64,000 nucleotides of DNA, from the NCBI RefSeq assembly GCF_029223285.1, contig NZ_JARHUJ010000001.1, forward strand, positions 1,116,001 to 1,180,000, in the 5' to 3' direction. The first letter of the stretch is position 1. Each line of letters begins with the position of its first letter. Both the position numbers and the translations under genes were made by a program. A model generated the notes under the pieces. The model did not search any database and was not told the DNA's origin. It saw only the letters and a list, made by a program, of their open reading frames with translations. This DNA comes from Paraflavitalea sp. CAU 1676 (GTDB lineage Bacteria > Bacteroidota > Bacteroidia > Chitinophagales > Chitinophagaceae). Shown here in pieces: positions 1-64,000 of the stretch.

Positions 1-411
1 CAGGAAGGCGTTAGCCTTTTCATCGTAGTACTGTTCCGATTCTTTTTCCTCGAATAGCCCATCATCGTACAGCTTCTTGAAGAATGCGGCCGCTGTTTCG
101 TGGTGGATCTTGTTGGAGGTACGGGAATAGATATCGAAGGAGATGCCCATTTGTTCGAAGGTATCTCCCATCAGTTTATGGTATTTATCTACTACAGCTT
201 GCGGTGTAGTGCCTTCGCGCATGGCGCGGATCTGGATAGGCACTCCATGTTCATCACTGCCACAGATAAATTTGATGTCTTTTTTGCGGGCACGCTGAAA
301 GCGTACATAAATGTCGGCCGGAAGGTAACAACCTGCCAGGTGCCCGATATGAATGGGCCCATTGGCGTAAGGAAGTGCGGCGGTTACCAGGTATCTCTTA
401 AAGTCTGTCAT
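1..411 (-). CDS. metG: Methionyl-tRNA synthetase, N-terminal part (cut by window edge)
   Basis: Charges tRNA-Met with methionine in the cytoplasm. The first 137 codons are present; the rest lies beyond the left edge. Translating the minus strand from the ATG at 409-411 gives [20 protein letters not shown] followed by the class I signature HIGH ([17 protein letters not shown]) and the GSDEHG segment that is characteristic of MetRS and lines the methionine site. The reading frame is open to base 1. The start is well placed because the family normally begins about 10 residues before the [11 protein letters not shown] motif. A gap of about 160 bases separates it from the next minus-strand gene upstream in coordinates of the ECF operon, so it is probably its own unit or follows that operon. 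Confidence 0.95.
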
Positions 412-573
412 TGTCAAATCGTCTTTTACTGCTTAATTACGGGCATGTCAGCCGCTGGCTGTCGTTGATTGCCGCAAATGTCTGCAAAAATAGCTATTTG
501 ACGGAGAACCCGGAAATGGGGCTGCCGGATGGCAGCCCCTGTTTGTTTTTTGCTATAGGAAGGCGGTGATGCG

Positions 574-2640
574 TTAGGGAAGCACCTTGGCCAGGTCTTG
601 CAGGTTTTGTCTGAATTGGTCGGGCGATGTTTCTCTAAAGGCCAGCTGTCCGATCGCTTCACGTCCGGTGTTGAGCTCCTGCACGCAGGCCATCACTTTT
701 CCGTTTTTGATGCCAATGCATACAACTTTCACCGGCTCATCTTTGGGCACGCGGCCAAATTCTATCTTGTTACCATCATAAGCGCCCCTTAAGATGGATT
801 TGTAACGGGTGAATACCAGGTGTGAGACCATTGTGCCGGGTTCAAATCCTTCACCCGCTTTAAAGGTGAACAGGATTTTCGGGCCTTCTACATTGTTGAA
901 CTTATCGCAATTGTACCAGCCGAGCCCGGTGATGGGGAAGCTGTATTTGTTCATGAGCTCGCGGCGCTGGTTCTGTCGTTCATCTTCCTGGCGCAGTTGT
1001 GTCAACACTTGCAGACTGTCTTCGGTGGTAAGCAGTTTTTTACGCAATGCCTGCCGGAAGGTCATGTATACTGAGTCGCCGGCGATCGAGGCAACATCTT
1101 CTCTCGAATTGTAATTGGCGACGGGCGCTACCAGTACCCGCCTGATCTTTATTTTGTCGTAATAGTAATTGGAGTGCGCCCTGATCTTTTCTTTCATCTC
1201 CTGATCGGAGTATTTACAATTTTTAGAAACATAGAACCAGGCCTTTATTTTATTGGAGTGACGCACCAGATAAGGATCTCCGAAAGGATTGAATACCCTG
1301 ATCTGCCGGTTGAGCAGGTCATCAAATCCTGGCCTTTGCCCCATGGCTACCCAATCGATTTCTCCATTTTCATCGGCTTCTTTCTTCAGAAACCGGATGG
1401 TGTCGATCATGCGGTTGTCCATGAATTTTGCCTGGAAGGCATTTTTGATACTGCTGCGGGTGCCTTTGAACAGCTGCATATCGGGATCAACTGTAGGAGT
1501 AGGCATTTGCAGGTTGATCTGTTTGCCGGGCGCAATGTTCACTTTTTCGCCATTTACCTGTGCTTCGACATATACCATACCACCGGAGATCAATTGTTGG
1601 TCGCCGGCTGTGGTGGAGAGTTTGGCCGCGATCATATCGTCGTACGAATAGTATTCTTTAAGTACAATGGTCACTATTTCATTCCTGATCTCGCCTTTCC
1701 GGTTGGCAAAGGCGTTGGCGGGGATGATAAGCCGGGTACCCTGCTGACCAGTGATGGTGGCTTCCTGGCTTACGTGGTAGTTATAGCGTTGTGCCGGCTT
1801 ATCGATTTGTTTGTAAAACTGATTCAGTTTCTCCCTTGCCTGCGCGGGGGTGAGCTTGATCACTTCGGTAAGTTCGGTTCCTGAGCTGGCGGTGGGGCCC
1901 GACCCTGTACCGAGGTTTAGCTTTACTACAGGTGAATTATTTTGTGCATCGACAGGCTTTTCGCTACCTGCGACATAGCTGTTTTGCCCGGTCGATGGCT
2001 GCGTGATACGGCCAGGATCCGCTATGGCCAATGCGTTGTGGAGGCCGGTATTATCGGTGGTTTTGTGATGGGTTGTTGTAGAGTTTATCGGTTTGGAAGT
2101 GTTGTGCTGCGCCCTGTCGGCCGGTTGTGATGGCCGGGGCAGTGGCTTCTCTGAAGGCTTTGGCGTTATCGCCCTTTTTACAGGGGCAGATTGCGTGGGC
2201 CTCGGATGACCGTTGCCGCTGCTTGCCGGTAGGGTTGGTTTTACCGCCTTTCTAACTGTGGTTGGTATTTCCTTCTTTTTCTCCAGCAACCTTGGCCGGG
2301 GCATCTGGGTATCGGCTGGCTGCGTAGTTGCCAGTTGCTGCCTGCTGCCAGATGTAGTGGTTGATTTGGCGGCCAGCGTTTTGCCGGTGGCCATCTTCTT
2401 TTTGGAAGGTAGGGTGGTAATGGCTACCAGTGTCATTACGGTTACCACGGTAAATCCGCCCAGGTACTTGACAATGCGGCGTGTCGACAGCATACGGAAG
2501 CCTTTGGGGGCAGGGGGCAGTCCGGGCGTCAACAGCGCTTTCATCTGTTCCCAGCCGGCTCCGGGATCGCCGGAATCGTGCTGGTACTCCTCTTCCTTCT
2601 TACGGAAGAAGTCGTCTATATGTTGATGTTCAGATCGCAT
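574..2640 (-). CDS. Single-pass membrane protein encoded with an ECF sigma factor
   Basis: 688 residues with an unusual layout: about 50 charged cytoplasmic residues, one hydrophobic segment near residues 56-75, then a long Thr/Pro/Lys-rich linker (about 80-260) and a large extracytoplasmic domain. It overlaps the ECF sigma gene by 11 bases, so the pair is translationally coupled. Position and topology (short inside N-terminus, one membrane span, large outside domain) are those of an anti-sigma factor or sensor partner, but I see no HxxxCxxC zinc anti-sigma motif and no FecR domain, so the anti-sigma role is inferred from context only. The C-terminal part contains a possible beta-rich region (YNYHVSQEATITGQQGTRL onward) of the kind found in uncharacterised Bacteroidota envelope proteins. 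I do not recognise a named family. Confidence 0.75.
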   Translation of the reverse strand: MRSEHQHIDDFFRKKEEEYQHDSGDPGAGWEQMKALLTPGLPPAPKGFRMLSTRRIVKYLGGFTVVTVMTLVAITTLPSKKKMATGKTLAAKSTTTSGSRQQLATTQPADTQMPRPRLLEKKKEIPTTVRKAVKPTLPASSGNGHPRPTQSAPVKRAITPKPSEKPLPRPSQPADRAQHNTSKPINSTTTHHKTTDNTGLHNALAIADPGRITQPSTGQNSYVAGSEKPVDAQNNSPVVKLNLGTGSGPTASSGTELTEVIKLTPAQAREKLNQFYKQIDKPAQRYNYHVSQEATITGQQGTRLIIPANAFANRKGEIRNEIVTIVLKEYYSYDDMIAAKLSTTAGDQQLISGGMVYVEAQVNGEKVNIAPGKQINLQMPTPTVDPDMQLFKGTRSSIKNAFQAKFMDNRMIDTIRFLKKEADENGEIDWVAMGQRPGFDDLLNRQIRVFNPFGDPYLVRHSNKIKAWFYVSKNCKYSDQEMKEKIRAHSNYYYDKIKIRRVLVAPVANYNSREDVASIAGDSVYMTFRQALRKKLLTTEDSLQVLTQLRQEDERQNQRRELMNKYSFPITGLGWYNCDKFNNVEGPKILFTFKAGEGFEPGTMVSHLVFTRYKSILRGAYDGNKIEFGRVPKDEPVKVVCIGIKNGKVMACVQELNTGREAIGQLAFRETSPDQFRQNLQDLAKVLP

Positions 2641-3190
2641 TTGAGTAGATTTCTTTATTCAATAATGTATCCAGTTTGTGTTTTAAAAGTCGCCTGGCTT
2701 CATTGAGATGCCATTTGGAAGTGCCTGCTGCTATGCCTAACAGCTGGCCTACTTCTTCATGTTTAAATCCTTCCAGTACATACAAATTGAAGACGAGGGC
2801 GGTATTACGGGGCAGCTCCTGCAGGAGGCGCATGACGTCGTTGGCAGATAACCGGTTGTAGATATCCGGGTCGATCGAGTTGTTGTCGCCCGATACGATC
2901 TCTAATGGCTGATGATTGAATTTGGCCTGGCGGCGGCATTGATCGATACAGGTATTCACCATAATGCGGCGTACCCATCCCATCCAATCGCCCCGGCCTT
3001 CGTATTGATGCAGGGTGTTGAAGACTTTCAGCATGCCTTCGTTGAACAGAGAGGCTGCTTCATCGGCGTCCCGGGCATAACGGGCACATAGCTTGATCAT
3101 GCCCGGATAACAAGCTTTGTAAAGGGCCTCCTGGCTCTTTGGATCTTGTTTTTTGCAGCCTTCTATGATATCATCCCGGTTTGTTAGCAC
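2630..3190 (-). CDS. RNA polymerase sigma-70 factor, ECF subfamily
   Basis: 186 residues, the usual ECF size. Region 2 is visible around residues 25-90 (ALYKACYPGMIKLCARYARD, then DEAASLFNEGMLKVFNTL, and the -10-binding RGDWMGWVRRIMVNTCID). Region 4 lies at about 115-175 (LPRNTALVFNLYVLEGFKHEEVGQ, then GTSKWHLNEARRLLK helix-turn-helix). It directs transcription of a small stress or envelope regulon. The 11-base overlap with the downstream membrane-protein gene indicates a sigma/partner operon in which the membrane protein probably controls it. The ATG at 3188-3190 fits the family N-terminus. Confidence 0.93.
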   Translation of the reverse strand: MLTNRDDIIEGCKKQDPKSQEALYKACYPGMIKLCARYARDADEAASLFNEGMLKVFNTLHQYEGRGDWMGWVRRIMVNTCIDQCRRQAKFNHQPLEIVSGDNNSIDPDIYNRLSANDVMRLLQELPRNTALVFNLYVLEGFKHEEVGQLLGIAAGTSKWHLNEARRLLKHKLDTLLNKEIYSNAI

Positions 3191-3312
3191 GATTGGTTTG
3201 TATAGGTGGTGACTGTATCTGATTGCTCTGCCACACGGATGCCGGTACTCTATCTATTGACGTAAGGAGAGATGTGAAAGGTTGGGGAATCTGCCAAATT
3301 TGCCTGAATAAC

Positions 3313-3350
3313 ATAAAAAAGGCCCGGCGTGCAGGCCGGACCTTCTTTTT
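3313..3350 (-). terminator. Rho-independent terminator of the beta-barrel gene
   Basis: Read on the minus strand, GGTCCGGCC-TGCAC-GCCGGGCC is followed by six T residues. It lies about 30 bases after the stop of the gene at 3383-4252 and separates it from the ECF operon. Confidence 0.85.
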
Positions 3351-3382
3351 ATCGTGTAAGCTGATGGTGCTTTGCCAACAGC

Positions 3383-4252
3383 TTATTCTGCTTTTGTTTC
3401 GGGCGTTACCGGGATATGCCGGGCAAATTCTTTATTGTGCTTGCCGGTAGGTATGGTAAAGCCGAGGTTCAGGATGAGCTCATAAGTACCAAAAGCCTGA
3501 CGGGCCCTTCCTTCATATACTTTAAGGTTGCTGTAGCGGGCATAGTCGACCTTCTGGGCGAACTCGATGTAAGCGTAGCGGAAGGCGGTGAGGCGGAATG
3601 CAGTTTCAATGCCGGTATTCCAACCGCCGATCTGAAAGCCGGGCTCATTCTTCTGACCGAAAAGGCTGTTCTCTACGTGGGGAATAACAGGGCCTACACC
3701 GGCCTTGGCCAGGAGGTCGAGCTTAAGGTTATTAGCGGGGCCGGGCTTTATCAGCTTGAATTTCTTCACCAGGTTGAACAGGAGAAAATTGGCGCCATTG
3801 TTCAGGTAGTAGTAGGAACCTTCTTTTTCGGAAAATTCACGTGTTCCGTTTATTTTCTGACCATTGAGGTTGCCTTTAACGGTTACCTGCTGGCCGTCTG
3901 TGATGATGTATTTGGTGTGGTCGAAGTTGATCTCGATAGCGAGGTCCTGCTTTTCGTTGAAGAAGTAACCCAACCGGTAATTGTACTGGGGGATGGTCAT
4001 GGCTTTGGAGAAAAGTCCTTCATCCCAGCCCGGATGATCGTGTGCCCTGACGTTTACCAGTTTGTAATCGTTGCCGAGTGAAGGCTGCTTTACATGGAGG
4101 GTAGAGCGGGTGTACCATTCGGTGTTGTAGCCCCAGCTCAGGTAAAAACTTCCGTTCTTTACAAATGACCAGTACCCTTTCTCCTGGGCGGTAACGGATG
4201 TTGTAAAAAAGGATAACAGACCAATGATCGCGATACAATATTTCCTTGCCAT
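3383..4252 (-). CDS. Outer-membrane beta-barrel protein, uncharacterised
   Basis: 289 residues. A classical signal peptide ends near residue 22 (IGLLSFFTTSVTAQ). The mature protein has alternating hydrophobic/aromatic strands such as GSFYLSWGYNTEWY, YNYRLGYFFNEKQDLAIEINFDHTK and a terminal strand YELILNLGFTIP, consistent with a small outer-membrane barrel. The His- and Asp-rich stretch VRAHDHPGWDEGLF near residue 70 recurs in Bacteroidota barrel proteins I cannot name. It is monocistronic with its own terminator. Function, substrate and partners are unknown; the barrel assignment is from pattern only. Confidence 0.75.
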   Translation of the reverse strand: MARKYCIAIIGLLSFFTTSVTAQEKGYWSFVKNGSFYLSWGYNTEWYTRSTLHVKQPSLGNDYKLVNVRAHDHPGWDEGLFSKAMTIPQYNYRLGYFFNEKQDLAIEINFDHTKYIITDGQQVTVKGNLNGQKINGTREFSEKEGSYYYLNNGANFLLFNLVKKFKLIKPGPANNLKLDLLAKAGVGPVIPHVENSLFGQKNEPGFQIGGWNTGIETAFRLTAFRYAYIEFAQKVDYARYSNLKVYEGRARQAFGTYELILNLGFTIPTGKHNKEFARHIPVTPETKAE

Positions 4253-4524
4253 AGTTCTAACTATTCCTTGCTAAAAGGTTTCGGTTTGCGGCCGCAAAGC
4301 TACATGAAAACTGTTAATGGAAAACAGCATTAACGGCTTAATTGCAATGAGCCGGTTTAAATAGGTGTTTATTTGAATATGGCAAGCAATGAGCAATAAC
4401 AACCAACTGGATGAATTGTTTTAAATTATTTTTCAGATTGTAAATTGTAGCTTTCCTTGCAGGGATAGGCGCTGTCATCTCAACGGTCAAGACCCAATGG
4501 GGTGCCTGTCATAAAACAAGATTC

Positions 4525-5550
4525 ATGAACCGAAAGCGATTTCTGTCTTCCATGCTGGCCGGTGGCACTTTGTTGCCCGGGATACCGGCTGCGGCCTCTT
4601 ATAGTTATCCAGATTATACTAAGAAACCCATCATTCCGCCCTACCTGAAGCCGGGGGATACCATCGGCATTACCTGTCCGGCGGGTTACATCACCCTCAA
4701 GGAAATTGAGCCAGCGATGGAGCAAATGAAAAGCTGGGGTTACACGATTAAGGTGGGCTCCACGGTAGGCAAACGTGATTTTACTTTTGGGGGCAGTGAT
4801 GCCGAACGGGCCGAAGACTTTCAGCAAATGATCAATGACCCGGGCGTGAAGGCTATTATGTGTGCCAGGGGCGGCTATGGCTTTGTGCGGATCGTGGACC
4901 GGCTCGATTTTTCGAGATTGGTTACGAAACCGAAATGGATTATCGGTTTCAGTGATATAACCGTATTACACGGTCATCTTAACCGTAACTATGGTATTGC
5001 TTCCATTCATTCAAAAATGTGCAACAGTTTTCCGGAAGACTGGACCAAGGCCGATCCTATACAGATGGACACCATTCTGTCTATCCGCAAGGCATTGTCG
5101 GGCGAAACGATGAAATATACAACCACGCCTACTGCCTTCAATAAATTGGGTACTGTAAGCGGTGTGCTGGTAGGTGGCAATCTCAAGACGATCGAAACAT
5201 TGGCAGGGAGTAAGTCGGACCTGAATACAGCTGGCAAGATCCTCTTTGTGGAAGATACCGGCGAGTACCTGTACAGCATTGACCGTATGTTCTGGAACCT
5301 GGCGCGCACCGGTAAACTGGAAGACCTGAAGGGGCTGATCGTGGGTGGCTTCAAAGTAAAGCCCGATGATCCGGGTGAAGAATTTGGCCGCACGGTGCAG
5401 GACATCGTGTTGGAAAAAGTTTCCCGCTACGATTTCCCGGTATGTTTCGATTTCCCGGTAGGTCACCAAAAGAACAATTTTGCGCTGAAGTGCGGCGTGG
5501 TGCATCAGCTAACCGTAGACGCAACTTCCGTGAGCCTTGTTGAAAAATGA
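4525..5550 (+). CDS. LD-carboxypeptidase (peptidase S66), exported paralogue
   Basis: 341 residues. S66 serine peptidases remove the terminal D-Ala from murein tetrapeptides during peptidoglycan recycling. The family markers are all visible: PGDTIGITCPAG at 43-54, ARGGYG at 114-119, the nucleophile in GFSDITVLH (Ser143), an acidic motif VEDTGEYLY (Glu243/Glu247) and the catalytic histidine in FPVGHQKNN (His314). Unlike its downstream neighbour it has an N-terminal extension, MNRKRFLSSMLAGGTLLPG, followed by a small-residue cleavage-like site, which looks like a signal sequence (RKRF is Tat-like but lacks the twin Arg-Arg pair). This suggests periplasmic rather than cytoplasmic action. The gap to the second copy is 28 bases, so they are co-transcribed. 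Confidence 0.9.
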   Translation: MNRKRFLSSMLAGGTLLPGIPAAASYSYPDYTKKPIIPPYLKPGDTIGITCPAGYITLKEIEPAMEQMKSWGYTIKVGSTVGKRDFTFGGSDAERAEDFQQMINDPGVKAIMCARGGYGFVRIVDRLDFSRLVTKPKWIIGFSDITVLHGHLNRNYGIASIHSKMCNSFPEDWTKADPIQMDTILSIRKALSGETMKYTTTPTAFNKLGTVSGVLVGGNLKTIETLAGSKSDLNTAGKILFVEDTGEYLYSIDRMFWNLARTGKLEDLKGLIVGGFKVKPDDPGEEFGRTVQDIVLEKVSRYDFPVCFDFPVGHQKNNFALKCGVVHQLTVDATSVSLVEK

Positions 5551-5578
5551 CCTCCTCTATCCTTAACTTGCAACCAGT

Positions 5579-6487
5579 ATGATAAAAACTCCTCCTTATT
5601 TATTGCCGGGCGATACGATCGGCATCACGTGCCCGGCGGGTTTTATGGCTGCGGAAAAGGCGCAAACCTGCATAGAAGTGCTTCAGCAATGGGGCTACAA
5701 AGTAAAGGTGGGCAAAACGCTGGGCAGCGATAGCACTAACTATTTCTCGGGTACTGATGAGGAGCGTCTCCACGATTTCCAGGTCATGCTGGATGATGAA
5801 GAGGTGAAGGCGATCCTCTGCGGGCGGGGTGGATATGGCATGGGCAGGATCATTGACCAGGTTAGTTTCAAATCCTTCAAAAAGAACCCCAAGTGGATCA
5901 TCGGGTTTAGTGATATCACCGTTTTGCATGCGCACCTTTACAGCAACTATGGCATCGCCTCTATGCATGCACCTATGGCCGCGGCATTTAATGACGATGG
6001 CTATAAGAACGAGTATGTGCAATCGTTAAAGCAGGCCCTTGAAGGAAAAACGGCCAGGTATCATGGCGAAGGGCACGAGTTCAACCAGAAGGGCGAGGCC
6101 ATCGGTGAACTGGTGGGTGGCAACTTATCTTTACTGGCTCATATAATAGGCACGCCTTCCGATATAAAGACCAAAGGACGCATCCTTTTCCTGGAAGATA
6201 TTGGAGAATACATGTACAATGTAGATCGTATGCTGTACCAGCTCAAACGGAGCGGTAAGCTCGATAAGCTCGCCGGCCTGATCATCGGTGGTTTTACGGA
6301 TAACAAGGATACCGAACGCCCCTTCGGCAAAACGATCTACGAGATCATTCACGACATTGTTAAAGACTACGATTATCCCATCTGTTTCAATTTCCCGGTA
6401 AGTCACGAAAAAGAAAACTATGCCCTCAAAGTGGGGGTAGGGTACAAACTGAAAGTGACCAAGCACAAAGTGACCCTCGAAGAATAA
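5579..6487 (+). CDS. LD-carboxypeptidase (peptidase S66), cytoplasmic-type paralogue
   Basis: 302 residues and no signal peptide; it starts almost directly at the S66 core (LLPGDTIGITCPAG). Catalytic positions are intact: Ser111 in GFSDITVLH, Glu206/Glu210 in LEDIGEYMY and His276 in FPVSHEKEN. It shares long identical stretches with the gene 28 bases upstream, showing a tandem duplication followed by a change in export. The expected role is cleavage of L,D bonds in recycled murein tetrapeptides in the cytoplasm (established for LdcA). No obvious terminator follows within 100 bases. Confidence 0.92.
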   Translation: MIKTPPYLLPGDTIGITCPAGFMAAEKAQTCIEVLQQWGYKVKVGKTLGSDSTNYFSGTDEERLHDFQVMLDDEEVKAILCGRGGYGMGRIIDQVSFKSFKKNPKWIIGFSDITVLHAHLYSNYGIASMHAPMAAAFNDDGYKNEYVQSLKQALEGKTARYHGEGHEFNQKGEAIGELVGGNLSLLAHIIGTPSDIKTKGRILFLEDIGEYMYNVDRMLYQLKRSGKLDKLAGLIIGGFTDNKDTERPFGKTIYEIIHDIVKDYDYPICFNFPVSHEKENYALKVGVGYKLKVTKHKVTLEE

Positions 6488-6772
6488 AAAATTGGGCATA
6501 CCAGACCATTCCGATATGCCCCCCATTGTGTGTAATCTATATTGCCGATCGTTTCAGCTAACGCAGTTTTGTTGAACTCCCATTGGCAGCAGGGGGGACT
6601 TCCCGGTGTGCCTGCTGCTTTGTAAATCCTTTCAACGCAGTATACTTACAGTCTTCGTATTCTGCCCGTAAACCCGGTTTGCCGTGATTCCTGACTTTGT
6701 TATACAAAACTTCGTTTATTTTGCCAATAAATCCAATTGATTAAACCTATTCAATCATAGACAGAACCTATT

Positions 6773-7708
6773 ATGACCTTTGTTCAACTGGAATATGTGG
6801 TAGCGGTGGATACCTGCCGGCATTTTGCCATGGCGGCCGGCCGGTGTTATGTGACGCAGCCAACGCTGAGTATGCAGATCCAAAAGCTGGAAGAAGAGCT
6901 GGGGGTTAAGATATTCGACCGCAGCAAGCAGCCCGTGGTGCCCACCGAAGCGGGGGTAGAGATCATTGAACAGGCCCGCAAGATACTGGCTGAGAAGAAC
7001 GTGATCCAGGAGATTGTCCAGAATAAGAAGGGCATCCTTACGGGTGAACTTCGCATTGGCATCATACCAACGCTGGCACCCTACCTGTTGCCTTTGTTTG
7101 TACAGGGCTTTGCCAAGAAGTACCCGCAAGTAAAGTTGGTGGTGCAGGAGATGCTGACTGAATATATCATCACCCGGTTGCGCGAAGGACGCATCGATGT
7201 GGGTATTGTAGTAACGCCCCTGCAGGAAAAAGGGATCAAGGAACATGTGATGTTCTACGAAGAGTTGCTGGCCTATGTGGCGAAGAAAAATGTAGCTTAT
7301 AAAAAGACCTATGTACTGGCGCAGGATATAGACCCCGAAAAGCTTTGGCTGATGGAGGAGGGGCACTGTTTCCGCTCGCAGATCGTAAACCTTTGCGAGC
7401 TGCGCAAGTCCAGTGAAATGAGTTCGCATTTTGAATACGAAGCCGGGAGCATCGAGGCCCTGCGCCGCATGGTGGAATTGAACGATGGCATTACCATCCT
7501 CCCCGAGCTCACGACCCTCGATATGGACAATAAGCGTTTACAACTGATACGTCATTTTCAAAAGCCCGCACCCATGCGGGAGGTTAGTCTCGTTGTACAC
7601 CGTGATTTTGTGAAGAAGCGCCTCATCGAAGTGCTGAAAGAGGAAATACTTGCCAGTATTCCCGATAAAGTGCGGAAGAACAAAAGCGCCAATGTGGTAC
7701 CCATTTAG
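6773..7708 (+). CDS. oxyR: LysR-type peroxide sensor OxyR
   Basis: 311 residues. The N-terminal winged HTH is at 1-60 (FVQLEYVVAVDTCRHFAMAA, then TQPTLSMQIQKLEEELG). The effector domain carries the redox pair in GHCFRSQIVNLC, at Cys199 and Cys208, the same spacing and numbering as the peroxide-reactive disulfide of E. coli OxyR. That makes OxyR a much better assignment than a generic LysR regulator. It would activate peroxide-defence genes when the cysteines oxidise. The neighbours are not obvious targets; the gene stands alone, with 285 bases upstream and a convergent hydrolase gene 2 bases downstream. Confidence 0.93.
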   Translation: MTFVQLEYVVAVDTCRHFAMAAGRCYVTQPTLSMQIQKLEEELGVKIFDRSKQPVVPTEAGVEIIEQARKILAEKNVIQEIVQNKKGILTGELRIGIIPTLAPYLLPLFVQGFAKKYPQVKLVVQEMLTEYIITRLREGRIDVGIVVTPLQEKGIKEHVMFYEELLAYVAKKNVAYKKTYVLAQDIDPEKLWLMEEGHCFRSQIVNLCELRKSSEMSSHFEYEAGSIEALRRMVELNDGITILPELTTLDMDNKRLQLIRHFQKPAPMREVSLVVHRDFVKKRLIEVLKEEILASIPDKVRKNKSANVVPI

Positions 7709-7710
7709 GA

Positions 7711-8517
7711 TTACTTACTCAATAAGGAATCCATCTTCTGCTGGTATTGCGGATAATCGCCCAGGTTATTGTGACTGCCGTCTTCAATGGTAATAAATTC
7801 ATCGCCTGTTTTTAGGAAAGGCTTCAGTCGGCTGCCGTTGCTGTAGCGGATCACACCATCGTTTGTTCCATGAAAAATGGTGATGGGGTCGGTTACCTGT
7901 TGTATGTATTGCCAGGTGGGGACCTTTAGCCATATCAGCCGCTCTACCGGGTAAATGGGAAAGTAGGTGCCGGCAATGGAAGGGAAACTATAATAAGGGG
8001 TTTCGAGTATGAGGCGTTTGCAATTGCGCACCGATGCCAGTTGAGTGGCAATGCCTGTCCCAAGTGAACGGCCATACAGTATAATGCTATCAGGTGCAAA
8101 GCGGGCGCGTGCCAGTTTGTAGAAAGTAAGCGCCCAATCGTACAATTCCTTTTCAGTGAACTTGCCGGTGCTTTTACCATAGCCGGGATAATCGATCATC
8201 CATACTTCATAGCCGTTTTTGGTAAATGTTGGCGCGTGATGCGCATAGCGGCTGATGTTCCGCATGTTGCCATGAAAATATAGTACAACTCCTTTCGGTG
8301 TTGAGTCGGTCGTGAACTGCACGATGTTTATATTAATCCCGGTCGTGTAGGGGATATTCACTTCTTTGTAGCGATCATGGAAATTGTAGTTGTAGTCGGC
8401 CGCTACCGTTTCGGGTTTGAACATGATCTTATCCTGCCCGTAATAAATACCAATGCCTATGAGGCAATAGAGCATAAGTACAATGCTGAGCCAGCGGGTA
8501 ATTTTCTTCTTCTTCAT
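7711..8517 (-). CDS. Alpha/beta hydrolase with N-terminal membrane anchor
   Basis: 268 residues. A hydrophobic segment at about 8-26 (WLSIVLMLYCLIGIGIYYG) anchors it to the membrane. The fold markers are FHGN at 81-84 (oxyanion region), GYGKSTGK at 112-119, the nucleophile elbow GRSLG with Ser151, Asp220 in HGTNDGVI and His249 in DGSHNN. The family includes BEM46/ABHD13-type hydrolases; the substrate is unknown. Its ATG directly follows the stop codon of the related gene at 8518-9360 (no spacer), so the two are a co-transcribed tandem duplicate. Confidence 0.88.
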   Translation of the reverse strand: MKKKKITRWLSIVLMLYCLIGIGIYYGQDKIMFKPETVAADYNYNFHDRYKEVNIPYTTGININIVQFTTDSTPKGVVLYFHGNMRNISRYAHHAPTFTKNGYEVWMIDYPGYGKSTGKFTEKELYDWALTFYKLARARFAPDSIILYGRSLGTGIATQLASVRNCKRLILETPYYSFPSIAGTYFPIYPVERLIWLKVPTWQYIQQVTDPITIFHGTNDGVIRYSNGSRLKPFLKTGDEFITIEDGSHNNLGDYPQYQQKMDSLLSK

Positions 8518-9360
8518 TTAGTATTTCAGGATGTCCCGGATAAAATTGTGGTATTCGGGAAACGAAGGTAAGTTATTATGCATTCCGCCATGAATACGGA
8601 TAAGGGTGATCTTGGAGGGATTGATCGCTTGCAGGTTCTCACTGTGGCGCAGGGGGATCAGCCAGTCCTTGGTGCCGTGAATAATGTAGGTGTGACAGTT
8701 TACATACCGTATCCATTTGTCGGTGCGCAGATGATAGCGGAGCACGTAGCGCACAGGCAATATGGGTAAAAAACGCTCTACCACCTTCCGGAAATTGTAG
8801 TAGGGGGCGTCGAGGATAAGGTAGCGCGGTTTGTTGTCGGCCGCTATTTTACAGGCAAAGCCGCTGCCGATGCTGCGGCCATACACGATGATATGATGTT
8901 CAGGATAGGTTTGGGTGAGGGTGGCATACACGAACTGCATATCGGCGAGCATTTCCTTTTCACTGCGTTTGCCGGTGCTTTTGCCAAAGCCGCGGTAGTC
9001 GACCATCACCACATCGTAATCGTAGCGGTAGAAGTCGCGTGCATATTTGGCCCAGCCTTTAATGCTGCGGGTATTGCCGTGAAAGTAAAGGATCAGTCCT
9101 TTGGGTTCCTTGCGGTAGAAATGAAGTCCGTTGATGCGTACGCCGGGTGCAATATCGAAGAACAGTTCGTGGAAAGGTACATCGAAGCGGAACTTGAAAT
9201 CGGCGGGCAGCCTTTCGGGCTTAAAAATAAAACGGTCCTGCAATAGCCAGGCGGCTGTAGTCAGTAAAGCAATGCCACCGAGTATGTACCAGATGAAATC
9301 GGGCAAGGCAGTATAATGTTTTGATTTGTCGTTGACGGGTTGCCTTCCCTGAAGATACAA
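8518..9360 (-). CDS. Alpha/beta hydrolase with N-terminal membrane anchor, paralogue
   Basis: 280 residues, same layout as the downstream copy: transmembrane segment about 22-40 (FIWYILGGIALLTTAAWLL), FHGN at 93-96, GFGKSTGK at 124-131, GRSIG elbow with Ser163, Asp232 in HGTKDWLI and His261 in HGGMHNN. All triad residues are present, so both copies should be active esterases or lipases facing the side opposite the N-terminus. Substrate not predictable. First gene of a two-gene unit; its stop is contiguous with the next start. Confidence 0.88.
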   Translation of the reverse strand: MYLQGRQPVNDKSKHYTALPDFIWYILGGIALLTTAAWLLQDRFIFKPERLPADFKFRFDVPFHELFFDIAPGVRINGLHFYRKEPKGLILYFHGNTRSIKGWAKYARDFYRYDYDVVMVDYRGFGKSTGKRSEKEMLADMQFVYATLTQTYPEHHIIVYGRSIGSGFACKIAADNKPRYLILDAPYYNFRKVVERFLPILPVRYVLRYHLRTDKWIRYVNCHTYIIHGTKDWLIPLRHSENLQAINPSKITLIRIHGGMHNNLPSFPEYHNFIRDILKY

Positions 9361-9401
9361 TAAAGCACTGAGCTTTGGGTGGTGCGTTTATGCTTACACT
9401 A

Positions 9402-9430
9402 ACAGTGCGTGCCCAAGGGGCACGCACTGT
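9402..9430 (-). terminator. Strong hairpin after kup
   Basis: ACAGTGCGTGCCC, loop AAG, GGGCACGCACTGT: a perfect 13-bp stem 20 bases past the kup stop. It has no clear T-run on either strand, so it may act as a processing or stability hairpin rather than a classical intrinsic terminator. Confidence 0.7.
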
Positions 9431-9449
9431 CTTCGTATGAACGGGGAAT

Positions 9450-11441
9450 TTATAACAGGGTTTCTTCCGGATCGTATACCCGTTTCAGGTTGGGGTTGTT
9501 GACCGGTGCCACAATAAGCGGGAATTTCTCTACCGTTACATTGGCGGTATCGAGCCCAAAGCCTCTTTCTTCCGACAGGCTCCAATCTTTCAACGTGAAA
9601 TGGAGTTTCATGATCAGCCGCTCGAAGAAAGGCAGTTCATTATCCTGGCTCAGGTATTTTTCCATAACGATGAACTGGAAGTCGCCTACCACATTGTTCC
9701 TTTCCAGGCTTTCGTAGCGGCTGGTGATGTTTACTTCCTTGTTGGCTACCAGGTCGGCCACCACCTTACGGAACATGAGGTTGATGCGCGGCTCCATACG
9801 GAAACCAAGCCTGAACTCCACACGAATGATATCGTTGGGGATGATGTGATCGACCTTGTATTCGCAGGTATAAGGATCATCGAGGGTGTCTACGTGTACA
9901 AACCAGTAGATGTCGGCCCTTTTGGGTTTCTTGTTAAGAATGGAATAAATGATCTTATGCTCAATTTCCTTAGGGTTATTGGCACTCGTGAGGTACACCA
10001 GGTGGGTAGCGTATTTGGGTACAGTTTTGTCGTTGCTCAGTTCCTGTATCTGGGGGATATAATGCTCCAGGCGCACAAACTCCACGTAACGGTTCTTGAT
10101 GCGGCGGCTACGGAACCAGATATACATAACGGCAAACATGATACCGCCTACAACGAGGGTAATATAACCACCGTGACTGAATTTCTGCAGCAACGCCAGC
10201 AGGTAAGTAATCTCAATTGTTATATAGCCTGCCAGGTAAATGTATATCCAGGTCGACTTGATCCTTTTGGCCACCAGGTAGTTGGCGAAGAGGATGGTCG
10301 TGGTGAGCATGGTGAGGATGATGGCGAGGCCATAAGCCGCTTCCATACGGGAAGATGTTTGGAAATAAAGTACCATACCGATACAGCCCAGGAACATCAT
10401 GAAGTTGAGGCTGGGGATGAACAGCTGACCCTTTTCTTCGGATGGATACCGGATCTTGAACTTGGGCCAGAGGTTAAGGCGCATCGCCTCACTGATGAGG
10501 GTGAAGGATCCCGACACCATGGCCTGACTGGCAATGATAGCGGCTGTGGTAGCCACGACTACGCCTACCGGTACAAACCATTGCGGCATCAGATCGTAAA
10601 AGGCATTGATGCCGAGGGTCTTTTTCACTTCTGTAGTGATCTGCAGGCCCGTATGGTGTTTCAGCAGGGAGGCTCCCTGGCCGAGGTAGTTTAGGAGGAG
10701 GCAGGTCTTTACGAAGATCCAGCTTACCCGGATATTGCCTTTGCCGCAATGGCCAAGGTCGCTGTACAGGGCTTCCGCCCCTGTTGTACAGAGAAATACG
10801 GCGCCCAGCAGCCACAGGGCTTTGGGATAGGTGCTCAGGAATTCAATTCCATAATAGGGGCTAAAGGCCCGGAGGATGGTAATATCATCAAACAGGTGCC
10901 AGACGCCCAGGATGGCCAGCATGGAAAACCAGATGAGCATGATGGGGCCAAATAGTTTTCCGATAGAGGCGGTTCCAAATTGTTGCAGGAAAAAGAAGAG
11001 AGCCAGGATGGCTATAACGATGTAAATGATGTAGTGATCGATCTTTCCCTCGAGAGCGGGTATCTTTTGCAAACCTTCAACGGCCGAGGTAATGGAGATG
11101 GGGGGAGTGATGATGCCGTCGGCTAAGAGGGCTGCGCCACCGATCATTGCCGGGATGACCAGCCATTTTCGTTGTCGTCTTACCAGTGCGTACAGTGCGA
11201 AGGTGCCTCCTTCACCCCGGTTGTCGGCTTGTAATACGAGCCAGACATATTTAATCGTGGTTTGCAGTGTGATCGTCCAGATAATACAGGAGAGGGCCCC
11301 GATAATGAGGTCTTCGTTGATGACCCGGTCACTAATAATAGCGTTGAACACGTAGAGCGGGGAAGTACCGATGTCGCCGTAAATAATGCCTAATGCAACA
11401 ACAAGACCCGCTGCGGTAACTTTGTTAATCTGTTTGCTCAC
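9450..11441 (-). CDS. kup: KUP-family potassium uptake permease
   Basis: 663 residues, within the normal KUP length. Imports K+ with H+ across the inner membrane. The N-terminus shows the KUP signature GIIYGDIGTSPLYVF and the following DNRGEGGTFALYAL and DGIITPPISITSAVEGLQ motifs; about 12 hydrophobic segments follow (to about residue 450), then a cytoplasmic C-terminal domain of roughly 200 residues. Single gene with its own terminator and a 415-base divergent upstream region that holds a small leader hairpin. The assignment is secure. Confidence 0.97.
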   Translation of the reverse strand: MSKQINKVTAAGLVVALGIIYGDIGTSPLYVFNAIISDRVINEDLIIGALSCIIWTITLQTTIKYVWLVLQADNRGEGGTFALYALVRRQRKWLVIPAMIGGAALLADGIITPPISITSAVEGLQKIPALEGKIDHYIIYIVIAILALFFFLQQFGTASIGKLFGPIMLIWFSMLAILGVWHLFDDITILRAFSPYYGIEFLSTYPKALWLLGAVFLCTTGAEALYSDLGHCGKGNIRVSWIFVKTCLLLNYLGQGASLLKHHTGLQITTEVKKTLGINAFYDLMPQWFVPVGVVVATTAAIIASQAMVSGSFTLISEAMRLNLWPKFKIRYPSEEKGQLFIPSLNFMMFLGCIGMVLYFQTSSRMEAAYGLAIILTMLTTTILFANYLVAKRIKSTWIYIYLAGYITIEITYLLALLQKFSHGGYITLVVGGIMFAVMYIWFRSRRIKNRYVEFVRLEHYIPQIQELSNDKTVPKYATHLVYLTSANNPKEIEHKIIYSILNKKPKRADIYWFVHVDTLDDPYTCEYKVDHIIPNDIIRVEFRLGFRMEPRINLMFRKVVADLVANKEVNITSRYESLERNNVVGDFQFIVMEKYLSQDNELPFFERLIMKLHFTLKDWSLSEERGFGLDTANVTVEKFPLIVAPVNNPNLKRVYDPEETLL

Positions 11442-11856
11442 TGTAGTGTAGCTTATCCCGTTTCAAAGGGTTTAACAATATCATCAATTACAATGCCGGG
11501 TTACTGGAACCCGGCAGGACAAAGGTATACGTAAAAAAACTAATTGAGTGCAAGATTTATTGTGTGGCCTTGTGTAATTCGTTGAAGCTGCACATCTTTT
11601 GTCAGTGGCAACCGAATGGCTACCGGGTGGCCCGGGAGAGGCTGCCGGCAGGCTGACAGCTTTTTAGGCACAACTTTCGTCTACATATATACTGGTGCAG
11701 GTGGTTGACCGGACAGGGTGATGATGGCGGAAGGCTTTCATCTACTAACAGTTATTACGAAATTCAAATATTTAAAATTGTATGGAAAGTTTGGGTGGGC
11801 GTACTACAATCCTTAATTTGGCATGCAAGAATGTGTTAATGCATTGTAACTCTACG
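11442..11856. other. Divergent intergenic region between kup and an exported-protein gene
   Basis: 415 bases without a supportable gene. It must hold the kup promoter (minus) and probably the promoter of the gene at 11857 (plus). The only clear structure is the hairpin at 11494-11516; a second GC-rich palindrome (CCGGG-TGG-CCCGG) lies near 11624. I see no riboswitch consensus. Confidence 0.6.
11494..11516 (-). promoter_or_regulatory. Hairpin in the kup 5' leader
   Basis: TGCCGGGTT, loop ACTGG, AACCCGGCA: a perfect 9-bp stem about 55 bases upstream of the kup ATG. It could be an operator palindrome or an RNA leader hairpin. It does not match the c-di-AMP (ydaO) riboswitch that precedes kup genes in some Firmicutes. 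Confidence 0.4.
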
Positions 11857-13389
11857 ATGAAAAATCCATTAATTGGCAGATTGCTGGCCGTTGTCCTGAT
11901 CGCGTGCCTTCCGCTGCTCTCTTCAGCTCAAAGAATATTCTACTCCGAATCGGAACGCGACGATAGCCGCCGCACCAATTTTGAGATCATTGGCAAAGTG
12001 GGCGCCAACATACTGGTATTTAAGAACAACCGGTCCGACAATGCCATCAGCGTATACGACAACGAGATGAAGCTGGTAGAAAGGGTGAAGCTGGACTATA
12101 TGGACGACCGGTGGATCAATGTCGACTTTGTTCCTTACCCCGATCACGTGTGGATGATCTATCAGTTCCAACGCCGCGGGGTGGTGTATTGCATGGGTGT
12201 TAAGCTGAACTCGCAGGCGAAGATGCTGACCGATCCGGTCGAGCTGGATACTACCCGTATTGGCTGGGCAGCCAGCAACAAGATCTATACGACGGTTTAC
12301 AGCGACGATAAGAGCAAGATCCTCGTGTTCAAGATCAATAGCCGCAACCCCAACAACTTCCTGTTTACCACCCTGTTGTTCAACAACGATATGCAGTTGC
12401 AGCAAAAGCACCGCATGCAGCTGGCCATGGAGGAGCGGAACGACTATTTCACCGACTTCCTGGTCGATAACGAGGGTGATATGGTCTTTGGCAAGTACAT
12501 CCGGAAGAACGGGAGCGATTTCGTCTCGGACGTAAAGTTGATCCGCAAGAAAGCACAGGAAGAAAAGTTCGATATCACCGATCTTAAAACAGGCGAAAGG
12601 GTATTGGATGAGGTGAAGATCAAAATAGATAACACAAACCGGCGTTATATATTTACGGCATTGTATTATAAGCAGAAGCGTGGTAATGTGGAAGGATTGT
12701 ACACGGTCCTTTGGGATAAGGCCTCCAATGATCTCCTCCGGGAATCGGCTTTTGCCTTTTCGGACGAATTGCGCCGGCTGGCCAAGGGGCCCGATGCCAA
12801 CGTGAAACTGGCCTTTAACGACTATTTCATCAAGAATATGATCGTTAAGAGAGACGGCGGGTACATTATGGTGGCCGAGTCGATGTACACCACTTCGCGG
12901 GGAGGAACCTTTAATCGCTGGGATTATTACTCCTGGAATAACCCCTGGGCTTCGCCGATGGATTATTATTATTCGCCGTATTATAATTCCTGGGGCTCGC
13001 CGTGGAACCGCTGGGGCAACTCGCAGGCTACCCGCTACCATGCAGAAAACATCATGATACTGTCTTTCGACAAGGAAGGTAAACTCGAGTGGAACAATGT
13101 GATACCGAAGAGCCAGTTTGATGATGAAAGCGAAGGACTGGTATCGCACCAGGTGATGAATACAGGAGGCGAATTACATTTCCTGTTCAATTTGTATGAG
13201 CGCCGCACGCTGTTGCTGAACGACCAAAGCATCGGACCCGAAGGGCAGATCACCCGCCGGCCTACGCTGAAGGGCCTCGACAGGGCGGTCGAATTCATGC
13301 CGCGTTATGGCAAGCAGATCAGCGGACGTTCCATCATCATTCCCTGCCAGTACCGGAATTACCTGACTTTTGCCAAAGTAGATTTCTAA
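11857..13389 (+). CDS. Large exported protein of unknown function
   Basis: 510 residues from the chosen ATG at 11857. An earlier in-frame start at 11782 exists, but the 11857 start gives a textbook signal peptide (MKNPLIGRLLAVVLIACLPL ending LLSSAQ). The mature part is rich in beta-strand patterns with repeated Asp/Asn turns (VYDNEMKLVERVKLDYMDDRW, LFNNDMQLQQK), suggestive of a beta-propeller-like periplasmic or surface protein. Around residues 340-375 there is a striking aromatic stretch (WDYYSWNNPWASP, then YYYSPYYNSWGSPWNRWG). The next gene, a membrane protein, starts 18 bases later. I do not recognise a characterised family. Confidence 0.8.
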   Translation: MKNPLIGRLLAVVLIACLPLLSSAQRIFYSESERDDSRRTNFEIIGKVGANILVFKNNRSDNAISVYDNEMKLVERVKLDYMDDRWINVDFVPYPDHVWMIYQFQRRGVVYCMGVKLNSQAKMLTDPVELDTTRIGWAASNKIYTTVYSDDKSKILVFKINSRNPNNFLFTTLLFNNDMQLQQKHRMQLAMEERNDYFTDFLVDNEGDMVFGKYIRKNGSDFVSDVKLIRKKAQEEKFDITDLKTGERVLDEVKIKIDNTNRRYIFTALYYKQKRGNVEGLYTVLWDKASNDLLRESAFAFSDELRRLAKGPDANVKLAFNDYFIKNMIVKRDGGYIMVAESMYTTSRGGTFNRWDYYSWNNPWASPMDYYYSPYYNSWGSPWNRWGNSQATRYHAENIMILSFDKEGKLEWNNVIPKSQFDDESEGLVSHQVMNTGGELHFLFNLYERRTLLLNDQSIGPEGQITRRPTLKGLDRAVEFMPRYGKQISGRSIIIPCQYRNYLTFAKVDF

Positions 13390-13407
13390 CCCTTCTATCC
13401 ATATCTT

Positions 13408-14391
13408 GTGACTGGCCTTTTTAAACAGAAGAACTCCGGCAACATATTGGTGTTGCTGATATACGGACTGGTATTGAAATTCGGGATGTTGCTGCATCCC
13501 CTGCCTCCATTGCAGCAACCGGATGACCACTTCCTCTACATATGGTTGCTGGATTTCCTAGCTCCGTTGCATATGCCGCCGATCATCTATACACTGATCG
13601 CTTTTATCCTGTTGTATAGTCAGGCCATCATGTTCAACAAGATCTGCAATGAGCAGAAGATGTTGGCGCGGCCCAATTACCTGCCGGGCATGGCCTATAT
13701 GCTCATCACCACCTTATTTATCGAGTGGAATCACTTTTCGGCGCCTTTGCTGATCAACTCCCTGCTGATCTGGATCTATTACCGGGTGAGCATTCTGTAT
13801 AATTCCAACAAGCCGGGAGCAGCCATCTTCAATGTGGGCCTGATAATGGGTTTGGTGACCCTGATGTACCAGCCGGCCATCGTGTTCTCCATCTTCCTGC
13901 TGATGTCGTTGTTCATTATGCGTCCTTTGCGGGTGCGGGAATGGCTTATCGGATTGCTCGGAATTACCACGCCTTACTATTTTATGGGCATCGTACTGTA
14001 CCTCACCAACCAATGGAGCTGGAAAAAGATCATGCCGAATATCTCTTTCAACCTGCCGGTGATGCCCACTTCCATTACGGTGATCGTGAGCATTGCCTTA
14101 TTGATATTCCCATTTATAATAGGTGGATTCTTTGTGCAGAATAACCTTACGAAGATGCTCATCAACGTGCGGAAGAGCTGGAGCCTGCTGCTGGTGTTCC
14201 TGATCGTGTCAATGCTGATCATCGTGGCCAATGGGGGCAATAACTATGTGAACTGGCTCTTGTGTGCGGTACCGCTCACGGCATTCCATGCATCGGCTTA
14301 TTTTTATCCCACCAGTAAATGGTTTCCGCAGGCACTGCACTGGATTATATTCGGATGGGCGATGTACATTGGTTATTGGACACAAGCTTAG
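13408..14391 (+). CDS. Polytopic membrane protein, DUF6427-like
   Basis: 327 residues with about nine hydrophobic segments (for example ILVLLIYGLVLKFGMLL, IIYTLIAFILLYSQAIMF, FNVGLIMGLVTLMYQPAIVF, WLIGLLGITTPYYFMGIVLY). It resembles the Bacteroidota family labelled DUF6427 (label from memory, not searched). The start is a GTG at 13408; no ATG lies near the N-terminus until well into the first membrane segment. It follows the exported-protein gene by 18 bases, so the two probably form one unit upstream of purQ. Role unknown. Confidence 0.8.
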   Translation: MTGLFKQKNSGNILVLLIYGLVLKFGMLLHPLPPLQQPDDHFLYIWLLDFLAPLHMPPIIYTLIAFILLYSQAIMFNKICNEQKMLARPNYLPGMAYMLITTLFIEWNHFSAPLLINSLLIWIYYRVSILYNSNKPGAAIFNVGLIMGLVTLMYQPAIVFSIFLLMSLFIMRPLRVREWLIGLLGITTPYYFMGIVLYLTNQWSWKKIMPNISFNLPVMPTSITVIVSIALLIFPFIIGGFFVQNNLTKMLINVRKSWSLLLVFLIVSMLIIVANGGNNYVNWLLCAVPLTAFHASAYFYPTSKWFPQALHWIIFGWAMYIGYWTQA

Positions 14392-14416
14392 GGTAGGGAG
14401 GAACCCGAATCTTTCT

Positions 14417-14424
14417 TATCTTTG
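14417..14424 (+). promoter_or_regulatory. Candidate -7 promoter element of purQ
   Basis: TATCTTTG matches the Bacteroidota -7 consensus TAnnTTTG and lies 25 bases before the purQ ATG. A clear -33 TTG was not seen. Confidence 0.5.
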
Positions 14425-14448
14425 CGATTCCTCAAATTAATACCAGTA

Positions 14449-15159
14449 ATGAAGTTTGGAGTTGTAGTTTTCCCCGGCTCGAATTGTGATCGTGATATGC
14501 AGGACGCGCTGCAAAATGATCTGAATCAGGAAGTTATCATGCTTTGGCACAAGGAAAAGGACCTCACCATGTTCACGACAGACGATTGTATCGTACTGCC
14601 TGGTGGATTTTCGTACGGTGATTACCTCCGTTGTGGCGCCATTGCCCGTTTCAGCCCGATGATGCAAAGTGTGATCGATTTCGCCAACAAGGGCGGAAAG
14701 GTGCTCGGGGTGTGCAATGGTTTCCAGGTGCTTTGCGAAGCGCATTTGCTGCCCGGGGTATTATTAAGGAATGCTAATCAGCAATTTATCAGCAAGAACA
14801 TATATATCAAAGGTGTAGGATCTCCCGATCAGGCGCTCAAGATCCCCATTGCTCACGGGGAAGGCCGCTACTACGCCGACGCTAACGTATTGGATGAACT
14901 GGAAGCCAACAACCAGGTGATCTATCGCTATTGCGATGAAACCGGTGCGGTTATTCCTTCGGCCAATCCGAATGGCGCTACCAGAAATATTGCCGGTATC
15001 CGTAATGCGAACGGGAATGTTTTTGGCATGATGCCGCACCCCGAAAGGGCTACCAGCGATGCGCTGGGTAATGTGGACGGTCGTATCATACTGAATTCAT
15101 TGTTAATGAATGCTAAGACTGGTGCTGCACGTTCTGCAGCTGCCGTAGCCAACGCATAG
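14449..15159 (+). CDS. purQ: Phosphoribosylformylglycinamidine synthase, glutaminase subunit
   Basis: 236 residues from ATG 14449 (a longer frame to 14422 is not supported by the family start MKFGVVVFPGSNCDRD). PurQ supplies ammonia from glutamine to PurL/PurS in step 4 of purine synthesis. Class I glutamine amidotransferase motifs are intact: GGFSYGDYLRCGAIARF, the nucleophile elbow GVCNGFQVL (Cys), and the catalytic His/Glu in MMPHPERAT near the C-terminus. The presence of a separate PurQ implies PurS and small PurL elsewhere. It is expressed from its own promoter element, and no other pur gene is next to it. Confidence 0.96.
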   Translation: MKFGVVVFPGSNCDRDMQDALQNDLNQEVIMLWHKEKDLTMFTTDDCIVLPGGFSYGDYLRCGAIARFSPMMQSVIDFANKGGKVLGVCNGFQVLCEAHLLPGVLLRNANQQFISKNIYIKGVGSPDQALKIPIAHGEGRYYADANVLDELEANNQVIYRYCDETGAVIPSANPNGATRNIAGIRNANGNVFGMMPHPERATSDALGNVDGRIILNSLLMNAKTGAARSAAAVANA

Positions 15160-15271
15160 GGCTAAAAAGTTCAGGGTTTCATTCATAAAGGGGGAGGGGT
15201 ATTTTAAATAAAATTTAAGATATCCTTTAGTACATTGCCACTTATTTTCTGTTTTAATAGAAACGCTCATT

Positions 15272-15724
15272 ATGAAGAAATACTTGTTACTTGCTCTGGC
15301 TGTTATTGGTTTTGCGGGTGCTTACGCTCAGGAGAAACCTGTTAACTGGAATTTTACTGCCAAAAAGATCGCAGACAAGACTTACGAAGTTCATTTTACT
15401 GCGAACATTACCGGCAACTGGCATATCTATTCCCAAACGGTGGGTGTAGACGGACCAGTGCCTACTACTTTTACTTACACCAAGAATCCTTTGTTGACGG
15501 TGGAAGGCAAACCCAAAGAAGAAGGCAAGCTCATTAAGAAGAAAGAAGAAGCCTGGGATGGCGTAGTGAATTACTTCGAGAAGACGGTGAACTTCGTTCA
15601 GATCGTTAAAGTAAAAGGTGCTGCCAAAACCAACCTCGCCGGCAAAGTAGAGTACATGGTATGTAATGATGAGAAATGTTTACCTCCCGTTGAAGTTCCT
15701 TTTAATGTGAACATCGGCGGATAA
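15272..15724 (+). CDS. Stand-alone DsbD N-terminal (disulfide-reductase) domain protein, copy 1
   Basis: 150 residues: signal peptide (MKKYLLLALAVIGFAGAYAQ) plus a single domain matching the N-terminal domain of DsbD (nDsbD, immunoglobulin-like). The redox pair is intact in VEYMVCNDEKCLPP, at Cys131 and Cys136. In classical DsbD this pair takes electrons from the thioredoxin-like C-domain and passes them to periplasmic partners such as DsbC. It lies 32 bases before a second copy and is followed by full-length dsbD, whose own N-domain lacks the cysteines. It is therefore likely a diffusible electron carrier for that DsbD (inference). Confidence 0.88.
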   Translation: MKKYLLLALAVIGFAGAYAQEKPVNWNFTAKKIADKTYEVHFTANITGNWHIYSQTVGVDGPVPTTFTYTKNPLLTVEGKPKEEGKLIKKKEEAWDGVVNYFEKTVNFVQIVKVKGAAKTNLAGKVEYMVCNDEKCLPPVEVPFNVNIGG

Positions 15725-15756
15725 ACGTTTTCCCCCAACCCCCTCAAACTTCCGCT

Positions 15757-16209
15757 ATGCGATCTTATTTTTTACTCTTGTTGGTTACAATAGGCTTCTC
15801 TACGTTACAGGCACAGGACAAAGCTGTGAACTGGACGGCCAACGCCAGGAAGATCGATAACAAGACTTACGAAGTACGCATCGTGGCCGAGATCGGTAAC
15901 AACTGGCACCTGTATTCACAAAATGCAGGCCCCGATATGCCGGCGCCCACAGTGATCAGTTTCAACCGGAATCCATTGGTGCTGGTAAACGGCAAGCCCA
16001 AAGAAGTGGGCAAGCTGATCACCAAAAAAGAAGCAGCCCTGGATGCTGTTGTAAACTATTACGAGCAGCGTGTGGAGTTTGTGCAGGTGGTAAAGCTGAA
16101 GGGTAAGGTAAAGACGAACTTTACCGGCAAAGTAGAATATACCGTATGTAACAATACAAGGTGTTTGCCTCCTGCGGATTATGATTTCACGGTGAACATC
16201 GGAGGCTAA
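15757..16209 (+). CDS. Stand-alone DsbD N-terminal domain protein, copy 2
   Basis: 150 residues, collinear with copy 1 without gaps: signal peptide MRSYFLLLLVTIGFSTLQAQ and a nDsbD domain with the redox pair Cys131/Cys136 in VEYTVCNNTRCLPP. Shared stretches (VNW, KTYEVR/H, PKEEGKL/PKEVGKL, VVNYYE) show a tandem duplication. Residues around the pair differ (NDEK against NNTR), which could tune redox potential or partner choice. It is 88 bases before dsbD, with a terminator-like hairpin in between that may set the ratio of carrier to membrane protein. Confidence 0.88.
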   Translation: MRSYFLLLLVTIGFSTLQAQDKAVNWTANARKIDNKTYEVRIVAEIGNNWHLYSQNAGPDMPAPTVISFNRNPLVLVNGKPKEVGKLITKKEAALDAVVNYYEQRVEFVQVVKLKGKVKTNFTGKVEYTVCNNTRCLPPADYDFTVNIGG

Positions 16210-16244
16210 GCATTTTGAACGACCAACTAAAAATAATTGATCAA

Positions 16245-16283
16245 AGCAAACGGGTTCCTGCCTAGGGGGCTCGTTTGTTTTTA
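16245..16283 (+). terminator. Terminator-like hairpin between the nDsbD genes and dsbD
   Basis: CAAACGGG-TTCC ... GGGG-CTCGTTTG followed by TTTTT. It lies 36 bases past the stop of nDsbD copy 2 and ends about 15 bases before the dsbD ATG, so it may be a partial terminator giving less dsbD than carrier mRNA. Confidence 0.6.
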
Positions 16284-16297
16284 GACAGAGACAGATC

Positions 16298-18298
16298 ATG
16301 ATAAAGAAAATTTACTTCATCGTACTTTTTTTACTCAGTACCCTTTTCACCATTCAGGCCCAGGACTCGACTGCCCCCAAGGTTCAGTGGCAATTCAATG
16401 CCGCTAAAAAGGCCGATCAGGAATACATCCTGACTTATAAAGCCAACATAGAACCTGGCTGGCGCCTCTTTTCTACCACCGCCAAAGACGACGAGTTGAA
16501 TACGCGCATCGGGTTCGACAGTGCCACGACAGCTAACCTTACAGTAGAATCGACCATCGAGAACGGCCAGCTTAAACAGCAGAAAGAGCCGGTGTTGGAT
16601 AACGCAGAGATCAAATTCTTCGAAAACCAGGTTGAGATCACTGTAACGGTGAAAGCAAAAGAAGGACTGGGCAAGATCAGAGGGGCTGTTACTTATATGT
16701 TCATGAAAGGGGATGAAATACCGAGTCCGGTGGAGGCGCCTTTCCTGTTTGCGATCGATGACAAGGGAGCGATCAGTGCAAAGGCTGGTGGCTTGCAGGA
16801 GTCGGCTGAAGCTGCGCAGGCGCTGAAGAGGACTTCCATCGACATGAACAAACCGGTGAAAGATTGCGGAGGAACGGGTATCGAAGATGACCGCTCCAAG
16901 AGCCTGATGGGAATATTCATCCTTGGCTTTTTGGGTGGTTTGATCGGTTTGTTGACACCTTGCGTGTTCCCTATGATCCCGCTTACAGTTTCATTTTTCA
17001 CCAAACAATCGCCTACTCGCAAAAAGGGTATTTTCAATGCGGTCATGTATGGCTTCTTTATCTTGTTGATCTATGTTATACTGAGCATACCTTTTCATTT
17101 CCTCGATTCCAGCAATCCGGAAATACTGAATACCATATCTACCAACGTGTGGCTGAACATAGCCTTCTTCGTGATCTTCGTGGTATTTGCGCTTTCCTTC
17201 TTCGGATTGTTCGAGATCACCATGCCAGGTGGACTGGCCAATAAAACCGATTCAAAAGCCGGCTCTGGTGGGTTGGGTGGCATCTTCTTCATGGCACTTA
17301 CCCTGGCGCTGGTATCATTCTCCTGTACCGGACCTATCCTGGGTTCGTTGCTGGCGGGTTCTTTATCGACTGATGGAGGCGCCATGCAATTGTCGATGGG
17401 TATGGCCGGGTTCGGCCTGGCACTCGCATTGCCTTTCACCATATTTGCATTATTCCCCAGCTTGCTGCAGTCGTTACCCCGTTCGGGCGGATGGTTGACA
17501 TCGGTAAAGATCGTATTGGGCTTCCTGGAACTGGCACTGGCCGTTAAGTTCCTGTCGAATGCCGACCTGGTGCAACATTGGGGCATTTTGAAACGTGAAG
17601 TATTCTTTGGTATCTGGATCATTATCGGGATTCTGCTTACCCTTTATCTGTTTGGTATCTTACGATTCAAACACGAGGGTAAACCCAAACTCACGAAGAT
17701 CCGTCTTACGTTAGCTATAATCTTCCTGGCCTTCACTCTATACCTGGTGCCTGGCCTTACCAATTCAAAATATGCCAACAGGGCCCTGATCAGTGGTTTT
17801 CCACCGCCGCTTACTTATAGCATCTACGGTAAAGATGCCTTCAAAGGCGTAGAGGCACAGGTGATGAATGATTATGAAAAAGGATTGAAACTGGCAAAGG
17901 AACTCAATAAGCCCATCTTGCTGGACTTTACTGGCTGGGCTTGCGTAAACTGCCGTAAGATGGAAGAGAACGTGTGGCCGGTGCCGGAGATCAAAGAGAT
18001 CATTGAGAAGGAATATGTGTTGGTATCGCTCTATGTCGATGACCGCAAGAAGTTATCGCCCGATGACCAATTTGTATATACCCTTCCCGATGGATCGAAG
18101 AAAGACATTAAGACGATTGGGGATGTATATGCAACCCTGCAAAGCCTGAACTTCACGAGCGTTTCGCAGCCGTTGTATGTAGCGATCACGCCCGATGAAA
18201 AGTTATTGACCCGCCCGGTTGGTTATACGCCGAATGAGAAGGAATATAAGGAGTGGCTGGAATGTGGATTGGAGGCGTTCAAGCAAGTGCAGAAGTAG
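16298..18298 (+). CDS. dsbD: Thiol:disulfide interchange protein DsbD with degenerate N-domain
   Basis: 666 residues. Signal peptide (1-22), nDsbD-like domain (about 25-155), eight-helix CcdA-type membrane domain (about 200-490) and a periplasmic thioredoxin domain (about 505-666). It carries electrons from cytoplasmic thioredoxin to the periplasm. The membrane cysteines are intact (Cys222 in [12 protein letters not shown] and Cys343 in FSCTGPI), as is the C-terminal pair in [10 protein letters not shown] (Cys549/Cys552). The N-domain, however, reads [16 protein letters not shown] where the two upstream proteins read VEYMVCNDEKCLPPVE: Met136 and Ile141 replace the redox cysteines. The N-domain therefore cannot perform disulfide exchange. 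The flanking stand-alone domains presumably supply this step. Confidence 0.95.
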
Positions 18299-18320
18299 AA
18301 GATCAACATTAATCGCATAT

Positions 18321-18350
18321 ACAAAGGGCTCCCCGTGAGCCCTTTTGTTT
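18321..18350. terminator. Bidirectional terminator between dsbD and the Uma2 gene
   Basis: AAAGGGCTC, loop CCCGT, GAGCCCTTT followed by TGTTTT. It sits between convergent genes; its right end touches the Uma2 stop. Confidence 0.85.
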
Positions 18351-18949
18351 TATGAGCGTAAAGAAGTGTCTTCGTAAATTTCGACCAGCGGGATTTGAAG
18401 TGAAATGCCCTTCAAATGCAACCGTTCCTCCAGGGTTCGGTATTCCTGCAGTTCCCAGTGATTGTCGGCGTTGACTGCAAAGTCTTCAATATGGACCGAT
18501 TCAGAGTCGACCAGTATGTATTCCCGCAGCGATAGTATGTCGCGGTATAATTTAAACTTATTGCCCCTGTCATAGTTTTTGGTGGAAGGGGACAGCACCT
18601 CGATAATCACTGTAGGATTCAGCACGTTGAAATCATCGTTGTTCAGGGTTTGCGGAGTTCCACAAACAATAGATATATCGGGGTACGTAAATAATGTATT
18701 CGCGGGAATGTGAATACGCATATCGCTGCCGAACGGCCTGCAGGATTTGCCCTTGAGGCCAATGCCAAGACTGGTTTGCAGGTTAGAAGTTATGATATTA
18801 TGCGGCAGGGCAACTCCCGCCATCGCAAATAACTCCCCCTGATAATATTCGCGTTTGATATCAGAGCGCGCTTCCGATTCGAGGTATTCTTCGATGGTAT
18901 ATAGTCTTTTGCTGTAGCTCACAGCTGGTTCTTTTACTTCGTTTTCCAT
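18350..18949 (-). CDS. Uma2-family (DUF820) putative restriction-like endonuclease
   Basis: 199 residues. Uma2 proteins have a PD-(D/E)XK nuclease core and are abundant in Cyanobacteria and some Bacteroidota; their physiological role is unsettled. Family marks here: [29 protein letters not shown] at the N-terminus, the acidic YPDISIVCG (Asp of the PD motif), [18 protein letters not shown] (Glu plus the usual SPST/DR segment) and [14 protein letters not shown]. All expected active-site residues appear present. It is a single gene between two terminators, with no methylase partner, so it is not a recognisable restriction-modification system. Confidence 0.88.
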
Positions 18950-19072
18950 ACCTAAGGTACGGAATAACTCCTGAGCCGGTTTTAGAGAGAGCGGACAAAT
19001 TTGACCGGTCGCAGAAAGGGCGCTAACCCCTCTTTACCTATACAGCTATTTGAAAATGCTGGTTGTCTCCAA

Positions 19073-19106
19073 TAAAAAATCCCCGCTCCTATGAAGCGGG
19101 GATTTA
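19073..19106 (-). terminator. Terminator downstream of the second ECF sigma gene
   Basis: On the minus strand: AATCCCCGCT, loop TCATAGG, AGCGGGGATT then TTTT. It lies about 190 bases after the sigma gene stop, leaving a long 3' tail that includes the inverted repeat at 19114-19185. Confidence 0.8.
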
Positions 19107-19113
19107 ATTAGGC

Positions 19114-19185
19114 GTCATTCTGTTCCAGCCTTCCGGCTAGCAAGCAATGTCATCATTATAAGGTCGGATGGAGGGCCAGAATGAC
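19114..19185. repeat. Inverted repeat in the 3' tail of the sigma factor gene
   Basis: GTCATTCTG at 19114-19122 pairs perfectly with CAGAATGAC at 19177-19185, with further partial pairing inside (TTCC AGCC against GG AGGG). It lies between the sigma stop and the terminator, so it would form a structured 3' untranslated region or a small processed RNA. Confidence 0.45.
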
Positions 19186-19290
19186 AATATCTTTCCAGTC
19201 TCATTTTTGGTTGTTCACAAAGCTAATTAGTTATCCGTTCCCAATTTTTACGGTCCTAGTTAAACTTTTGTCAAGAGACAAGGAGGATAA

Positions 19291-19872
19291 TTACAAGGCG
19301 ATCTTCTTCTGCATCATCATTTTGCGCAGATTGATCAGGCCATAGCGCATTCTTCCCAGTGCAGTATTGATGCTGCAGTTGGTAAGAGAAGCGATTTCCT
19401 TGAAGCTCAGGTCTGCGTAATGACGGAGAATAATTACTTCGCGTTGATCTTCAGGTAACAGATCAAGCATTTGACGCACACGGTCGTGGCTTTGCTTTTT
19501 CATCATCTTCATGTCGGCACCTTCCTCTGTGAAGTTGATGACTTCGAAAATGTCACGGTCGTCGCTCGTACGGATAGAAGGTGTACGTTTCACCTTTCTG
19601 AAATGATCTACGCACAGGTTGTGAGCAATACGCATTGCCCAGGGTAAAAACTTACCTTCCTCTGTGTACCGGCCTCCACGAATTGTGTCGATGATCTTGA
19701 TGAGAACGTCCTGGAAAATATCTTCAGCCAGATATTTGTCTTTAACCAGGAAAAGAATTGAAGTGTACATTTTGTCCTTGTGACGAAGCACTAAGGTCTC
19801 GAGGGCATACAGGTCTCCATCCTGGAAATCCTGGATGAGTTCATGGTCGGTCTTTTTGCGTAGTAAATTCAT
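19291..19872 (-). CDS. RNA polymerase sigma-70 factor, ECF subfamily
   Basis: 193 residues. Region 2: HELIQDFQDGDLYALETLVLRHKDKM, then YLAEDIFQDVLIKI and GKFLPWAMRIAHNLCVDHFRK (residues about 10-90). Region 4: LLPEDQREVIILRHYADLSFKEIA and NCSINTALGRMRYGLINLRK (about 130-185). No membrane partner is adjacent; the gene is alone with a 190-base 3' tail, and this type in Bacteroidota is usually a widely conserved stand-alone ECF (from family knowledge). The upstream 339 bases shared with uvrA are AT-rich and must contain its promoter. Confidence 0.93.
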   Translation of the reverse strand: MNLLRKKTDHELIQDFQDGDLYALETLVLRHKDKMYTSILFLVKDKYLAEDIFQDVLIKIIDTIRGGRYTEEGKFLPWAMRIAHNLCVDHFRKVKRTPSIRTSDDRDIFEVINFTEEGADMKMMKKQSHDRVRQMLDLLPEDQREVIILRHYADLSFKEIASLTNCSINTALGRMRYGLINLRKMMMQKKIAL

Positions 19873-20191
19873 AAACTTCTACGGTTTTGAAGGTGATAGG
19901 ATATTTAAATTGAAATGGATTTTATTTTGAACGGCTTTTCTGTGTAGAAGTGACAACGTCGATAGGCAGTAAAATTTTAGTTTTCTGATTTATTGTACAA
20001 ATTACCAACTAAAGATAGAGAGTTTTTTCAAAAAACAAAACTTTAAGAGAACTTTTAAACTTTTTATGCATTAAGGGGTAAATAGTTATACCTATTGACA
20101 ATTCGCAAGTGATTTCATTAGCAAATATCATATTAACATTATGTAATATAATTGACAGAACATATCTGAACCAGTTCCCACGTAATTGCAA
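19873..20191. other. AT-rich divergent promoter region between the sigma gene and uvrA
   Basis: About 320 bases, strongly AT-rich, with no supportable coding frame. Apart from the uvrA -7 box at its right end I see no palindrome; no recognisable LexA box was found. Confidence 0.5.
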
Positions 20192-20199
20192 TACTTTTG
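20192..20199 (+). promoter_or_regulatory. Candidate -7 promoter element of uvrA
   Basis: TACTTTTG matches TAnnTTTG and lies 12 bases before the uvrA ATG, implying a very short leader. Confidence 0.5.
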
Positions 20200-20211
20200 T
20201 GATCCTTTCTT

Positions 20212-23013
20212 ATGCCTGATACAGCTAAAAAAAACGAGACAAAAAAATCCATCCGGCCAGTGAAAGCTTTTGATAATATTTTTATCAAAGGTGCCCGGGT
20301 GCACAACCTGAAAAACGTTTCAGTAGAGATTCCACGCAATAAATTAGTGGTCGTAACCGGGGTTTCCGGATCCGGAAAATCTTCCCTCACCATCGACACC
20401 CTCTTCGCCGAAGGCCAGCGCCGGTACGCAGAAAGCCTTAGTGCCTACGCCCGCCAGTTTATGGCTCGGATGGTAAAGCCCGATGTCGATTATATAAAAG
20501 GACTCTGCCCCGCCATCGCTATCGAACAAAAGGTCATTACCCGTACGCCGCGTTCTACCGTAGGCAGTATGACCGAAGTATACGATTACCTCCGCCTGTT
20601 ATATGCACGAGCCGGCAAAACCATTTCACCGGTATCGGGTCGTGAAGTCAAGAAAGACGATGTGAAGGATGTGATCGATGCCATGAGCAAGCTCAGTACC
20701 GGCGATAAAGTGCTTATACTTATTCCCTTCAAACAGCATACGCATCGCAACGTGCAGGAAGAACTTAATATCCTCATGCAAAAAGGCTTTTCCCGTTTGT
20801 ATGACGGAGCCATCCTGCGGATAGAGGACTTACTGGAAGATGCCAAGTGGAAACCGGCAAAGAATACCTACGTGCTCATCGATCGTATCGTGGTGAAGGA
20901 TTTCGACGAAGACGATCAGCACCGTATTGCCGACTCCGTAGGTACCGCCTTTTACGAAGGCGAAGGAGCCCTTACACTGGAAGTGAATACCACTAAGCTC
21001 CTTACCTTCTCCAATAAGTTCGAGCTCGACGGCATTTTGTTCGAAGAGCCCGTTCCTAACCTCTTCTCTTTTAACAATCCATTTGGCGCCTGCCCCACCT
21101 GCGAAGGTTTTAGCCAGGTGCTGGGTATCGACAACGACCTGGTGATACCCGATAAACGGCTCAGCGTGTATGAAGGCGCTGTAGCGCCCTGGAAAGGCGA
21201 AAAGCTGGGCTGGTGGAAAGAGCAGTTCATCAAAGGAGCCAAAAAGATCGACTTCCCCATTCACAAGCCCATCATCGACCTCACCAAAGCACAATACAAA
21301 ATGTTGTGGGAAGGTAGCAATGGGGTATTGGGTATCGATGACTTTTTCAAAGAAGTAGAACAGAACTTATACAAGGTGCAATACCGCGTACTGTTATCAC
21401 GGTACCGGGGCCGCACCCTTTGCCCCGATTGTAAAGGTTACCGCCTCCGCAAGGAAGCGCTCTACGTACAGGTAGGTGGCAAACACATTGGCGAGCTTTG
21501 TGAAATGCCGGTGAAAGACCTTACCCGTTGGTTCGAATCGCTGAAGCTGAGCGAATACGACCAACAAGTGGCCAAGCGCGTCCTGATAGAGATTGGCCAT
21601 CGCCTCAAAACACTCCTGGATGTAGGACTGGGGTACCTGACCCTGAATCGACTTGCCAACTCATTGAGTGGCGGCGAAAGTCAGCGGATACAACTTACCC
21701 GTTCACTGGGCAGTAACCTCACCGATTCCCTCTATATTCTCGACGAGCCATCCATTGGATTGCATTCCCGCGATACGGAACGCCTCATACAGGTGTTGAA
21801 AGAATTGCGCGATCTCGGCAACACTGTGGTGGTGGTAGAACACGATGAAATGATGATGCGTGAAGCAGATCATATCATCGATATGGGACCGCTCGCATCG
21901 CACCTCGGTGGCGAAGTAGTGGCCAGCGGCAATTACGACGAGCTCATCAGCCATCCCAAGAGCCTTACCGGTAAGTACCTGAAAGGCGAACTCTCGATCG
22001 ATGTACCGAAGAAACTACGCAACTGGAATCGTTCGTTGAAAGTAGAAGGTGCACGGCAAAACAACCTGCAGGACGTAACGGTAGAGTTTCCGCTGAATAC
22101 CCTTTGCGTGGTAAGCGGCGTAAGCGGCAGTGGTAAAACAACACTGGTAAAGCAGATCCTGTATCCTGGCCTGCAGAAGATCAAAGGCGAGTTTGCCGAT
22201 AAAGTAGGCTTGCACAAAGCCATCACCGGCGATATTGAATACCTGTCGCAGATCGAAATGGTGGATCAGAATCCCATTGGAAAATCATCCCGCAGCAACC
22301 CTGTTACGTATATCAAAGCATACGATGAGATCCGCGATCTGTATGCACGACAGCCTTTGAGTAAAGTGCGCGGTTTTCAGCCGAAGCACTTTTCCTTCAA
22401 CGTAGATGGCGGCCGCTGCGATACCTGTAAGGGTGAGGGCGAGCAAATAGTGGAGATGCAGTTCCTGGCCGATGTACACCTTACCTGCGAAGTGTGTGGG
22501 GGAAAGAAGTTCAAGGAAGAAGTGCTGGAGGTAACTTACGATGGCAAGAGCATTTACGATGTGCTGGAAATGAGTGTCGACGAATCCCTCGAATTCTTCA
22601 AGGCCGAGAAAGACATTATACAGAAGATAAAGCCGCTCAGCGATGTGGGATTGGGGTATGTGAAGCTGGGGCAGTCATCGGATACCCTGTCGGGCGGAGA
22701 AGCGCAGCGTGTTAAGCTGGCCTCATTCCTGGGCAAAGGCAAGGCGCAGGGGCATATCCTGTTCATCTTCGACGAACCTACGACCGGTCTGCATTTTCAC
22801 GACATCAAAAAACTGTTGACTTCCTTCAACGCCCTCATCGACCAGGGCCATTCTATTATAGTGATCGAGCACAATATCGATGTGATCAAGAGTGCCGACT
22901 GGATCATCGACCTGGGCCCCGAAGCAGGCGATGGCGGTGGTACGATCGTATATGCCGGCGTGCCGGCCGGCTTGAAGAAAGTGAGCGCGAGCTTCACCGG
23001 GAAATTTTTGTAA
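20212..23013 (+). CDS. uvrA: Excinuclease ABC subunit A
   Basis: 933 residues. UvrA dimers scan DNA for bulky lesions and load UvrB in nucleotide excision repair. Two ABC ATPase units are complete: Walker [11 protein letters not shown] (about 50-59) with signature [10 protein letters not shown], and [10 protein letters not shown] (about 635-645) with [10 protein letters not shown]. The UvrB-binding and insertion region lies between about 125 and 260, which makes this UvrA1 rather than the shorter UvrA2. The second zinc module is intact ([10 protein letters not shown] ... CEVCGGKKF). The first keeps only one pair (ACPTCEG); the earlier Cys pair is replaced by [10 protein letters not shown], so it cannot bind zinc in the E. 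coli way. Confidence 0.98.
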
Positions 23014-23136
23014 AGGCTTTTACAGTGCCTGCAAAGGGCTGGTAATACGTTGAAAAAGATGCCACTGCGGCCGGCCCGGCAATTTCTCACCGTCTTAACA
23101 TTTCAACCTGTTTCTTTGCAGAAAAGTAAGCAGCAT

Positions 23137-23691
23137 ATGCGATATTGGGTCTTATTGGTGGTGGTATTATTAGGCGTTTCGAGCCAGGTGAATGCCCAGG
23201 CGAAGATCAATTTATCGCGCCCCAAAGTGGTGGCTGTTAAAACACCCAAAGCTCCATTGGCCCAGATCGGTGTTCCGGAACTGATCACTATGCTCGATTG
23301 GGACAGTTTTGTGATCGATACCACCCTTAAGCGGAAGGGTTACCTGTTGATGCAGAAAGATGTAGACAGCACCAGTTCGCTGTTCCAGTATTCCAATGTT
23401 TCCCGCAAGGAGGATGCGCCGGTCAACGTGCGCTCGGTGAGCTATATGGAAGCCGCTGTACGGGACATGAAAGGTAAAATGCTTTCGTACCGCACCTATG
23501 ATAAGGAAGAGTTCAGGGAAATTTCCGGCTTCCTGCTCGCCAACAATTACCGACAAACGAATAAGTTCGACATTGACAATGTCCAGCATACGGTCTACAA
23601 CAATGGCAAACAGGAGATTCGGCTCAAGGTGACCACCACCAGGGTCGAAAAGAGAACCTTTGTTGCTTACGAAATAGAATTGGGTAAATAG
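23137..23691 (+). CDS. Small exported protein, unknown function
   Basis: 184 residues from ATG 23137; a longer frame to 23050 exists but only this start yields a signal peptide (MRYWVLLVVVLLGVSSQVNAQ). The mature protein has no cysteines and alternates charged and hydrophobic residues with no family I recognise. The segment LDWDSFVIDTTLKRKGYLLMQKDVDSTSSLFQYS is the most distinctive part. It follows uvrA by about 120 bases with no terminator seen in the gap, and precedes the convergent DUF4293 gene. Confidence 0.75.
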   Translation: MRYWVLLVVVLLGVSSQVNAQAKINLSRPKVVAVKTPKAPLAQIGVPELITMLDWDSFVIDTTLKRKGYLLMQKDVDSTSSLFQYSNVSRKEDAPVNVRSVSYMEAAVRDMKGKMLSYRTYDKEEFREISGFLLANNYRQTNKFDIDNVQHTVYNNGKQEIRLKVTTTRVEKRTFVAYEIELGK

Positions 23692-23744
23692 ACCGCCCTT
23701 CCCCCGATAGCTTCAGTACTTGCGTCGTTTCATGTTCACCCCGC

Positions 23745-24170
23745 CTATCGCAGACGGTCGAGGCTTTTCACCAGTTTCTGGTCACGATAAATGCCCCTGA
23801 TGGCGAGGATGATGAATACAGGGATCACCAGAGCGATCACGGCCGTAAGATCGAAGTTGCCTTCCCCAGGAACAAATTTGCGCGTTTGCACATAAAAGAG
23901 CACCACGCTGATGGCCGAAAGCAGGAGGGCCAGGAAGCTGAGCCGCAGCTGGAGCTTGCGGTCTTTGTACACGAAGATGGCTACCAGCGATAACAAGCCC
24001 GTAGCTACTACAGTGATGGCGAGCAATACGCTGTCGGTGGCTACCAGCGAAGAAAAGGCCTTCGGTTGCGCTTCTTTGATGATATTACCACTGTAAAAAG
24101 AAAGCTTCATGGTAAGAAAAGAGGCTGCAGCAGCCAATAAAAGCCAAACAGATTGTATACGCTGGATCAT
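23745..24170 (-). CDS. DUF4293 family membrane protein
   Basis: 141 residues from ATG 24170, chosen because the family begins MIQRIQSVWLLLA; an in-frame ATG at 24203 would add a poorly supported extension. Four hydrophobic segments: QSVWLLLAAAASFLTMKLSF, SVLLAITVVATGLLSLVAIFVY, LRLSFLALLLSAISVVLFYV and TAVIALVIPVFIILAIRGIY. DUF4293 is a small Bacteroidota-specific integral membrane family without known function. It ends with charged residues (KLVKSLDRLR). Single gene convergent with the uvrA-side gene. Confidence 0.88.
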   Translation of the reverse strand: MIQRIQSVWLLLAAAASFLTMKLSFYSGNIIKEAQPKAFSSLVATDSVLLAITVVATGLLSLVAIFVYKDRKLQLRLSFLALLLSAISVVLFYVQTRKFVPGEGNFDLTAVIALVIPVFIILAIRGIYRDQKLVKSLDRLR

Positions 24171-24203
24171 CTGGATATAAATTAGTATCTCAAAAATAGG
24201 CAA

Positions 24204-24371
24204 TCTGGTTGGGATAGAAAACCACTTACCTGCCCGATCACGCTAAAGGTCACCGTTTTACAGTAAACCCCTGAAGGCAATCGGCAGGTCTTGCTGGCCG
24301 CGAACCGTGGGAGATGCGGCACCAGCCCACCTCGCCCGGGAACACCGGGGTTGCTGGCTACTCTACAAAAA
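24204..24371. other. GC-rich structured intergenic segment, possible small RNA
   Basis: Between two minus-strand genes. It contains several pairing elements: GTGGG ... CCCAC around 24306-24330, CCGG-GAACA-CCGG around 24339-24352, and TTGCTGGC twice (about 24291 and 24353). It does not code convincingly on either strand. I could not match it to SRP RNA, tmRNA, RNase P RNA or a known riboswitch. Confidence 0.35.
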
Positions 24372-24408
24372 GCAAGTGGCAGGAAGCTACATCCCGCCAC
24401 TTTTTTCC
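24372..24408 (-). terminator. Terminator of the lipoprotein gene
   Basis: AAGTGGC and GCCACTT form the stem in both orientations, with TTTTTT on the plus side and TTTTTG on the minus side. It lies 31 bases past the lipoprotein stop. Confidence 0.75.
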
Positions 24409-24438
24409 CATTTTATACTCCTAACTAAAGAGTCGTAC

Positions 24439-24975
24439 TTAACCCGCTCTGCCGGGAGGTATTACCTCACTCATTTCACCATCGGCCACGCGGATGATCT
24501 TCCAGTCTTCGCCTTCATAGATATGCAGTAAGTAGATGAACGAGTAGCCTACCTGGATCTCTTCGGCACTCGAGATGTTGTGGTCAAACCAGGTACTCTT
24601 CACCTGCGCCCTTACATCGCGGGGCAGCATCTTTTCGGTAAGGTACCGGATCGTGTACAACCAGTTGCCTTTCTTGTCATAGTCGATACGGATCTTGACG
24701 TTGTCTTTGCTGAACTTGGCCATAAAGCCATTGTTGATGAGGTACCACCGTTCTTCCTGCGCATCGGGATAACTGCTCGTGAAATGTCTCACTGCCCTGA
24801 CGGCGATCTCATTGCGGTATACCGATTCGCCCGGTGCCGGGCTGGTGGAAAGGTCCGGTACCTGTGGAGGAACCGAACTGTGGTGGTTGCTGCTACTTAC
24901 CTTACCGGAGGCGCATGCCTGCAACAAGATAAACACAAACGACAGCAACAGGCTGTGGAGGGTGATGTGTTTCAT
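24439..24975 (-). CDS. Exported lipoprotein, unknown function
   Basis: 178 residues. A signal peptide with lipobox LLQAC (Cys21) is followed by a Ser/Pro-rich tether to about residue 50, then one small domain: VRHFTSSYPDAQEERWYLINNGFMAKFSKDN with KIRIDYDKKGNWLYTIRYLTEKMLP. The pattern (aromatic, two-repeat beta) resembles PepSY-like or BLIP-like modules in Bacteroidota lipoproteins, but the match is weak. Likely anchored to the outer or inner membrane by its lipid. Monocistronic with its own terminator. Confidence 0.75.
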   Translation of the reverse strand: MKHITLHSLLLSFVFILLQACASGKVSSSNHHSSVPPQVPDLSTSPAPGESVYRNEIAVRAVRHFTSSYPDAQEERWYLINNGFMAKFSKDNVKIRIDYDKKGNWLYTIRYLTEKMLPRDVRAQVKSTWFDHNISSAEEIQVGYSFIYLLHIYEGEDWKIIRVADGEMSEVIPPGRAG

Positions 24976-25218
24976 GGCTATACTTTTTTTATTGTCAATA
25001 GGACGATCAGTGCTGATGCATGTTGCACCGAATGCCGCTTTATTTGAACTTCATGATAAAGTAACAACCTATTTTAACGGTTCCATTTGCCTTTTAGATG
25101 TATGACACCGGTAGCCTGCAACAAACACCCCACAGCTGTATTTTTCGATATACGGCGTTTGTCGAATAATGAAGCAGGCACCTTGACAATTTGGTAACTT
25201 TAGTAAAGAAACAGGCAT

Positions 25219-26277
25219 ATGCTGAAGAATAAGATTGTACGCACCAACCTCATATTCTGGACCTGCTGGTTCCTCTACGAATGGCTGGCCAACGCTGCTT
25301 ATGATAGCAAGTACGAGCTGCACCTGGTGCAAACCTCGTTGCTCGCGCCTATCATGATCGGGGCTACCTTGTTTACTATTTTCGTGCTGATCAACCGCTT
25401 CTACCTCAAAGGAGAGAAAACCAAGTTCTGGATCGGCCTCATTAGCAGCATGTTGTTCTTCGGTATAGCGCGCAGGGCCATCAATTATTTCATTATCTAT
25501 AAGACCTTTCAGCCCGAATGGATGTTGAACCAACCATTCCTGTTTGCGCCGAAGGTCCTTTTTGAGATCGTAGGCACTTATCTTATCGTGGCGCTCAATG
25601 CGATGTTCTATTACCTGCAGGCCTGGTACGAACAGCAGCGCATTACCCAAACCCTGCAAAAGGACAAGGCCGAAGCACAATTGGAATTGCTCAAATCGCA
25701 GGTGCAACCACATTTCATCTTTAATACGCTCAACAATATTTATTCGCTCTCCACGCAACACAGTCCCAAGACCTCCGACCTCATTTACCGGCTTTCCTCG
25801 TTGCTGAGCTACTCCCTGTACGATAGCCGCAAGACCAACATTGCGCTCGAGCAGGAAATGGAGTATATCAATAACTATATTGAACTGGAAAAGATCCGCT
25901 ATGGCGACCGGTTGGATATCGCCGTGAATGTACTCAACGACATCAGTCGGATAAGCATATCACCCTTCCTGCTGCTGCCAATTGTAGAGAATTGTTTCAA
26001 GCATGGCGCCAGCAATGAAATAGATGTGTGCTGGATCAGGCTCGATGTATTGTATAAAGACGACTGGCTGATCATTAAAGCCGAGAACAGTAAACCTGCT
26101 TCGGCAAAATCGAACGGCTCACACAATGGCATTGGCCTGGAAAATGTGCGGCAGCGATTGGAGATATTGTACAAGAACCGGTATGAGTTCCGCTGTATGG
26201 AAGAAGATCAATCGTACCTGGTAGTGCTTAAAATAAAAATGATTGCACATGAAGATCAAGTGCTTGTTGGTGGATGA
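25219..26277 (+). CDS. LytS/YehU-type sensor histidine kinase
   Basis: 352 residues. Four hydrophobic segments fill the first 135 residues (NLIFWTCWFLYEWLANAA, LLAPIMIGATLFTIFVLI, FWIGLISSMLFFGIARRAI, VLFEIVGTYLIVALNAMFYYL). A short linker leads to the His_kinase domain (PF06580 type) with the phospho-acceptor His165 in QVQPHFIFNTLNNIYSLS. The HATPase part shows VENCFKHGAS and GIGLENVRQRLE. The LytTR response regulator starts inside its 3' end (29-base overlap), making a translationally coupled two-component pair. The signal is unknown; there is no large extracellular sensor domain. Confidence 0.93.
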   Translation: MLKNKIVRTNLIFWTCWFLYEWLANAAYDSKYELHLVQTSLLAPIMIGATLFTIFVLINRFYLKGEKTKFWIGLISSMLFFGIARRAINYFIIYKTFQPEWMLNQPFLFAPKVLFEIVGTYLIVALNAMFYYLQAWYEQQRITQTLQKDKAEAQLELLKSQVQPHFIFNTLNNIYSLSTQHSPKTSDLIYRLSSLLSYSLYDSRKTNIALEQEMEYINNYIELEKIRYGDRLDIAVNVLNDISRISISPFLLLPIVENCFKHGASNEIDVCWIRLDVLYKDDWLIIKAENSKPASAKSNGSHNGIGLENVRQRLEILYKNRYEFRCMEEDQSYLVVLKIKMIAHEDQVLVGG

Positions 26278-26959
26278 TGAACCACCTGCCCTCGACCTGA
26301 TGACTGCTTACATCGAAAGAGTGGGCGACCTGGAGATCGTTGGCCGGTGCAATAATGCTATCGAAGCTTTTGGCTTTATGCAAAAGACCAAGGTCGATCT
26401 CCTCTTCCTCGATATCCAGATGCCCAAGATGACCGGGCTCGATCTGATCCGTTCTCTGAACGACCGCCCTAAGATCATCATCATTACTGCGTACCGGGAG
26501 TTTGCAGCAGATGGATTCGACCTCGATGTATTGGACTATATCGTAAAGCCCGTCTCATTTGAGCGTTTCCTGAAAGCAATTGGAAAGTTTAATCAGTACA
26601 ATATGCTAAGGCAGGTGGAGGCACAGGAAAAAGGGCCCGATGCATTTGAGAAAGCCTACATGTATTTCAAAGTAAACAAACAGGTAAGAAAGGTATTCCT
26701 GAAAGACATCATTTACATAGAAAGCGTAAAGGACTATGTGAAGATCGTTACCACCGACAAGCCATTGATCACTTATCAGCGACTGAGCTACATGGAAGAG
26801 AAATTACCCGAAAATAAATTCCTGCGCATACACAAGTCCTATATCATCGCCATCGACAGGATATCGGGGTACAACAACGACCTCATCAATATCGACGGGC
26901 ACGAACTGCCGTTGGGCCGCAGCTACAAGCAGGGATTCCTGAAAGTGGTGAATGTGTGA
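26249..26959 (+). CDS. LytTR-family response regulator
   Basis: 236 residues. Receiver domain 1-120 with acidic pocket Asp9/Asp10 and the phospho-acceptor Asp55 in LLFLDIQMPKMTG; the switch Lys is in YIVKPVSFERFLKA. C-terminal LytTR DNA-binding domain (about 135-236) with the typical IIYIESVKDYVKIVT, LPENKFLRIHKSYII and GHELPLGRSYKQGF. The ATG at 26249 is preferred over the TTG at 26243. It is coupled to the kinase gene and would bind direct repeats at target promoters; none is obvious nearby. No downstream target gene on the same strand. Confidence 0.94.
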   Translation: MKIKCLLVDDEPPALDLMTAYIERVGDLEIVGRCNNAIEAFGFMQKTKVDLLFLDIQMPKMTGLDLIRSLNDRPKIIIITAYREFAADGFDLDVLDYIVKPVSFERFLKAIGKFNQYNMLRQVEAQEKGPDAFEKAYMYFKVNKQVRKVFLKDIIYIESVKDYVKIVTTDKPLITYQRLSYMEEKLPENKFLRIHKSYIIAIDRISGYNNDLINIDGHELPLGRSYKQGFLKVVNV

Positions 26960-26992
26960 AGAGACCTACAGCTTCTGCTCCCTGCCGATCAG

Positions 26993-27148
26993 TTAGTACA
27001 AAATGGTGCCAATGAAGGGAATAAAGATCACTACCAACGCCCATACGATCTTGGTGGTATCCTGGCGGAAACGGCTGTTAACGATATCTACCAGCGCGAA
27101 TATCCACAAGGCCAGACATAATAAACCGATCAATCCAAACGAGAACAT
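26993..27148 (-). CDS. Small two-helix membrane protein (PLD nuclease N-terminal-like)
   Basis: 51 residues: MFSFGLIGLLCLALWIFALV, then DIVNSRFRQDTTKI, then WALVVIFIPFIGTILY. Two transmembrane helices around a charged loop and the IPFIGTILY ending match the short PLDc_N family found alone or at the start of cardiolipin synthases. It is encoded in a space otherwise without genes, between the response regulator and the glyA terminator. Role unknown; the frame, ATG (27146-27148) and TAA are clean. Confidence 0.75.
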   Translation of the reverse strand: MFSFGLIGLLCLALWIFALVDIVNSRFRQDTTKIVWALVVIFIPFIGTILY

Positions 27149-27235
27149 AGCTGATTGTTTATACCATTAGTCGGTAGGCAAGTTCTTTTGTTACAGGCGT
27201 GGGGCGAAAGGTCTGCGTGGCCCCTTGATAAAAAT

Positions 27236-27270
27236 CAAAAGTGCACCCGGTATTACCAGGTGCACTTTCG
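27236..27270 (-). terminator. Terminator of glyA
   Basis: On the minus strand AAAGTGCACC, loop TGGTAATACCG, GGTGCACTTT is followed by TGATTTTT. It is about 65 bases past the glyA stop. Confidence 0.8.
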
Positions 27271-27334
27271 CAGGTTGCCTGAACTGTCATCAGGCGTATA
27301 CATTGATCGCGTGCAGACAAGCCGCCCGCAATGA

Positions 27335-28615
27335 TTATCCTAATTCGGGATAGAGTGGGAACTTCTTCATAAAGGCCTGTACATCGCCCTTCACAGCCTT
27401 GATCACGCTTTCGTCATCGGCGTTTGTCAGTACTTTGTCGATCAGGGAAACAACGGTTTCCATATCGGCTTCCTGCATACCGCGGGTAGTGATGGCAGGT
27501 ACACCTACGCGGATACCGCTGGTAACGAATGGGCTCTTGTCGTCGAAAGGAACCGCATTCTTATTGAGCGTGATATGTGCTTTGTCGAGTGTTTCCTGGG
27601 CTTTCTTACCGGTGATGTTCTTATTGCGCAGGTCGATCAGCATCAGGTGGTTGTCGGTACCCTGACTGATGAGGTCATAACCACGGTTCACAAACGATTT
27701 GGCCATGGCCTGAGCGTTGGTGAGGATCTGCTTGCCGTACTGGAGGAAATCGTCGCTGAGGATCTCGCCGAAAGAGATGGCCTTGGCAGCGATCACGTGC
27801 TCGAGTGGTCCGCCCTGGATGCCGGGGAATACGGCGAGGTCGAGCAATTGGGTGATGGTACGGGTATTACCCTTGGGATCTTTGATGCCCCAGGGATTTT
27901 CGAAATCGTGACGTACCATGATGACACCACCACGGGGGCCACGCAAAGTTTTATGGGTAGTAGAAGTTACAATGTGGCAATGATCGAAAGGATCATTGAG
28001 CAGTCCCTTGGCGATAAGGCCGGCAGGGTGTGCGATATCTGCGAGTACTACGGCACCGATCTCATCGGCTACAGCGCGGATGCGGGCGTAATCCCAATCG
28101 CGGCTATAGGCAGAAGCACCGCAGATGATCATTTTGGGTTTTTCCTTGCGGGCGATCGATTCCAGTTGGTCATAATCAACCAGGCCGGTATCTTTCTTCA
28201 CACCATAATGAAGGGCAATGTAGTTTTTGCCGCTGAAGTTGGCAGGGCTGCCGTGGGTGAGGTGACCACCCATGCTGAGGTCAAGACCAAGAATTTTATC
28301 ACCGGGCTTTACGCACGCTAAGAATACAGCTGCATTGGCCTGTGCACCACTGTGCGGTTGAACGTTGGCCCAGCTGGCGTTAAAGATCTGTTTCAGCCGG
28401 TCAATAGCCAGCTGTTCGATCTGGTCAACAATTTCGCAACCACCATAATAACGCTTGCCGGGATATCCTTCAGCATATTTGTTGGTAGCAACAGTGCCCA
28501 TGGCCTGCATTACCTGCAGGGAAGTGAAGTTTTCCGAGGCGATGAGTTCTATGCCATTGCGTTGACGATCAAGCTCCTGGTTGATGAGGTCAAAAACTAA
28601 AGTGTCTTTTTGCAT
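27335..28615 (-). CDS. glyA: Serine hydroxymethyltransferase
   Basis: 426 residues from ATG 28615 (a longer frame to 28639 adds eight residues not in the family). PLP enzyme that converts serine and tetrahydrofolate into glycine and methylene-tetrahydrofolate, the main one-carbon source. Motifs: [10 protein letters not shown] at 23-32, [14 protein letters not shown] at 46-59, the PLP lysine Lys222 in [13 protein letters not shown] and [10 protein letters not shown] near the C-terminus. Monocistronic with a -7 box overlapping the region just upstream of the start and a good terminator. Confidence 0.97.
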
Positions 28616-28619
28616 GGCG

Positions 28620-28627
28620 CAAAAGTA
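28620..28627 (-). promoter_or_regulatory. Candidate -7 promoter element of glyA
   Basis: On the minus strand TACTTTTG, matching TAnnTTTG, four bases before the ATG. Such a short spacing implies a nearly leaderless message if used. Confidence 0.45.
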
Positions 28628-28785
28628 CTTCAAAAGCAATTAACGCACGAAATGGAGTTGGGGATAAAATTTGCCAGAATACGAAAATACATTGCTAATT
28701 GTCATGTGTGGAGTACGCAATAATATCGGTACGAATAATTTTTCCTATTTTCACGGCTTCGAAAAAACAACTTACTTGTTTTTCA

Positions 28786-29784
28786 ATGAAAGCGATCATT
28801 CCCGTAGCTGGTGCAGGTACTAAGTTACGCCCTCATACATATACACAACCCAAGGCACTGATTCCTCTCGCAGGAAAGACAATTCTAAGCATAATTGTTG
28901 ATCAGTTGAAAGACGCCGGCATCAATGAATTCATTTTCATCGTTGGCTATCTCGGCGAAAAGATACAGGATTACGTCAAGGAAAAATATCCCGGACTGCA
29001 GGCGCATTTCGTGTACCAGAGCGAGCGTCATGGTATTGGCCATGCGATCACCCTCACCCGAAACATCGTGGCCGACGACGAGATGTTTATCGTATTGGGC
29101 GACACCATCGCCGAATACGACGTGAAGGCTGTACTCGACATGCCGGGTTCGTCACTGGGTGTGAAAAGGGTCGACGATCCCCGCAGTTTTGGCGTAGCGG
29201 AAATGGGGGAGGACGGCTTCATCAGCCGGGTGGTGGAAAAACCACAGATCCCCAAATCCAATATGGCCCTCGTGGGCATCTACCGCATCAAGGAATCTTC
29301 CCTGCTGTTCAATTGCCTCGAAAACAATATCCGCAACCAGGTGATGAGCCGGGGCGAGTTCAGTATTACTGACGCGCTGGAGTGTATGATCACCCAGGGA
29401 GCCAGGTTCCAGGCCTTCAAGGTGCAGAACTGGTTCGATTGCGGCCGGAAGGAAACTCTGCTCGAGTCGAACGCTACCATGCTCAAGAAGTTTGGCGGGT
29501 CTATCGCCGCCGAATCGGTGCTGGATAACACGATCATTATACCTCCGGTAAGCATTGCGAAAGGATGTAATATAAAGAACTCGATCATCGGTCCCAATGT
29601 AACCATCGGTGAAAAGACCACGATCAATTATTCCATCATCAAGGAATCCATCATCGGCTCCTTTGCCGACCTGTACGATATCGTGCTCACCACTTCCCTC
29701 ATCGGCAGCGATACGGAAGTAAAGGGAGAGAGCCGCAGCCTCAACATCGGCGACAATACCGAGATCGACCTGGGCGAGTCTTGA
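28786..29784 (+). CDS. Sugar-1-phosphate nucleotidyltransferase with beta-helix tail
   Basis: 332 residues from ATG 28786, where the family motif begins at once (MKAIIPVAGAGTKLRPHTYT, then QPKALIPLAGKTI). It activates a sugar phosphate to an NDP-sugar for cell-surface glycans, probably dTDP-glucose or a related sugar. The N-terminal NTP-transferase domain (1-235) includes VLGDTIAEYD (metal-binding Asp) and VEKPQIPKSN. The C-terminal part (about 255-325) shows a left-handed beta-helix pattern of hexapeptides (NTIIIPPVSIAKGCNIKNSI, IGPNVTIGEKTTI). No sugar-pathway genes are adjacent, so the exact sugar cannot be assigned. Confidence 0.88.
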   Translation: MKAIIPVAGAGTKLRPHTYTQPKALIPLAGKTILSIIVDQLKDAGINEFIFIVGYLGEKIQDYVKEKYPGLQAHFVYQSERHGIGHAITLTRNIVADDEMFIVLGDTIAEYDVKAVLDMPGSSLGVKRVDDPRSFGVAEMGEDGFISRVVEKPQIPKSNMALVGIYRIKESSLLFNCLENNIRNQVMSRGEFSITDALECMITQGARFQAFKVQNWFDCGRKETLLESNATMLKKFGGSIAAESVLDNTIIIPPVSIAKGCNIKNSIIGPNVTIGEKTTINYSIIKESIIGSFADLYDIVLTTSLIGSDTEVKGESRSLNIGDNTEIDLGES

Positions 29785-29958
29785 TAAGTTCCGTAATTAA
29801 ATTACATGATCGGCTTTAATGGGTGGGGAAGTTTGAGTAACTTTCTGGGGAATTATGCAACATTCTTTAGGGGCCACGTGTCTTTATGAAGGATGGGCAC
29901 CCGAAACCAGTGATGAATGGCAGTAACCAAACTTAGCCAACCTTTTAAACGCTAATTT

Positions 29959-30369
29959 ATGAGAGGAAAGAAAAAACTGTTATTGCTTGCTGCAATGCTT
30001 CCTCTTGCCTTGCTTGCTAAAGCAAATAATGGCAGTGACGACCGTGGAAAACCTGAACCAGCCATCTCGGGCATCGTTTCTGAGATGGGTAGTAAGAAAC
30101 CGGTTCAGGGTGTAACTGTATCTATCGCTGGTAAAGGCCAGGATAAAAAAGAGGTTACTACCGATGCGGCCGGCAATTTCAAAGTTCCTCAAATGCCTGC
30201 CGGCGAATTGATCATCATCCTGGAAAAGAAGGGTTACAAAACATTTCGTAAAGAAGGCGTTACCCTGAAAGAGGGCGTTCCTTTAAAACTGAGCTTCGAC
30301 ATCAGCAATGAAGGGGCCGACGACGAAAGCGATGTGTTCCATCCCCTGCGGATGATGGATAGCGAATAA
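29959..30369 (+). CDS. Exported CarboxypepD_reg-domain protein
   Basis: 136 residues. Signal peptide MRGKKKLLLLAAMLPLALLAKA, then a single carboxypeptidase-regulatory-like beta-sandwich (about 35-115): ISGIVSEMGSKKPVQGVTVSIAGKG, TTDAAGNFKVPQMPAGE, KKGYKTFRKEGVTLKEG. In Bacteroidota this domain usually sits at the front of TonB-dependent receptors; here it stands alone with an acidic tail (EGADDESDVFHP). Likely a periplasmic or surface adhesin-like module. A strong terminator follows. Confidence 0.88.
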   Translation: MRGKKKLLLLAAMLPLALLAKANNGSDDRGKPEPAISGIVSEMGSKKPVQGVTVSIAGKGQDKKEVTTDAAGNFKVPQMPAGELIIILEKKGYKTFRKEGVTLKEGVPLKLSFDISNEGADDESDVFHPLRMMDSE

Positions 30370-30393
30370 TCAGGTCAAATCTTAAGATACTCA

Positions 30394-30427
30394 ACCGGTC
30401 GCGCCCCTGGCGCGACCGGTTTTTTTG
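30394..30427 (+). terminator. Strong intrinsic terminator
   Basis: ACCGGTCGCGCC, loop CCT, GGCGCGACCGGT, then seven T residues; a textbook terminator 25 bases after the CarboxypepD_reg gene. Confidence 0.92.
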
Positions 30428-30876
30428 TGCCCGTCGGCGGCTCTGCGATCCTTGACCACCCTTAGGGCTACCGGGCGAGCCAGTTAGTTCCCCTAAAAGT
30501 CGCAGATTGGCGGCGTTGACGGCAACGAAAAGAAGTAGTGTAGCCTAAGGCAAAGCCTACTATCAGCCACGTTTTTTTGCTAGTATACTTCGGGTGTTAT
30601 TCGGGTGTACTCCTCTCATAACGGCACTGATATCCACTACAAACCGCACTGCCATTCACTAAACAGTGCCGTTCGGGCTATTTTCCGGTGCTGGTAGTAT
30701 AGGGGTAAGCTATTGATGGAGAGTAGGTTGTACGCATATTTGTACACTCCAGCGAAAATCCTCAGTGCGGTTACGTGCAAATGAACGCATTGTAATTGAC
30801 AGATAATCAATTTATAAGGAGCATTCTGAAGTGCGGAATCCGTTCAGAGAAGGGCCCTAACCCTCCCCATAAACAA
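30428..30876. other. Gene-free spacer with short direct and inverted repeats
   Basis: About 450 bases without a supportable gene. It holds two adjacent 11-base units TTCGGGTGTTA and TTCGGGTGTAC (30589-30610) and a perfect inverted repeat AACGGCACTG (30620-30629) with CAGTGCCGTT (30664-30673). The text is not strongly coding on either strand and shows no transposase fragment. It may be a relic of a mobile element or carry a small RNA. Confidence 0.4.
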
Positions 30877-30903
30877 AAACGGAGCTGAGAACAGCCCCGT
30901 TTA
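30877..30903 (-). terminator. Terminator of the coiled-coil gene
   Basis: On the minus strand AAACGG-G-GCTG, loop TTCT, CAGC-T-CCGTTT followed by TTGTTT. It lies about 25 bases past the stop. Confidence 0.75.
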
Positions 30904-30926
30904 CAGTCAAATGAGAAAGTTGCACT

Positions 30927-31841
30927 TTAATCTACATCTACGTCCATTTTGCCGTCCTCTTTGCGGACGGTTACTTTTTCATGGCTAAAATATTTTTTAT
31001 AGCGGTCGGCCACTGCCTTGGGTTGCTGCTTGCCGTTAACGGTCAGCGTGCCTTCATTGTATTTAATGGTGTAATCGCCTTTGGTGCTTAGGAGGCCTTC
31101 CTTTTCCAGGCTGTAGACCATTTCCTGGTAGCCCTTAATTTCAAGTGTTGCTTTATCGATCTCCTTCCAGGCATCTTTGAGGTCCACCTTAAGGTCAAAC
31201 TTCTCCTTATCGAGGTTTTTCATTTCCCGGTCAAATGCTGACTGGGCAGCTTTTAACTCCTCCTGCACTTCTTTCATGTCTATTTTCTTCAATTCTTCAA
31301 TTTCAATCTTCGCATTTTCGAGCTCCTTCTTCCAGTCTTTGTTCTTGAGTTCGCGGTCTACTTCCAGCTTCGCTTCGGCCAGCTCTTTCTGGATAGACTT
31401 CTTATCTGCTTCTGACAGTGCAGTTTTGACAGATTGATTGATCTCCTTTTCTATCTTCTCAAAATCCACCTTATTCAGCGAGGCTTCGATCTCTTTTTCT
31501 ATCTTCTCAAAGTCCACCTGCTTCATGGCCAGCTCAATATGCTGCTGAATCTTTTCTGAGTCGAAGTTTTTGCGCACCTCATCCATGGCCTTGTTCACAT
31601 GCTCCCAGTCAACATTTTTCATGCTTGATTTGGCTTCTTCCAACTGGCGGATCTCCTTGTCGAAGTCTTTTTCTTCTTTTTCGCGGGTAGCTTTCTTTTT
31701 TTGATTGGGCAGGGTGTCCTGAATAAGTTGTGGTAGGTGCGGGGTTTGGCGGGGACTTTCTTTCCAGGCGACCAGGGTAATGGCGGTGGCTACACCGAGC
31801 GCCGGGATGCCCCAGCGAACGAGGTTCTTATTGATTTTCAT
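30927..31841 (-). CDS. Membrane-anchored coiled-coil protein
   Basis: 304 residues from ATG 31841. A transmembrane anchor at about 8-25 (WGIPALGVATAITLVAW) is followed by a long Lys/Glu-rich helical region (50-230) with heptad-like spacing. Two near-identical 16-residue units stand side by side: QVDFEKIEKEIEASLNK and VDFEKIEKEINQSVK. The last 70 residues change character (TIKYNEGTLTVNGKQQPKAV and KYFSHEKVTVRKEDGKMDVD), suggesting a small beta domain. In Bacteroidota such proteins are found near M56/BlaI-type antirepressor genes (from family knowledge); none is present here. Two tandem palindromes sit just upstream and likely control it. Confidence 0.78.
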   Translation of the reverse strand: MKINKNLVRWGIPALGVATAITLVAWKESPRQTPHLPQLIQDTLPNQKKKATREKEEKDFDKEIRQLEEAKSSMKNVDWEHVNKAMDEVRKNFDSEKIQQHIELAMKQVDFEKIEKEIEASLNKVDFEKIEKEINQSVKTALSEADKKSIQKELAEAKLEVDRELKNKDWKKELENAKIEIEELKKIDMKEVQEELKAAQSAFDREMKNLDKEKFDLKVDLKDAWKEIDKATLEIKGYQEMVYSLEKEGLLSTKGDYTIKYNEGTLTVNGKQQPKAVADRYKKYFSHEKVTVRKEDGKMDVDVD

Positions 31842-31869
31842 GCGCAATGGGTTTTGTTTAGATGACTAA

Positions 31870-31907
31870 TACGATGCTCTTCGTATAAATGTACGATATG
31901 TTTCGTA
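31870..31907. promoter_or_regulatory. Two tandem operator-like palindromes upstream of the coiled-coil gene
   Basis: TACGA-N6-TCGTA occurs at 31870-31885 and again at 31892-31907, the copies 22 bases apart start to start, i.e. about two helical turns on the same DNA face. They lie 28-66 bases upstream of the minus-strand ATG, where a promoter is expected. This is the geometry of a dimeric repressor or activator bound cooperatively. The regulator is not identified. Confidence 0.65.
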
Positions 31908-32052
31908 AAATGTAGCATGGCGTCTGGAGAAAGCTATTATTTTAACAATTGGGGGGCAGGTGGCCGGGAGGTGGCACTGGTGGGTGACCTGTATGGCAGA
32001 TGCCTTGGGCCATTCGAAGGGTTAGGTCCTTTTAGGTTACAAGGCTACATAA

Positions 32053-32118
32053 AGAGGCCGCCCCCGAATTGCTGCCTGGAATGTTCTCATTCCTTAGCGC
32101 AGTCCAGGGGCGGCCTTC
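32053..32118 (-). terminator. Long stem-loop downstream of the ABC operon
   Basis: GAGGCCGCCCC near 32053-32065 pairs with GGGGCGGCCTTC at 32107-32118; an inner hairpin GGAATG/CATTCC fills the loop. On the minus strand it is followed by TTTATGT. It ends the ABC transporter transcript. Confidence 0.65.
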
Positions 32119-32164
32119 AATAATCTATGTCGTGGCGCTTGATATAGGATTTGGCGCCGGGTTA

Positions 32165-33481
32165 TTAGTGATTACGGAAAGCCCATTTCCACATTTCCTT
32201 CCAGGTGGGTTTCTTTCCATACATGAGGATACCGGTACGGTAGATCTTTCCGGCCATCCAGGTGGTGAACAGGAAACCTGCCACGAGGAATACCATACTC
32301 AGTACCAGTTCGAGTGCGCTTACACCATCGGGTACGCCATGGGCTATACGCGCCATCATCACCACCGGAGAGGTGAGGGGGAACAAACTGCCGAAAATGG
32401 CCAGGTTGCTGGTGGGGTCGTTTACCGCCTTGGTCATGATTACGATACCGAAAATGATCGGTAGGGTGATGGGAAGGATCAGGCTCTGTGCATCCTGCGG
32501 ATCTTCATTCACCGCGCTGCCCACGGCCGCAAAGAGTGATGAATACAGGAGATAACCACCCAGGAAGTAGAACAGGAAGCACGGAAGCAACAGGGCAAAG
32601 TTGATCTGGTCCATCACGGCCATAAAGGCACTGCCCGCACCGCTTTGGGCGGCAGTAGCCATGGCGCCGGCGCCTCCGGGAATGTTTTGCGCAGCCGATG
32701 CGTCGCCGCCCGTTAATAAGGGTATCACGGCCATCGTTACCGTACCCAGTAAGATCCAGATGATGAATTGCAGCAAGCCCACAGCGCCGATGCCGATGAT
32801 CTTGCCCATCATCAGTTGAAAGGGTTTCACGCTGCTCACGATCACTTCGGCTATACGGGTCACTTTCTCTTCTGCCACACCGCGCATGACCATGGTGCCG
32901 TAAATGAAGAGTATGATATATATAAGGAAGCCGGAAATAAAGCCTACCGCATAGCTAAGGCCGGCCTTGTTCTTGTCTTTCTCGCCCGAAATAGGCTTGA
33001 ACTCTACTTCAGAACTACGGCGTGCACTGTCGAGCTGGGTTTGGGTAATGTTGAGCGCCAGCAACCGCTTTTGCTCCAGCAATTTGTTGACCCGCCTTTC
33101 AATACGCTCCTGGCTGATCATACCGATGGTCTTGTTGTAAAAGACATTCATGGTATCGGAAGATAGCGGGTTATAGTTGGCAGGAATAAATATGTAACCG
33201 CTGAACTCTTTCTTAGCCACTTTTTGGTCGAGTGAGGCCCTCGAAGTATCGTTTACAAACTCAAACTTTACTTCTTTATCGCTTTCCAGTTTGCCGTTGA
33301 ATACATTGGCCCTGTCGGCAATGGCAATGCGGAGATCGTCGTTCCCTTTTACCGAGAAATAGATCATCAGCGCATAGAAGCCGAAAATGAGCAGGGGAAA
33401 TAATATAGTGCTCAGCAGGAAGGTCTTTTTCTTTACCCTACTGTTGAATTCGCGTTGTGCAACAATCCAGGTCTTATTCAT
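32165..33481 (-). CDS. ABC-2 type exporter permease (NatB-like)
   Basis: 438 residues. One N-terminal transmembrane helix (FLLSTILFPLLIFGFYALMIYF, about 22-43), a large extracytoplasmic domain (about 45-175), then five to six helices, among them YAVGFISGFLIYIILFIYGTMVM, GIGAVGLLQFIIWILLGTVTM, ILPITLPIIFGIVIM and LVLSMVFLVAGFLFTTWMAG. This is the layout of the ABC-2 permease family with NatB-like Na+ or antibiotic exporters. The gene follows the ATPase gene by 9 bases. The substrate cannot be told; some relatives export sodium ions and others antimicrobial peptides. Confidence 0.9.
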   Translation of the reverse strand: MNKTWIVAQREFNSRVKKKTFLLSTILFPLLIFGFYALMIYFSVKGNDDLRIAIADRANVFNGKLESDKEVKFEFVNDTSRASLDQKVAKKEFSGYIFIPANYNPLSSDTMNVFYNKTIGMISQERIERRVNKLLEQKRLLALNITQTQLDSARRSSEVEFKPISGEKDKNKAGLSYAVGFISGFLIYIILFIYGTMVMRGVAEEKVTRIAEVIVSSVKPFQLMMGKIIGIGAVGLLQFIIWILLGTVTMAVIPLLTGGDASAAQNIPGGAGAMATAAQSGAGSAFMAVMDQINFALLLPCFLFYFLGGYLLYSSLFAAVGSAVNEDPQDAQSLILPITLPIIFGIVIMTKAVNDPTSNLAIFGSLFPLTSPVVMMARIAHGVPDGVSALELVLSMVFLVAGFLFTTWMAGKIYRTGILMYGKKPTWKEMWKWAFRNH

Positions 33482-33490
33482 ACAAAGATT

Positions 33491-34423
33491 TTAGGCAGTT
33501 ATTTTTTCAAATTGACGGGCAGTGGGCGTGTCTTCTACCACGCGGATGAAGATGTCGTGTAAAGAAGGCAACTGCTCCTGGAAGGAATGGATGTTTACAC
33601 CCGCAGCGAGGAAGTATTGCAATACTTCATTAGGTATATGGCCTTCCTGCACTTTTACCAGTAGTTGGTCTGCCTCCTGTTTCACCACTTTAAATGCACT
33701 GGTGTTGATGGTGGCTGGTATATTGTCGACGCTGATGCTGAATAAGTTTTGTTTGTACAGTTGCTTGATCTCTTTTACCGTTCCGTCGAGCACTTTATGT
33801 CCTTTATTGACGAGGATGATATGGTCGCAGATCTCTTCCACCTCTTTCATACGGTGTGTACTGAAAATGACGCTGGCGCCTTCCTTGGCAAGGCGGAAGA
33901 TCTCTCTCTTGATCAGGTCGGCATTAACAGGGTCGAGGCCGCTAAGGGGTTCGTCGAGAATGATGAGTTTAGGTTGGTGCAGTACCGTGGTCACGAACTG
34001 AAGCTTTTGTTGCATTCCCTTACTCAGGTCTTCTACCTTTTTGTTCCACCAGCTCTGCATTTCGAAACGGGTGAACCATTCCCTTACCCGCTCCATGGCT
34101 TCAAGCTTGCCCAATCCCTTCAGGCGGGCCAGGTACAGGGCCTGTTCGCCGATCTTCATCTTCTTATAAAGGCCTTTTTCCTCCGGCATATAGCCAATAA
34201 GGCCAATATCTTTTACAGGATCGAGCGGACGCCCATTGAAGATGATCTCTCCCTCATCGGGAAAGGTAATGCCCGTGAGCATCCGGATCAGGGTGGTTTT
34301 ACCGGCGCCGTTGGGGCCCAGCATGCCAAAAATGCTGCCTTCTGCCAGAGTAAAGCTGATGTCATCAACAGCTTTCTGTGTGGCAAAATACTTTTTAAGG
34401 TGTTTGACCTCCAGAATATTCAT
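33491..34423 (-). CDS. ABC transporter ATP-binding protein (NatA-like)
   Basis: 310 residues. Complete nucleotide-binding domain: Walker A GPNGAGKTTL (about 38-47), Q-loop YMPEEKGLYKKM, signature LSKGMQQK (about 134-141), Walker B LIILDEPLSGLDP and the H-loop STHRMKEVEEI. The C-terminal 90 residues carry the regulatory DUF4162-type tail seen in many ABC-2 ATPases (LFSISVDNIPATINTSAFKV). The gene leads the operon; the permease follows 9 bases later. It drives the exporter encoded next to it. Confidence 0.95.
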   Translation of the reverse strand: MNILEVKHLKKYFATQKAVDDISFTLAEGSIFGMLGPNGAGKTTLIRMLTGITFPDEGEIIFNGRPLDPVKDIGLIGYMPEEKGLYKKMKIGEQALYLARLKGLGKLEAMERVREWFTRFEMQSWWNKKVEDLSKGMQQKLQFVTTVLHQPKLIILDEPLSGLDPVNADLIKREIFRLAKEGASVIFSTHRMKEVEEICDHIILVNKGHKVLDGTVKEIKQLYKQNLFSISVDNIPATINTSAFKVVKQEADQLLVKVQEGHIPNEVLQYFLAAGVNIHSFQEQLPSLHDIFIRVVEDTPTARQFEKITA

Positions 34424-34526
34424 GAATTGAGGGTTTTAGTTGGAACGAACCAGGCTCTTAAAGATAAAGAACCGCTCTCTTAGTAGACAATACCGTCAAT
34501 TTATTACAGGAAGCAGCCATTATTTG

Positions 34527-36113
34527 TTAGCGTATTTTAACAAATTCGGCTACCACCCGCTCACCATCCATGGCGGCGCTTACGATACCGCCCGCGTAGC
34601 CAGCTCCTTCGGCACAGGGATACAGCCGGGCAATCTGTGGATGTTGCAGGTTTTCGGGGTGCCTGGGTATGCGGACGGGTGAGGATGTTCTCGACTCTGT
34701 ACCCACCACTATAGCGTCGTTGGTGAAATAGCCCTTCATCTTTTTGCCAAACTCGCGGAAAGCGCCTTGGAGGGAAGTATAAATGAAATCGGGTAAAACC
34801 TCATTGAGCGGGGCAGACTGGAGTCCGGGCAGGTACGAGCAGTCGGGTAGGGTAGTGGAAACCTTTTGTTGGGTAAAATCGGCCATTCTTTGCGCCGGCG
34901 CTACGAATTTACCACCGCCATATTGAAAGGCCTTTTGTTCTACCGATTGTTGAAAGTACATAGCCGATAAGGGATCCTGCACGGATACAGGTATTTTGCC
35001 TCCCGCTTTTTTGATCCACGCCGCAATATCTGGCATCTCTACCGAAGCTACCATACCCGAATTGGCGTAGGGATTATTCCTTTTGGAAGGTGACCAGCCA
35101 TTCACCACCAGTTCGCCGGCATCGGTAGAAGCGGGAGCGATGATACCACCCGGACACATACAAAAGGAGAAAACGCCGCGTTCGTTAACCTGCTGTACAA
35201 GGCTGTAAGAAGCGGGCGGTAAAAAGGCATCACGTGTGGGGCAATGGTATTGAATGCTGTCGATCAGGGACTGTGGATGTTCAATGCGTACGCCAAGGGC
35301 AAAAGGCTTGGCTTCGATCAATATTTTCTTCCGGTGCAATAAGGCAAAGATGTCGCGGGCTGAGTGTCCGGTGGCTAGTATTACTGCATCTCCATCAAAA
35401 CTATCTCCACTCGCAGTAACAACACCTTTAATGATGTTGTCTTTAATAATAAGGTCCGTTACTTTCTTTTCAAACAGGAAGAGGCCGCCGCAATCGATGA
35501 TCTTTTCGCGGATAGCGGTGATGATCTGGGGCAGTTTATTGGTGCCTACGTGAGGATGAGCATCATACAGGATCTTTTCATCGGCGCCAAACTGCACCAA
35601 TATATTAAGGATGCGGTTTACATCACCTCTTTTATTACTACGGGTATACAACTTGCCATCGCTGTAAGTACCGGCGCCACCTTCACCAAAGCAGTAATTG
35701 CTATCCGGATTAATAACTCCTTCTTTATTGAGTAAGGCAAGATCGCGGCGTCGGGCACGCACATCTTTACCTCTTTCCAATACAATGGGTTGAATACCTT
35801 CTTCAATGAGTTTAAGGGCTGCAAACAATCCAGCCGGTCCTGCACCCACTACGATCACTTTTTGGGGAGCTTTGGACACATCCCTTAAAACAAGTTGTTG
35901 AATGGTACGTTCATGGAAAGGTTCGTGCATAAAAACACGAATCGTAAGTAGTATCCAGGGTTGCCTGCTACGGGCATCGATAGATTGTTTGAGGATATGA
36001 AAACCACTGATAGCCGATACGGGAATACCAAAATGGGAAGCCGCATATTGTTGCACCTTTTCGGGTGAGGCTGCTTCGGCGGGCAGCAACTTGAGTGTAC
36101 ATTGTTGTTGCAT
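34527..36113 (-). CDS. FAD-dependent dehydrogenase (COG2509-like)
   Basis: 528 residues. A small N-terminal region (1-85) precedes a Rossmann FAD-binding motif, VIVVGAGPAGLFAALKLIEEG at about 86-106. Further FAD-family marks: EGGAGTYSDGKL (about 148-159) and VILATGHSARDIF (about 248-260), and near the C-terminus LYPCAEGAGYAGGIVSAAMDGE. Cysteines in FSFCMCPGG could have redox or metal roles but this is a family feature I only recall loosely. Such proteins are widespread but biochemically undefined. It ends close to the ABC ATPase start (103 bases) with no shared transcript evident. Confidence 0.88.
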   Translation of the reverse strand: MQQQCTLKLLPAEAASPEKVQQYAASHFGIPVSAISGFHILKQSIDARSRQPWILLTIRVFMHEPFHERTIQQLVLRDVSKAPQKVIVVGAGPAGLFAALKLIEEGIQPIVLERGKDVRARRRDLALLNKEGVINPDSNYCFGEGGAGTYSDGKLYTRSNKRGDVNRILNILVQFGADEKILYDAHPHVGTNKLPQIITAIREKIIDCGGLFLFEKKVTDLIIKDNIIKGVVTASGDSFDGDAVILATGHSARDIFALLHRKKILIEAKPFALGVRIEHPQSLIDSIQYHCPTRDAFLPPASYSLVQQVNERGVFSFCMCPGGIIAPASTDAGELVVNGWSPSKRNNPYANSGMVASVEMPDIAAWIKKAGGKIPVSVQDPLSAMYFQQSVEQKAFQYGGGKFVAPAQRMADFTQQKVSTTLPDCSYLPGLQSAPLNEVLPDFIYTSLQGAFREFGKKMKGYFTNDAIVVGTESRTSSPVRIPRHPENLQHPQIARLYPCAEGAGYAGGIVSAAMDGERVVAEFVKIR

Positions 36114-36323
36114 GATGTTAGGCAGTTAACCTAAAAATCGGTTGATGACAGTTTGACTTAGAACAAGCTGTCGGCTGAAGCGCAAAAATAGCTATATATA
36201 ATAAGTTCATCCATAAAAAAATTATAGCAACATTGTCATGTCAAAATAAGAGCAGTACTGACAGCAGAAGGCTGATTACTAACTATCGTTATGGAAACAG
36301 CATGGGTAAAATAAGCGTATTAG

Positions 36324-36339
36324 TACCCAAAAGTGGGTA
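36324..36339. promoter_or_regulatory. Perfect palindrome upstream of a small frame
   Basis: TACCCA-AAAG-TGGGTA. It lies about 140 bases before the small frame at 36480. A regulator site is plausible. Confidence 0.4.
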
Positions 36340-36479
36340 GTGTATAAGTTAGTTTTTTTTAGGGTGACAGGATGCTGAATGGCCAAATAAATATTTTGAT
36401 TTCAAGGCGTAAAAAAAGTGGAAACAATATGCGGTCCGTATTAAATTATTTGTATCTTCAATAGCATCACAGCTTATAT

Positions 36480-36668
36480 ATGAAGAGAGCTTTTTCCCAT
36501 ATGACATCCTTTTCTTTCTTCATAGGGCATTCCTGCAACACCACCCGGAGTTATTCAATTGTACCGTGTAGAATGTTTTTTCAAAGAACGACTCAACCAT
36601 TGGCCGGTGACAGAAGCCGGTTATTAAAATCTTGTATCAGCGGTAGCGAAAGCATTGAACTGATGTAA
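36480..36668 (+). CDS. Possible 62-residue peptide, uncertain
   Basis: Frame MKRAFSHMTSFSFFIGHSC and following, 62 residues with three cysteines and no family I recognise. Support is modest: ATG start, a TATCTTC promoter-like element about 30 bases upstream, and a palindrome farther up. Composition (Ser, Arg, Cys-rich) is compatible with chance translation of AT-rich DNA. Ribosome profiling or conservation would be needed. Confidence 0.25.
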   Translation: MKRAFSHMTSFSFFIGHSCNTTRSYSIVPCRMFFQRTTQPLAGDRSRLLKSCISGSESIELM

Positions 36669-37049
36669 TGCAATAAAATAAGTTGGCAGCGCTTACTTAT
36701 TTTATGTGCTGGAAGTATTTCTTATTATTCGCCTACGGACAAAAATTGTAAACCCTAAGAACTGAGTGCAGTACATACTTGTTGTACCGTGTGTGATCAA
36801 TTGTTCCAAAAACTTCTGGTAAGAGAAAATGAGGCAGCAAATTTGCAGAGGTTGTATCTGTCTGTGAGATCAAAAAAACAAGGGAATAAACATTTTTTTA
36901 TTCAGATAGAAATTTTGATATTCGCACCCCTGCAAAACTTTTTTTGGAAGTATAGCATTATCCAACATCCATAGAAAAACGCGGTTCTAGGCGGCATGAT
37001 TTAGTTCAGGAATAATCTTAACTCAACATAATAAACTGCTGTTAGCATA

Positions 37050-38483
37050 ATGACAAAGTCTTTTGATAAAGTTTGGGTCAATTGTTTGGAGATAATAAAG
37101 GACATCGTTGAGTGGCAACATTTCAAAACTTGGTTCGAGCCGATTAAACCCGTAGAAATAAAAGGTAATGTGTTGGTGATTCAGGTTCCCAGCCAATTCT
37201 TTTATGAATACCTCGAAGAGCATTATGTAAACCTGCTCGCAAAAACTTTGCGCAGGGTGTTGGGTAAAGAAGCACAGCTGGAGTACCGTATCATGGTGGA
37301 TAGTGGTAATCATAACAACAAGCCATTAACTATGGATATCCCTACTCATGGTTATAAAACTTACTCCAGCAATGAAATGGATTTTCCGCTGATCATTCAC
37401 AATCCCGTCAAGAATCCTTTTGTGATCCCGGGCTTGAAGAAGATGCAGATCGATCCACAGTTGAATCCTATTTATACATTCGAAAACTTTGTGGAGGGCG
37501 ATAGCAACCGTGTAGCCCGCCGCGCCGGTAAAACGGTAGGCGAAAAACCGGGTGCCAGCTCGTTCAACCCACTCGTTATATATGGTGGCGTAGGTTTGGG
37601 TAAAACCCACCTGGCCCAGGCCATCGGAAACGATGTAAAGCGCCTGCATCCTAATAAAGTGGTTTTATATGTAAGTTCTGAGAAGTTCATCAACCAATTC
37701 CAGGACCATAGCCGTAACAATGCCATCAACGACTTTATCCACTTCTACCAGCTGGTAGACGTGCTGATCATCGACGATGTGCAGTTCTTTAACAGGGCCG
37801 AAAAGTCGCAGGATGCCTTTTTCGCCATCTTCAATCACCTGCACCAGAGTGGCAAACAGCTGATCCTGACCTCCGATAAACCTCCGAAGGACCTCGAGGG
37901 TGTTCAGGAGCGTTTGCTGAGCCGTTTCCGCTGGGGCCTCAGCGCTGACCTGCAGGTGCCTGATTATGAGACGCGTATCGAGATCCTCGACAGGAAAATG
38001 AAGAACGACGGTCTCGAAATGCCGCGCGAGGTAGTAAAATACCTGGCCTATAACATCAATAGCAACGTACGTGAGCTGGAAGGCGCCCTTATCTCATTAT
38101 TGGCACAATCTTCGCTCAATAAGCGCGAAATTGACCTCGATCTTGCTAAACGAGTACTCCGTAATTTTGTGAAAACAAGCAGCAAAGAAATCACTATCGA
38201 AACCATACAGAAAATGGTCTGTGAGTACTTTGATGTATCCTACGACAAGTTGCTGCAAAAGACCCGGAAACGGGAAATTGTGCAGGCAAGGCAGATTACT
38301 ATGTACCTGGCCAAAGCTTTTACGAAGAACTCTCTTAAAACGATTGGAGAACATTTTGGCGGACGTGACCACACCACCGTGATCCACTCCTGCCAAACGG
38401 TAAAAGACCTGATGGATACCGATAGCACTTTCCGCGAAAGCGTAATGGAGCTTCAGCAAAAGGTTCAGCTCGCCGCCATGTGA
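37050..38483 (+). CDS. dnaA: Chromosomal replication initiator DnaA
   Basis: 477 residues. Domain I (about 1-85, helices FDKVWVNCLEIIKDIVEWQH and FKTWFEPIKPVEI) binds DnaB-loading partners. A short linker follows. The AAA+ domain III has Walker A GGVGLGKTHL (about 179-188), Walker B LIIDDVQFF and sensor I ILTSDKPPKDLEG. Domain IV (about 375-477) carries the DNA-binding signature GGRDHTTVIHSCQ. It unwinds the origin at initiation. It stands alone; the usual neighbours dnaN and recF are not in the window. A terminator follows at 38509. Confidence 0.98.
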   Translation: MTKSFDKVWVNCLEIIKDIVEWQHFKTWFEPIKPVEIKGNVLVIQVPSQFFYEYLEEHYVNLLAKTLRRVLGKEAQLEYRIMVDSGNHNNKPLTMDIPTHGYKTYSSNEMDFPLIIHNPVKNPFVIPGLKKMQIDPQLNPIYTFENFVEGDSNRVARRAGKTVGEKPGASSFNPLVIYGGVGLGKTHLAQAIGNDVKRLHPNKVVLYVSSEKFINQFQDHSRNNAINDFIHFYQLVDVLIIDDVQFFNRAEKSQDAFFAIFNHLHQSGKQLILTSDKPPKDLEGVQERLLSRFRWGLSADLQVPDYETRIEILDRKMKNDGLEMPREVVKYLAYNINSNVRELEGALISLLAQSSLNKREIDLDLAKRVLRNFVKTSSKEITIETIQKMVCEYFDVSYDKLLQKTRKREIVQARQITMYLAKAFTKNSLKTIGEHFGGRDHTTVIHSCQTVKDLMDTDSTFRESVMELQQKVQLAAM

Positions 38484-38508
38484 TGACAATATTTAATTGC
38501 TTATACGG

Positions 38509-38540
38509 TCCCGCTCCTAACAGAGCGGGATTTTTGTTTT
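38509..38540 (+). terminator. Terminator of dnaA
   Basis: TCCCGCTC, loop CTAACA, GAGCGGGA then TTTTTG TTTT, 26 bases after the dnaA stop. Confidence 0.9.
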
Positions 38541-38688
38541 ACGTCCCGCTATTTACGTTATGAGGCAACTTGCCAGTAGCAGCATGGGAGTGCATTGGGA
38601 AAAAGCAGACCTGGGTATCACCTATCATCCCTGACATTTTCGTTGCATAATAGTTAGTAACTTGGTTCACAAACCCAATCAAGTTATT

Positions 38689-39162
38689 ATGCGACTAACT
38701 ACGACTGCCTTGCTGTTTTCTTTATTGGCTGCCTGTCAGCAAACACCTTCCGAACCTGCTGCTGAAGTGGCTACGAAACCTGCTGCCACGGCGGTAACAG
38801 GCACCTGGAAGCTGCTCACCGGCACCCTGATCCAGAAAGGGGATACCACGGTCACGGACTATACCAAAGGTCAATCATTCATCAAGATCATCAACGACAG
38901 TCACTTTGCCTTCCTGCACCACGATCTCAGCAAGGGCAAAGATTCGGCAGCCCTTTATTCTTCGGGCGGCGGAAGCTATATATTGAAGGATACCTTGTAT
39001 ACGGAGCATCTCGAGTATTGCACCGCACGCCAGTGGGAAGGCAACAATTTCGAGTTTACCGTAACCATTAAAGGAGATACGTTGATACAAAAAGGTATCG
39101 AGAAGATACAGGACCTCGGCGTCGACAGGCTCAACATCGAAAAATACGTGCGGGTCAATTAA
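38689..39162 (+). CDS. Small lipoprotein, lipocalin-like
   Basis: 157 residues from ATG 38689. Lipobox LLAAC (Cys16) makes it a lipoprotein; an Ala/Pro/Thr tether follows to about residue 38. The remaining domain has GTWKLLTGTLIQKGDTTV, SFIKIINDSHFAF and EFTVTIKGDTLIQKG, the order of strands typical of small lipocalin-like Bacteroidota proteins (DUF4488-like). The GTWKL start of the barrel is characteristic. Ligand unknown. It is monocistronic with a bidirectional terminator shared with the convergent S41 protease gene. Confidence 0.8.
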   Translation: MRLTTTALLFSLLAACQQTPSEPAAEVATKPAATAVTGTWKLLTGTLIQKGDTTVTDYTKGQSFIKIINDSHFAFLHHDLSKGKDSAALYSSGGGSYILKDTLYTEHLEYCTARQWEGNNFEFTVTIKGDTLIQKGIEKIQDLGVDRLNIEKYVRVN

Positions 39163-39200
39163 CATAGCATACTGCTCACTTGACTTCCCTAAATAATAGT

Positions 39201-39234
39201 AAAAAGGCCCTCCGGAATTCCGAAGGGCCTTTTT
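39201..39234. terminator. Bidirectional terminator
   Basis: AAAAAGGCCCT-C-CGGAATTCCG-A-AGGGCCTTTTT: a long stem between convergent genes, with A-run and T-run on both sides. Confidence 0.92.
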
Positions 39235-39264
39235 AGATGATATATCTTATGTGCTTACCAGTTA

Positions 39265-40656
39265 TTAATTGGGCGCTTGCTCAAGGAGCTTGACAGCCTC
39301 AGCTATCCAATCCGTTCCCGGCTTTAACCGAACGTTGGGTTGAATGCCCTTTTCGTCGATGCCTTCACCTTTGTCGATCCTTCGGCTTCGTGTGGTGGCA
39401 TAGTTAAGTATGTAAGGCATGCAGGAGAAGGGATGCTCCCGCATATTGGAGTAATCGAGCGTCCCGTCTGTATTTTCTCCGGCAAGGATCACCTTACTGC
39501 TTTGCCTGGCGTATAGCAACAATTGTTCTGTCGTGCTGGCGCAGCCGCCATTGATAAGGAACACCACTTTCTTTGGAAAGGCCAGCGGTGTAAGGGAGGA
39601 GTCTACTCCATCGTTGCCCAGACTTACAAAACGACCTTTGCCGCCTTCCATTTTCCCGATGATGTCGCGGACGGAGTTCTTGGAACTTTCCGGCAGGTCG
39701 GGATCGGTCAGTAATTGTTTCCATCCGGTGATGTTGGCGTCTGTAGCCAATACATCAACACCAGTGGTTGTGTTGGGGTTGGTATACAGCAGGGGGACCA
39801 GGGGGCCATAGGCAAAATCGGCTCCGCCACCATTGTCGCGTACATCGATCACCAGGTAAGGCATCTTGCTCAGCAGGTCTTTGTGGGTGGTAAACAGAGA
39901 GTCGATGTTCTTGGCGTTGGAAGGCGAAAAGTTGGATATCTTAATATAAAAGGTTTTGTCGCTCAGTTGGCGCGAGGCAACGGGTTCATACGTGACATTG
40001 CGTTTTTCTTTAGCGGAGCCTTCGCGCAGCCAGTCGCCTCCAATGACGTTTTTGCCGAGGTAGAAGTACTCGACCTTGGGCATGTGGTTGCGCATATACA
40101 AAACGCCCTTCAATACAGTGTCGTTGATAAAGTGCCCCTCGAATTTTGTCATGCCCGGTTTCCAGTTGGGGATCTTTGAATTGACCATGATGCCCACATA
40201 ATCATGAAGGGGTGATTGATCTTTGATCACAGCAATCCGGTACGAGGAGTCGTATTGCGAAAGGTAAATGCCTTCCGGACCCTTGGATTTCTGAAGCGCT
40301 GATAACTTCTTTTCGGGAATCGGATGAATTGGCCGGCTGCTGATATATTGTGAGTCTAGCTTAAGCGCGTCGAAATTGATGCTCACCTGAACATGGTCAT
40401 CCTTGAACATGTCGAGCCAGGCGGTAATGATAGCCAGGCATTGTTCGCCGGTGCCGTTTTTTTTACTCAATTGAAGGAACACCTTGCTTTTTCGTTCATA
40501 CACGGCGGGGGTTATCACGGCAAGCTTGTCTTTAAAGCCTGCATAGTTCGCTTCCATAAATCCTTTGATGTGCAGGAATTCTTTTTCGCAATCGCAGGAT
40601 TGGGCCCTGCTGGCAGCAGTCGCAAGCAACAGCGACGCAATAAAGATTATTCTCAT
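39265..40656 (-). CDS. Exported S41-family (C-terminal processing type) peptidase
   Basis: 463 residues from ATG 40656, which gives a signal peptide (MRIIFIASLLLATAASRAQ); the longer frame to 40701 does not. The S41 core lies in the second half: LVIDVRDNGGG, then the Ser of NGGCASTTEQLLLYAR, then VILAGENTDGTLDYSN. I do not see an obvious PDZ domain, so it resembles the tricorn/TSP-like S41 subgroup. Cys-rich start SCDCEKEF may be a disulfide or lipoprotein-like feature. Probably a periplasmic protease; its substrate is unknown. Confidence 0.87.
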   Translation of the reverse strand: MRIIFIASLLLATAASRAQSCDCEKEFLHIKGFMEANYAGFKDKLAVITPAVYERKSKVFLQLSKKNGTGEQCLAIITAWLDMFKDDHVQVSINFDALKLDSQYISSRPIHPIPEKKLSALQKSKGPEGIYLSQYDSSYRIAVIKDQSPLHDYVGIMVNSKIPNWKPGMTKFEGHFINDTVLKGVLYMRNHMPKVEYFYLGKNVIGGDWLREGSAKEKRNVTYEPVASRQLSDKTFYIKISNFSPSNAKNIDSLFTTHKDLLSKMPYLVIDVRDNGGGADFAYGPLVPLLYTNPNTTTGVDVLATDANITGWKQLLTDPDLPESSKNSVRDIIGKMEGGKGRFVSLGNDGVDSSLTPLAFPKKVVFLINGGCASTTEQLLLYARQSSKVILAGENTDGTLDYSNMREHPFSCMPYILNYATTRSRRIDKGEGIDEKGIQPNVRLKPGTDWIAEAVKLLEQAPN

Positions 40657-40825
40657 GTATGGACAGGTTAGGTATTGTTGAAAATACCGAGCTTCCGGCA
40701 ATAAAATGAAACCGACCTGAAAAATTATTGGGGAATATATAACTGCTTGATGTTCATTTCTTCTAATATAGATTTAACAAGCCCGTGACGGGAGAAAGAG
40801 GGCTTTTATATATATTCGCAATCCA

Positions 40826-41143
40826 ATGAAGGGAATCGTTAAAATATTGACCGCAATTTGCTTCCTGTTGCTGCTGGGCGTTAGCTTTTACCGCCTCACA
40901 GCTCCGGCGAAAACAATGGCAGCAGATATTGAATCGGCCCTTTGCACCGAAACAGAAACAGAAGCTGCCAAGCACGTGATCGACGAAGATCCCTCCTTTA
41001 TGGAAGAACACGATCTCGTTGCCTGGATGTCGAATGCGCTTCAATGCTCCCGCAAAACACGCTTCTATGTACATCGTTGCGCCAGTCTGCCCTGGCAACA
41101 TGGCGATGACCTGTTATTGCCTCCTGAACCCATGAACGCATAA
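40826..41143 (+). CDS. Small membrane-anchored protein, unknown
   Basis: 105 residues. A transmembrane or signal segment covers about residues 5-24 (VKILTAICFLLLLGVSFYRL). The rest is acidic (TETETEAAKHVIDEDPSFMEEHD) with three cysteines (LCTE, LQCS, HRCAS), and a Pro-rich end (LLLPPEPMNA). No family recognised. It lies in a divergent stretch between the S41 gene and carbonic anhydrase. The opposing minus-strand frame is less protein-like. I consider it probably real. Confidence 0.5.
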   Translation: MKGIVKILTAICFLLLLGVSFYRLTAPAKTMAADIESALCTETETEAAKHVIDEDPSFMEEHDLVAWMSNALQCSRKTRFYVHRCASLPWQHGDDLLLPPEPMNA

Positions 41144-41314
41144 GCAAACGCAGCCGTAACAGCAACGGCCTTGCCAGCTGAAAGCGCACTTATCTATTAT
41201 CCTGTCGAAGGAGTCAGGATCGTACAGCAGTTATCATCAATTAAAGTCGTACCCACAAGGGGTAACGAAATTCCTCAACCATTAATACGGAAGTATTAAT
41301 TCAACACGATTATC

Positions 41315-41965
41315 ATGAGAACACACAATAAGGAGACACAGGCAACTACTACACCCGAAATGGCTTTGGACTTTTTGAAGGAAGGAAATCGTCGTTTTGT
41401 CAGCAACCTGAAATACAACCGTGATCTGCTGCAGCAAGTGAATGAAACCAAGGAAGGTCAATGGCCTTTTGCAGTGATACTGAGCTGCATCGACAGCCGT
41501 ACATCAGCCGAGTTGGTATTCGACCAGGGATTGGGTGATGTATTCAGTGTTCGTATCGCAGGTAACGTTGTTAATGACGATATCGTAGGTAGCATGGAGT
41601 TTGCCTGCAAAGTAGCCGGTTCAAAACTGATCGTGGTGCTCGGTCACAGCAAATGCGGCGCCATCAAAGGTGCTTGCAGCCATGTAGAACTGGGTCACCT
41701 TACAGGCCTGCTCAACAAAGTGAAGCCTGCTATCGAAAAGGTAGAGGAAGAGAGAGGTCAGCAAGCTACTGGTGCTGAGTTTGTAGAAGCAGTTGCCCAC
41801 GCCAATACACTCATATCACTCGAGGAAATACTGGAACGCAGCCCCATCCTCCGCGAAATGTACGAGAATGGCGAGATCGGACTGGCTGCCGCCTATTACC
41901 AGGTAGAAACCGGTGAAGTGAAGTTCATCAAGGAAAAAGTGAAAGCCGGTGAGCTGGTGGCTTAG
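41315..41965 (+). CDS. Beta-class carbonic anhydrase
   Basis: 216 residues. Interconverts CO2 and bicarbonate. Zinc ligands and partner residues are present: Cys58, Asp60 and Arg62 in SCIDSR, and His111 and Cys114 in GHSKCGA. The segment VVNDDIVGSMEFACKVAGSK is typical of the type with a Cys2His site. No signal peptide, so cytoplasmic. Monocistronic, with a terminator at 41998. The substrate-gated type I or II cannot be decided by eye. Confidence 0.95.
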   Translation: MRTHNKETQATTTPEMALDFLKEGNRRFVSNLKYNRDLLQQVNETKEGQWPFAVILSCIDSRTSAELVFDQGLGDVFSVRIAGNVVNDDIVGSMEFACKVAGSKLIVVLGHSKCGAIKGACSHVELGHLTGLLNKVKPAIEKVEEERGQQATGAEFVEAVAHANTLISLEEILERSPILREMYENGEIGLAAAYYQVETGEVKFIKEKVKAGELVA

Positions 41966-41997
41966 TAAATAAAGACCGCATTATTGAAATACGATAC

Positions 41998-42034
41998 AAC
42001 GGCCTTCTGCACCTGCAGAGGGCTGTTTGTTTTT
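41998..42034 (+). terminator. Terminator of the carbonic anhydrase gene
   Basis: AACGGCC-T-TCTGCA, loop CC, TGCAGA-G-GGCTGTT followed by TGTTTTT. Confidence 0.85.
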
Positions 42035-42099
42035 CCATACCACACTCAACCTGCGATCCAATTTTGGCTCGATGGATAATGCCCCCGCAGCCAAGACTC

Positions 42100-43344
42100 T
42101 CAATCCAGCCTGACCTTCTTGATCAATGGCTTCTTAAGTTGTTCTGCATTCGTAAGTGTGCCATCGGGCTGAAGATTTCTCAGCTGACTGTTCGCTATAT
42201 AATAGAAGTCATTTTTTACGATCACTCCGGTAGTTGGAATGATGAAGTCGGGGTGAAAAGACTGCAACACCTTCACCCGTTCGATGGCATGTCCGGATTG
42301 GTCGAGGTAAAACTGTACAATGCGGTCGTCGTTGTTGCCAGAGTCCTGGATGGCGATCAACGAATGCTTGTAGAAATAAAGCCCATCGACCTGGTTGAGG
42401 TAAGCAGGTGCCTTCGAAACCAGTTGCGTTACAGAATGATCCCTCAGGTCGATTCGCTTGATGCCCACAAAGTCGGCCACATAAAGTACCTGGGCTTTCT
42501 CATCGAGCGCAATCCCATTCGGATAAACAAGTGCACCGCTTTCCATCGCTGTCATAGCACCATCCTGCAGGTTAAGCCTCCACAATTTGCCCGCTTTGCT
42601 ATCCGTAAAATACAGTACATCGTTACCCGCAAAAACAAGGTCATTGAAAAGGTGAGCCCCGGCCTTATTATCGACCGTGAATTTTTTTCTCAACCTGCCG
42701 CTGGCCAGGTCAAAACCAAAGATGCCCGAGTAACCATTCACTGAATCTCTTTCACTGGCGCTGCATAGCCACAAGGTCTTATTGTCTGCACTTACTTTCA
42801 TGCCCAGCACCATCCATACGCCATCCTGTCCAGGGACGACCAGGTCTTTCTGACTGCCCCCCACACCATACTGCACCACCTTATTTTGAGCCAAACTGCC
42901 GACAAAGAATTGCCGGCCATCAGAGGTGGCAGCCATGCCCTCGGGGATCAGCCGCGCATCATTGAGCGTAAAAGCATCCATGCTGTTTTGCACGCTCTTC
43001 CTGTTGCTATCAAACTTTTTCACCAGGGCTTTGAACGCAGGATCGGCCATTATACCAGTCAGCTTCGGGTTCTCAACCAGGTTGTAGGGCAACCCTTTAT
43101 CGCCCAGCTCTTGCAGCAGGCGGATGCTTTGGGCGGCACTGTCTGCCTGGCAATAACATTCGGCAAGTTTGTAGAGAATATTGGGGTGGCGGGTTCCCTG
43201 CAGCAATTGATTGCCGCGGTCAATACATTCGGGGAGATTCTTGTTGGCAGCAGCCTGCAAAAATCCTGGATAGTCTGTGCCGTAGCCCTGAGCCGCTGCA
43301 TGGAGTGTCATCAATACGATCGTCGACGTAACAAGTAGTTTCAT
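42100..43344 (-). CDS. Exported SMP-30/gluconolactonase-like beta-propeller
   Basis: 414 residues. Signal peptide MKLLVTSTIVLMTLHAAAQ. Residues about 20-115 look like TPR-type helices (ADSAAQSIRLLQELGDKGL). A six-bladed propeller fills about 120-414, with blade marks such as IPEGMAATSDGRQFFVGSLAQNK, LVYPNGIALDEKAQVLYVADF and DGLYFYKHSLIAIQDSG. This is the SMP-30/LRE superfamily; the NGIALDE segment is where metal-binding residues lie in lactonases. No catalytic claim can be made. Monocistronic; 270 bases lie before the divergent small gene at 43615. Confidence 0.87.
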   Translation of the reverse strand: MKLLVTSTIVLMTLHAAAQGYGTDYPGFLQAAANKNLPECIDRGNQLLQGTRHPNILYKLAECYCQADSAAQSIRLLQELGDKGLPYNLVENPKLTGIMADPAFKALVKKFDSNRKSVQNSMDAFTLNDARLIPEGMAATSDGRQFFVGSLAQNKVVQYGVGGSQKDLVVPGQDGVWMVLGMKVSADNKTLWLCSASERDSVNGYSGIFGFDLASGRLRKKFTVDNKAGAHLFNDLVFAGNDVLYFTDSKAGKLWRLNLQDGAMTAMESGALVYPNGIALDEKAQVLYVADFVGIKRIDLRDHSVTQLVSKAPAYLNQVDGLYFYKHSLIAIQDSGNNDDRIVQFYLDQSGHAIERVKVLQSFHPDFIIPTTGVIVKNDFYYIANSQLRNLQPDGTLTNAEQLKKPLIKKVRLD

Positions 43345-43614
43345 GGATGAATAGGTTTCACAACAAATGGTGTATAATAAATATACGACAGAAGCGGGAA
43401 GCTAATTACCTTACAGAGAGCCCCGGCGAAATACCGCTCAACGACAGCTTCCACCGTCCAAAGACCCGGTAGGCAAGGATGCCAACTTGCCATGAACCCG
43501 GTGAAAAAGAACCTTTTATTGCAAGGTCCACAGGCTATAAAGGATGGTTATTGATTTGTTAACGGGGTGTTTCCGGTGGGGCTCACATGCTCTACCTGCT
43601 ACATTTGCCGCGCG

Positions 43615-44037
43615 ATGAAGGTTTTACTTAGATTCGTACTACCAATCTGTTTATTACTGTTGCAGGGATACTTTTTTCTGCGACCAACATCGAATCCCGG
43701 TCACCACAACCGTGTCCGCATAATCCTTCCGCGGGGCGTCGATCAGTTCACCGCCTTTATCAACAACCACGAACAAAACGCGGGTTTTCAAAAGAATGAT
43801 CAGCGAAACAACACCCCTGCGCAGGACGAACCCGTGTTGGCAGAAGTGGAGGAAGAGGACGACGATGATACCTCTTCTAAAAAGCATTCGCTGGCGCACA
43901 ACAATCACCTGTTAACAGCTGGATACCTTAGTGCCGATCTCCTGTTGGCCGACCAGCAACTACGAATTTTCCAGGGGCAACAAACTACTTCGCCAACCGG
44001 CAGTAAGTGCATCTTCCATTGTGTGTTCAGGATTTGA
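43615..44037 (+). CDS. Small exported protein preceding the RND efflux operon
   Basis: 140 residues from ATG 43615, where a signal or anchor segment begins (MKVLLRFVLPICLLLLQGYF). The rest has a highly acidic patch (LAEVEEEDDDDTSSKK) and several histidines (HSLAHNNHLL), which could bind a cation. No known family recognised. It lies 152 bases upstream of the RND adaptor gene, in the same direction. The pair could be co-regulated, but a separate promoter is equally possible. Confidence 0.5.
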   Translation: MKVLLRFVLPICLLLLQGYFFLRPTSNPGHHNRVRIILPRGVDQFTAFINNHEQNAGFQKNDQRNNTPAQDEPVLAEVEEEDDDDTSSKKHSLAHNNHLLTAGYLSADLLLADQQLRIFQGQQTTSPTGSKCIFHCVFRI

Positions 44038-44189
44038 TCTGCAATTCCCCCCTCTTGCTTTATCCCCGTATTTAACACTCATATCCCGAATTGCTTGCCG
44101 CCCTGGTGTTACGCCAGGTGGGATGGAGCTTCTATTGTCTGTACCCAACCCTAACATCGCCGACACTTTAATCACACCTATAAACTTAT

Positions 44190-45272
44190 ATGAAAAGTAC
44201 ACTCCTGTTCATGAGCTTGAGCGCAGCTATATGCTATGCAGGCTGCAAATCCGAACATCACGAAAAAGAAGAGTCCACCAAACTACTGGTAACGAGTCCA
44301 CTCAAGATGGACACCACGATCACCAATGAGTATGTGTGCCAGATCCGCTCCATTCGAAACATCGAGCTGCGGGCGCAGGAAAAAGGCTACCTGCAAGCCA
44401 TTTATGTAGACGAAGGGCAGGCCGTAAAGCAGGGTCAACTCCTGTTCAAGATCATGCCTACCCTGTACGAAGCAGAAATGCAGAAAGCGCAGGCCGAAGT
44501 TGACGTGGCACAGATCGAAGTGCAGAATACCGAGTCGCTCACCGAAAAGAACATCGTATCCAAAAATGAACTGGCCATGGCCCGGGCAAAATTCAACCGC
44601 GCCAAAGCCGAGCTGTCGCTGGCCAAAGCACACCTGGCATTTACAGAGATCCGTGCACCCTTCGATGGATTGATCAACCGCCTCGAAATGAAATTGGGAA
44701 GCCTGGTAGAAGAAGGCGAATTGCTGACCCGTTTGTCCGACAATAGCCAGATGTGGGTGTACTTCAATGTATCCGAACCCGAATACCTGAATTACACAGC
44801 ACACAATGCCGCTAAAGAGCGTAAAACCGTGAACCTGCTCATGGCCAACAAAGAAAAGTTCAATCATGCAGGTACCGTGGAGACTATCGAAAGCGAGTTC
44901 AATAACGAAACCGGCAATATCGCGTTCAGGGCCACTTTCCCCAACCCCGAAGGAAGGCTGCGCCACGGCGAAACCGGTAACGTGCTGATGCAGGTAGCCC
45001 TGAAAGGTGCCCTCATCATACCCCAGAAGGCAACGCTCGAGATCATGGACAAACGATATGTGTTTGTAGTAGATAAGAACAACGTGGTTACGCTGAAGCC
45101 CATCACCGTGGCGGCCGAAATGTCCGACTTGTTTGTGGTACGCGAAGGGCTTACCGAGAATGACCGCATCCTGCTGGAAGGTCTGCGCAAAGTAAAGAAC
45201 AATGACAAGATCGCTTACGACTTTGAAGAACCCAAAGCCGTGATCGCGCACCTCGTATTGCCGAGCGAATAA
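44190..45272 (+). CDS. RND efflux periplasmic adaptor (membrane fusion lipoprotein)
   Basis: 360 residues. Lipobox YAGC (Cys19) anchors it to the inner membrane. Layout: barrel-sandwich hybrid (lipoyl) half-motifs LRAQEKGYLQAIYVDEGQAVKQ and IRAPFDGLINRLEMKLGSLVEEG, a helical hairpin between them (about 95-150), a beta-barrel and a C-terminal membrane-proximal domain (about 255-345). It joins the pump and outer-membrane channel of a tripartite exporter. First gene of a three-gene operon (27 bases to the pump). Closest type is AcrA/MexE-like HAE1 adaptors. Confidence 0.95.
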   Translation: MKSTLLFMSLSAAICYAGCKSEHHEKEESTKLLVTSPLKMDTTITNEYVCQIRSIRNIELRAQEKGYLQAIYVDEGQAVKQGQLLFKIMPTLYEAEMQKAQAEVDVAQIEVQNTESLTEKNIVSKNELAMARAKFNRAKAELSLAKAHLAFTEIRAPFDGLINRLEMKLGSLVEEGELLTRLSDNSQMWVYFNVSEPEYLNYTAHNAAKERKTVNLLMANKEKFNHAGTVETIESEFNNETGNIAFRATFPNPEGRLRHGETGNVLMQVALKGALIIPQKATLEIMDKRYVFVVDKNNVVTLKPITVAAEMSDLFVVREGLTENDRILLEGLRKVKNNDKIAYDFEEPKAVIAHLVLPSE

Positions 45273-45298
45273 TTCTGTACCACCAAAAAAGTAAGAGC

Positions 45299-48200
45299 AT
45301 GTTTAACATATTTATGAAGCGGCCGGTCTTCGCGATCGTGATCTCCCTTGTTATCATCTTTATGGGGATACTGGCCATCAATACCCTGCCCACCTCACAG
45401 TTCCCTTCTATTGCGCCACCCCGTGTGATCGTGAGTGTGGCCTACCCCGGCGCCAGCGCCGAAGTGCTGGTGCAATCCGTATTGATCCCCATGGAAAAAG
45501 CGGTGAACGGTGTGCCCGGCATGAAGTATATCACATCCGATGCAGTAAGTGCCGGTGAAGCGAATATCCAGGTAGTGTTTGACCTGGAAACCGATCCCAA
45601 CCAGGCCGTCGTAAACGTAAAGAACCGGATTGAGCAGGTCACCAGCCGGCTGCCCGAACTGGTACAACGGGAAGGTATTACCGTAAACATCCTGCAGCCC
45701 AACATGCTGATGTATGTGAACGTATACAGTACCGATGCCAAGGCCGATGAAAATTTTCTCTACAACTATGCCAGCATCAATATCCTCCAGGAGCTACGGC
45801 GGGTAAAAGGAATTGGTAGTGCGCAGATCCTGGGTAGCCGCCAATATGCGATGCGCATATGGCTGAAGCCCGACCGGATGCGCGCTTACAACGTTTCTAC
45901 CGAAGAAGTAATGGAAGCCCTGGGCTCTCAAAGTATCATTGGATCACCAGGCCGTTTGGGAAGAAGCGACGGTAAACGCTCACAGGCCCTGGAATATGTA
46001 TTGACCTACAAAGGCCGTTACAACAAGCCCGAACAGTACCAGGATGTGATCATCCGCGCCAATCCCGAAGGGGAGATCCTTTACTTGAAAGACATAGCCG
46101 AGGTGGAGTTTGGCAGTGAATTCTACGACATCTACTCCAACCTCAACGGTCACCCCTCTGCGGCCATCGTACTCAAGCAAACCTATGGCAGTAATGCGAG
46201 TGATGTGATCAAGCGGATCAAGGAGAAGTTGCAGGAGATCAAGACCGGACAGTTTCCGCCCGGCATGAACTACGAGATCAGTTACGATGTATCGAGCTTC
46301 CTGAATGCCTCGATCGAAAAAGTAATACACACCCTGGGAGAGGCATTCATCCTCGTGGCCATTGTGGTGTTCCTGTTCCTGGGCGACTGGCGGTCGACCC
46401 TCATTCCCACATTGGCGGTGCCTGTATCGCTCATTGGTGCATTCTTCTTCATGCAGCTGTTTGGACTAACGATCAACCTCATCACGCTCTTTGCCTTGGT
46501 ACTGGCCATCGGTATTGTGGTCGATAACGCGATCGTGGTGATCGAGGCGGTCCATGCTAAAATGGAAGAGGAACATCTTTCTCCTTATCAGGCCACGGTT
46601 AAAGTAATTCATGAAATAGCCGGCGCCATTGTGGCGATCACCTTTGTAATGGCAGCGGTATTTATACCGGTAGCCTTCATGTCGGGACCGGTAGGAATCT
46701 TCTACCGCCAGTTCTCGATCACAATGGCAACAGCCATTGTATTGTCGGGCGTGGTGGCATTAACGCTCACGCCGGTATTGTGTGCCATGATCCTGAAGAA
46801 CAACCATGGCAAGCCACGAAAGAAATCGCCCATCAACCGGATGATCGACGGCTTCAACCGACTGTTCGAAAAACTCACCGGTAGTTATACAGGACTGTTG
46901 AAAGTGATCGTGAACCGCAGGCTGGTCACATTCGGATTGCTGGCAGCATTCGGGTTAGGCATATTCGGCATCAGCCGTAAACTGCCTTCAGGCTTTATTC
47001 CCAGCGAAGACCAGGGTATGATCTACGCGATCATTCAAACGCCACCGGGCTCTACCCTGGAGCGGACGAACGAGCTCTCGCGTCGCGTACAGGAGATTGC
47101 CGAAAAGATCGAAGGCATACAATCGGTATCAGCGCTGGCCGGTTATGAAGTGTTGACAGAAGGTCGTGGCTCCAACGCAGGTACCTGTTTGATCAACCTG
47201 AAAGATTGGTCCGAGCGGAAGCATTCCGTTACCGAGATCATCGAGGAGCTGGAAGAGAAATCAAAAGAGATACCCGGCGCTACGATCGAATTCTTTGGTC
47301 CCCCTGCCGTGCCCGGTTATGGAGCAGCCGGCGGTTTCGCGCTTCGTTTGCTTGATAAAACCAATAGCGATGATTACCGCGACCTGGAAAAAGTGAACGA
47401 TGAGTTCATGGCCGCGTTGGAGAAACGTAAAGAACTTACCGGACTGTTTACCTTCTTTAGTGCCAACTATCCGCAGTTCGAACTGGAGATCGATAACAAG
47501 GCCGCTATGCAGAAAGGGGTATCCATCGGCAAAGCGATGGACAACCTCTCTATCCTCATTGGTAGTACCTACGAATTAGGTTTTATCCGGTTTGGTACCG
47601 CGCTGAAAGTATACGTGCAGGCCTCTCCTGAATACCGCGCCTTGCCCGACGACCTTATGAAGTTGTACGTGAAAAACAACCGCGATGAAATGGTGCCCTA
47701 CTCGGCCTTCATGTCCATTAAAAAGACACACGGCTTAAATGAGATCACGCGGTACAATATGTACACCTCCTCGGCCATCCGTGGTGAGCCCGCAGCGGGC
47801 TACAGTAGTGGCGAAGCTACCAAAGCCATCCAGGAAGTGGCAGCACAGGTATTACCGCGTGGGTACGACATCGATTGGGAAGGTCTCTCCAAAGATGAAA
47901 CTGAGCGTGGTAATGAGGCTGTTTACATCTTCCTCATCGTACTGGGTTTTGTATACCTCATCCTGGCTGCACAATACGAAAGTTTCATATTGCCGCTGGT
48001 GGTGATCCTTTCCCTCCCCGCAGGCGTATTTGGTGCATTTGCATTGGTGAAGGTCATGGGCCTGGCCAATGATATCTATGCCCAGGTAGGTTTGGTAATG
48101 CTCGTGGGACTGTTGGGTAAGAATGCGGTGTTGATCGTGGAGTTTGCGGTGCAGCAACACCGGGCAGGCGCCACCGTATTGCAGGCGGCTATCGAAGGAG

Positions 48201-48466
48201 CGCGGGTACGTTTCCGTCCGATCCTGATGACATCGCTGGCCTTTATCGCCGGTTTGATCCCTCTGTTATTTGCCACAGGGCCCGGTGCCATCGGTAACCA
48301 CACCATTGGTGCGGCATCGGCCGGGGGCATGTTGCTGGGTACAATATTCGGGGTTATCCTGATACCGGGATTGTACTACATATTTGGCAGCCTGGCCGCC
48401 AAACGCAAACTGATAAAAGGAGAAGATGAGAATCCATTAACCGAAGAAATCGATCACCATGTTTAG
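45299..48466 (+). CDS. RND multidrug efflux pump (HAE1 family, AcrB/MexF-like)
   Basis: 1055 residues, full length, in the inner membrane. Twelve membrane helices and two large periplasmic loops. Visible family marks: FIMKRPVFAIVISL-type N-terminus (MFNIFMKRPVFAIVI), SQFPSIAPPRVIVSVAYPGA, the proton-relay segment GIVVDNAIVVIEAVHAKMEEE in TM4, and GLLGKNAVLIVEFAVQQ in the second half, with RFRPILMTSLAFIAGLIPLLFA. It exports hydrophobic drugs, dyes or bile-salt-like molecules in exchange for protons. Its 3' end overlaps the outer-membrane factor gene by 8 bases. The local regulator is not adjacent. Confidence 0.97.
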   Translation: MFNIFMKRPVFAIVISLVIIFMGILAINTLPTSQFPSIAPPRVIVSVAYPGASAEVLVQSVLIPMEKAVNGVPGMKYITSDAVSAGEANIQVVFDLETDPNQAVVNVKNRIEQVTSRLPELVQREGITVNILQPNMLMYVNVYSTDAKADENFLYNYASINILQELRRVKGIGSAQILGSRQYAMRIWLKPDRMRAYNVSTEEVMEALGSQSIIGSPGRLGRSDGKRSQALEYVLTYKGRYNKPEQYQDVIIRANPEGEILYLKDIAEVEFGSEFYDIYSNLNGHPSAAIVLKQTYGSNASDVIKRIKEKLQEIKTGQFPPGMNYEISYDVSSFLNASIEKVIHTLGEAFILVAIVVFLFLGDWRSTLIPTLAVPVSLIGAFFFMQLFGLTINLITLFALVLAIGIVVDNAIVVIEAVHAKMEEEHLSPYQATVKVIHEIAGAIVAITFVMAAVFIPVAFMSGPVGIFYRQFSITMATAIVLSGVVALTLTPVLCAMILKNNHGKPRKKSPINRMIDGFNRLFEKLTGSYTGLLKVIVNRRLVTFGLLAAFGLGIFGISRKLPSGFIPSEDQGMIYAIIQTPPGSTLERTNELSRRVQEIAEKIEGIQSVSALAGYEVLTEGRGSNAGTCLINLKDWSERKHSVTEIIEELEEKSKEIPGATIEFFGPPAVPGYGAAGGFALRLLDKTNSDDYRDLEKVNDEFMAALEKRKELTGLFTFFSANYPQFELEIDNKAAMQKGVSIGKAMDNLSILIGSTYELGFIRFGTALKVYVQASPEYRALPDDLMKLYVKNNRDEMVPYSAFMSIKKTHGLNEITRYNMYTSSAIRGEPAAGYSSGEATKAIQEVAAQVLPRGYDIDWEGLSKDETERGNEAVYIFLIVLGFVYLILAAQYESFILPLVVILSLPAGVFGAFALVKVMGLANDIYAQVGLVMLVGLLGKNAVLIVEFAVQQHRAGATVLQAAIEGARVRFRPILMTSLAFIAGLIPLLFATGPGAIGNHTIGAASAGGMLLGTIFGVILIPGLYYIFGSLAAKRKLIKGEDENPLTEEIDHHV

Positions 48467-49895
48467 AAACAAATTATATAAAAGCACCGGGGCGATCATG
48501 GCCATCGTCCTGGCCTACACGGCCTGCAAGGCGCCGGCTTTGACGACCAAAGAAGTCAATAACAAAGTGCCCGATAGTTATGGGGCCACGCACGATACCC
48601 TCAATTCGGGTACCGTGCAATGGAGTACCTTTTTTACCGATCAAAACCTGCGTGCGCTGATCGATACGGCCCTGAAGAATAACCAGGAGTTGAACATCAC
48701 CTTGCAGGAGATCGAGATAACCCGCAACGAAGTGCAGGCCCGCAAGGGAGAATACCTGCCCTTTGTAGGAATAAGGGGCGGCGCCGGTGTGGAAAAGGTT
48801 GGTCGCTATACCAGCCAGGGAGCTGGTGATGCCTCCACCGAGATAAAGCCTGGCAAAGAAATGCCCGAGCCGCTGCCCGATTTTCTCGTGGGTGCTTACG
48901 CCACCTGGGAAGTGGATATCTGGCACAAACTGCGCAATGCAAAGAAGGCGGCAGTAAGCAGATACCTCGCGTCGGTAGAGGGCAGGAATTTTGTGATCAC
49001 CAACCTCATCGCAGAGATCGCCAATTCATATTATGAGTTGCTGGCGTTGGACAATCAACTGGATATCGTAAAGCAAAATATCGGTATCCAACAGAATGCC
49101 CTTGAAATAGTGAAGGCACAGAAAGAAGCGGCACGGGCAACGGAGTTGGCAGTACGCAAGTTCGAGGCGGAAGTGCTCAATACCCAAAGCCTGCAATTTG
49201 CGATACAGCAGCAGATCACCGAAACGGAGAACAGGATCAACCTCCTGCTCGCCAGGTATCCGCAGCCCATCGTACGGGATGCCCAAGCATTTCAAAAAGA
49301 TAGGATGGGACCGGTGCATGCCGGTTTACCGGCACAATTGCTCGTCAACCGGCCCGATATCAGGAAGGCTGAGATGGAGCTGGCCGCCAGCAAGCTGGAT
49401 ATACAGGTGGCCAGAGCGCAGTTCCTGCCATCAGTTGGTATATCGGCTTCGTTCGGGTATAATGCTTTTAGTCCGGCCTACTTGTTAAGAACGCCGGAAT
49501 CGATATTGTATTCACTGGTGGGTGATCTGATGGCGCCCCTGGTCAACAAGAACGCGATCAAGGCCAATTATTACAATGCCAATGCAAAACAAACGCAGGC
49601 TATATATCAATACGAGCGTACGATCCTGAATGCGTACATCGAAGTAGCCAACCAGTTGTCCAACATCGGCAATTTGGAAAAAAGTTATGCATTGAAAGCA
49701 AAACAGGTAGAAGCGTTGACGCAGTCCATCGACATCTCCGGCGACCTGTTCAAATCGGCCCGTGCCGATTATATGGAGGTATTGCTGACACAGCGCGATG
49801 CCCTGGAATCCAGGTTCGAACTGGTAGAAACCCAAAAGCAACAGATGAATGCGTTGGTGAATATTTACCGCGCGTTGGGTGGGGGATGGAAGTAG
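48459..49895 (+). CDS. TolC-like outer-membrane efflux lipoprotein (NodT family)
   Basis: 478 residues. N-terminal lipobox TAC (Cys23 in AYTACKAP). The two-repeat outer-membrane-factor domain follows: QWSTFFTDQNLRALIDTALKNNQELNI, WEVDIWHKLRNAKKAA and LPAQLLVNRPDIRKAEMELAASKLDI, then YEVL-type helix AVRKFEAEVLNTQS. It forms the exit duct of the tripartite pump. The overlap with the pump gene (8 bases) couples translation. A strong terminator follows at 49970. Confidence 0.95.
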   Translation: MFRNKLYKSTGAIMAIVLAYTACKAPALTTKEVNNKVPDSYGATHDTLNSGTVQWSTFFTDQNLRALIDTALKNNQELNITLQEIEITRNEVQARKGEYLPFVGIRGGAGVEKVGRYTSQGAGDASTEIKPGKEMPEPLPDFLVGAYATWEVDIWHKLRNAKKAAVSRYLASVEGRNFVITNLIAEIANSYYELLALDNQLDIVKQNIGIQQNALEIVKAQKEAARATELAVRKFEAEVLNTQSLQFAIQQQITETENRINLLLARYPQPIVRDAQAFQKDRMGPVHAGLPAQLLVNRPDIRKAEMELAASKLDIQVARAQFLPSVGISASFGYNAFSPAYLLRTPESILYSLVGDLMAPLVNKNAIKANYYNANAKQTQAIYQYERTILNAYIEVANQLSNIGNLEKSYALKAKQVEALTQSIDISGDLFKSARADYMEVLLTQRDALESRFELVETQKQQMNALVNIYRALGGGWK

Positions 49896-49969
49896 GTCTC
49901 GACTATACCAGCCAGGTCCGGAACATTGGTTCCCGTTCGGTTACCCGGTTATTGATCCCTACATATAGA

Positions 49970-49997
49970 CCCGCAGCCTGTGCTGCGGGTTTTTTTA
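49970..49997 (+). terminator. Terminator of the RND operon
   Basis: CCCGCAGC, loop CTGT, GCTGCGGG, then seven T residues, about 75 bases after the operon. Confidence 0.9.
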
Positions 49998-50115
49998 TGG
50001 GTAGGGCCGGGGAGGCCCCCCAGGTAGGTTTTTATTGGATTTAATGCCATTCTGCGAGGTAAGAACGTTATTTTTGAAGCGATACTTATTGTAGAATAAA
50101 GTTAAAATACAACGT

Positions 50116-50481
50116 ATGCGCACTACCGCCACACACGATCAACGTATTGCCAAAATGATCTTTGCATCGGTCTACCCGTTGTATGTCGAAAAAGTGGAAA
50201 AGAAAGGCCGTACAAAAGCGGAATTAGATGAGGTTATAAAATGGTTAACAGGCTTCAACGACAAGAGGCTGCAGGAACTAATAAAGGAAAGAGTAACCTT
50301 CGAAACATTCTTCGGGCGCGCTACCCTGAATCCCAATGCGCACCTGATCACCGGTGTTATCTGCGGGTACCGGGTAGAGGAGATCGAAAACCCATTAACG
50401 CAGCAGGCGCGGTACCTGGATAAGCTGGTAGATGAGTTGGCCAAGGGCAGGAAGATGGAGAAGATATTGCGTACGGCCTGA
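50116..50481 (+). CDS. DUF2200 family protein
   Basis: 121 residues. Matches DUF2200 end to end: [68 protein letters not shown]. The family is small, cytoplasmic and of unknown function; it occurs in several phyla, frequently near accessory genes. No metal or catalytic motif is evident. A candidate promoter is not clear. It begins the AT-richer block that extends to the tRNAs. Confidence 0.9.
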
Positions 50482-50559
50482 TTAGTAAGTCCTGGTAAGC
50501 GGCTAACAGTGGCCACAGCTTTCGCTGCAGGTTACTTGTTCGGCAGGTTTACTGTTTCA

Positions 50560-51270
50560 ATGTTGAACTTTATGATTGATTTATCCCATGCTGAAAATCA
50601 AATTCACTATGTTACGAATTTCCAGGACCTTATTGCTACGCCACTTAGTGGTGTAATGAACGCGATTTGTTGGAGTCGTAACCTGGCAGGAGATTTTTCT
50701 GAGATTGTTAATAAGGTAGCGCTAAGCGGAAATATAACGGCCGTTGAACCAGAGGAACTTGGGGAACTTCAGTTGAGTGAACAGGGCCAGCTTGCCCGTG
50801 AAATTCTTCTACAAGATTGGAAGTTATTGGAAGATTTTGGCGCATCGCCAGTCCTTAATGTGATCAGGTACTATGATCAGGATGATACCTACCCGTTTTT
50901 CCCCACCGATGTTTATTCTTTTCATGTTGATCGGGCGCCTATACCAGTTGATACCTTTTTATGCACCTATTATGGCGAGTCGAGTGAAATATTGCCCAAT
51001 GCACAAGGCAAAAAGAAAGTACTTATTCCTGAAATAAGAGAGGAACTCAAAAAACTCTATCAGGGACCAGAGGAAGGTTTTGAAACATTCTTAAGTGAAC
51101 ATTGCTTTGACCTGCACTATCAGGCAGAGCCTGATGCCCGTCCGATAAGCCTGGGCCTTGGTAACCTATGGAGATTGGCGGTAGATCATCCTGGAAGTCA
51201 GGTCCCGCCCTGTCTACACCGTGCACCAAGGGAAAAATCGGGACAGAGTAGGTTGTTGATGATCTGTTGA
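50560..51270 (+). CDS. DUF1826-like protein
   Basis: 236 residues from ATG 50560; the frame reaches back to a GTG at 50509 and a second ATG at 50572 is also possible, so the start is unsure. The segment FHVDRAPIPVDTFLCTYYGESSEILPN resembles the HxD ... CTY ... G motif of DUF1826 proteins, and the C-terminal HPGSQVPPCLHRAPREKSGQSRLLM resembles that family's HRSP-RLLL ending. DUF1826 members are linked to zinc homeostasis in some Proteobacteria (from memory), but no zinc genes are adjacent here. It is 78 bases after DUF2200, which might be operonic. Confidence 0.6.
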   Translation: MLNFMIDLSHAENQIHYVTNFQDLIATPLSGVMNAICWSRNLAGDFSEIVNKVALSGNITAVEPEELGELQLSEQGQLAREILLQDWKLLEDFGASPVLNVIRYYDQDDTYPFFPTDVYSFHVDRAPIPVDTFLCTYYGESSEILPNAQGKKKVLIPEIREELKKLYQGPEEGFETFLSEHCFDLHYQAEPDARPISLGLGNLWRLAVDHPGSQVPPCLHRAPREKSGQSRLLMIC

Positions 51271-51317
51271 ATACAAATTCTTATCAGCAGCACGCCACGT
51301 AAGCTTGAAGCTGCCAT

Positions 51318-51353
51318 AAAATAAACCCACAGCGAATGCTGTGGGTTTATTTT
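51318..51353. terminator. Bidirectional terminator
   Basis: AAATAAACCCACAGC, loop GAAT, GCTGTGGGTTTATTT with A and T runs on both sides, between convergent genes. Confidence 0.92.
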
Positions 51354-51403
51354 TCGTCGACTTGCCTATGCAATTTTCGGGTTTGTTCATGTACTTGTGC
51401 AGG

Positions 51404-51787
51404 TTAGGAAATCTCCTGTCGATACGAGACCTTGTCCACGATCAGCCATTTCCCGTCTAACTTTATCAGGTTAAACCGATCGATGAAACGAAAGGTGGCA
51501 AATGTCAATTGTACGTGGGCAGATCCCGTGTCTCCGTCCCAGGTATAGGAAAGGAGTTCGGGTTCGCATTTCTGTACTGTTGCCTGGGCAACCAGATCGA
51601 GGTATTGCGGCAGCGCCCACTGAACCAGCTTTCCCTCTATGACGGTCCTGATATACGCATCGGGGTGAAAAGCGGCCCGAAGTCTTTCGATGTCTAATAC
51701 CGGACGTCCTTCCAGGTAATCGTTTAGGGTCAGCTCGATCCGTTGCTTTTCGGCTTCTACTCCAATGTTGCTTGCTGAAATTTCCAT
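51404..51787 (-). CDS. Lumazine-binding/NTF2-like protein
   Basis: 127 residues from ATG 51787 (the frame to 51802 adds five residues). NTF2-fold marks: VEAEKQRIELTLNDYLEGR, RLRAAFHPDAYIRTVIEGKL, GDTGSAHVQLTFATFRFIDRFNLIKLDGKWLIVDKVSYR. The family called putative lumazine-binding (SnoaL-like) includes enzymes and non-enzymes; no catalytic role can be assigned. Cytoplasmic. Single gene convergent with the DUF1826-like gene. Confidence 0.82.
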   Translation of the reverse strand: MEISASNIGVEAEKQRIELTLNDYLEGRPVLDIERLRAAFHPDAYIRTVIEGKLVQWALPQYLDLVAQATVQKCEPELLSYTWDGDTGSAHVQLTFATFRFIDRFNLIKLDGKWLIVDKVSYRQEIS

Positions 51788-52011
51788 GGCTTTTTGCCAC
51801 AAAACTATCTTAATTGCTTTCTTACCTCCAAATGTATATTCGGTAAAACAAAATGGCCGCTTAAGTGTTTTACGCGCTTATCACCACAAGATCTCCAAAA
51901 ACTGGAATGCCATCTACAGCGGGCGCAAACTGCGTATAAATTTTTTCTTGCCAGATTGTAGGTCTGGCGGTGGGTGGTTTCTTTCAAACACCCACGGTAT
52001 TATTGCTGACC

Positions 52012-53064
52012 CTATTTACCGTTAAAGCTGGAAATGGTATTTCCATCATAACGACATAACCCATCTAATGTGCCAAACCAAATACTCCCATCAGTCGTTT
52101 CTAGTATCCCGAAAGTCATTTTTTCTGCTGACTTTATTTCGGTTACAGTGGGCCTTTTATTGGACAAGGAATTTCCGTCATACCGGGAAAGAGCCCAGCC
52201 TTGATTGGACGAGGGCTTTCCCTCATTCCGGGGAAGTGCCCAGCCCCGGCTATTATCCATTTCTGAACTAGTCCAGATATTGCCTTTTTTGTCCTCTATT
52301 ATATAACCAACAAATTGCTGCGTGAAATTGGTAAATGTACTGCCACTATAGCGCCAAAGACCATCAGCTCCACCGAGCCAGATATTGCCTTTTTTATCTT
52401 CAATGAGGGTACGGACATTCTTAAAGGGTTTGTCCTCATGGGTGAAAACGGTGAAAGTTTTTCCATCATACACAAAAGTATTGCCTCTTGTAGCAAACCA
52501 TAACTTGCCTGTTTGGTCTTCAATTATGGAATTAACCTCATAAGGGGGCCTATCCGGGAAAGTTTTCCCTGTTCGATCTTCATTCATTACTTCTCCATCT
52601 ATGATATAATTCCTAAAGGATTTCCCATCGTAACGGCTCGCTCCCCCAAAAACACCGAACCAGATATTTCCTTTTTTATCTTCATAAATACTACCAATGT
52701 CATTATTAAGTAGTCCGTCCCTGATGGTGAAATTTTGAAAGGATTTCCCATCATAGCAATAAACACCTGACCCAATTGAGCCGAACCACAGGTTACCTTT
52801 GCTGTCTTCTAAAACAGAAAAAAAACGGGCAGCACTCACTTTGCTGGTAATATTGGTAAAAGATTTTCCATCGTATCGAATAATCCCCTCCCAGGAGGCA
52901 ATCCAAATGTTTCCCTTTCTATCTTGTATGATATTCCGGGTGATGGATTTAGGTCCGTGGGAGGTAACTGCGGCGTTGATGTCAAGCTTAACACTATCAT
53001 TTTGTGCCAGGGAGTTTTGAAAAACAAACATCAACAACAAAGCACCTGCGTATGCGTATTTCAT
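52012..53064 (-). CDS. Exported two-component-regulator propeller protein without kinase
   Basis: 350 residues with signal peptide (ALLLMFVFQNSLAQ). It has about seven repeats of the reg_prop blade (I-xED-xKGNIWxG ... YDGKSF), for example IIQDRKGNIWIASWEGIIRYDGKSF, SIYEDKKGNIWFGVFGGASRYDGKSF and LIEDKKGNIWLGGADGLWRYSG. In Bacteroidota this propeller is normally the sensor half of a hybrid two-component protein for polysaccharide sensing; here no kinase, Y_Y_Y or HTH domain follows. One stretch (DNSRGWALPRNEGKPSSNQG, then WALSRYDGNSLSNK) looks like a duplicated blade segment (WALPR/WALSR). Probably a periplasmic ligand-binding or decayed sensor. Confidence 0.85.
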   Translation of the reverse strand: MKYAYAGALLLMFVFQNSLAQNDSVKLDINAAVTSHGPKSITRNIIQDRKGNIWIASWEGIIRYDGKSFTNITSKVSAARFFSVLEDSKGNLWFGSIGSGVYCYDGKSFQNFTIRDGLLNNDIGSIYEDKKGNIWFGVFGGASRYDGKSFRNYIIDGEVMNEDRTGKTFPDRPPYEVNSIIEDQTGKLWFATRGNTFVYDGKTFTVFTHEDKPFKNVRTLIEDKKGNIWLGGADGLWRYSGSTFTNFTQQFVGYIIEDKKGNIWTSSEMDNSRGWALPRNEGKPSSNQGWALSRYDGNSLSNKRPTVTEIKSAEKMTFGILETTDGSIWFGTLDGLCRYDGNTISSFNGK

Positions 53065-53285
53065 AATTGATTTTATTAATTCCTCGAAATTACTTTAATA
53101 GCCTTCGGCCTTGGTAATCGGGATTGTAAAATAACAGTGCAAACATTGTAAATAATTGTAAATATCAGGCTGGATGGCTGAAATCTCCTCTCCGGGAGCC
53201 GTAAGTACTTGTAAAGAGAGCTGCTCCTGCTGCTTACCCCGATAATTTGCGTAGCTTTCAGTCTGCAAACTGCTGAGCAAATAAT

Positions 53286-54158
53286 ATGCAAGAACAAAAA
53301 GGGGAACATGAGGGCTTACAGCATGATGAGCTGGGAATAAAGGTTCGCTCAAACGACAATCCTTATCTTTCAGTTGATCTTCAAAAAAAACTTCTGCAAC
53401 CTCGCAGATTATCCTCTTATTTTATTGTGTTAATTGAAAGCGGTTCAATTACTTACAATTTAGACTTACAAGACATTACGCTTACTGATGGGCACTTGCT
53501 TTTTGCAATGCCAAATCAATTTTTTACGCCACCCGCTAAAACAGACGATCTTAAATATTTCAAGCTGCTGTTTGATGAGAATACATTGGCATTGTTGCCG
53601 CAACAATTTCCCTTTTTGGTCAATCCTTTAAACGTTCAAACCATCCTTCTTGACAGTCCAGCAAAAGAAAGAGTAATTAAGGTCTTTGGAATTTTAAATC
53701 AGATACTTCAGATAGATAAATATGAGACCGACACTGAAATAATATTAGCTTATTTGAACTCATTGCTGTCAGAATTAAACAGTGCTTATTTCAAGAACAA
53801 AGAATCCGCCAATCACTTAAACGCTAACCTTTCAAAGTTTATCGAGTTCAAATTAGTCGTGGAAACGTACCTCACAGAGCAACCTTCTATCAACGCAATT
53901 GCAGAAAAGTTAGCTTTATCTACCAACAGTTTATACCGGATTGTAAAAGAATATGCCGGAACATCGCCCAAAGATTATTTTATTAACCGTTTGATGGCGG
54001 AAGCTCAGCGGAAATTGCGTTATTCTAATACCTCTATCAAGGATTTGGCCTATGAATTGGGCTTTAATGACCCTGATTACTTTTCAAGGCTCTTCAAAAA
54101 AAGTACAGGCAAAAGTGCCAGTGAATTTTTGCCCAGGCAAGATTTGTCGGGGAAATAA
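53286..54158 (+). CDS. AraC-family transcriptional regulator
   Basis: 290 residues. An N-terminal cupin-like region (about 30-150; LSSYFIVLIESGSITYNLDL and TLTDGHLLFAMPNQFF) precedes the double HTH at about 190-290: INAIAEKLALSTNSLYRIVKEYAGTSP, then IKDLAYELGFNDPDYFSRLFKKSTGKSASEF. The DNA is clearly AT-rich relative to the window core. It stands 66 bases upstream of the SDR gene, which it probably controls. In many bacteria such a regulator-SDR pair is a recently acquired unit. Confidence 0.93.
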   Translation: MQEQKGEHEGLQHDELGIKVRSNDNPYLSVDLQKKLLQPRRLSSYFIVLIESGSITYNLDLQDITLTDGHLLFAMPNQFFTPPAKTDDLKYFKLLFDENTLALLPQQFPFLVNPLNVQTILLDSPAKERVIKVFGILNQILQIDKYETDTEIILAYLNSLLSELNSAYFKNKESANHLNANLSKFIEFKLVVETYLTEQPSINAIAEKLALSTNSLYRIVKEYAGTSPKDYFINRLMAEAQRKLRYSNTSIKDLAYELGFNDPDYFSRLFKKSTGKSASEFLPRQDLSGK

Positions 54159-54223
54159 GATGAATTGTCCATTTTCGCTATTTTTTGGTCCCTTACGTTT
54201 GCCTCATAAAATTCACACAAGAA

Positions 54224-54961
54224 ATGAAATTTGCATTAGTAACAGGGGCAAACAAAAGCATTGGCTTTGAAGTTGTACAGCAACTGGCTCAAAAGGGAAT
54301 GTATGTTTACCTCGGCAGTCGAAATGTAGAAAATGGTATTGAAGCCATTGGTAAATTAAAAGCGAAGGGATTAAGCAATGTAGAAGTTATTCAGCTTGAC
54401 ATTACAGATGACGAATCTGTAATCAAAGCCCGTAAAGAAATAGGTACAAAAACAACAGTGTTGGACATACTTATTAATAACGCGGGTATTTTTGGTGGTT
54501 ACCCACAAACGGCACTTGACGCAACTATTGACCAGTTTAAAGCGGCTTATGATACAAATGTCTACGGCGTGGTGCGGGTTACACAGGCATTTATTGATTT
54601 ATTGAAAAAGTCGTCAGAACCTCGTATTGTGAATGTAAGTTCAAGTCAAGGTTCCATTACCCTGCACAGCGACCCAACCTATAAATACTACGACTACAAA
54701 GGCGCAGTATATCTTTCTTCAAAATCAGCCTTGAATATGTACACTGTTGTGTTGGCATACGAGTTCAGAAATACCAACTTCAAAATAAATAGCGTTTGCC
54801 CGGGATATACAAAAACAGATTTCAATGGACATCGTGGGCCCGGAACGGTTGAAGATGCCGGAAAACGGATAATTAAATATGCGCTGATCGACAATGATGG
54901 CCCAACAGGAAAATATTTTAGTGAGGAGAATAATCCTGAAACAGGAGAGATACCCTGGTAA
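54224..54961 (+). CDS. Short-chain dehydrogenase/reductase (NAD(P)-dependent)
   Basis: 245 residues from ATG 54224 (a longer frame to 54185 adds 13 residues without family support). Rossmann motif TGANKSIGFEVVQQLA (TGxxxxxG), then NNAG at about 86-89, catalytic Ser in NVSSSQGS and the YxxxK as YLSSKSALN. A carbonyl reductase-type SDR; substrate unknown. Very AT-rich (the row starting at 54421 has 18 G+C among 60 bases, against about 31 of 60 in the RND pump gene). It follows the AraC gene in one direction. Confidence 0.93.
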   Translation: MKFALVTGANKSIGFEVVQQLAQKGMYVYLGSRNVENGIEAIGKLKAKGLSNVEVIQLDITDDESVIKARKEIGTKTTVLDILINNAGIFGGYPQTALDATIDQFKAAYDTNVYGVVRVTQAFIDLLKKSSEPRIVNVSSSQGSITLHSDPTYKYYDYKGAVYLSSKSALNMYTVVLAYEFRNTNFKINSVCPGYTKTDFNGHRGPGTVEDAGKRIIKYALIDNDGPTGKYFSEENNPETGEIPW

Positions 54962-55095
54962 CGAAGATGAATCATAAGACCTGAAACAGCAAACCGCTAA
55001 TAGCGGTGTTTGAAATAAGGCGGCTTGACGTAAGGGGATTCAGCGGAATAAAGAAAACTTTCAAATTCAATCATTTGAAGGGGGCCTTTTTTTAT

Positions 55096-55112
55096 GTCGG
55101 GAAGACAGGATT
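55096..55112. repeat. 17-base copy of the tRNA-Pro 3' end
   Basis: GTCGGGAAGACAGGATT occurs here and again at 55266-55282, where it is the 3' part of tRNA-Pro. The copy is outside the tRNA, 170 bases to its 3' side. It is a possible attachment-site relic. Confidence 0.6.
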
Positions 55113-55224
55113 ACCTGTGGTGATCCAGTTGCCCTCAAGTTTTACCTAAGAAACGCTGTTTCAACTTCGTCGAAAACGTTTTGTTTTTTCGTCCACTCAG
55201 CGGAGCAAGCTCGCTTCGTTGTTG

Positions 55225-55257
55225 AAAAAACAAAACCCGCAGCTTTCGCTGCGGGTT
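55225..55257 (-). terminator. Terminator of the tRNA operon
   Basis: AACCCGCAGC, loop TTTC, GCTGCGGGTT; on the minus strand it is followed by TTGTTTTTTC. It lies just past tRNA-Pro. Confidence 0.85.
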
Positions 55258-55266
55258 CCTTTTTCG

Positions 55267-55340
55267 TCGGGAAGACAGGATTCGAACCTGCGACCCCCTG
55301 GTCCCAAACCAGGTGCGCTACCGGCCTGCGCTACTTCCCG
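55267..55340 (-). tRNA. tRNA-Pro (anticodon TGG)
   Basis: 74 bases including the discriminator A. Acceptor CGGGAAG pairs with CTTCCCG. The anticodon arm CCTGG-TTTGGGA-CCAGG gives anticodon TGG (55309-55311 on the plus strand reads CCA). The T arm GCAGG-TTCGAAT-CCTGT is standard. CCA is not encoded. It is transcribed with the tRNA-Ser located 90 bases upstream on the same strand. Confidence 0.96.
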
Positions 55341-55430
55341 AATCCTTAGCCCTTACTTGCGTAAGGACGTTTCGATCTATTTGCCGGTTTTCAGGAGTTT
55401 ACATCCTGAAGGCTGCTTTCGCAACCGGTG

Positions 55431-55521
55431 CGGAGAGGGAGGGATTCGAACCCTCGGTACAAGTTTAAGCTCGTACAACGGTTTAGCAAACCGGCCCTTT
55501 CGGCCACTCAGGCACCTCTCC
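55431..55521 (-). tRNA. tRNA-Ser (anticodon GCT)
   Basis: 91 bases with the long variable arm expected for serine. Acceptor GGAGAGG pairs with CCTCTCC, discriminator G. Anticodon arm GGTTT-GCT-AAACC gives GCT. Variable arm GTTGTACGAGC...TTGTACC. T arm GAGGG-TTCGAAT-CCCTC. The 90 bases between this gene and tRNA-Pro contain a stem TTCAGGA/TCCTGAA, perhaps a processing signal. Confidence 0.96.
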
Positions 55522-55627
55522 TTTTTTCGGGAGGGCAAAAATAAGAGGAAATTCTCAAATAGCAAATTCAAATGCAAGAACCTAAGAATATTATTTTTAT
55601 AAATTCAATCCCTTAACACTGAATACA

Positions 55628-56314
55628 CTATCCGGTTCTCACCACACTTAAAGCACGGTAACTCCAGATAGGATAATACTTCTCCACTTTTGTATAGGCC
55701 GAAATGCCCAACAGCAGTACAAAAGGAGCTTTTAACGAAGGGGCCGACAGCTCCAGTTGAAGGGGCGATAACTCACTGTTAAACGTCGTCATTTCTCCCG
55801 CAGCCATTTCCTTGCGCACCTTTCCCTTCGAAAAATTGGGATACAAAACCACCACATGCAACCGGTAATGCGTGATCTTTTCAATATCCCGCTTCGGCGG
55901 CACGCGGTCAAGTACGATCTCCACCTGCATCGATTTATCCTTTCGCACTACATTCACCTGGTAAAGATTACTGAGCACATCACGCAACTTGCACTTCATA
56001 TTACAATCCAGGTTGTTCAACATGGCCGTAGAAGGCTTCAGGCCCTCCTTTGATTGCCGGTAGAAAATGGATAATAACCGCGACCACAGTGTGCCGTCCC
56101 GGTATTCGTCTTTCAACTGGTCAAACACTGCTTTAACCTGCACATTCGTCTTCAACAACCGGTCCTTGCATTGCTTCATCGTTTTATTCAACTCGATAGG
56201 CGTGTAGGTGCCACGCTCAGCACGGATATGGGCACCGTAGGCCACACTGTTCACATGTGTAAAGCCCGCAATTGTACCCTGCAGTTTGAACATGGGCGAA
56301 ATATTCTTTGCCAT
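55628..56314 (-). CDS. Hypothetical protein
   Basis: 228 residues, no signal peptide or membrane segment. The middle is rich in Lys, Arg and Cys (MKQCKDRLLKTNVQV, DCNMKCKLRD), and an amphipathic part near the N-terminus reads MFKLQGTIAGFTHVNSVAYG. It has a few strand-like repeats (LQLELSAPSLKAPFVLLLGISAY). I recognise no family. It lies beside tRNA-Ser, a usual insertion spot for accessory genes. Not clearly phage. Confidence 0.6.
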   Translation of the reverse strand: MAKNISPMFKLQGTIAGFTHVNSVAYGAHIRAERGTYTPIELNKTMKQCKDRLLKTNVQVKAVFDQLKDEYRDGTLWSRLLSIFYRQSKEGLKPSTAMLNNLDCNMKCKLRDVLSNLYQVNVVRKDKSMQVEIVLDRVPPKRDIEKITHYRLHVVVLYPNFSKGKVRKEMAAGEMTTFNSELSPLQLELSAPSLKAPFVLLLGISAYTKVEKYYPIWSYRALSVVRTG

Positions 56315-56393
56315 AGCAGATCGTTTTAAGTTTGGTTTTTAATAGGAAAGCATACAGCAGGTATGTACGAAAAAGAAGGTTTGACAGATGTTT

Positions 56394-56448
56394 CAGAGAC
56401 CTTGCAGAGACATTGCAGAGACCTTATAGAGACTTTACAGAGACCCGG
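56394..56448. repeat. Five tandem 11-base repeats
   Basis: Units CAGAGACCTTG, CAGAGACATTG, CAGAGACCTTA, TAGAGACTTTA, CAGAGACCCGG, i.e. one unit per helical turn, so all copies face the same side. They lie about 80 bases upstream of the minus-strand gene at 56314 and could be a protein-binding array or a slippage-expanded microsatellite. Confidence 0.7.
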
Positions 56449-56707
56449 GCCTATGCCGTCCCGTAGCCGCCCCCGGTCTGGCCCTTACCCCTCCTTCGTC
56501 CCCAGGTATTCGCCCGCCCCCTTGCCATCTACGACCTCCGCTTCCGGCAGCACACCGGCTTTGCCACCTCCCTCCACCACCCGCACCAAAGCTGTTTTCA
56601 GATCAATAAGCCACTTGTTACTGCATTAAGTATTTGAAAAGCATGATATTATAGCCAAGGTGGAAACCTTGTCAACCTGTGCCCGCAAACTAGCCCTGAT
56701 CAGGTTC

Positions 56708-56838
56708 GTCAATTGGCCCCCAGGCTCCGCACGGCAGCACGGGTCGCTCAGTCAATTTTCACTCCGGGTTTCGCACGCCAGCACTGGTCGCTCCGTCAAT
56801 TTGAAACCCCGGCACCGCCTGCCAGCACTGGCAGCCCA
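56708..56838. repeat. Three degenerate tandem repeats of about 44 bases
   Basis: Units start at GTCAATT at 56708, 56751 and 56795 and share GTCAATT, a GCACG/CGCCTG core, CAGCAC and GGTCGCTC. Degeneration increases across the copies. Not a CRISPR: no spacers of constant length between identical repeats. Confidence 0.55.
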
Positions 56839-57029
56839 TCCAATAGGCACCCCTGGGTGCTGCAAGCTTTCATTAATCAATAGTTAAGACGTCCGCCACA
56901 ACCCCAATTAGCAGGATCTTTGCCTGATAATCAGGTATTAAAATTGTATTAGTATCGCAGAAATTCTTTTCCACGCCCAACCACAATCCATTAATATTGT
57001 TCCCTCATCCATAAAAACACACTTATACT

Positions 57030-57788
57030 ATGGCAAATAATACCAATAATCGGCGCGAGTTCCTTAAAACAACCGGAAAAGCAGGTCTCGCCGCTGCCTT
57101 GTCCATTCCTGTTCTCGACAGTCTCGCCTTTGGCACACATGATGCACCGATCGTAAAAGCAGGTAATACCCCATACGAGCAGCAACCGCTTCCCTATGCG
57201 TATACCGCACTGGAGCCTGCTATCGACGCGCTCACCATGGAGATCCACTATACCAAACACGCTGCTACCTACGCCAAGAACCTGGCCGACGCAGTAGTGG
57301 CAGAGAAAGTAGATACCAAAGCGACCTCGCTCGAAGCGCTCCTGGGCAACATTTCAAAATATTCGGCCAAAATGCGCAACAACGCAGGTGGACACTATAA
57401 CCACGAACTGTTCTGGCAAACATTGAAATCGCCGGCAGATGGTAACAAACCATCCGGCAAACTGCTGGCAGCCATCGAAAAAGACTTCAACTCCTTCGAT
57501 GCCTTCAAAACACAGTTCAGCGATGCCGCCAAGGGCCGCTTCGGCAGCGGATGGGCATGGTTGGTAGCTGGCAGGGATAAAAAACTCTCCATCGTGTCAA
57601 CACCCAACCAGGATAATCCGCTGATGGATGTTGCTGATGTAAAGGGGCTTCCCATCCTCGGCCTCGATGTATGGGAGCATGCCTATTACCTTAAATACCA
57701 GAACCGCCGTCCCGATTACATCACTGCCTGGTTCAACGCCATCAACTGGGAGAATGTACAGAAGAGAGCTACTGGAATCATTCTCTAA
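57030..57788 (+). CDS. Tat-exported Mn-type superoxide dismutase
   Basis: 252 residues. The first 35 residues form a Tat signal with the twin-arginine motif NRREFLKTTGKAGLAAAL. The enzyme domain has ligands His73, His125, Asp213 and His217 (IHYTKH, YNHELFW, DVWEHAYY), equivalent to E. coli MnSOD His26, His81, Asp167 and His171. Gly121 (NNAGGH) and Gln194 (TPNQDNPLM) are the Mn-type residues rather than Fe-type. It would dismutate superoxide in the periplasm or cell surface, folded before export. A 20-bp perfect hairpin follows. Confidence 0.94.
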   Translation: MANNTNNRREFLKTTGKAGLAAALSIPVLDSLAFGTHDAPIVKAGNTPYEQQPLPYAYTALEPAIDALTMEIHYTKHAATYAKNLADAVVAEKVDTKATSLEALLGNISKYSAKMRNNAGGHYNHELFWQTLKSPADGNKPSGKLLAAIEKDFNSFDAFKTQFSDAAKGRFGSGWAWLVAGRDKKLSIVSTPNQDNPLMDVADVKGLPILGLDVWEHAYYLKYQNRRPDYITAWFNAINWENVQKRATGIIL

Positions 57789-57803
57789 GCAATTCGATGA
57801 ACA

Positions 57804-57847
57804 TATATGCGAAGAGGGCAGCCGAAAGGCTGCCCTCTTCGCATATA
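57804..57847. terminator. Perfect 20-bp hairpin with GAAA tetraloop between convergent genes
   Basis: TATATGCGAAGAGGGCAGCC at 57804-57823 is perfectly complementary to 57828-57847, with loop GAAA. No T-run follows on either strand. It ends the SOD and DUF1801 transcripts from both sides, possibly by RNA processing. Confidence 0.8.
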
Positions 57848-57861
57848 ATGATACGGCATCT

Positions 57862-58209
57862 TCAGGTATAAAACTGCCGGGCCTTTTTCAGAATAGTATG
57901 CACCGTCTTAACAGGAACATCCTTATCCATGTCGAACAGCAGGATCTTCATACGTGCCCGCTTTTCAAGGATCAATGAGGGATGTTCTATCCTGCCGCCT
58001 TCCACAATACCAAGATAAGGCTGCTTGTATTTCTTGTGCACCCACAGGTAGCAGAACATGCGGCCCTTGTAATAATAGAAAGGCATACTGTATTTCCATT
58101 CTTCTGTAATATGCGGGTCAAATTGCAACAACAATTGCCGCATGGCCAGCAGGTAGCTTTTCACCGGCTCTTCCTTGTCAAGAAAGAATTGATCTATAGC
58201 TCTAAGCAT
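57862..58209 (-). CDS. DUF1801 family protein
   Basis: 115 residues. Family marks: FDPHITEEWKYSMPFYYYKGRMFCYLWVHKK and QPYLGIVEGGRIEHPSLILEKRARMKILLF. The domain is a small YdhG-like fold of unknown function, sometimes called a putative iron-chaperone-like fold. Cytoplasmic, no signal peptide. Convergent with SOD across the perfect hairpin. Confidence 0.87.
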   Translation of the reverse strand: MLRAIDQFFLDKEEPVKSYLLAMRQLLLQFDPHITEEWKYSMPFYYYKGRMFCYLWVHKKYKQPYLGIVEGGRIEHPSLILEKRARMKILLFDMDKDVPVKTVHTILKKARQFYT

Positions 58210-58571
58210 AGAAATAGTACATAAACGTTTAGCCCCAAATGCGATACTGTCCTCAAATATAGAGCTTACCGCTTAAGTGCACTGCGGGTTTACACTTAGT
58301 ACCCGTAACATTGGCTTAACTTAAATCAAAATAAACACAACTTTAACCCACAAATTTTGTGATTCGCAGAAAATCTTGTTAACCTTGCTCTCGCTTTTTT
58401 TTAGTAGCATAGCAGGCTCCCGTCAGTAGCAAAGCAACCCCACCCAACCAACCCTTAGTACAAGCTCCGTACAAAATTGAAAACTCACCTGTAACAAAAG
58501 TGTGTTCCTTGATCGTACCATCATGCTTAGCATGAGTTAAACCTTACTGTCATTCCGTTAAACCATTATCT
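58210..58571. other. AT-rich intergenic region with no recognised feature
   Basis: 362 bases. It separates the divergent DUF1801 gene (minus) from the HExxH gene (plus). I see no palindrome or promoter element above background. Confidence 0.5.
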
Positions 58572-59417
58572 ATGTCCGGGCAAGCATCCTATGCGTTCCT
58601 CATTAACCTTATTTGTCTTGGCGCAACCGCCATTGACCCCGCATCGACCGTCTCAACAACCAATAGCCCCGTTCGCCTCCAGGCTACCATGCCAGCTCCT
58701 GCAGGCATCAACTCTTTGTGCCTCGATGAATGGTCGGGACACAAGGAGTTGATCCTGCAAAAACGCGATAGCCTCAATTATGCCATCCTCGACAAAGAAA
58801 AGCTCAATACCTCCCGCGAAAAAATACAGCAGGAGATCGCCCTCCTCAAACAAAGATGGCTGCTGCTCGATAACGTGATCAAAAGAGTATCGATGCTCGA
58901 ACACAGCGATGTGGAATACGTATTGAAGTCAACTACAAAAGGAGAGGGCTCTACTTCCTGGGATACGAGAAGAAAATGTATCGTGCTCACCGTAGGCTCA
59001 ACGGCCAATTTTATACACGAAGCCATGCATGGCTGGCATTACGAAACCGGCGAGATCATGTTCGATGCCAATTTCGACAAATCATACCTGGCCGATCTGG
59101 TCGATGAAACGGAAGCCTATAAGGCACAATTTGCCTATGATCCCGCATCCATCACCAGCCTGCGTTCCAAAACAATAGCGTATGCAATAAGTGATATCAC
59201 CACCGAATGGGTAGCCGGCCTGCAATCTGCCGACGGAGAAAAGACTTACAAGGAGCACAGTCGCATCCGCGTCAATATCAATTCCCCCAAGCCTGTATTG
59301 CTCATGGCCTATCCACACCTCGAAAGTCAGTTCATCAACTGGGCCGATACCTGGACCATGAAACAGGTACCCAATACCATCTACAAAAAACATCCGGTGG
59401 CGGAACCGGTCGAGTAG
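58572..59417 (+). CDS. Exported protein with HExxH metalloprotease motif
   Basis: 281 residues. The start segment (AFLINLICLGATAIDPA) is hydrophobic but lacks basic residues, so the signal peptide is weak and the start may be elsewhere. Residues about 70-110 are coiled coil-like. The core has H149-E150-A-M-H153 (NFIHEAMHGWHYE) followed about 26 residues later by DETEAYKAQF (Glu179/Glu181), the usual spacing of a third zinc ligand in gluzincin-like zincins. It thus looks like an uncharacterised zinc metalloprotease or a relative. No family name recognised; no adjacent partner. Confidence 0.7.
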   Translation: MSGQASYAFLINLICLGATAIDPASTVSTTNSPVRLQATMPAPAGINSLCLDEWSGHKELILQKRDSLNYAILDKEKLNTSREKIQQEIALLKQRWLLLDNVIKRVSMLEHSDVEYVLKSTTKGEGSTSWDTRRKCIVLTVGSTANFIHEAMHGWHYETGEIMFDANFDKSYLADLVDETEAYKAQFAYDPASITSLRSKTIAYAISDITTEWVAGLQSADGEKTYKEHSRIRVNINSPKPVLLMAYPHLESQFINWADTWTMKQVPNTIYKKHPVAEPVE

Positions 59418-59487
59418 GGGCAAAAAAAATACACCGGTGCAGTCCGGTGTACTTCAAACACATAAACGAAAACTATAGCTGAAATAA

Positions 59488-59898
59488 TTATTTCACTTTG
59501 TTTACCACAGTTTCTTCAACATAGCTGCGGTTCCTGTTGATTTGGTAAACCTCAGCTTTATCGTTCTTCTTAGACCTTACTTCTACATTCAATACGCTGT
59601 CACCGATCTCTTCAATGTTCAACATGAATTTCTTGGAAACATTGCTACCCTTAACTTTCGAAGAGTAAAGGATGTTCCCATACTCATCGCGGAAGGTGAT
59701 CGCGAACTCGTCTTCTTCAGCATTCTTCAGGTTCAGTTGGAAAACGGGTTGATTATCGTAATTACCCAGGAACTTCAGTTCGATAGAAGAAGTTACGGGC
59801 ACTTTTTCGCCATTGGCTAAAGTGGTGTTCGAAAAGGCTAAAGTAAAGGCTACAAGGGCTACGAGGCTAAGGCTCAGGTTCTTGATGATGTTTTTCAT
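59488..59898 (-). CDS. Small secreted Ig-like protein
   Basis: 136 residues. Signal peptide (MKNIIKNLSLSLVALVAFTL, ending FSNTTLA). The mature part has a regular beta pattern: VPVTSSIELKFLGNYDNQPVFQLNLKN, DEFAITFRDEYGNILYSSKVKG, KKFMLNIEEIGDSVLNVEVR. It resembles the abundant Chitinophagaceae secreted proteins with an immunoglobulin-like fold. No catalytic residues. Single gene. Its promoter must lie in the 680-base spacer to the right. Confidence 0.8.
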   Translation of the reverse strand: MKNIIKNLSLSLVALVAFTLAFSNTTLANGEKVPVTSSIELKFLGNYDNQPVFQLNLKNAEEDEFAITFRDEYGNILYSSKVKGSNVSKKFMLNIEEIGDSVLNVEVRSKKNDKAEVYQINRNRSYVEETVVNKVK

Positions 59899-60582
59899 AC
59901 TCTTTATATTTATATATTTTTTACGTAATTGATTCGAAGGCTGGCAATCGGTTGGAACTTACTGCATTGCTTTCTGCGCTGCGTGGCCTGTGGCATCAGG
60001 CTTTAAGGTTCGGTGCGTTCGTTTCGAAGGAGCGTTGGAGCTTTTTAGTGATTCCCTTCGTTCATGATGCAAACTTACAGCGCGAAATACCCCTCCACAA
60101 ACCAACAAATGCTCCGTTTCAGGATGCTAAACCAGTGATAGAAATGTTAAAACCCTTGTCTGTCGGGCGTTTCAGCCAGAGGAGGCAATGATGCCCAAGC
60201 CCATTTTGACCTCAAATATTATTTAATCGTTATGAGAGCTGATTCATATTAGCCCATATCACTATTTGAAGACCGTTTACAGTGTAACTCACAGGTCTAC
60301 CTGCCCGCAATAACAAATACTTCATCTGTTTATGCTTGTGAGTACCGATTTTTTTATATTTTGTCTTGCCCTTTGAAAAACCCAAAACCCTTTAAAATAT
60401 GCTTGCGCGTACCCTGAATACCGAAGCCATCTATACCAGGATCATCCTGCCATCGTTTACAGTCATCTATCTATCATAAGCAGTCATATTTTACCGCCGG
60501 GCAGCCGGGATAGGTTTTTTTATTATCATTTTCATCGGCGATCCGTAATAAATTCCCTGATACCTAAACTAATAAATTACCA
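59899..60582. other. 684-base spacer upstream of the ter operon
   Basis: No supportable gene; a 79-residue frame at 59952-60191 is poor and a 26-codon frame starts near 60398. It must contain the promoters of the secreted protein (minus) and of terD (plus). A possible promoter-like TATATTTTG is at about 60355; the last 90 bases before terD are AT-rich without a clear box. Confidence 0.5.
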
Positions 60583-61158
60583 ATGGCAATCAATTTACAG
60601 AAAGGCCAAAAGATAGATATCGGCCTTTCCAACATCAGTGTGGGATTAGGCTGGAATCCCAATGAAGGAACAGGCAATGCATTCGACCTCGACGCATCCG
60701 CATTCCTGATCGATGCATCGAGACTCATTCCTGCCGAAGGATACTTCGTATTCTACGGCAACACCGATTCGCCCGATGGTTCGGTGCACCATACCGGTGA
60801 TGACCCTACCGGCGGTAACTCTGCCGGTGGTGATGATGAGAGCCTGGTAGTTGACCTTACCAAAATAGATGCTGCCATTTCGGAGATACTCTTCGTGGTA
60901 ACTATCCATGATGGCGCAGCACGCAGACAAAACTTCGGCCAGGTACGCGATTCCTACATCAGGCTCGTAGACAATGGCAATGGAACCGAGATCGCTAAAT
61001 ATGAACTGGGCGAAGACTTCTCCATCGAAACCGGCGTTGAGTTTGGCCGTCTGTACAAAAAAGACGGTAAGTGGAAATTCGAAGCCTCCGGCATCGGCTA
61101 CAAGGAAGACCTCGGCTATTTCCTCGGTAAGTATTATAAAGGCCAGATCATCAAATAA
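60583..61158 (+). CDS. TerD-family stress protein, copy 1
   Basis: 191 residues, full length. TerD proteins are calcium-binding and belong to tellurite/stress-response gene sets. Marks: MAINLQKGQKIDIGLSNISVGLGW, FDLDASAFLID (34-44), an acidic loop SVHHTGDDPTGGNSAGGDDE (67-86), then FVVTIHD and DSYIRLVDN. It begins the operon, with 94 bases to the second copy. No signal peptide, so cytoplasmic. Confidence 0.95.
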   Translation: MAINLQKGQKIDIGLSNISVGLGWNPNEGTGNAFDLDASAFLIDASRLIPAEGYFVFYGNTDSPDGSVHHTGDDPTGGNSAGGDDESLVVDLTKIDAAISEILFVVTIHDGAARRQNFGQVRDSYIRLVDNGNGTEIAKYELGEDFSIETGVEFGRLYKKDGKWKFEASGIGYKEDLGYFLGKYYKGQIIK

Positions 61159-61252
61159 ACCCGAACCACCATCAATAAAATATCGCCAGCTGGCGCAAGC
61201 CACTGGCACACCCTTTCACAACAACCTTTAAAAAACAAATCAAACCTTATTT

Positions 61253-61894
61253 ATGGCTATCAACCTGGTAAAAGGACAAACCATCGACCTTAGAAAAAAT
61301 GACGGCGGAGCAGAATTTGATCTCGCCACCGTAACCATTGGATTGGGATGGGATATCCGCCAGCAAAAATCAGGCTTCCTCGGCAAACTGCTGGGAGGCA
61401 AACAAGAAGACTTTGACCTCGATGCAGTGGCATTCCTGCTCGATGCCAATGGCAAAGTGGCCAACCTGGGCGATAAGCTCATCGGAGGCGACGTGATCTT
61501 TTACAACAGCCCCAAGCACCCATCAGGACAAGCCTGGTCAACCGGTGATAACAGAACAGGCGCCGGCGATGGCGATGATGAGCAACTCGTCTTTAAGCTC
61601 AACTCACTCGATCAGCGCTTCGATAAGATCGTTTTCGTGGTATCCATCTACCAGGGCCGTCAGAAGAACCAGCATTTCGGAAACGTGGAGAACGCCTTCA
61701 TCCGTGCCGTAGATACCCGCGGCAAAGAGATTGCCCGCTTCAACCTGTCTGGCGACGCCACCTTTAATGGCATGTGCTCGATGGTGTTCGCAGAAGTATA
61801 TAGAAAAGACGGCAGCTGGAAGTTCAGGGCCCTCGGAACGCCCCACCAGGCCGACTCATTCGTAGAAATATTAAAGCAATACGTCAACGTATAA
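61253..61894 (+). CDS. TerD-family stress protein, copy 2
   Basis: 213 residues. Same fold as copy 1 (AINLVKGQTIDLRKNDGG, FDLDAVAFLLD, STGDNRTGAGDGDDEQ, FVVSIYQG) but with an insertion after the GLGW motif (GWDIRQQKSGFLGKLLGGKQ, residues about 32-51) that makes an amphipathic hairpin. It also lacks the His-Gly-Asp cluster of copy 1 in favour of TGDNR. The two copies may form a heteromer or bind different ligands. 14 bases to the vWA gene. Confidence 0.93.
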   Translation: MAINLVKGQTIDLRKNDGGAEFDLATVTIGLGWDIRQQKSGFLGKLLGGKQEDFDLDAVAFLLDANGKVANLGDKLIGGDVIFYNSPKHPSGQAWSTGDNRTGAGDGDDEQLVFKLNSLDQRFDKIVFVVSIYQGRQKNQHFGNVENAFIRAVDTRGKEIARFNLSGDATFNGMCSMVFAEVYRKDGSWKFRALGTPHQADSFVEILKQYVNV

Positions 61895-61908
61895 ACAACA
61901 ACCCATTT

Positions 61909-62547
61909 ATGAGAAGATTACCCGTGTATCTGGTACTTGACACATCCGGTTCCATGACCGGCGAGCCGATCGAATCATTGAAGAACGGTGTACAGGTGCT
62001 TATATCCACCTTGCGCCAGGATCCCTATGCCCTGGAAACAGCCTGGCTGAGCGTGATCACCTTCAATACCACAGCGCAGCAACTGGTACCACTCACCGAA
62101 TTGTCAATGTTCCAGATGCCGGATCTTCAGGCAGCAGGCACCACCTCCCTCGGAGAGGCGCTCAACCTCCTCTCCCAGAAGGTAGACACCGAAGTGGCCC
62201 GCACCACCGCCGATACCAAAGGCGATTGGAAGCCACTCGTGTTCATCATGACCGATGGTGAACCTACCGACGACTGGCAGAAAGGCCTTGCCGAATACCG
62301 CAAACGCAGGTTCGGCATGGTCGTCGCCTGCGCAGCCGGCCAGGGCGCCAACACCAACGTACTGAAACAGGTTACCGATACCGTCGTACAATTGGATACC
62401 GCCGATTCCTCCACCATCAAGGCATTCTTCAAATGGGTGTCGGCCTCCATCAGTACCGGTAGCCAGAAAGTGGAAAGCAGCGGACAGGAAGTGACTGGAT
62501 TGAACGAATTACCACCACCACCACCAGAAGTAAACGTAGTAGTATAA
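61909..62547 (+). CDS. TerY-like von Willebrand A domain protein
   Basis: 212 residues. The MIDAS motif is intact: Asp11-x-Ser13-x-Ser15 (DTSGSM), Thr78/Thr79 in AGTTSLGEAL and Asp116 in TDGEPTDDW. A flexible end (ESSGQEVTGLNELPPPPPEVN) follows, Pro-rich. TerY-type vWA proteins bind metal and act as scaffolds in the Ter system. Unlike full TerY I see no C-terminal zinc ribbon. The stop is one base before the HAD ATG (62549). Confidence 0.92.
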   Translation: MRRLPVYLVLDTSGSMTGEPIESLKNGVQVLISTLRQDPYALETAWLSVITFNTTAQQLVPLTELSMFQMPDLQAAGTTSLGEALNLLSQKVDTEVARTTADTKGDWKPLVFIMTDGEPTDDWQKGLAEYRKRRFGMVVACAAGQGANTNVLKQVTDTVVQLDTADSSTIKAFFKWVSASISTGSQKVESSGQEVTGLNELPPPPPEVNVVV

Positions 62548-62548
62548 C

Positions 62549-63265
62549 ATGACGCCCGACATTAAACATATCTCATTCGATCTATGGATGACGTTGATAC
62601 GCTCGGCCAAAGACTTCAAGAAAGAAAAGGCCAAACTTTTCTGTTCTTACTTCGGCCTGCACCAGGTAGATCCCGATCATGTAGTGAAAGCCTTTAGAGA
62701 AACCGATCTGATGTGCAACCGCATCAATGAAACCGTTGGTAAGAATGTCGACTCCCTCGAAATGTACATGCTCGTCATGAGCAAGCTGGGCATCGACCTC
62801 TCGGGCATCGAACTGCATCACCTCGAAACCTATTATCAACTCACCGAAAAAGTATTCTTCCAGCACCCGCCTCAATTGTTCAACGAAGAAGTGCTGCCCA
62901 TACTGGCCAATCTCAAAGACAAAGGCTACACCATCAGCATCCTCAGCAATACAGGTTACATAAAGGGCCGCACCCTGCGCAAACTGATGGAGCAAACCGG
63001 CATCGCCGCCTATATGGATTTTCAGGTCTACTCCGATGAGGTGGCGGCCTCCAAGCCTTCGCCCAACATATTTGAACATCTGTACCGGCAGGCTAATGAA
63101 CTGCACAACGGACAGCTGGACAAACAAGAGATCGTGCACATCGGCGACAACCCGCTGGCCGACGTCGGCGGAGCCACCAGCTTTGGCGTCAATGCATTAT
63201 TGATCAATGAGCAAAACATGACCCTTCAAAACATCACCGATGAGCTCAGTGTACTCGTTGCATAA
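62549..63265 (+). CDS. HAD-superfamily hydrolase with altered motif I
   Basis: 238 residues. HAD motifs: motif I FDLWMT (Asp11; the usual second Asp is Trp13), motif II Ser133 in ILSNTG, motif III Lys169 in AASKPSPNIF, motif IV HIGDNPLADVGGA (Asp200, Asp205). The nucleophile and metal site are present, but the acid/base Asp at +2 is missing, as in haloacid dehalogenase. Phosphatase activity is thus uncertain. It overlaps the phosphoribosyltransferase frame by 26 bases, so translation is coupled. Confidence 0.9.
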   Translation: MTPDIKHISFDLWMTLIRSAKDFKKEKAKLFCSYFGLHQVDPDHVVKAFRETDLMCNRINETVGKNVDSLEMYMLVMSKLGIDLSGIELHHLETYYQLTEKVFFQHPPQLFNEEVLPILANLKDKGYTISILSNTGYIKGRTLRKLMEQTGIAAYMDFQVYSDEVAASKPSPNIFEHLYRQANELHNGQLDKQEIVHIGDNPLADVGGATSFGVNALLINEQNMTLQNITDELSVLVA

Positions 63266-64000
63266 GATCAGTGGGTTTGATACGCTCTCGTTCAATCCGG
63301 CCGACTACAGCCGCTTCAAATTCGGAGACGGCCGCGTCGCCACCGCATTTGGGGAAACCCTGGCAGCAGGTTTTCTGCAGGAACATGAAACCGATCTCCG
63401 CAGCGGCCGGCAGACAGTCATATTGCCCAGCCCTTATTTTGCCATACCCACCGCCTCCTATGCCATGGCGATGGCCTTTAAAAAGATCATCAACCGCTTC
63501 CTCGCCGCCAACCGCCTGCCGGTAGCCGAAGAAGCGCGCATACATCGTTTCAAGACCTATAGCCTCGATTATGGCGAACTCGATGCCGATAGCCGGCTCA
63601 ACCTCATCATCAATGATAAATACCACCTCGATAGCCAGTTCCTGCAGGGAAAGCTGTTGATCTTTATCGATGATATCCGCATCACCGGAAGTCATGAATT
63701 GGTGATCCGCAACCTGCTCAAACAATTTGGCCTCGAAAAAGAAGAAGCTTGCTACCTCTACTTTGCGCAGCTGGAAGGAAAAGACATTCACCCCAGAATA
63801 GAGAACGATCTCAACTATCACTATGTAAAGTCGCTCCACGATCTGCACAGCATCATCAATGGGCACGACTTCCAGGTGAATACGCGGATCGTAAAATATA
63901 TACTCAACACTGAATTTGCAGCGTTTGACCCCTTCATTGCCCGGCAAACCGCGGCCTTCCGTGAGCGCCTCATAGACCTGGCCATCAGCAATGGCTACCA
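63240..64000 (+). CDS. Ter-associated phosphoribosyltransferase (incomplete at right edge)
   Basis: At least 253 residues; the frame is still open at the window end. The start ATG at 63240 overlaps the HAD gene. The PRPP-binding loop is visible as FIDDIRITGSHE (residues 142-153, the DD-x-x-x-TG pattern of type I PRTases). Upstream, VILPSPYFAIPTASYAMAM and an LNLIINDKYHLD stretch fit the core. In Ter biosynthetic modules a PRTase of this type is fused with other domains (from comparative genomics), so the missing C-terminus is of special interest. No other partner is seen in the window. Confidence 0.85.
   Translation, partial: MSSVYSLHKISGFDTLSFNPADYSRFKFGDGRVATAFGETLAAGFLQEHETDLRSGRQTVILPSPYFAIPTASYAMAMAFKKIINRFLAANRLPVAEEARIHRFKTYSLDYGELDADSRLNLIINDKYHLDSQFLQGKLLIFIDDIRITGSHELVIRNLLKQFGLEKEEACYLYFAQLEGKDIHPRIENDLNYHYVKSLHDLHSIINGHDFQVNTRIVKYILNTEFAAFDPFIARQTAAFRERLIDLAISNGY

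Follow-up and report, generated by a model that had tools for sequence, protein, structure and literature searches.

DsbD is the textbook case of a disulfide relay that runs through three domains within one protein. The domains of the E. coli protein, made as separate polypeptides, reportedly still work. Electrons pass in E. coli from Trx to tmDsbD, on to cDsbD and nDsbD, and from nDsbD to DsbC, CcmG and DsbG, as set out in PMC7347389. The stretch of DNA analysed here, 64,000 nucleotides from Paraflavitalea sp. CAU 1676 (the window), encodes a DsbD whose attached N-domain lacks the redox cysteines, directly behind two stand-alone nDsbD proteins that have them.

The genes of the locus all lie on the + strand, in the order DUF6427 gene, purQ-like gene, carrier 1, carrier 2 and dsbD. 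The purQ-like gene (14422..15159 +; glutamine amidotransferase, Pfam GATase_5, E = 1.3e-39) is a frequent upstream neighbour and stands outside the redox system. Behind it come the genes for carrier 1 (15272..15724 +), carrier 2 (15757..16209 +) and a DsbD of 666 residues (16298..18298 +), the intervals, beginning at purQ, being 112, 32 and 88 bases. Directly 3′ of dsbD is a terminator-like hairpin of 9 pairs (18323..18345 +, consensus scan), which is weak because the regional count of such sites equals the chance expectation. The motif TANNTTTG, which we take to be the -7 element of Bacteroidetes promoters, has one site 25 bases 5′ of the purQ ATG (14417), and a motif scan found none between purQ and carrier 1; with 31 sites in the window against 43 expected, it was given no weight as promoter evidence. 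Sites in a Sigma-70 scan of the window were likewise at chance level.

The two carriers, of 150 residues each and 58% identical, contain exactly two cysteines, at positions 131 and 136 (CNDEKC in carrier 1 and CNNTRC in carrier 2), and both have what reads as a signal-like start. Both pass Pfam DsbD_N (28.5 and 30.9 bits; cut-off 25), and C131 and C136, on the active-site hairpin, are invariant in 21 aligned carriers. The model of carrier 1 has a pLDDT of 89.5 and its best PDB matches are the nDsbD of Neisseria meningitidis, then that of E. coli; matches in the fold search were 6dps, 6dnv, 3pfu and 1vrs. When the carrier profile was searched against PDB sequences, no hit reached E 0.01. Both carriers are predicted to fold as nDsbD.

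DsbD of the window has cysteines at 190, 222, 343, 549, 552 and 656 only, and none before residue 190. In the alignment Met136 and Ile141 occupy the places of Cys131 and Cys136 of the two carriers. The initial annotation had described this replacement, the intact membrane pair (Cys222/Cys343) and thioredoxin pair (Cys549/Cys552), and the two exported 150-residue nDsbDs directly upstream with Cys131/Cys136, and the alignment and the sequence bear out its coordinates and residues. The protein matches Pfam DsbD_TM (E = 1.1e-21), with one redox cysteine in each membrane half, and Thioredoxin_7 (E = 6.6e-11), with Cys549/Cys552 as the C-terminal CxxC; all four of these cysteines are invariant in 11 aligned DsbDs with such a redox-dead N-domain. 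It has the membrane domain, the thioredoxin CxxC and the N-terminal nDsbD fold of a DsbD and lacks the redox-active cysteine pair of the N-domain.

The degenerate domain (about residues 23–158, 16364..16771 +) shows 33% identity to carrier 1 in the part that aligns, and gave no match to Pfam DsbD_N at E 0.001. Its predicted fold is kept: in the model of the whole DsbD (mean pLDDT 82.1) the strand order of the carrier model is found in a block of pLDDT 81–95 covering residues 31–160. In Foldseek the full model matched solved nDsbDs weakly (E 2e-3 at best, the aligned range of the query not being listed), and the closest solved structure to the C-domain is 3f9u of Bacteroides. Among close relatives, amino acid change in dead N-domains is 4.8 times that in the membrane part (19 pairs, 15 proteins); for intact N-domains (11 pairs, 13 proteins) the factor is 2.5, and for the carriers beside DsbDs with dead N-domains it is 3.0. 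Set against silent change in the membrane part, the rate has a median of 0.36 in dead and intact N-domains alike (maxima 0.60 and 0.74, respectively), and thus gives no sign of relaxed function. Since the pairs overlap and the silent sites are near saturation, we conclude from these rates only that the dead N-domain is under purifying selection and is no free relic. The membrane part does not depend on it, because DsbDs wholly without an N-domain exist. We would guess that it has a structural function or serves for docking at the C-domain; the suggestion in the initial annotation that the degenerate domain is a docking site is compatible with its kept fold and the purifying selection, but N-less DsbDs, too, occur next to a carrier.

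Our preferred reading, to which we give a probability of roughly 75%, is that DsbD is split here, free nDsbD carriers having taken over the relay from the cysteine-less attached N-domain. Cytoplasmic thioredoxin would pass electrons to Cys222/Cys343 of the membrane part, these to Cys549/Cys552 of the attached C-domain, and these in turn to Cys131/Cys136 of a free carrier, which would then depart in reduced form and reduce thioredoxin-like clients in the periplasm. Such a relay is suggested by the anatomy of the proteins and by the co-occurrence of their genes.

Co-occurrence was surveyed in 147 genomes of the family to which the window belongs, Chitinophagaceae (at least 142 with a DsbD match; a clade B DsbD was the query of a second search in the family), and in 149 genomes of the class (at least 142 with a match). 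Loci were taken from the 142 family genomes with a match and from 89 class genomes, mostly those with better matches, and 80 named loci, the best 80 of 588, were added. After matches with less than 150 residues of membrane part had been dropped and identical membrane segments merged, 317 distinct DsbDs were left; a few family genomes are represented there by a named locus from the same record (L321 for G028, for instance). A dead N-domain is present in 127 of them and 6 have no N-domain at all, these 133 stemming from 126 sources.

In Chitinophagaceae (n = 147) there are 107 DsbDs with a dead N-domain, 98 beside a cysteine-bearing carrier and 9 not, 4 without an N-domain, all beside a carrier, and 36 intact ones, 20 beside a carrier and 16 not. 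The other families of the class (n = 90) contributed 73 with an intact single N-domain (9 beside a carrier), 14 with a tandem double one (2 beside a carrier), 2 without an N-domain (L166 and L183, both beside a carrier) and 1 left unscored (L121); none of these 90 DsbDs has a dead N-domain. The named loci (n = 80) include 20 dead (18 beside a carrier), 53 intact single (2 beside a carrier) and 5 double (none beside a carrier), together with one N-domain that is absent through a split frame (L317, uncounted) and one cut by a contig start. The loss of the cysteines is almost confined to Chitinophagaceae, and, since the arrangement of dead N-domain and carrier recurs across this family, it is more than chance and no quirk of a single genome. 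In [Muricauda] yonaguniensis (L317 and L417) the DsbD frame breaks close to the first membrane helix, with the N-domain in one frame and the remainder in another; either a frameshift or an assembly error may be the cause.

The initial annotation had proposed such a survey and had named, as the observation that would speak against an outsourced relay, a DsbD that has lost the cysteines in a genome without any carrier. No such case was found: every one of the 133 DsbDs without a working N-domain has a cysteine-bearing stand-alone nDsbD in its genome, neighbouring dsbD in 122 (116 of the 127 dead, 6 of the 6 N-less) and elsewhere in 11. The eleven, all with dead N-domains, have carriers found by whole-genome search whose cysteines were read (G081, G035, G123, G103, G028, G090, G022, G003, G119, G064 and the genome of L306). 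In 8 of these 11 (G028, G123, G035, G103, G064, G003, G022 and the genome of L306) the distant carrier adjoins purQ, the arrangement also seen in the window, and the usual cause is therefore that dsbD is located elsewhere.

The C-domain of a DsbD with a dead N-domain could also reduce thioredoxin-like clients directly, in the manner of CcdA-type proteins, which act through separate thioredoxins, the free nDsbDs doing something else. CcdA functions without an N-domain, according to PMC4460558. The C-domain CxxC is kept in 127 of the 128 tree-set DsbDs with a dead or absent N-domain, and the window's genome has 34 Redoxin-family matches, counted irrespective of compartment, and thus many possible clients. 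We consider this shortened route unlikely in view of the carrier found in all 133 cases and adjoining dsbD in most of them, the N-less DsbDs included.

As a control, the same profile (E 1e-6) was run against 70 of the 91 genomes whose DsbD has an intact N-domain and no carrier next to it. No stand-alone nDsbD was found in 63 of the 70, a number that may hide some copies because only the best 54 candidates per genome were scored. The other seven (G001, G031, G099, G101, G125, G162 and G201) have a stand-alone nDsbD frame of less than 300 residues; not all of their cysteines were read, and the G162 frame, at a contig end, may belong to a tandem protein. Over the 228 tree rows of known state, the cysteines are lost in 127 with a carrier and 0 without, and intact in 39 with a carrier and 62 without (Fisher p = 3e-29, not to be taken at face value because the rows are related). 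Of 6 independent pairs in each test, 4.3 agreed with the expectation and 0.2 contradicted it for neighbouring carriers (median p 0.125), and 3.0–3.5 agreed and 0 contradicted it when carriers anywhere were counted (median p 0.125–0.25). They run in the expected direction and seldom or never in the opposite one, and are too few to be significant. The intermediate state, an intact N-domain with a neighbouring carrier, exists in 20 of the 36 intact DsbDs of the family. Because this state is found and a lost domain without a carrier is not, the carrier probably came first and the loss later: a free carrier would have made the attached cysteine pair dispensable, and the attached domain may afterwards have been kept minus its cysteines or deleted.

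These counts support the outsourcing of the relay as originally proposed, and confine the part of the proposal that concerned two carriers to the window's own genome. Two neighbouring carriers occur in 1 of 127 dead-domain loci (fetched flanks), that of the window's genome; one neighbouring carrier is the rule and the window's two are a local duplication. As a general claim, two carriers with different partners is thus weak, although carriers may have different partners all the same, because they also occur away from DsbD.

Trees were calculated after leaving out L317 (split frame), L319 (cut by a contig start), L121 (CSDVC spacing, unscored) and rows of less than 400 residues after the membrane start; 306 rows remained, 96 of them in IQ-TREE. 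DsbD of the window is outside the 306-row, 96-row and N-domain trees, since merging had kept the cut locus L195 instead; when added (307 rows) it falls in dead clade A, of 83 rows. The IQ-TREE of 96 membrane–thioredoxin sequences calls for five changes in the dead label, every one required by branches with good support, and for four in the absent label. The FastTrees of 306 and 307 rows also give five changes for the dead label. In the N-domain trees all of the sampled dead domains fall together, at 98/93 with the cysteine loop and 89/83 without it. Holding clade C with its intact sister was rejected (AU p = 2.5e-5), and holding clade A with intact flavobacterial N-domains was not (AU p = 0.149). 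This grouping could come from long branches or from one loss followed by exchange of membrane parts, and the latter possibility limits independent replication. The number of losses may be anything from one to five; two is a fair guess.

The same trees bear on the idea that there is no functional dependence at all, an ancestral purQ–carrier–dsbD cluster having lost the cysteines once and been inherited with its neighbours, with exchanges of the membrane part. The grouping of the dead domains, the rejection obtained for clade C and the single group formed in the N-domain tree by 18 sampled carriers of clades A, B, C and Dd (82/89) fit it, and it is at odds with the five dead groups on the well-supported membrane-part tree, with the result for clade A, with the retention of carriers even where dsbD is elsewhere and with the N-less DsbDs of another family (L166 and L183), which also adjoin a carrier. 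We hold it to be about as improbable as the direct reduction of clients by the C-domain. Within the fetched flanks, a purQ-like frame shares the strand of a carrier in 61 of 82 loci of clade A, 15 of 23 of clade B, 6 of 7 of clade Dd and 1 of 9 of clade C.

The linker cysteine at residue 190 (16865–16867 +), before the first membrane helix, was considered as a substitute redox centre and rejected on its distribution. A linker cysteine is kept in 77 of 82 DsbDs of clade A and in none of those of clades B (0/23), C (0/9) and Dd (0/7). Of the 109 other DsbDs with intact N-domains 52 have one, and it is therefore not coupled to the loss of the cysteines.

The N-domain tree (120 rows thinned from 174, with many forks unresolved) also served as a test of origin from a tandem protein. 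An origin of the carrier from N1 and of the dead domain from N2 of such a protein is unsupported; N1, N2 and the carriers do not sort in this way. The clade A carrier of L292 is outside the main carrier group, its placement unresolved, and the carriers of N-less DsbDs form small separate groups. Five carriers beside intact DsbDs of the family group with those DsbDs’ own N-domains (97/91), and are therefore probably of separate origin. The window’s two carriers, added in FastTree, are mutual nearest rows among the carriers of DsbDs with dead N-domains. The reverse case is seen in family f38, where the DsbD N-domain keeps its cysteines and the upstream stand-alone domain has lost both (L129 2194-2715 +) or one (L159 4226-4732 -). 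Stand-alone nDsbD-like proteins with no cysteine pair also lie directly behind a cytochrome c peroxidase-like gene, named by reading (L198 1456-1956 + in G123; L205 1498-1950 + in G028).

The genome of Paraflavitalea sp. CAU 1676 (8.84 Mb in 23 contigs) contains two DsbD_TM matches only (E 0.1), the window DsbD and a second DsbD without an N-domain (L005 721-2379 -, contig C4), the latter beside a cysteine-synthase-like gene (by reading). There are four stand-alone nDsbDs: the two of the window, one with CNDEKC on contig C4 (L005 2392-2844 -), behind which the N-less DsbD starts after 12 bases, and one with CTNTFC on contig C19 (L212 7445-7909 -). In a Pfam DsbD_N search of this genome only the C4 carrier and carrier 1 were above the cut-off; the C19 protein, missed there, was recovered by a profile built from 17 carriers (A2), with 150 of 172 candidates scored. 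It is flanked by a FecR-like anti-sigma gene on one side and SusC/SusD-like genes on the other, a sigma-factor-like and an arabinofuranosidase-like gene being close by, which makes it a thiol carrier inside a polysaccharide-uptake locus, all of these names being given by reading. Every nDsbD cysteine pair found in the genome is on a free protein, and no DsbD found in it could use an attached nDsbD, because one N-domain is dead and the other DsbD has none. That another, intact DsbD-like protein reduces the carriers, with the dead-N DsbD on a different route, is therefore very improbable here, even if many genomes contain at least two DsbD matches. Chitinophaga sp. S165 (L286) appears to share both arrangements: one carrier is followed by a dead-N DsbD, and a second carrier, at a distance of 110 kb, by a DsbD-like start with no nDsbD match (gene cut by the locus end). 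In a genome of the same genus as the window (G085) one carrier is beside DsbD and one elsewhere.

The split relay may be extended, more speculatively, to one reductase feeding a diffusible pool of nDsbDs as an electron currency of the periplasm, interchangeable or specialised (four here, one in a polysaccharide-uptake locus), with the cysteine-less domain as a docking or gating part for the carriers. We regard this as possible, and well short of the probability given to the split itself. In the open literature, searched by titles and the openings of abstracts, with most subscription papers outside, we found no report of a cysteine-less nDsbD or of free nDsbD carriers in Bacteroidota, which is not proof of novelty. 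A relay whose last station is free and whose old one is dead or deleted would be a natural experiment on why the domains are normally tethered, and on the roles of nDsbD beyond chemistry. If these genes were annotated as DsbD and nothing more, the route of reducing power into the periplasm of these bacteria would be misread.

Four known systems invite comparison. ScsB is a DsbD relative with a different N-terminal part. The structure of its N-domain, 6c29, was among the fold matches of the carrier model, and this fold match is the likeness observed; the ScsB part is larger, with 247 residues, and is joined to the membrane protein, and the N-part of the window DsbD is one domain. With CcdA and its separate thioredoxins (HP0377, ResA), as described in PMC4460558, the locus has in common a membrane reductase that passes electrons to a separate periplasmic protein. 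CcdA consists of the membrane domain only, whereas the window DsbD still has an attached thioredoxin domain and its separate part is an Ig-fold nDsbD.

The tandem nDsbD–nDsbD–DsbD of other Bacteroidota, 19 of the 317 DsbDs (14 from other families of the class and 5 named loci), also has two N-domains per membrane part, both of them, unlike in the window, attached and cysteine-bearing; examples are L097, L102, L103, L104, L106, L109, L112, L114, L117, L167, L175, L176 and L177. Finally, the nDsbD–tmDsbD–cDsbD of E. coli and Neisseria shares with the window the membrane pair, the pair of the C-terminal thioredoxin domain and an N-domain of Ig fold that has its own cysteine pair. In the window, by contrast, the attached N-domain is without cysteines and the putatively active N-domain is a separate exported protein.
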